In this document: piece after piece, positions 1 through 14,029 of the stretch | Numbering within the stretch: the first letter of the stretch is position 1 | How the letters are laid out: each line of letters starts with the position of its first letter | Assembly (NCBI GenBank): GCA_025774865.1 | Contig: JALGZO010000073.1 | Span: 1 to 14,029 of the forward strand | Source: a bacterium | GTDB taxonomy: Bacteria; ARS69 | Length of the DNA stretch: 14,029 nt | Direction: 5' to 3' | Made by a program: the position numbers and the translations under genes | The notes under the pieces: generated by a model | Told to the model about the DNA's origin: nothing | What the model saw: only the letters and a program-made list of their open reading frames with translations | The model's database searches: none

Positions 1-165
1 GAGGTTCGGGAGCTTCCCCTGTGCGAGGAGGGGATCGATCATCGACCACGTTGCGCCGTCGATGCCGATCAGAAACACGCGCTCCGACGGGCCGGGCTCG
101 GGAGCGCCGCAGGCCCCGAGGCTCGCGGCGACGAGTGGAAGCGCATAGCGGGATCGGTACTTCAT
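1..165 (-). CDS. Alkaline-phosphatase-superfamily (type I phosphodiesterase/nucleotide pyrophosphatase-like) lipoprotein, N-terminal fragment
   Basis: The first 55 codons are present; the gene runs off the left edge. Seen: a basic N-terminus, a short hydrophobic stretch and a canonical lipobox LGAC with the lipidated Cys at residue 19, so the mature protein should be membrane-anchored outside the cytoplasm. After a Pro/Glu linker comes VFLIGIDGATW followed by a GKLPNL segment, the first strand of the type I phosphodiesterase fold; Asp36 in GIDG is the expected first metal ligand. The nucleophile and remaining metal ligands lie outside the window, so activity and substrate cannot be judged. 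The ATG (163-165) overlaps the TGA (162-164) of the upstream YfhO gene, which implies translational coupling in one operon. Family assignment is good; function (phosphodiesterase, sulfatase-like or phosphoglycerol transferase-like) is open. Confidence 0.8.
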   Translation of the reverse strand, partial: MKYRSRYALPLVAASLGACGAPEPGPSERVFLIGIDGATWSMIDPLLAQGKLPNL

Positions 166-2603
166 GCCGGAGCAATCTCCTCTGACGAGCCGCCCCTCGG
201 CCTTTTCCCGCGCGCGAGAGCGAGCGAGGCGACGACGAGGGCTGCCAGGGCGACCAGGCTCAAGGCGCCGCCCCGGGCGAACGAGGACGGTTCGTAGCGG
301 AACTCCACTTCGCGATCGCGCGGCTGCACGACGACGCCCCGAAACGCATGGTCGACCCGGTGGATCCGCCGCTCCTCTCCATCGACGAGAGCCCGCCATC
401 CCGGGTACCACGCGTCGGTCAGCACGAGCAGGGCCGGCCTCTCGACCGCGACCGCGACGACCACGCGCTCGTCGCCGTGCATCATGATCTGTGCCCGCCC
501 CAGAGGGGATCGGGCGACACCAGTCGGTCGGATGGGCAGATCCGTAATGGAACCCTCGGCGTAGGCCCAGAGATCCGGGCGAAACGAAGGATCGGCGAGA
601 GCCGCGATCCGGGTCTCCCGGTCCTCGATCACCCGGACCTCGTCCACGAAGAAGGCGCGAGGGAGAGCGTCGGGGTTCTCGTGCAGGGCGACCGGCCCTT
701 CCCGTACGGGCACGAGCCCGGGGAAGGGGCCGCCGCCCTCGGCGAGAATCCAGCGCACATTCAGGAGGTCGATGAGCGGGGATGCGAGCGCCGGGGCGCG
801 ACGCACGCCGCGGAAGTTGCCGCGCTTGACCACGATGTCCGGGTCGAGGGCGGTCATGACTTCCTGGTAGGCGGCGAGGTTCATCGAGTCGAAGCCGAGT
901 GCGTCCTCGATCCCGTACGGCGCGGCGGTCGACGGCGGCAGGATCCCGTCGAACTGACTGGGTCGGGGCTCGTAGCGGAGGATTCTGAACGGTCCCTCCG
1001 CTTCGCGCTTCTGCTGTAAGAAGTCGACGACATCTCCGGGGGTAGGGTCACGGTAGATCGACTCCTCGGGTTGCATCAGGTTGATTCGGCCGGCGAAGCG
1101 CCCGAGATCGACGCCGGTCAGGGCGATGGCCGCCGCGAGGAACGCGGTCCCCCCGATGCGTCCCGTCGCCCGCAGTCCGATCACGGTGAGCGCCACGGCG
1201 GCCGTGGCCGCGGCGAGCCCGGCTGCGGCGATGAGCCGAGCTCGCCCGACGCGCTCCACCACGGACGCCGGCAGCAGGTCGGGGAAGATCCCGATGAGGA
1301 GCGCGAACGCGAGCGCGACGGCGCCGATCGTCAGCGCGAATCGATTCGTCGCGCGCCGCATGCCCGGCCCTTCCGAGCCGGCGAGCCGTTGCGCCCCGAC
1401 GGCCGCGACGATCGCCGCCCCGAAGCCCCAGAGGAACGCGGCGCGATCGGGACGCGAGAATCCGAGCCCGGGCATCCAGGGGGCGAGATTCGTGAGGGGC
1501 GTGCGAAAGCACCACACGAGCCCGAGCGCGGCCAACCCGAGACCGATCCCCGCCGCCTTCCGGTGGTCGCCCGGCGCGAGGATCACGGCGGCCAAGAGAA
1601 GCGGCAGCATCCCGAGATAGATCGACGTGCTGCGCTCGGTCTGGTGGTAGTAGCCGCTTCCCACCCCCAGCAGGTGCGTCGCGCTGTTTCCGTCCACCGG
1701 GTTTCCGAGGAGATCGGGGACGACGAGCTTGCCCAGTCCCCACGGATGGAGCGTCCCCGAGGCCAACATGTCCACGGAGTTGGTCGCGTCCTGCGCGAGG
1801 CCCATGAACTCGAGGGTCGGCACGAGGTGAACGCTCACGAGAAGAACCCCGACCACGCCGGCGCCCGCCCACCCGAGCCACCGTCGGTCGGCGGTCCGCC
1901 GCCGCCGCGCCACACTCTCGACGAGCCCGAACAAGCCCCAGGCGTACACCGTGAACACGAAGATCTGGGCGAAGCCCGCGAGGCCCGACATCGCGAGCGA
2001 TCCCGCCATCCCGGCGAACGAGCGCCCGTCGCCCCGCCGAAACCAGCGCCGCGTCGCGGCCATCGCCCACGGCAACCACGCGCCGGTCGCGACCATCGTG
2101 GGGATGCCCGTACGGGCGGCGTTGTACCCCGACCACCCGAAAACGATCGCCCCGAGTAAGGAAGCGCCGGCCCCGAGCTGGAGCGAGCGCAGCAGGACAT
2201 AGATCCCGGTGACGGCGAGCAGGAGGTGGAACGCGAGATAGGCGGTCATCTGGTCCGCCACCGAGAGCCCGGAGACGGCCAGACCCAGATTGGGGGGGTA
2301 GAAGACCCCGGGCTGGAAGTTCGCGAGGAAGGGGGTCCCGGAGTAGATCCACCGGTTCCAGAGGGGGATCCGGCCCTCCTGGAGGGCGTCCGAGGCGAGC
2401 GACCGCATCACGGCGAACTGGCGGGCGCAGTCGGCGAGCCGCGTGGGACGCGCGAGATCGTCGGGCCCGGCCACCGCTTTCCACGGTTGCCAGAGGTCCA
2501 TGTTGCAGGGGAACACGGCTTGGTCGGAGAAGAGCGCGGGACCGAAGAACGCGCCCACGGCGACAATCAACGCGGTCAGTGCGAGAACGTCTTGCCCCCT
2601 CAT
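162..2603 (-). CDS. YfhO family GT-C membrane protein
   Basis: 813 aa, a usual length for YfhO proteins, which are GT-C-fold multi-pass membrane proteins; the Bacillus member is implicated in glycosylating cell-envelope polymers with lipid-linked sugars. Seen: a first transmembrane segment at about residues 5-25, then an exported loop with NMDLWQPWK holding acidic residues, the family hallmark GRIPLWNRWIYSGTPF (about residues 77-92) and FYPPNLGL, many further hydrophobic segments to about residue 545, a large soluble C-terminal region with the YfhO motif WYPGWRALVDG (near residue 725), and a last transmembrane segment close to the C-terminus. The start is set at 2603 because the hydrophobic segment begins there and the promoter places the transcript start at about 2604; a longer reading to 2738 would begin upstream of that transcript start and adds only a basic, non-conserved stretch. 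The 3' end overlaps the phosphodiesterase lipoprotein gene, suggesting a joint envelope role. Donor and acceptor are unknown. Confidence 0.85.
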   Translation of the reverse strand: MRGQDVLALTALIVAVGAFFGPALFSDQAVFPCNMDLWQPWKAVAGPDDLARPTRLADCARQFAVMRSLASDALQEGRIPLWNRWIYSGTPFLANFQPGVFYPPNLGLAVSGLSVADQMTAYLAFHLLLAVTGIYVLLRSLQLGAGASLLGAIVFGWSGYNAARTGIPTMVATGAWLPWAMAATRRWFRRGDGRSFAGMAGSLAMSGLAGFAQIFVFTVYAWGLFGLVESVARRRRTADRRWLGWAGAGVVGVLLVSVHLVPTLEFMGLAQDATNSVDMLASGTLHPWGLGKLVVPDLLGNPVDGNSATHLLGVGSGYYHQTERSTSIYLGMLPLLLAAVILAPGDHRKAAGIGLGLAALGLVWCFRTPLTNLAPWMPGLGFSRPDRAAFLWGFGAAIVAAVGAQRLAGSEGPGMRRATNRFALTIGAVALAFALLIGIFPDLLPASVVERVGRARLIAAAGLAAATAAVALTVIGLRATGRIGGTAFLAAAIALTGVDLGRFAGRINLMQPEESIYRDPTPGDVVDFLQQKREAEGPFRILRYEPRPSQFDGILPPSTAAPYGIEDALGFDSMNLAAYQEVMTALDPDIVVKRGNFRGVRRAPALASPLIDLLNVRWILAEGGGPFPGLVPVREGPVALHENPDALPRAFFVDEVRVIEDRETRIAALADPSFRPDLWAYAEGSITDLPIRPTGVARSPLGRAQIMMHGDERVVVAVAVERPALLVLTDAWYPGWRALVDGEERRIHRVDHAFRGVVVQPRDREVEFRYEPSSFARGGALSLVALAALVVASLALARGKRPRGGSSEEIAPA

Positions 2604-2639
2604 CCGGGCGAGCGTAGCATGCGCCCCTCGGCCCGACAA
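2604..2639 (-). promoter_or_regulatory. Sigma-70-type promoter of the YfhO gene, apparently leaderless
   Basis: On the minus strand, TTGTCG (2639-2634) and TACGCT (2616-2611) are separated by exactly 17 bp. The -10 hexamer ends seven bases before the ATG at 2603, so the expected transcript start is 2604 or 2603 and the mRNA would have essentially no 5' leader. No Shine-Dalgarno sequence lies between. TANNNT about 7 nt before a start codon is the known signature of leaderless genes in several GC-rich bacteria. Confidence 0.6.
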
Positions 2640-2665
2640 GACGGCCCGAGGTGCTAACCCTTTGA

Positions 2666-2681
2666 GAGTTCGTGAGTTCGT
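2666..2681. repeat. Tandem 8-bp direct repeat between divergent promoters
   Basis: GAGTTCGT occurs twice head to tail, in the 66 bp between the two divergent -35 elements (2639 and 2706). The position would suit a regulator binding site acting on one or both promoters, but two copies of an octamer could be chance. Confidence 0.4.
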
Positions 2682-2705
2682 GGGTCTCTTCGTCCGGCGC
2701 CGAAG

Positions 2706-2734
2706 TTGACGCTTCCATCCGGACTTGATAACGT
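2706..2734 (+). promoter_or_regulatory. Sigma-70-type promoter of the polyprenyl synthase/ApbE operon
   Basis: TTGACG (2706-2711), a 17-bp spacer, then TAACGT (2729-2734). The predicted transcript start near 2741 lies about 65 nt before the chosen ATG at 2806 and excludes a TTG start at 2725, which falls inside the -10 region. It is divergent from the YfhO promoter. Confidence 0.65.
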
Positions 2735-2805
2735 CCACCCGGTTCTCGCGTCGTTATTCCCGCACTCGGCGAGTCACTAGCGACCCGCTCGGAGACCTCT
2801 CTTCG

Positions 2806-3828
2806 ATGCCCGAATCGCTCGCGCACGAGGCGTCGCATCCCGGCGCGAAGATGACCCTGCCGGAAGTCCTAGACCACATCGGTCCCGAGCTCGCCGAGAT
2901 CGAAACTCGGCTCGCCTCGATCGAACGGCCCGACGTGCCGCTGACGGCCGAAATCATGGAGCACGTGCTCGCCGCGCGCGGCAAGCGGGTCCGTCCGCTG
3001 CTCCTCCTGCTCATTTCGAAGCTCGGCGAGAAGCCGGATCGGGAAGGCGTCCTGTGGGCGTCGGCGGTCATCGAGCTGATTCACACCGCGACGCTGCTTC
3101 ACGACGACTGTCTCGACAGCACTTCACTTCGCCGCGGATTCCCCACCGTCAATCACCGGTGGGGACAGCAGGCGGCCATCCTCATGGGGGACTATCTCTT
3201 CACGAAGGGATTCGACCTCCTGAGCGAGCACGGTCTCTACTCGGCGTTGCACGTCCTCACGCAACACACGCACCACATGACCTGCGGCATGAACCGCGAG
3301 TATGCGAGCCGGTACCGGGCCGACCTCACCGAGAGCGAGTACCTCGAGATCATCGGCGAGAAGACCGGCGCTCTCTTCGTCGCGGCGTGCGAGATCGGAG
3401 CGGTGCTGGGTGGTCTCGGCCCGGAGGCGGCCACCTCCATGTCGACGTTCGGTCGCGATCTGGGTATCGCCTTTCAGATCGTCGACGACATCTTCGACTT
3501 CACCGGCAATCCCACGGAGATCGGGAAGCCCACCGGCACGGACTTCCGCCTCGGGTTTGCCACGCTGCCCCTGATCTATGCGCTGGAGCGAGGCGATCGG
3601 AAGGAAGCCGCTTCCGTGGCGGCTTGCTTCTCGCGCGGCGACAACACCGACGCGGAATGGGCGAAGGCGCGGCGTTTCGTGACCGGGAGCGGTGGCGTCG
3701 AGGCGGCCCGGGACCGGGCGCTCGGCTTCGCGTTCGCGGCCCGGGACCGATTGGCCGCGTTCGACGGCTCCGACGATATCGGCCTGCTCCTCGCGACCGT
3801 CGAGTACGTGATCGCCCGAGGGCGCTGA
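2806..3828 (+). CDS. Long-chain trans-polyprenyl diphosphate synthase (IspB/HepT/DmkB type)
   Basis: 340 aa, normal for the family. It condenses isopentenyl diphosphate onto an allylic primer in the cytoplasm to make the quinone side chain. Seen: GKRVRP (59-64), the first Asp-rich motif DDCLD (100-104) followed by LRRG, the GEKTGALF segment (185-191), the second Asp-rich motif DDIFD (227-231), and GKPTGTD (240-246) before the TLPLIYAL helix. All catalytic aspartates are present. The ATG at 2806 has GGAG at 2791-2794 and sits after the predicted transcript start; 2851 is a less likely alternative ATG. The apbE start follows the stop after 1 nt, so it is the first gene of a four-gene operon whose content suggests a menaquinone or demethylmenaquinone side chain. 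Chain length cannot be read from sequence; GcpE-type or short-chain (IspA) function is less likely given the operon. Confidence 0.9.
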   Translation: MPESLAHEASHPGAKMTLPEVLDHIGPELAEIETRLASIERPDVPLTAEIMEHVLAARGKRVRPLLLLLISKLGEKPDREGVLWASAVIELIHTATLLHDDCLDSTSLRRGFPTVNHRWGQQAAILMGDYLFTKGFDLLSEHGLYSALHVLTQHTHHMTCGMNREYASRYRADLTESEYLEIIGEKTGALFVAACEIGAVLGGLGPEAATSMSTFGRDLGIAFQIVDDIFDFTGNPTEIGKPTGTDFRLGFATLPLIYALERGDRKEAASVAACFSRGDNTDAEWAKARRFVTGSGGVEAARDRALGFAFAARDRLAAFDGSDDIGLLLATVEYVIARGR

Positions 3829-3829
3829 C

Positions 3830-4828
3830 TTGAGGCCGCCGTCCGGCGCGCTTTGGAGTCTCACTCTCGTCTGCCTCGCCTGCGAGACCGGCCCCGCCAT
3901 CTACGAGCACACCGGCTTCGCGATGGGGACCGTCGCCCAGCTCAAGGTCGTCGCCTATGACGCCTCCCCGGCGGAGGAGGCGCTCGTCCGAGCGATGGCC
4001 GAGCTCGCCCGCATCGAACGAATCACCACGGTGTACTCCGACTCGAGCGACGTGGCCCGCCTCGCTCGCGACGCGGGCGGTGATCCCCGAGCCCTGCCGG
4101 AGGATCTCGACTGGATCCTCGAGTCGGCCCTGCGAGTGGCGGAACGCTCGGGTGGAGCATTCGATCCGACGGCGGGCCCGCTCGTGCGTGCGTGGGGGTT
4201 CCCCGAGGAGCCCGCGCTACCGGATTCGGTCGACCTGGCGGCCGCCCTCGAGCTCGTTTCCTGGGAGGGCTGCTCGAAGACGGAGGAGGGCTGGCAGCTC
4301 ACCGTCGCCGGGATGGAACTCGACCTCGGAGGTATCGCGAAGGGGTATGCGGTGGACCGCGCCGCCGACGCTCTCGCGGCGGTCACCGGCAACTGCCTCG
4401 TCAACGTCGGCGGAGACCTCGCCGTGCGTGGCTCGCGGCCGGGGCGATCGGGCTGGCACATCGGGATTCAGGATCCGCGGGAACCGTCGCGGCTGTTCCT
4501 CAAGATCCAAGTGTCCGGGAATCGGGCCGTCGCGACGTCGGGGGACTACCAGCGTGCCTTCGACGTCGACGGTATTCGTTACCATCACATCCTCGACCCC
4601 CGGCGCGGCTGGCCGGCGGGTGAGCTTCGCAGCGTCACCGTGGTTGCGCCCACCTGCGAGCTGGCCGACGCGTGGGCGACGGCCGCGTTCGTCCTCGGAC
4701 CGGAGGAGGGGCTCGAGGCGCTGGAGGCCCACCCGGATCTGGAGGGCGTGCTGGTCGAGGAGGACGAGAAGGGCGACTTGGTCCTGCACCGCACCTCGGG
4801 CATGGTCGCGCTCGAGGTGGGGGGGTGA
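3830..4828 (+). CDS. apbE: ApbE, FAD:protein FMN transferase (probable lipoprotein)
   Basis: 332 aa. ApbE hydrolyses FAD and transfers FMN to Thr or Ser of extracytoplasmic redox proteins such as RnfG, NqrC or PplA-type flavoproteins. Seen: GAFDPTAGPLVRAWGF (109-124), the core motif DLGGIAKGYAVD (165-176), LVNVGGDLAVRG (190-201), ATSGDYQRAF (235-244), HHILDPRRG (252-260) and LADAWATA (278-285) with the Asp and Thr expected to bind Mg2+. The family core looks intact. The N-terminus has a short hydrophobic run ending in CLAC with Cys18 as a likely lipidation site; the lipobox is not perfect. The start is TTG at 3830, 1 nt after the synthase stop, chosen because it supplies this signal. The stop overlaps the next start (GTGA). 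No flavin-acceptor protein is encoded nearby, so the substrate must lie elsewhere. Confidence 0.93.
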   Translation: MRPPSGALWSLTLVCLACETGPAIYEHTGFAMGTVAQLKVVAYDASPAEEALVRAMAELARIERITTVYSDSSDVARLARDAGGDPRALPEDLDWILESALRVAERSGGAFDPTAGPLVRAWGFPEEPALPDSVDLAAALELVSWEGCSKTEEGWQLTVAGMELDLGGIAKGYAVDRAADALAAVTGNCLVNVGGDLAVRGSRPGRSGWHIGIQDPREPSRLFLKIQVSGNRAVATSGDYQRAFDVDGIRYHHILDPRRGWPAGELRSVTVVAPTCELADAWATAAFVLGPEEGLEALEAHPDLEGVLVEEDEKGDLVLHRTSGMVALEVGG

Positions 4829-5229
4829 GTGGGCTGTGGTCTGCCCGCGGAATCCTGAACGCCATGACCCCCGCGGACGGAGTGGTGGCCATCGGCGTGC
4901 TCGTGCTTTCGGGAGTCGTCGCGGCCTCGTCGGGGCTCCCGTCGAGCTCGCCGGAGCGCGCCCTGGTCTCGGTCGGACGGGTGGTCGTTCTCACCCTGCC
5001 GCTCGAACGTGACGCGGCGAGAACGGTCTCGGCGCGTCTCGGCCGGGTGAGGCTCGAGGTCGCCGACGGCTCGGTCCGGGTCGTCGAGAGCGGCTGCCCA
5101 CAACAGCTCTGCGTGCGGATGGGCAAGAAGAGTCGGGCCGGCGAGCTGATCGCCTGCGTCCCCAACGCCCTCGTCGTCCGGCTTGAGGGCGCTGCCGATC
5201 CCGACGCCCCCGACGCGGTGTCCCGGTGA
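4825..5229 (+). CDS. Membrane-anchored NusG domain II protein (EetA-like)
   Basis: 134 aa. A GTG start at 4825 overlaps the apbE stop by 4 bp. Seen: one transmembrane segment (about 17-36), then a small beta-rich exported domain with the NusG_II signature: SGCPQQLCVRMG (89-100) and IACVPNALVV (109-118), giving cysteines 91, 96 and 111. The domain resembles the insertion domain of some NusG factors but here it is separate and membrane-tethered, with no NGN or KOW transcription domain, so a role in transcription is unlikely. In Firmicutes this family sits beside ApbE and Gx-transporter genes and is named EetA in flavin-based extracellular electron transfer loci (from memory). Function of the family is not established; the conserved cysteines would suit a redox or metal role outside the cytoplasm. 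Family call is confident; role is inferred from neighbours. Confidence 0.83.
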   Translation: MSGLWSARGILNAMTPADGVVAIGVLVLSGVVAASSGLPSSSPERALVSVGRVVVLTLPLERDAARTVSARLGRVRLEVADGSVRVVESGCPQQLCVRMGKKSRAGELIACVPNALVVRLEGAADPDAPDAVSR

Positions 5230-5729
5230 GCCTCTCGGCCCAGGTCGCCGCCCGGCTCGCGATCTTCGTGGCGGTGGCGACGGTGCTCCAGGTCGCCGAG
5301 AGCATGGTCCCCAAGCCCATGCCCTGGCTCCGGCTGGGGCTCGCGAACGCCGTGACTCTGCTGGTCCTCGTCCGCTCCGGTGTCCTGGCGTCGGCCGCCG
5401 TCACCGTGGTGAGGCTTCTGCTGGGAGGGCTCGTCCTCGGGACGCTTGCGAGCCCGCCGTTCCTCCTGTCGGCCGCCGGGGCGCTCTCGGCGCTCGTGGT
5501 GATGGGGGCCGCCGCCCGGCTGGCGATGCCGCCGCTCTCGTGTCTCGGCGTCAGCGTCCTGGGGGCCGCCACGCACGTCGCGGGGCAGCTGATGGCGTTC
5601 TCGGTCCTCTTCGATCTCGGCTCGGCCGCGCTCGTGCTCGCGCCGCTGCTGGTGGCCACCGCGGTCCCGCTGGGTCTGGTCTCCGGGACCGTCGTGCTGG
5701 CCGTACATCGGCGTCTGCCGGCGTGGTAA
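5226..5729 (+). CDS. Gx transporter family / heptaprenyl diphosphate synthase component I-like membrane protein (EetB-like)
   Basis: 167 aa, GTG start overlapping the previous stop (GTGA). Almost wholly hydrophobic, with about five transmembrane segments. Seen: a PKPMPWLRLGLANAVTLL segment (29-46) close to the family pattern of a Pro-rich turn before GLANxVTLL, then VVRLLLGGLVLGT (61-73), and conserved small-residue helices. The family was once annotated as heptaprenyl diphosphate synthase component I and is now called Gx transporter; it resembles ECF-type substrate-binding membrane subunits in hydropathy. As the fourth gene of a tightly packed operon with a polyprenyl synthase, ApbE and a NusG_II protein it matches the eetB position of extracellular electron transfer loci. 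Substrate or partner is unknown. No clear terminator follows. Confidence 0.82.
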   Translation: MSLSAQVAARLAIFVAVATVLQVAESMVPKPMPWLRLGLANAVTLLVLVRSGVLASAAVTVVRLLLGGLVLGTLASPPFLLSAAGALSALVVMGAAARLAMPPLSCLGVSVLGAATHVAGQLMAFSVLFDLGSAALVLAPLLVATAVPLGLVSGTVVLAVHRRLPAW

Positions 5730-5776
5730 GCTGAGGGTACAACTCCGGGTCGAATCGACCGATCCTGAGGAGGAGA

Positions 5777-5809
5777 GTGGTTCAGCAAAGGAGGCCAGCC
5801 ACCCGTTGA
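5777..5809 (+). CDS. Possible 10-codon upstream ORF coupled to rsfS
   Basis: A GTG at 5777 is preceded by GAGGAGGAG (5768-5776 region) and reads MVQQRRPATR before a TGA at 5807-5809. That stop overlaps the TTG start of rsfS (TTGA). Its AGG-AGG codon pair is also the rsfS ribosome binding site, so a ribosome translating it would occlude and then deliver onto the rsfS start. No protein homology is possible at this length; it may be accidental. Confidence 0.25.
   Translation: MVQQRRPATR
5787..5794 (+). promoter_or_regulatory. Strong ribosome binding site of rsfS
   Basis: AAAGGAGG, a near-perfect anti-SD match, ends 11 nt before a TTG codon. It decides the start at 5806, since no ATG or GTG is in frame nearby. 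Confidence 0.75.
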
Positions 5810-6171
5810 ATCCCGACCAACTCGCCCGCCGCGCCGCCGAGCTCGGGCTCGAGAAGAAAGCCCACGACGTCCTCGTCCTGGATCTCCGCAAGCTCACTTC
5901 CGCCGCCGATCATTTCGTCCTGCTCTCTGCTGATTCCGAGACCCAAGTCAAAGCCGTCGCCGAGCACATCGTCGAGTCGCTGGCGCAGCAAGGGTCGAAG
6001 GCCTGGCACGTCGAGGGGCTCGGAAGCCGGAGGTGGGTGCTCCTGGATTACGTGGACGTGGTGGTGCATGTGTTCTACAGTGATACGCGCGAATTCTACT
6101 CCCTGGAGACTCTCTGGGGTGACGCGCCGGCTACTCGCGTCGTCGACGACGACGCACGCGAGATCGCCTAG
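5806..6171 (+). CDS. rsfS: Ribosome silencing factor RsfS (YbeB/Iojap)
   Basis: 121 aa, typical length. RsfS binds ribosomal protein uL14 and blocks joining of the 30S and 50S subunits when nutrients are scarce. Seen: DVLVLDLRKLTSAADHFVL (21-39), the family strand-helix start; a helix with AEHIVESL; the hallmark WVLLDYVDVVVHVF (77-90); and REFYSLETLWGDAP (95-108). The C-terminal tail is acidic and variable. TTG start with a strong ribosome binding site. In many bacteria it lies next to nadD and a LytR-type gene; here it stands between the Gx-transporter operon and argS, 76 bp after the former, with no convincing -35/-10 pair in the gap. Confidence 0.93.
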   Translation: MNPDQLARRAAELGLEKKAHDVLVLDLRKLTSAADHFVLLSADSETQVKAVAEHIVESLAQQGSKAWHVEGLGSRRWVLLDYVDVVVHVFYSDTREFYSLETLWGDAPATRVVDDDAREIA

Positions 6172-6172
6172 C

Positions 6173-6211
6173 GTGACTTGCAGGAAGCCCGATCAGCTCC
6201 CCGCAAGTCAC
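6173..6211. repeat. Perfect 9-bp inverted repeat upstream of argS (operator-like dyad)
   Basis: GTGACTTGC (6173-6181) and GCAAGTCAC (6203-6211) are perfect reverse complements with a 21-bp spacer; arm centres are 30 bp apart, about three helical turns. The right arm directly abuts a TACATT -10-like hexamer. There is no T tract, so it is not an intrinsic terminator. It could be a two-site operator over the -35 region or an RNA hairpin at the end of the rsfS transcript. Confidence 0.6.
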
Positions 6212-6217
6212 TACATT
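6212..6217 (+). promoter_or_regulatory. Candidate -10 element of argS
   Basis: TACATT fits TANNNT. At 17-bp spacing the -35 position (6189-6194, CCGATC) is poor, so a promoter here would need an activator or be weak. The predicted start at 6224-6225 would make the mRNA begin exactly with the 18-bp stem described next. Confidence 0.3.
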
Positions 6218-6224
6218 GAAAGTC

Positions 6225-6301
6225 GGAGGCTGTGAGAGAGCCTGTCTCCGTCGTCCGTCGGGCACTCGCCCGCCGGGCGAAAGGGCTCTTTCACAGCCTC
6301 C
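6225..6301 (+). repeat. Long inverted repeat / stem-loop in the argS leader
   Basis: The arms GGAGGCTGTGAGAGAGCC (6225-6242) and GGCTCTTTCACAGCCTCC (6284-6301) pair over 18 bp; the one DNA mismatch becomes a G-U pair in RNA. The 41-nt loop contains a second hairpin, CGGGC-ACTC-GCCCG (6259-6272). The element ends 37 nt before the argS ATG. A conserved pairing with G-U tolerance suits an RNA leader; the long near-perfect terminal arms also suit a MITE-like remnant, though no target-site duplication is visible. Confidence 0.65.
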
Positions 6302-6338
6302 AAACACGACTTCACGCGGAACACGAACCTACGAAACC

Positions 6339-8159
6339 ATGCGCCAGCTTCTGCTCGACGAAGTCCGTCGGTCGGTCAAGACCGCCTTTCCCGAGGTCGG
6401 CGACGATCTCATCGAGCGGCTCACGCTCGATCCGCCGCGTGATCCGAGCCACGGCGATTTCTCATCCAACGTGGCGTTTCTCCTGAAGGACGTGCTGCGC
6501 GCCAACCCCCGTCAGATCGCCGAGACCCTCGTCGAGGGCCTGGGGCGAGAAACATCGGTGGGCGACGTCGAGGTCGCGGGGGCCGGGTTCATCAACTTTC
6601 GGATCCGGCCCGAAGGGATCTGCTCGTTCCTCGAGCAGCTGGCGGACGCCCGGGCTCGTCGCGAGATGCTCCTCGACGAGGCGCTGGCGAACCGCCTGGG
6701 CCTCACGCAGATCGAGTTCGTGAGCGCGAACCCGACCGGCCCGATGAACGTGGTGTCGGCCCGGGCGGCCGCCTTCGGCGATTCCCTGGTTCGATTGCTA
6801 CGGGCGGTCGGCGCCGACGCGCGCTCCGAGTTCTACGTGAACGACGTGGGGAATCAGGCGCGGATCTTCGGTCGGTCCCTCCGGGCCCGGTTTCTCCAGG
6901 CCGCCGGGCGCGACGTCGAGCTCGAGGACGAAGTGTACCGGGGCGACGACATCGTCAATCTCGCCACGCAGCTCGAGCGCGCGGTGGCCGCGCGGGCAGA
7001 GACGTCGGCGGACCCTGCGAGCGTCACGTCCGATCTCGAAGCGCAGATGCGCGCCGGTCGCACGATCCAGGCGATCGCGGAGGAGTGGGGGGAGCCGGAC
7101 GATGACGCTCCGGCGCCCGCCGAGGTCGTCGACGCCGTCGCGGCCGAGCTAGACTTCGCGGCGCTCGGGATCGCTTCCATGGTGGCGAGTGCCCGCGAGT
7201 CTCTCGCGCGGTTCGGCGTCGAGTTCGACGAGTGGTTTCGAGAGTCGTCGCTGCACCGAGAGGACGACAGCGGCGTCGTGCCGATCGAGGAAGCGGAGAA
7301 GCTCCTCAACGAAGGCGGACACGTGCGACGCCACGAGGGCGCGTACTGGTTCCGGTCGACGGAGTTCGGCGACGACAAGGATCGAGTCATCCGGCGGGCG
7401 GACGGCGATCCGACATACTTGCTGGGTGACATCGCGTACCACCTCGACAAGGCGCGTCGGGGCTTTCGCAAGGTCGCCGACATCTGGGGCCCCGATCACC
7501 ATGGCTACATCAAGCGTCTCCACGCCGCGACAGTGGCGCTCGGTCAGCCCGAGGACTGGCTCTCGATCCTGATCGTCCAGCAGGTGAACCTCCTTCGAGA
7601 CGGTGAGCCCGTGAAGATGTCGAAGCGCGAGGGCGAGATCGTCACGTTGGATGAGCTGCTCGCGGAGGTCGGGAAGGACGTTTCACGCTTTTTCTTCCTG
7701 ATGCGTCGGGCCTCCGCGCACCTCGACTTCGATCTCGAGCTCGCGAAGCGAGAGACGATGGACAATCCGGTCTTCTACGTGCAATACGCGCACGCACGCT
7801 CCCGGAGCATCTTCCGGCAACCGATGGCGCAGGAGCTCGCGCGGGCCGGCGGGTCCCCGGAGCTGTCCCGGCTCGACGCGCCGGAGGAGATCGCGATGAT
7901 GCGCATCCTCCTGCGTTACCCCGAGGTCGTGCAGGAATCGGCGCGGGCGCTCGAGCCGCATCGGCTCGTCGGCTACCTCAGGGAGGTCGCCGGTTCGTAT
8001 CACCGCTTTTACACGCGCGGGAAGCAGGAACCCGCGTTCCGGGTCCTCGGCTCCGACGAGGGTCTTTCGCGCGCCCGGCTCTTTCTCGTGGGCGTTCTGG
8101 CCGACGTGCTCCGCGAGGGCTTGGACCTCCTCGGGATCGAGGCCGTCGAATCCATGTGA
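6339..8159 (+). CDS. argS: Arginyl-tRNA synthetase (class I)
   Basis: 606 aa, within the usual range. It charges tRNA-Arg with arginine in the cytoplasm. Seen in order: the N-terminal tRNA D-loop-binding domain (HGDFSSNVAF at 38-47, GAGFINFRI at 81-89); the catalytic start EFVSANPTGP (126-135); FYVNDVGNQ (165-173); EGAYWFRST and DPTYLLGDIAYHLDK (357-371); GPDHHGYIKRL (384-394); KMSKREG (426-432) for the KMSKS loop; DNPVFYVQYAHARSRSI (475-491) and an anticodon-binding helical domain ending at residue 606. Odd: the HIGH signature, normally HVGH or similar, reads NVVS (137-140), so both histidines are missing although everything around it is conserved. The ATG at 6339 is chosen by homology; a TTG at 6216 would code through the leader hairpin. 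No Shine-Dalgarno precedes the ATG. A 167-bp structured gap separates it from rsfS. Confidence 0.92.
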   Translation: MRQLLLDEVRRSVKTAFPEVGDDLIERLTLDPPRDPSHGDFSSNVAFLLKDVLRANPRQIAETLVEGLGRETSVGDVEVAGAGFINFRIRPEGICSFLEQLADARARREMLLDEALANRLGLTQIEFVSANPTGPMNVVSARAAAFGDSLVRLLRAVGADARSEFYVNDVGNQARIFGRSLRARFLQAAGRDVELEDEVYRGDDIVNLATQLERAVAARAETSADPASVTSDLEAQMRAGRTIQAIAEEWGEPDDDAPAPAEVVDAVAAELDFAALGIASMVASARESLARFGVEFDEWFRESSLHREDDSGVVPIEEAEKLLNEGGHVRRHEGAYWFRSTEFGDDKDRVIRRADGDPTYLLGDIAYHLDKARRGFRKVADIWGPDHHGYIKRLHAATVALGQPEDWLSILIVQQVNLLRDGEPVKMSKREGEIVTLDELLAEVGKDVSRFFFLMRRASAHLDFDLELAKRETMDNPVFYVQYAHARSRSIFRQPMAQELARAGGSPELSRLDAPEEIAMMRILLRYPEVVQESARALEPHRLVGYLREVAGSYHRFYTRGKQEPAFRVLGSDEGLSRARLFLVGVLADVLREGLDLLGIEAVESM

Positions 8160-8211
8160 TTGCGGGTCGGCCGGGCGGCAGCCCTGCGGCCTCCGAAAGG
8201 AGAACGGTGAG

Positions 8212-9132
8212 ATGAGCATCCTGGTCGTGGGTTCCATCGGATTCGACACCGTCACGACTCCCCACGGCAAGGTCGAGGACGCGCTCGGCGGATCGGCCAC
8301 GTTCTTCTCGGCGGCGGCGAGTTTCTTCGCGCCGGTGAAGATCGTCGCGGTGGTCGGAGAGGACTTCGCTCCGTCGACGCTGGACTTTCTTCGTCGCGCG
8401 GGCGCCGACACCGAGGGCGTGTCCGTCGATAAAGGGCAGACGTTCCGGTGGACGGGCTCCTACGGCGCCGAAATGGGCGACGCCACCACGCACGCCACGC
8501 TCCTGAACGTGTTCCAGGAGTTTCGGCCCGAGATCCCCCACGCCTACCGCGGCGAACCGTTCGTCTTCCTCGCGAACATCGATCCCGAGCTGCAGCTGCG
8601 CGTGCTCGACCAGGTGGAGAAGCCCGAGCTTGTCGTCTGCGACACCATGGACTTCTGGATCAGCGGCAAGCGCGACGCTCTCGTCGAGCTCCTGAAGCAC
8701 GTGGACGTGCTCGTCATCAACGAGACGGAGGCGAAGACGTTGGCCGGCGAGTCCAACCCGATCCGCGCGGCGAAGGCCATCCTGCCGATGGGACCGTCGC
8801 GGGTGGTCGTGAAGCTCGGCGAATACGGAGTGATGCTGATCGGCGAGGACAAGATCTACCGCCTGCCCGCGTTTCCGGTGGAGGAAGTCTGCGACCCGAC
8901 GGGCGCGGGCGACTCCTTCGCCGGCGGGTTCGTCGGGAAGCTCGCCCAGACGCGGGATCTCTCGTTCGAGGGCATGCACCGTGCGCTCCTGGCCGGAGCG
9001 GTTTGCGCCTCTTTCACCGTCGAGTCCTTTTCGATGGACCGCCTCAAGGGCATCGATCGGAACGCGATCGACGAGCGATGCCGCGACCTCGAGCACATCG
9101 CCGGCTGGACCTGGTCCGCGCTCGCGGTTTGA
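8212..9132 (+). CDS. PfkB-family carbohydrate/nucleoside kinase, substrate unknown
   Basis: 306 aa, ribokinase-like fold. Seen: N-terminal strand ILVVGSIGFD (3-12), the substrate-binding glycines LGGSATFFSAA (25-35), VVGEDF (47-52), VLVINETEAKTL (166-177), VVVKLGEYG (198-206), and PfkB signature 2 DPTGAGDSFAGGF (228-240) with Asp234 as the catalytic base. All core motifs are intact. Members with a GGSATYF-type N-terminus form a widespread but uncharacterised group often labelled sugar or adenosine kinase; the substrate cannot be assigned here. ATG at 8212 with AAAGGAGA at 8196-8203. It lies 52 nt after argS; a GC-rich imperfect hairpin (8169-8191) lies in the gap without a T tract, so read-through from argS is plausible. 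Confidence 0.85.
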   Translation: MSILVVGSIGFDTVTTPHGKVEDALGGSATFFSAAASFFAPVKIVAVVGEDFAPSTLDFLRRAGADTEGVSVDKGQTFRWTGSYGAEMGDATTHATLLNVFQEFRPEIPHAYRGEPFVFLANIDPELQLRVLDQVEKPELVVCDTMDFWISGKRDALVELLKHVDVLVINETEAKTLAGESNPIRAAKAILPMGPSRVVVKLGEYGVMLIGEDKIYRLPAFPVEEVCDPTGAGDSFAGGFVGKLAQTRDLSFEGMHRALLAGAVCASFTVESFSMDRLKGIDRNAIDERCRDLEHIAGWTWSALAV

Positions 9133-9158
9133 GGCGCCCCCTCGGGATTTGTTAAGTT
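9129..9158 (+). promoter_or_regulatory. Sigma-70-type promoter of the 160-aa protein gene
   Basis: TTGAGG (9129-9134), which overlaps the kinase stop codon, an 18-bp spacer and TAAGTT (9153-9158). The transcript start would be near 9165, about 32 nt before the ATG at 9197. Confidence 0.5.
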
Positions 9159-9196
9159 CCGCTCGACCTCGACCGGGTGACGGTGGGGGAGGGGGC

Positions 9197-9679
9197 ATGT
9201 TCGCGATGGAGAATCCTGCCCACTACTCGGCGGCGGAGCCGGAGGCGCTCGGGCGCATCTCGGTCGCCGGTGTCACGACCCACCAGGGATCGGGCGCGAT
9301 CGAGGTGGAGGTTCGGCTCACCTCGGGCTCGCTCGAGGCCCAGGGACGAGCCTTCGGGGCGAACACGCGATTCGACACTCGCCGGGTCGTCGGGGAGGCG
9401 ACCCTCGACGCGATCTCGAAACTGGTGGCCGGAGATCCCGGGCTGTCGCTCGGCGAGATGGAGGAGAAGAACCTCGGGTCGACCAGGGTCCTCCTCGTCT
9501 GCGTGAATCGCGTGCAGGAGCGGACAGAGAGCCATTTCATGGGGTGTAGTGAAATTGGTTACGATCCGACACTGGCCGCAATTCACGCCGTATTGGATGC
9601 AGTCAATCGATTCGTCGGTACCCTGGGTCCGCGAGAGCCGCTAGAGTACCGGATCGGTCCGGCACCGGTAGAAGGATGA
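9197..9679 (+). CDS. Conserved-looking protein of unknown function with a LeuA-regulatory-domain-like repeat
   Basis: 160 aa; not recognised as a named family. No signal peptide or membrane segment, so probably cytoplasmic. After a 15-residue disordered start there is a beta segment (ISVAGVTTHQGSGAIEVEVR, 21-40), then GRAFGANTRFDTRRVVGEATLDAISKL split over 50-76, a second beta strand (STRVLLVCVNR, 95-105), and a closing segment MGCSEIGYDPTLAAIHAVLD (115-134) with AVNRFVG. The two strand-then-helix units, each with a helix such as EATLDAI or AVLDAVNRF, recall the dimeric regulatory domain of 2-isopropylmalate synthase, where helices of the type DALYKALD and AYLNALNRL occur; this is a pattern impression, not proof. 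ATG at 9197 follows a G-rich purine stretch; ATG at 9206 is an alternative start. It probably shares a transcript with the small ORF and terminator downstream. Confidence 0.7.
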   Translation: MFAMENPAHYSAAEPEALGRISVAGVTTHQGSGAIEVEVRLTSGSLEAQGRAFGANTRFDTRRVVGEATLDAISKLVAGDPGLSLGEMEEKNLGSTRVLLVCVNRVQERTESHFMGCSEIGYDPTLAAIHAVLDAVNRFVGTLGPREPLEYRIGPAPVEG

Positions 9680-9762
9680 TCGGAGCCGATTCCCGGGCCT
9701 GACGATTCCACCCGTCCCGAGGGAGACGGGCCCAGCGGAACCTCGAAGGGAGGGACGAATCC

Positions 9763-9840
9763 ATGCACATCATCTGGGTAGGCGTTCTCGCGGCGGTTCT
9801 GTCCGGAATCCTCGCGCGGGGCGGCCGAAACGACTGGTAA
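9763..9840 (+). CDS. Small membrane peptide gene, 25 aa
   Basis: ATG at 9763 preceded by AAGGGAGGG (9745-9753) at good spacing, 24 further codons, and TAA at 9838-9840. The peptide starts MHIIWVGVL, continues as a single 14-18-residue hydrophobic helix with small residues, and ends in a short basic-polar tail (ARGGRNDW), the layout of a single-pass small membrane protein with a positive cytoplasmic end. A strong intrinsic terminator begins 35 nt after its stop, so it occupies the last position of a transcript with the 160-aa gene. No homologue is known to me and function is unassigned. The clean RBS, ORF and terminator arrangement makes it more than chance, but a gene of this size needs comparative support. 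Confidence 0.5.
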   Translation: MHIIWVGVLAAVLSGILARGGRNDW

Positions 9841-9874
9841 CCCATTCAGCAGGACCCTGGCTCAAAGGGACCAG

Positions 9875-9905
9875 GCCCCCGTCTCCGCCGAGGCGGGGGC
9901 TTTTT
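9875..9905 (+). terminator. Rho-independent terminator
   Basis: An 11-bp stem, GCCCCCGTCTC (9875-9885) pairing with GAGGCGGGGGC (9890-9900) with one G-U pair, a CGCC tetraloop, then TTTTT (9901-9905). It is the only strong intrinsic terminator in the window and ends the 9197-9840 transcript. A weaker hairpin CCTGG/CCAGG (9856-9860/9871-9875) overlaps its foot by one base. Confidence 0.9.
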
Positions 9906-9975
9906 CGTGGGGACCGGGACCGACCTCCGGCGGGCGATCCGAGGGGCCTCCGGGAGATCCTCGGGTCCTTCGGCC

Positions 9976-10004
9976 TTGCATGTTGATTCTGCATCAGATA
10001 TGAC
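9976..10004 (+). promoter_or_regulatory. Sigma-70-type promoter of the HD-GYP gene
   Basis: TTGCAT (9976-9981), a 17-bp spacer and TATGAC (9999-10004), in a locally AT-richer stretch. The predicted start near 10011 leaves a leader of about 53 nt. A small dyad TGAT-N5-ATCA (within 9984-9996) lies between the hexamers and could be an operator. Confidence 0.55.
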
Positions 10005-10036
10005 CGATGAGCGGTGGAGGCGCTGAACCTTGGCAG

Positions 10037-10050
10037 CCCCCACCTGGGGG
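10037..10050 (+). repeat. Short palindrome just upstream of the HD-GYP ribosome binding site
   Basis: CCCCCACCTGGGGG can form a tight hairpin three bases before the purine-rich GAGGGGAGAGGG stretch that serves as ribosome binding site for the GTG at 10064. The palindrome plus the following purine run resembles a degenerate dispersed repeat seen in many GC-rich genomes; a role in translation is possible but unproven. Confidence 0.45.
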
Positions 10051-10063
10051 ATGAGGGGAGAGG

Positions 10064-11560
10064 GTGAGGGATCTGCAACCATCGTTGCGCGCGTACGTCA
10101 TCGTCACGGCGGTGGCGGGGCTCGCCATGCTCGCCTGGGTCACCGGAGACCTCGAGGCGTTCGACTGGCACCCTCGGTCGCTCGCGAACCTGATCCTCTG
10201 GTCGGTCATGATCGCGGTCGCCGCGATGTCCCCGATCCCGCTGCCCCGCGGGGGCGCGACCGTCACCGTCACCTCCGCTCTCGACTTCGCGGCCATCCTG
10301 ATCTTCGGACCGGCGGTCGCCTGCTGGTTCGGCTTCGTGTCGGACCTGCTCACCAACGTCGCCGTGAAGCGGAATCCGGTCTACAAGATCGTGTTCAATC
10401 TCGGGCAGGTCGTGATCTCGATCGGCACGGCGGCGCTCGTCTACCGGCATCTCGGCGGCCGCACCGGCGCCGAGTTCGCTCTCGACTCGACCCAGATCGT
10501 TCCGCTGCTCGCGGCTCCCCTCGTCTACTTTCTCCTGAACACCGGTCTCATCTCGTTCGCGATCGGGATGCGGGAGCGTCTGTCCGCGCTCCGGATCTGG
10601 CAGACGAATTTCCAGTGGGAGATCCTCCACGTTTTCTTCTTCCTGCCGTTCGGAATCCTGCTGGCGCTCGTGCATTTGCGGATCGGTCCCGTGGGCGTTC
10701 TCCTGTTCCTGATTCCGCTGTTCCTCGCTCGCTTCTCTTTCAAGCTCTGGATCGACACGAAGGCATCGCACATCGCGACCGTGCAGGCGCTGGTCTCGGC
10801 CATCGATGCGAGTGACCCCTTCACCCGCGGGCACTCCTACCGCATTTCGAAGTACGCCGTTCGCATCGCTCGCCATCTCGGCGTTTCCGAGAAGGAGATC
10901 GAGGAGATCGAGTACGGCGCGCTCCTGCACGACATCGGGAAGATCGCGATCCAGCACGACATTCTGCTGAAGCCCGGGCGACTCTCCGAGAGCGAGCGTC
11001 AGCTGATGCGCACGCACCCGAAGGTCGGCCACGACATTCTCAAGGGGCTGAAGTTCCTGGAGCGCGCCGCGGAGATCGTCTACTGCCATCACGAGCAACC
11101 GAACGGGCGAGGCTATCCGCGGGGACTCCGGCCCGAGCGAATCCCGATGGGCAGCCGCATCATCATGGCGGTCGACGCCTTCGACGCGATGACCTCGGAC
11201 CGCCCCTACCGGCGTGGTCTCAGCCCCGAGGTGGCGTACGAAGAACTGTTGCGACACGCCGGCAATCAGTTCTTCACGGACGTCGTCGATGCGCTCATCG
11301 AGCTCCATCGCACCGGGGCCCTCTTCGACGAGATCGACGTCGAGGAGCTCGAGATGTATACTTCCGACCGCTACAACTCGCGCATTCTCGAGGATTACGT
11401 CATGCAGAAGCTCGAGAAGGCGTACGGCCCCGACCGCGTGCAATACCTCGAGCGAATGCGCGAACAGGCGCAGTCGACCTCCCATCCCTCGATGACCGCC
11501 GCGATCGATCCGGCCGCAACGAGCGTGAAGGAGCCGCCCAAGCGTCGAGCCGACTCGTAG
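10064..11560 (+). CDS. Membrane-bound HD-GYP domain protein, probable cyclic-di-GMP phosphodiesterase
   Basis: 498 aa. The N-terminal half (about 9-225) holds roughly seven transmembrane segments without a recognisable named sensor domain. The cytoplasmic HD-GYP domain runs from about 236 to 412: TRGHSYR (254-260), LLHDIGKIAI (287-296) with His289-Asp290 and Lys293, HPKVGHDILKGL (318-329), HHEQPNGRGYPRGL (342-355) with the diagnostic GYP at 350-352, and VDAFDAMTSDRPYR (370-383). The metal ligands and the GYP loop are intact, so hydrolysis of cyclic-di-GMP is expected. The usual FDP near the domain end reads FFTD. A charged C-terminal tail of about 90 residues follows. The start is GTG at 10064 with a G-rich ribosome binding site. 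purM follows 28 nt later with no terminator between them. Confidence 0.9.
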   Translation: MRDLQPSLRAYVIVTAVAGLAMLAWVTGDLEAFDWHPRSLANLILWSVMIAVAAMSPIPLPRGGATVTVTSALDFAAILIFGPAVACWFGFVSDLLTNVAVKRNPVYKIVFNLGQVVISIGTAALVYRHLGGRTGAEFALDSTQIVPLLAAPLVYFLLNTGLISFAIGMRERLSALRIWQTNFQWEILHVFFFLPFGILLALVHLRIGPVGVLLFLIPLFLARFSFKLWIDTKASHIATVQALVSAIDASDPFTRGHSYRISKYAVRIARHLGVSEKEIEEIEYGALLHDIGKIAIQHDILLKPGRLSESERQLMRTHPKVGHDILKGLKFLERAAEIVYCHHEQPNGRGYPRGLRPERIPMGSRIIMAVDAFDAMTSDRPYRRGLSPEVAYEELLRHAGNQFFTDVVDALIELHRTGALFDEIDVEELEMYTSDRYNSRILEDYVMQKLEKAYGPDRVQYLERMREQAQSTSHPSMTAAIDPAATSVKEPPKRRADS

Positions 11561-11588
11561 GGAGACGCCACCGGGGCCGGAGACTGCG

Positions 11589-12602
11589 TTGACCGAGAAG
11601 GACCCTATTCTCTACAAGGACGCCGGTGTCGACGTGGAAGCGGGCGACGCGTTCGTGTCGCGAATTCGCGCCGCAGTCGACGGAACACGCACGCCGCAAG
11701 TGCTGGGTGCGGTCGGCGGGTTCGGCGGCCTCTTCCGCGCGCACTTCGATCTCGAAGACCCGGTGCTCGTCGCCTCGGCTGACGGCGTCGGCACGAAGCT
11801 CAAGCTCGCGTTCGCGACCGGCCAGCACGCGGTCGTCGGCGGCGATCTCGTGCGACACTGCGCGAATGACATCGCGGTGCTCGGCGCGCGGCCGCTCTTC
11901 TTCCTCGACTACATCGCCACCGGCCGGCTGGATCCCGACGTCCTGGCCGAGCTCGTGGAGGGGATCGCGACCGCCTGCCGGCACGAGGGGATGGCGCTCC
12001 TCGGCGGGGAGACCGCCGAGATGCCCGGCTTCTACGCGGATCGCGAGTACGACGCGGCCGGGTTCGTGGTTGGCGTCGTGGACCGGGGTCGCATCCTCGA
12101 CGGATCGTCGATCCGCCCGGGGGATCGGCTGATCGGTTTCCCGTCCACCGGCCTCCATACGAATGGGTACAGTCTCGCCCGCCGCATTGTCGGCGACTCA
12201 CCCGAGCTCCGCCTCGAAGCCGCGCCGCCGTCTCTCGGCGGCGTCACCGTCGCCGATGCCCTGCTCGCTCCGCACCGCTCCTACACGGAGGAGATCCGTC
12301 AACTCGTCGCCGATCCCGACGGGAACGTGAAGGGCCTCGCCCATGTCACCGGAGGTGGCATCGCGGGGAACCTCGCGCGGATTCTGCCCGCCACCACCGG
12401 TGCCGTCGTCCGCGCCGACTCGTGGGAAGAGCCTCCGATCTTCGATCTCCTCCGCCGCTCGGGCCGCGTTCCCGAGGAAGACATGCGGCGCGCCTTCAAC
12501 CTCGGCATAGGGCTGATCGCCGTCGTCGGTGGGGAGCCCACGGGCGGAGTGCCGATCGGTGAGATCGTCGAGGGCGACCGGCAGGTTTCCTGGGAGAGCT
12601 GA
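11589..12602 (+). CDS. purM: Phosphoribosylformylglycinamidine cyclo-ligase (AIR synthetase)
   Basis: 337 aa, normal length. It closes the imidazole ring of aminoimidazole ribotide from FGAM with ATP, the fifth step of purine synthesis in the cytoplasm. Seen: YKDAGVDVEAGD (9-20), SADGVGTKLKLA (63-74), HCANDIAVLGARPLFFLDY (90-108), GGETAEMPGFY (139-149), the STGLHTNGYSLAR motif (186-198), GLAHVTGGGIAGNLARILP (249-267) and NLGIGLIAVV (304-313). All ATP- and substrate-binding motifs are intact. The TTG at 11589 gives the standard N-terminus; GGAG at 11579-11582 is a modest ribosome binding site. It stands alone among unrelated genes rather than with purN or other pur genes. Its 3' flank holds the sigma-54-type promoter of the next gene. 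Confidence 0.95.
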   Translation: MTEKDPILYKDAGVDVEAGDAFVSRIRAAVDGTRTPQVLGAVGGFGGLFRAHFDLEDPVLVASADGVGTKLKLAFATGQHAVVGGDLVRHCANDIAVLGARPLFFLDYIATGRLDPDVLAELVEGIATACRHEGMALLGGETAEMPGFYADREYDAAGFVVGVVDRGRILDGSSIRPGDRLIGFPSTGLHTNGYSLARRIVGDSPELRLEAAPPSLGGVTVADALLAPHRSYTEEIRQLVADPDGNVKGLAHVTGGGIAGNLARILPATTGAVVRADSWEEPPIFDLLRRSGRVPEEDMRRAFNLGIGLIAVVGGEPTGGVPIGEIVEGDRQVSWES

Positions 12603-12630
12603 GCTCCCCGCCCGATCTCCGGCCCGCTCC

Positions 12631-12647
12631 CGGCACGCCTCCTGCTA
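12631..12647 (+). promoter_or_regulatory. Sigma-54 (RpoN)-type promoter
   Basis: CGGCACGCCTCCTGCTA fits the -24/-12 consensus TGGCACG-N4-TTGCTA with two mismatches. The near-invariant GG (12632-12633) and GC (12644-12645) are present with the required 10-bp separation. The expected start near 12657 is about 37 nt before the ATG at 12694. It precedes a sigma-54 activator gene, so autoactivation is a natural reading. Confidence 0.6.
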
Positions 12648-12693
12648 ATGCGTAAGGTCCCCCGTTCACCCTGCCCTCACACGGAGGACTTAC

Positions 12694-13719
12694 ATGAGCC
12701 TGACCCTGACCGCCCCCGAGACGCTTCCGATCACCGAGTCCTTCCTCGAGACCGTGCGCGAGACGCTGCCGGTGGTCGGGAGAAGTCGAGCAGTTCTCGA
12801 GATGCTCTCCCTGATCGAGTCGCTCGCCGGCACCGAGACGAACGTGCTGATTACCGGAGAGAGCGGCGTGGGGAAGGAGCTCGTCGCACGTCTGATTCAC
12901 CAGACAGGCGGTCGTCCCGGGAGCTATCTCGCGCACAACTGCGCGGCGATTCCGGAGGGCACCCTGGAGAGCGATCTCTTCGGTCACGTCTCGGGCGCGT
13001 TCACCGGGGCGGTCGCGGCCCGGCGAGGCTTCTTCGAAGAGGCGGAAGGCGGCACGCTCTTTCTGGACGAGATCGGCGAGATCACGTCGCGAGTGCAGGC
13101 ACAGCTCCTCCGCGTGCTGCAGGAGGGGGAGATTCGCCGGGTCGGGGAGTCCCGGGTGCGGCACGTCCGGGTGCGGGTCCTCGCCGCCACGAACCGCGAC
13201 CTCGTCCAGGAGGTCCGGGCGGGCCGGTTCCGGGAGGATCTCTTCTACCGGCTGAACGTGGTTCAGGTTCGGGTGCCGCCGCTGCGCGACCGCCGCAGCG
13301 ACATCCCGCGGTTCGTGCGGCACTTCCTCGCCGGTTCGGTGCGCGGCGCCGAGACCGTCGCCGAGGCGGTTCACCCCGAAGCCATGGAGCTTCTCCTCAC
13401 CTACCCGTGGCCCGGCAACGTGCGTCAACTCGCCAACGAGGTGGAGCGGGCGGCATTGCTCACGCGCGGGCGCGGCCCCGTCCGCTCCCGGGACTTCTCA
13501 CCGGATGTTCGGGGCGAACCCGCCCGCGACCGTCGGGCCGGCACGCTTCGCGAGCAGGTCGAACGGGCGCAGCGAAGAATCGTGCTCGAGGCGCTGCGCC
13601 GTCACGAGTGGAACAAGACGCGCGCGGCGCGGAGCCTGTCCATCACGCGCCAGGGGCTCATCAAGATGATGCACCGGCTGGAGCTTCCGCTCGTGGCTCC
13701 GGAGGAGAACGGCGGTTGA
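12694..13719 (+). CDS. Sigma-54-dependent transcriptional activator (NtrC/PspF-type AAA+ with Fis-type HTH), no receiver domain
   Basis: 341 aa. It uses ATP hydrolysis to remodel sigma-54 RNA polymerase bound at -24/-12 promoters. Seen: only about 27 residues before VVGRS (27-31), so there is no receiver, GAF or other sensor domain; Walker A GESGVGKE (55-62); the sigma-54-contacting GAFTGA loop (101-106); Walker [12 protein letters not shown] (119-129); AATNRDL (164-170); [11 protein letters not shown] (179-189) with the arginine finger region; [10 protein letters not shown] (237-246); and a C-terminal Fis-type helix-turn-helix with [20 protein letters not shown] (307-326). All activator motifs are intact. 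ATG at 12694 with GGAGG at 12683-12687. Like PspF, it is probably constitutively competent and held in check by a partner protein, which is not visible nearby. Target genes are unknown. Confidence 0.92.
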
Positions 13720-13758
13720 GGGGCGCGGCCGTTTTCCGGTCTGGAAGGTCATGATCGG

Positions 13759-13781
13759 TTCCGAGATTCCGAGATTCCGAG
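13759..13781. repeat. Tandem TTCCGAGA repeat, about three copies
   Basis: TTCCGAGA at 13759-13766 and 13767-13774, then TTCCGAG at 13775-13781. The last copy runs into the left arm of the palindromic element, so the repeat may reflect slippage at, or insertion of, that element. Confidence 0.7.
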
Positions 13782-13896
13782 CTTCGCGAGGTCGGGGGCA
13801 CCCTCGTCCGCCGTTGCTGCTCGGCTCGCGGAACATCGAAGCGAGCCTGCGCTGCGCTGACGCGTTCAAGGGTGCCCCCGACCTCGCGAAGCTCGG
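13777..13896. repeat. 120-bp palindromic element with perfect 28-bp arms (REP/MITE-like)
   Basis: The left arm (13777-13804, starting CCGAGCTTCGCGAGG) and the right arm (13869-13896, ending GCGAAGCTCGG) are exact reverse complements over 28 bp. The 64-bp interior contains its own perfect 7-bp hairpin, GGCTCGC (13823-13829) with GCGAGCC (13841-13847). No T tract follows, so it is not a classical terminator. No target-site duplication is obvious. The size, nested hairpins and position after a gene fit a dispersed REP-type or MITE-type element; transposase is absent. Open frames across it look spurious. Confidence 0.75.
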
Positions 13897-14029
13897 CTCC
13901 TCCAGCATGGCGACCTGACTTCGGTCATGCCGGCCCGTCGTCGGCGTTCCTCCGACGCTCTCCTGCCGTGGCGGCACCAGGGGCGCGGGAATGACGCTCG
14001 TCGAGGGGGACGAGCTACGGTGCGGGGCT

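Follow-up and report, generated by a model that had tools for sequence, protein, structure and literature searches.

Four-gene operon predicted to provide exported FAD and protein flavinylation for Nqr and Rnf subunits encoded elsewhere in the genome

How FAD is delivered to enzymes located beyond the cytoplasm is little understood, and the demonstrated case of an ECF exporter is that of Listeria. In the window, i.e. the whole stretch of 14,029 nucleotides considered here, genes of a polyprenyl diphosphate synthase, ApbE, a NusG_II protein and a PF07456 (Gx) protein follow one another (Table 1), which raises the question of what system such a set serves. An earlier note, made from the sequence alone, had presented it as a partial locus of extracellular electron transfer (EET) and had named, as an alternative, a core module with another partner such as Rnf or Nqr. 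In our opinion, the locus is most probably an operon for FAD export and protein flavinylation, serving Nqr and Rnf complexes encoded elsewhere in the genome. Modules of this kind are already known. The corresponding assembly (G000) is a draft, 92.65% complete with 8.3% contamination.

Table 1. Features of the operon and its co-directional neighbour in the window
Feature	Position	Strand	Basis
Long-chain trans-polyprenyl diphosphate synthase ("DmkB" of the earlier note)	2806..3828	+	PF00348, E 3e-65
ApbE, FAD:protein FMN transferase, predicted lipoprotein	3830..4828	+	PF02424, E 1e-80
NusG_II (DUF1312, EetA-like)	4864..5229 (start at 4825 also possible)	+	PF07009, E 5e-20
Codons of the three conserved cysteines of NusG_II	5095..5157 (C78 5095-5097, C83 5110-5112, C98 5155-5157)	+	motif CPQQLC...CVPN
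Hpre_diP_synt_I / Gx (EetB-like), ECF S-component-like, six transmembrane helices	5226..5729	+	PF07456, E 2e-29
RsfS, co-directional neighbour outside the module	5806..6171	+	PF02410; synteny kept in the family

All four family assignments of the earlier note were reproduced by Pfam, which placed the reading frames 4825-5229 and 5226-5729 in the NusG_II (PF07009) and Gx (PF07456) families, respectively. The genes are arranged head to tail on the plus strand and tightly packed, and the start of the PF07456 gene overlaps the stop codon of nusG_II via GTGA at 5226. The earlier observation is sound except for the promoter and a single start codon. The reported overlap of apbE with nusG_II depends on which start, 4825 or 4864, is chosen for the latter. 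ATG at 4864 is more likely than GTG at 4825, since homologues begin with (M)T..D at this place. The "one good promoter" of the same note was not confirmed: a consensus scan of positions 2550-6250 gave no sigma-70-like match (0.2 expected by chance).

The order of the genes is not a matter of chance, since it is kept in other genomes of the same family. It is the same as in the window in G001 and G002, the synthase and apbE genes stand side by side on a partial contig of G004, and the run in G003 consists of synthase, nusG_II and gx genes, without apbE. The sole apbE copy of G003 lies outside the operon, beside genes of a DUF3570 protein and a thioredoxin-like protein (L030, L051). In one scan of a named genome collection, 80 PF07456 loci were obtained. 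Most belong to Nitrospirota, Nitrospinota, Desulfuromonadales or one of several candidate phyla, and two carry the label Clostridia; the nearest named relatives were labelled "Gemmatimonadetes bacterium" and "bacterium". In 65 of the 80 loci, nusG_II immediately precedes the PF07456 gene. Comparison of operon order across phyla, as suggested earlier, revealed the run apbE-nusG_II-eetB in 51/80 loci from many phyla. Malonomonas rubra (L073) is a cultured carrier of the cassette; Mariprofundus erugo (L125) has nusG_II-gx with apbE unlinked. Some Nitrospinota PF07456 genes have no adjoining nusG_II or apbE (L107, L108, L113, L114, L118, L119, L137, L139, L141, L144), and both partners lie on other contigs than the PF07456 gene in G009. 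Among 60 diverse genomes, ApbE was found in 16/16 PF07456-positive vs 25/44 negative genomes, NusG_II in 16/16 vs 3/44 and NqrB/RnfD in 14/16 vs 16/44 (all counts uncorrected for phylogeny). When ApbE-positive genomes are considered, the association of NqrB/RnfD with PF07456 is only suggestive (Fisher p 0.08). Nitrospirota, Desulfuromonadales and further lineages, most of them Gram-negative, contain the same cassette, which is accompanied here by Nqr and Rnf; this suggests a general way of supplying FAD to ion-pumping redox complexes.

The PF07456 protein, encoded by a single gene in this genome, scores 103 bits against a cut-off of 30, and its AlphaFold model (pLDDT 94.2) contains six helices. 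The best structural matches of the model are TmRibU (5kbw, Z 15.0) and the S-component 3p5n (Z 14.5), named as a riboflavin uptake protein. Using VIA-align, it was found that the top four matches are riboflavin S-components and the best 20 are all ECF S-components; Foldseek gave weaker results (E 0.03-0.1). Listeria EetB binds FAD and resembles substrate-binding subunits of ECF transporters; together with FmnA and EcfA/A' it is needed for flavinylation of PplA when FAD is not added, and FAD supplied from outside partly compensates for the loss of EetB (PMC9973259). It has been described as an ECF S-subunit exporting FAD to ApbE, and an FAD exporter seems a better reading of EetB than an electron carrier (PMC9973259). 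According to the same work, PF07456 genes adjoin eetA in 3,328 genomes and apbE in 2,169, and they are found most often next to Rnf and EET systems (PMC9973259). By analogy, the protein of the window is predicted to be the FAD-binding and FAD-exporting S subunit of an ECF-type exporter, which would move cytosolic FAD across the inner membrane and present it at the outer surface. The locus resembles the L. monocytogenes system (EetB-FmnA-EcfA/A' and FmnB; PMC9973259) in the clustering of a PF07456 ECF-S-like subunit, ApbE and EetA and in the predicted supply of FAD for extracytosolic flavinylation. It differs in that the acceptors are unlinked Nqr and Rnf subunits instead of PplA, no EET acceptor being found in the draft, and in that the ECF-T gene is also unlinked.

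The only ECF-T gene (PF02361) of the genome is on contig C184, away from the operon, and in the family of the window ecfT stands beside truA (a neighbour assigned by reading). No ecfA was found beside ecfT in this family, and no ECF S-components of the PF12822 type were found in five family genomes. The exporter would probably use the ECF-T protein encoded next to truA. Such a set is contiguous in G056, where genes of NusG_II, Gx, EcfA, EcfA' and EcfT form one run. PF02361 was not detected in three PF07456-positive genomes that are 99-100% complete (G021, G026 and G034; loci L028, L026 and L034), and therefore the dependence of PF07456 proteins on ECF-T may not be universal. Co-variation of ECF-T with PF07456 in the 60 diverse genomes was not significant (p 0.15).

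The sole ApbE match in the draft genome is that of the window, and the N-terminal region of this protein reads LVCLAC, a lipobox-like stretch expected of an exported and lipid-anchored enzyme. The earlier note had advised looking for rnfG, nqrC and other FMN-binding acceptors. The genome has only three FMN_bind proteins, one NqrC and two RnfG, a result that supports well the alternative of a core module with an Rnf or Nqr partner. Neither of the outcomes that the note had named as refuting, a genome devoid of FMN-binding acceptors or a failure of the family placements, occurred. NqrC is encoded on C704 inside an nqrB-C-D-E-F run, and the RnfG genes on C677 and C448 are each accompanied by rnfE and rnfA; the third NqrB/RnfD match of the genome is RnfD on C620. 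Sites of the (S/T)GA(S/T) type, characteristic of ApbE substrates, are present in NqrB (DAWSGAT), NqrC (DGISGAT) and both RnfG proteins (DAITGAT, DGITGAT). The corresponding stretch in RnfD of C620 is DAVSVAT, and RnfD of C677 has no flavinylation motif. In the proposed scheme, the lipoprotein ApbE would take exported FAD and attach FMN covalently at (S/T)GAT-type sites of NqrB, NqrC, RnfG and RnfD. The acceptors are not linked to the operon, and its pairing with Nqr and Rnf is drawn from the content of the genome. In same-family genomes FMN_bind proteins also occur mostly where NqrB/RnfD matches lie; the complete relative G003 has a strong NqrC match, one marginal FMN_bind match on C14 and a single NqrB/RnfD match.

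Flavinylation of Rnf and Nqr by ApbE occurs in Vibrio, Klebsiella and Azotobacter (reviewed in PMC12174285). The genome under study shares with them the acceptor subunits, the (S/T)GAT sites and an NqrM-like protein; unlike in those bacteria, ApbE is encoded outside the nqr and rnf operons, together with a predicted ECF-S-like FAD exporter and NusG_II. NqrM-like proteins with the pattern GSCGG...CSVCGR are encoded on C704 of G000 (L155:2-301) and on C89 of G004 (L156, near 7161-7259), both matches being barely over the Pfam cut-off; the gene of G004 is downstream of nqrF. The divergent Rnf set on C677 (L036) adjoins genes of an NrfD-like membrane protein, a 4Fe-4S protein and an IorA-like TPP enzyme. 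DUF2271 was considered as an additional ApbE substrate and discarded, as G000 contains merely a sub-threshold partial match.

NusG_II, also a single-copy protein in this genome and the least understood of the four, consists of one N-terminal transmembrane helix and a beta domain (AlphaFold pLDDT 92.5), which is probably extracytosolic. Its model matches 4esn (Z 15.4), NusG domain II (1m1h, Z 14.7), Lin0431 (3ld7, Z 14.5) and EF3258 (4obi, Z 13.8); its likeness to an FMN-binding domain and to NqrC (Z 2.6-2.7) is too weak to be used. The protein of the window fits the three-cysteine motif CPxKxC...CxPN (C78, C83 and C98), and among 78 homologues these residues are conserved in 76, 78 and 78 sequences, respectively. 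Two of the DUF1312 proteins having the same beta fold are different in this respect: Lin0431 is missing the first two cysteines and EF3258 the second. EF3258, judging by its number, presumably belongs to the EET region of E. faecalis.

Retention of the cysteines goes along with the position of the gene. Across all the copies collected, the three residues are kept in 81 of the 83 that adjoin gx or apbE, and the remaining two keep two. Fourteen copies have neither gene as a neighbour: six of these have the complete triad and eight are missing at least one cysteine. The six comprise the G014 transcription factor NusG and five copies whose genome or locus contains a PF07456 gene at a greater distance. 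Within Bacilli, the triad is present in 8/8 gx-adjacent copies vs 0/7 others, several of the latter being close relatives, so that there are few independent losses. In addition to EF3258, the single NusG_II copy of G026 is exceptional, having lost two cysteines. Domain II of the G014 transcription factor (L147:2915-3652) shows the same triad pattern, CECEKKKC...KCPEN, and Aquifex NusG keeps two of the three residues.

NusG_II is linked with flavinylation and not with the exporter alone, because in G058, a genome where no PF07456 gene was found, the gene stands between an rnf operon and apbE. This run (L145:4902-12094) comprises, on one strand, rnfC-D-G-E-A-B, an RseC-like gene, the gene of a Tat-signal-like NusG_II protein with the triad, and apbE. 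We infer that NusG_II is a membrane-anchored, outward-facing partner, which probably aids the hand-off of FAD or flavinylation, and its cysteines may take part in the former. A stronger version, in which NusG_II/EetA is obligate in extracytosolic flavin delivery, its triad binds a metal or cofactor or acts as a redox switch gating the passage of FAD from EetB to ApbE, and paralogues outside the module lose the cysteines, is put forward tentatively and seems on balance unlikely. If this is correct, the triad would distinguish functional EetA, and a role would be assigned to this protein, the deletion of which has no phenotype in Listeria EET (PMC9973259); deletion of eetA/B in L. plantarum impairs EET (PMC9888254). 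No description of the triad in DUF1312/PF07009/NusG_II was found in the literature searched, which covered few of the subscription journals. The three-cysteine pattern is, in any case, a concrete and testable handle on EetA.

Having one transmembrane helix and three conserved cysteines, and adjoining a complete rnf operon in G058, NusG_II might also be regarded as a maturation factor for iron-sulfur centres of Nqr/Rnf that replaces NqrM. This is very improbable. For Nqr the idea fails, because clear NqrM-like proteins are encoded in G000 and also in G004, there on the downstream side of nqrF; moreover, NusG_II is also present in G056 and G009, both without NqrB/RnfD, and NqrM was found in just 3/60 genomes.

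A small residue at position -5 of the first Asp-rich motif is typical of long-chain polyprenyl synthases. The synthase of the window has alanine there (HTATLLHDD). It is probably the only, general long-chain enzyme of the genome and not a dedicated DmkB, since the sole other polyprenyl synthase, on contig C461, carries the short-chain motif HTYSLIHDD. The product of this first gene of the operon would make the isoprenoid tail of the membrane quinone used by Nqr as its substrate. The same result bears on the EET headline, i.e. a partial Gram-positive-style locus of DmkB, FmnB, EetA and EetB with an Ndh2 or PplA acceptor elsewhere. The gene families are indeed those of the Listeria and Enterococcus EET locus (PMC7074142), and the operon shares DmkB-, FmnB-, EetA- and EetB-type genes with the Firmicutes (FLEET) locus. 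Unlike in FLEET, this synthase is the sole long-chain one detected, and no PplA-like acceptor was detected in the 92.65% complete draft genome; neither Ndh2 nor DmkA adjoins the operon in the window. All three FMN_bind proteins of the draft being Nqr or Rnf subunits, and those of same-family genomes mostly lying at NqrB/RnfD matches, an EET locus with a distant acceptor was rejected as extremely improbable. That the PF07456 protein is a component of prenyl diphosphate synthase, or a prenyl carrier working with the adjacent enzyme, is suggested by its Pfam name and by its proximity to a long-chain synthase gene in the family of the window, L075 and L079, but can scarcely be credited in view of the six-helix ECF-S fold nearest to RibU, the FAD binding of the Listeria homologue (PMC9973259) and the 80 loci, most of which have ApbE and NusG_II beside this gene and few a synthase nearby.

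On the 3' side of the operon there are rsfS, argS, a PfkB-type kinase gene, an HD-GYP protein gene, purM (assigned by reading, without a profile match) and a sigma-54 activator gene; the reading frame 8981-9679, between the kinase and HD-GYP genes, gave no Pfam or NCBIfam match. On the other side, only 67 bases separate the operon from the divergent gene 162-2738, which encodes a large membrane protein weakly similar to YfhO (below the Pfam cut-off) and stands beside the operon in four genomes of the family, including that of the window.
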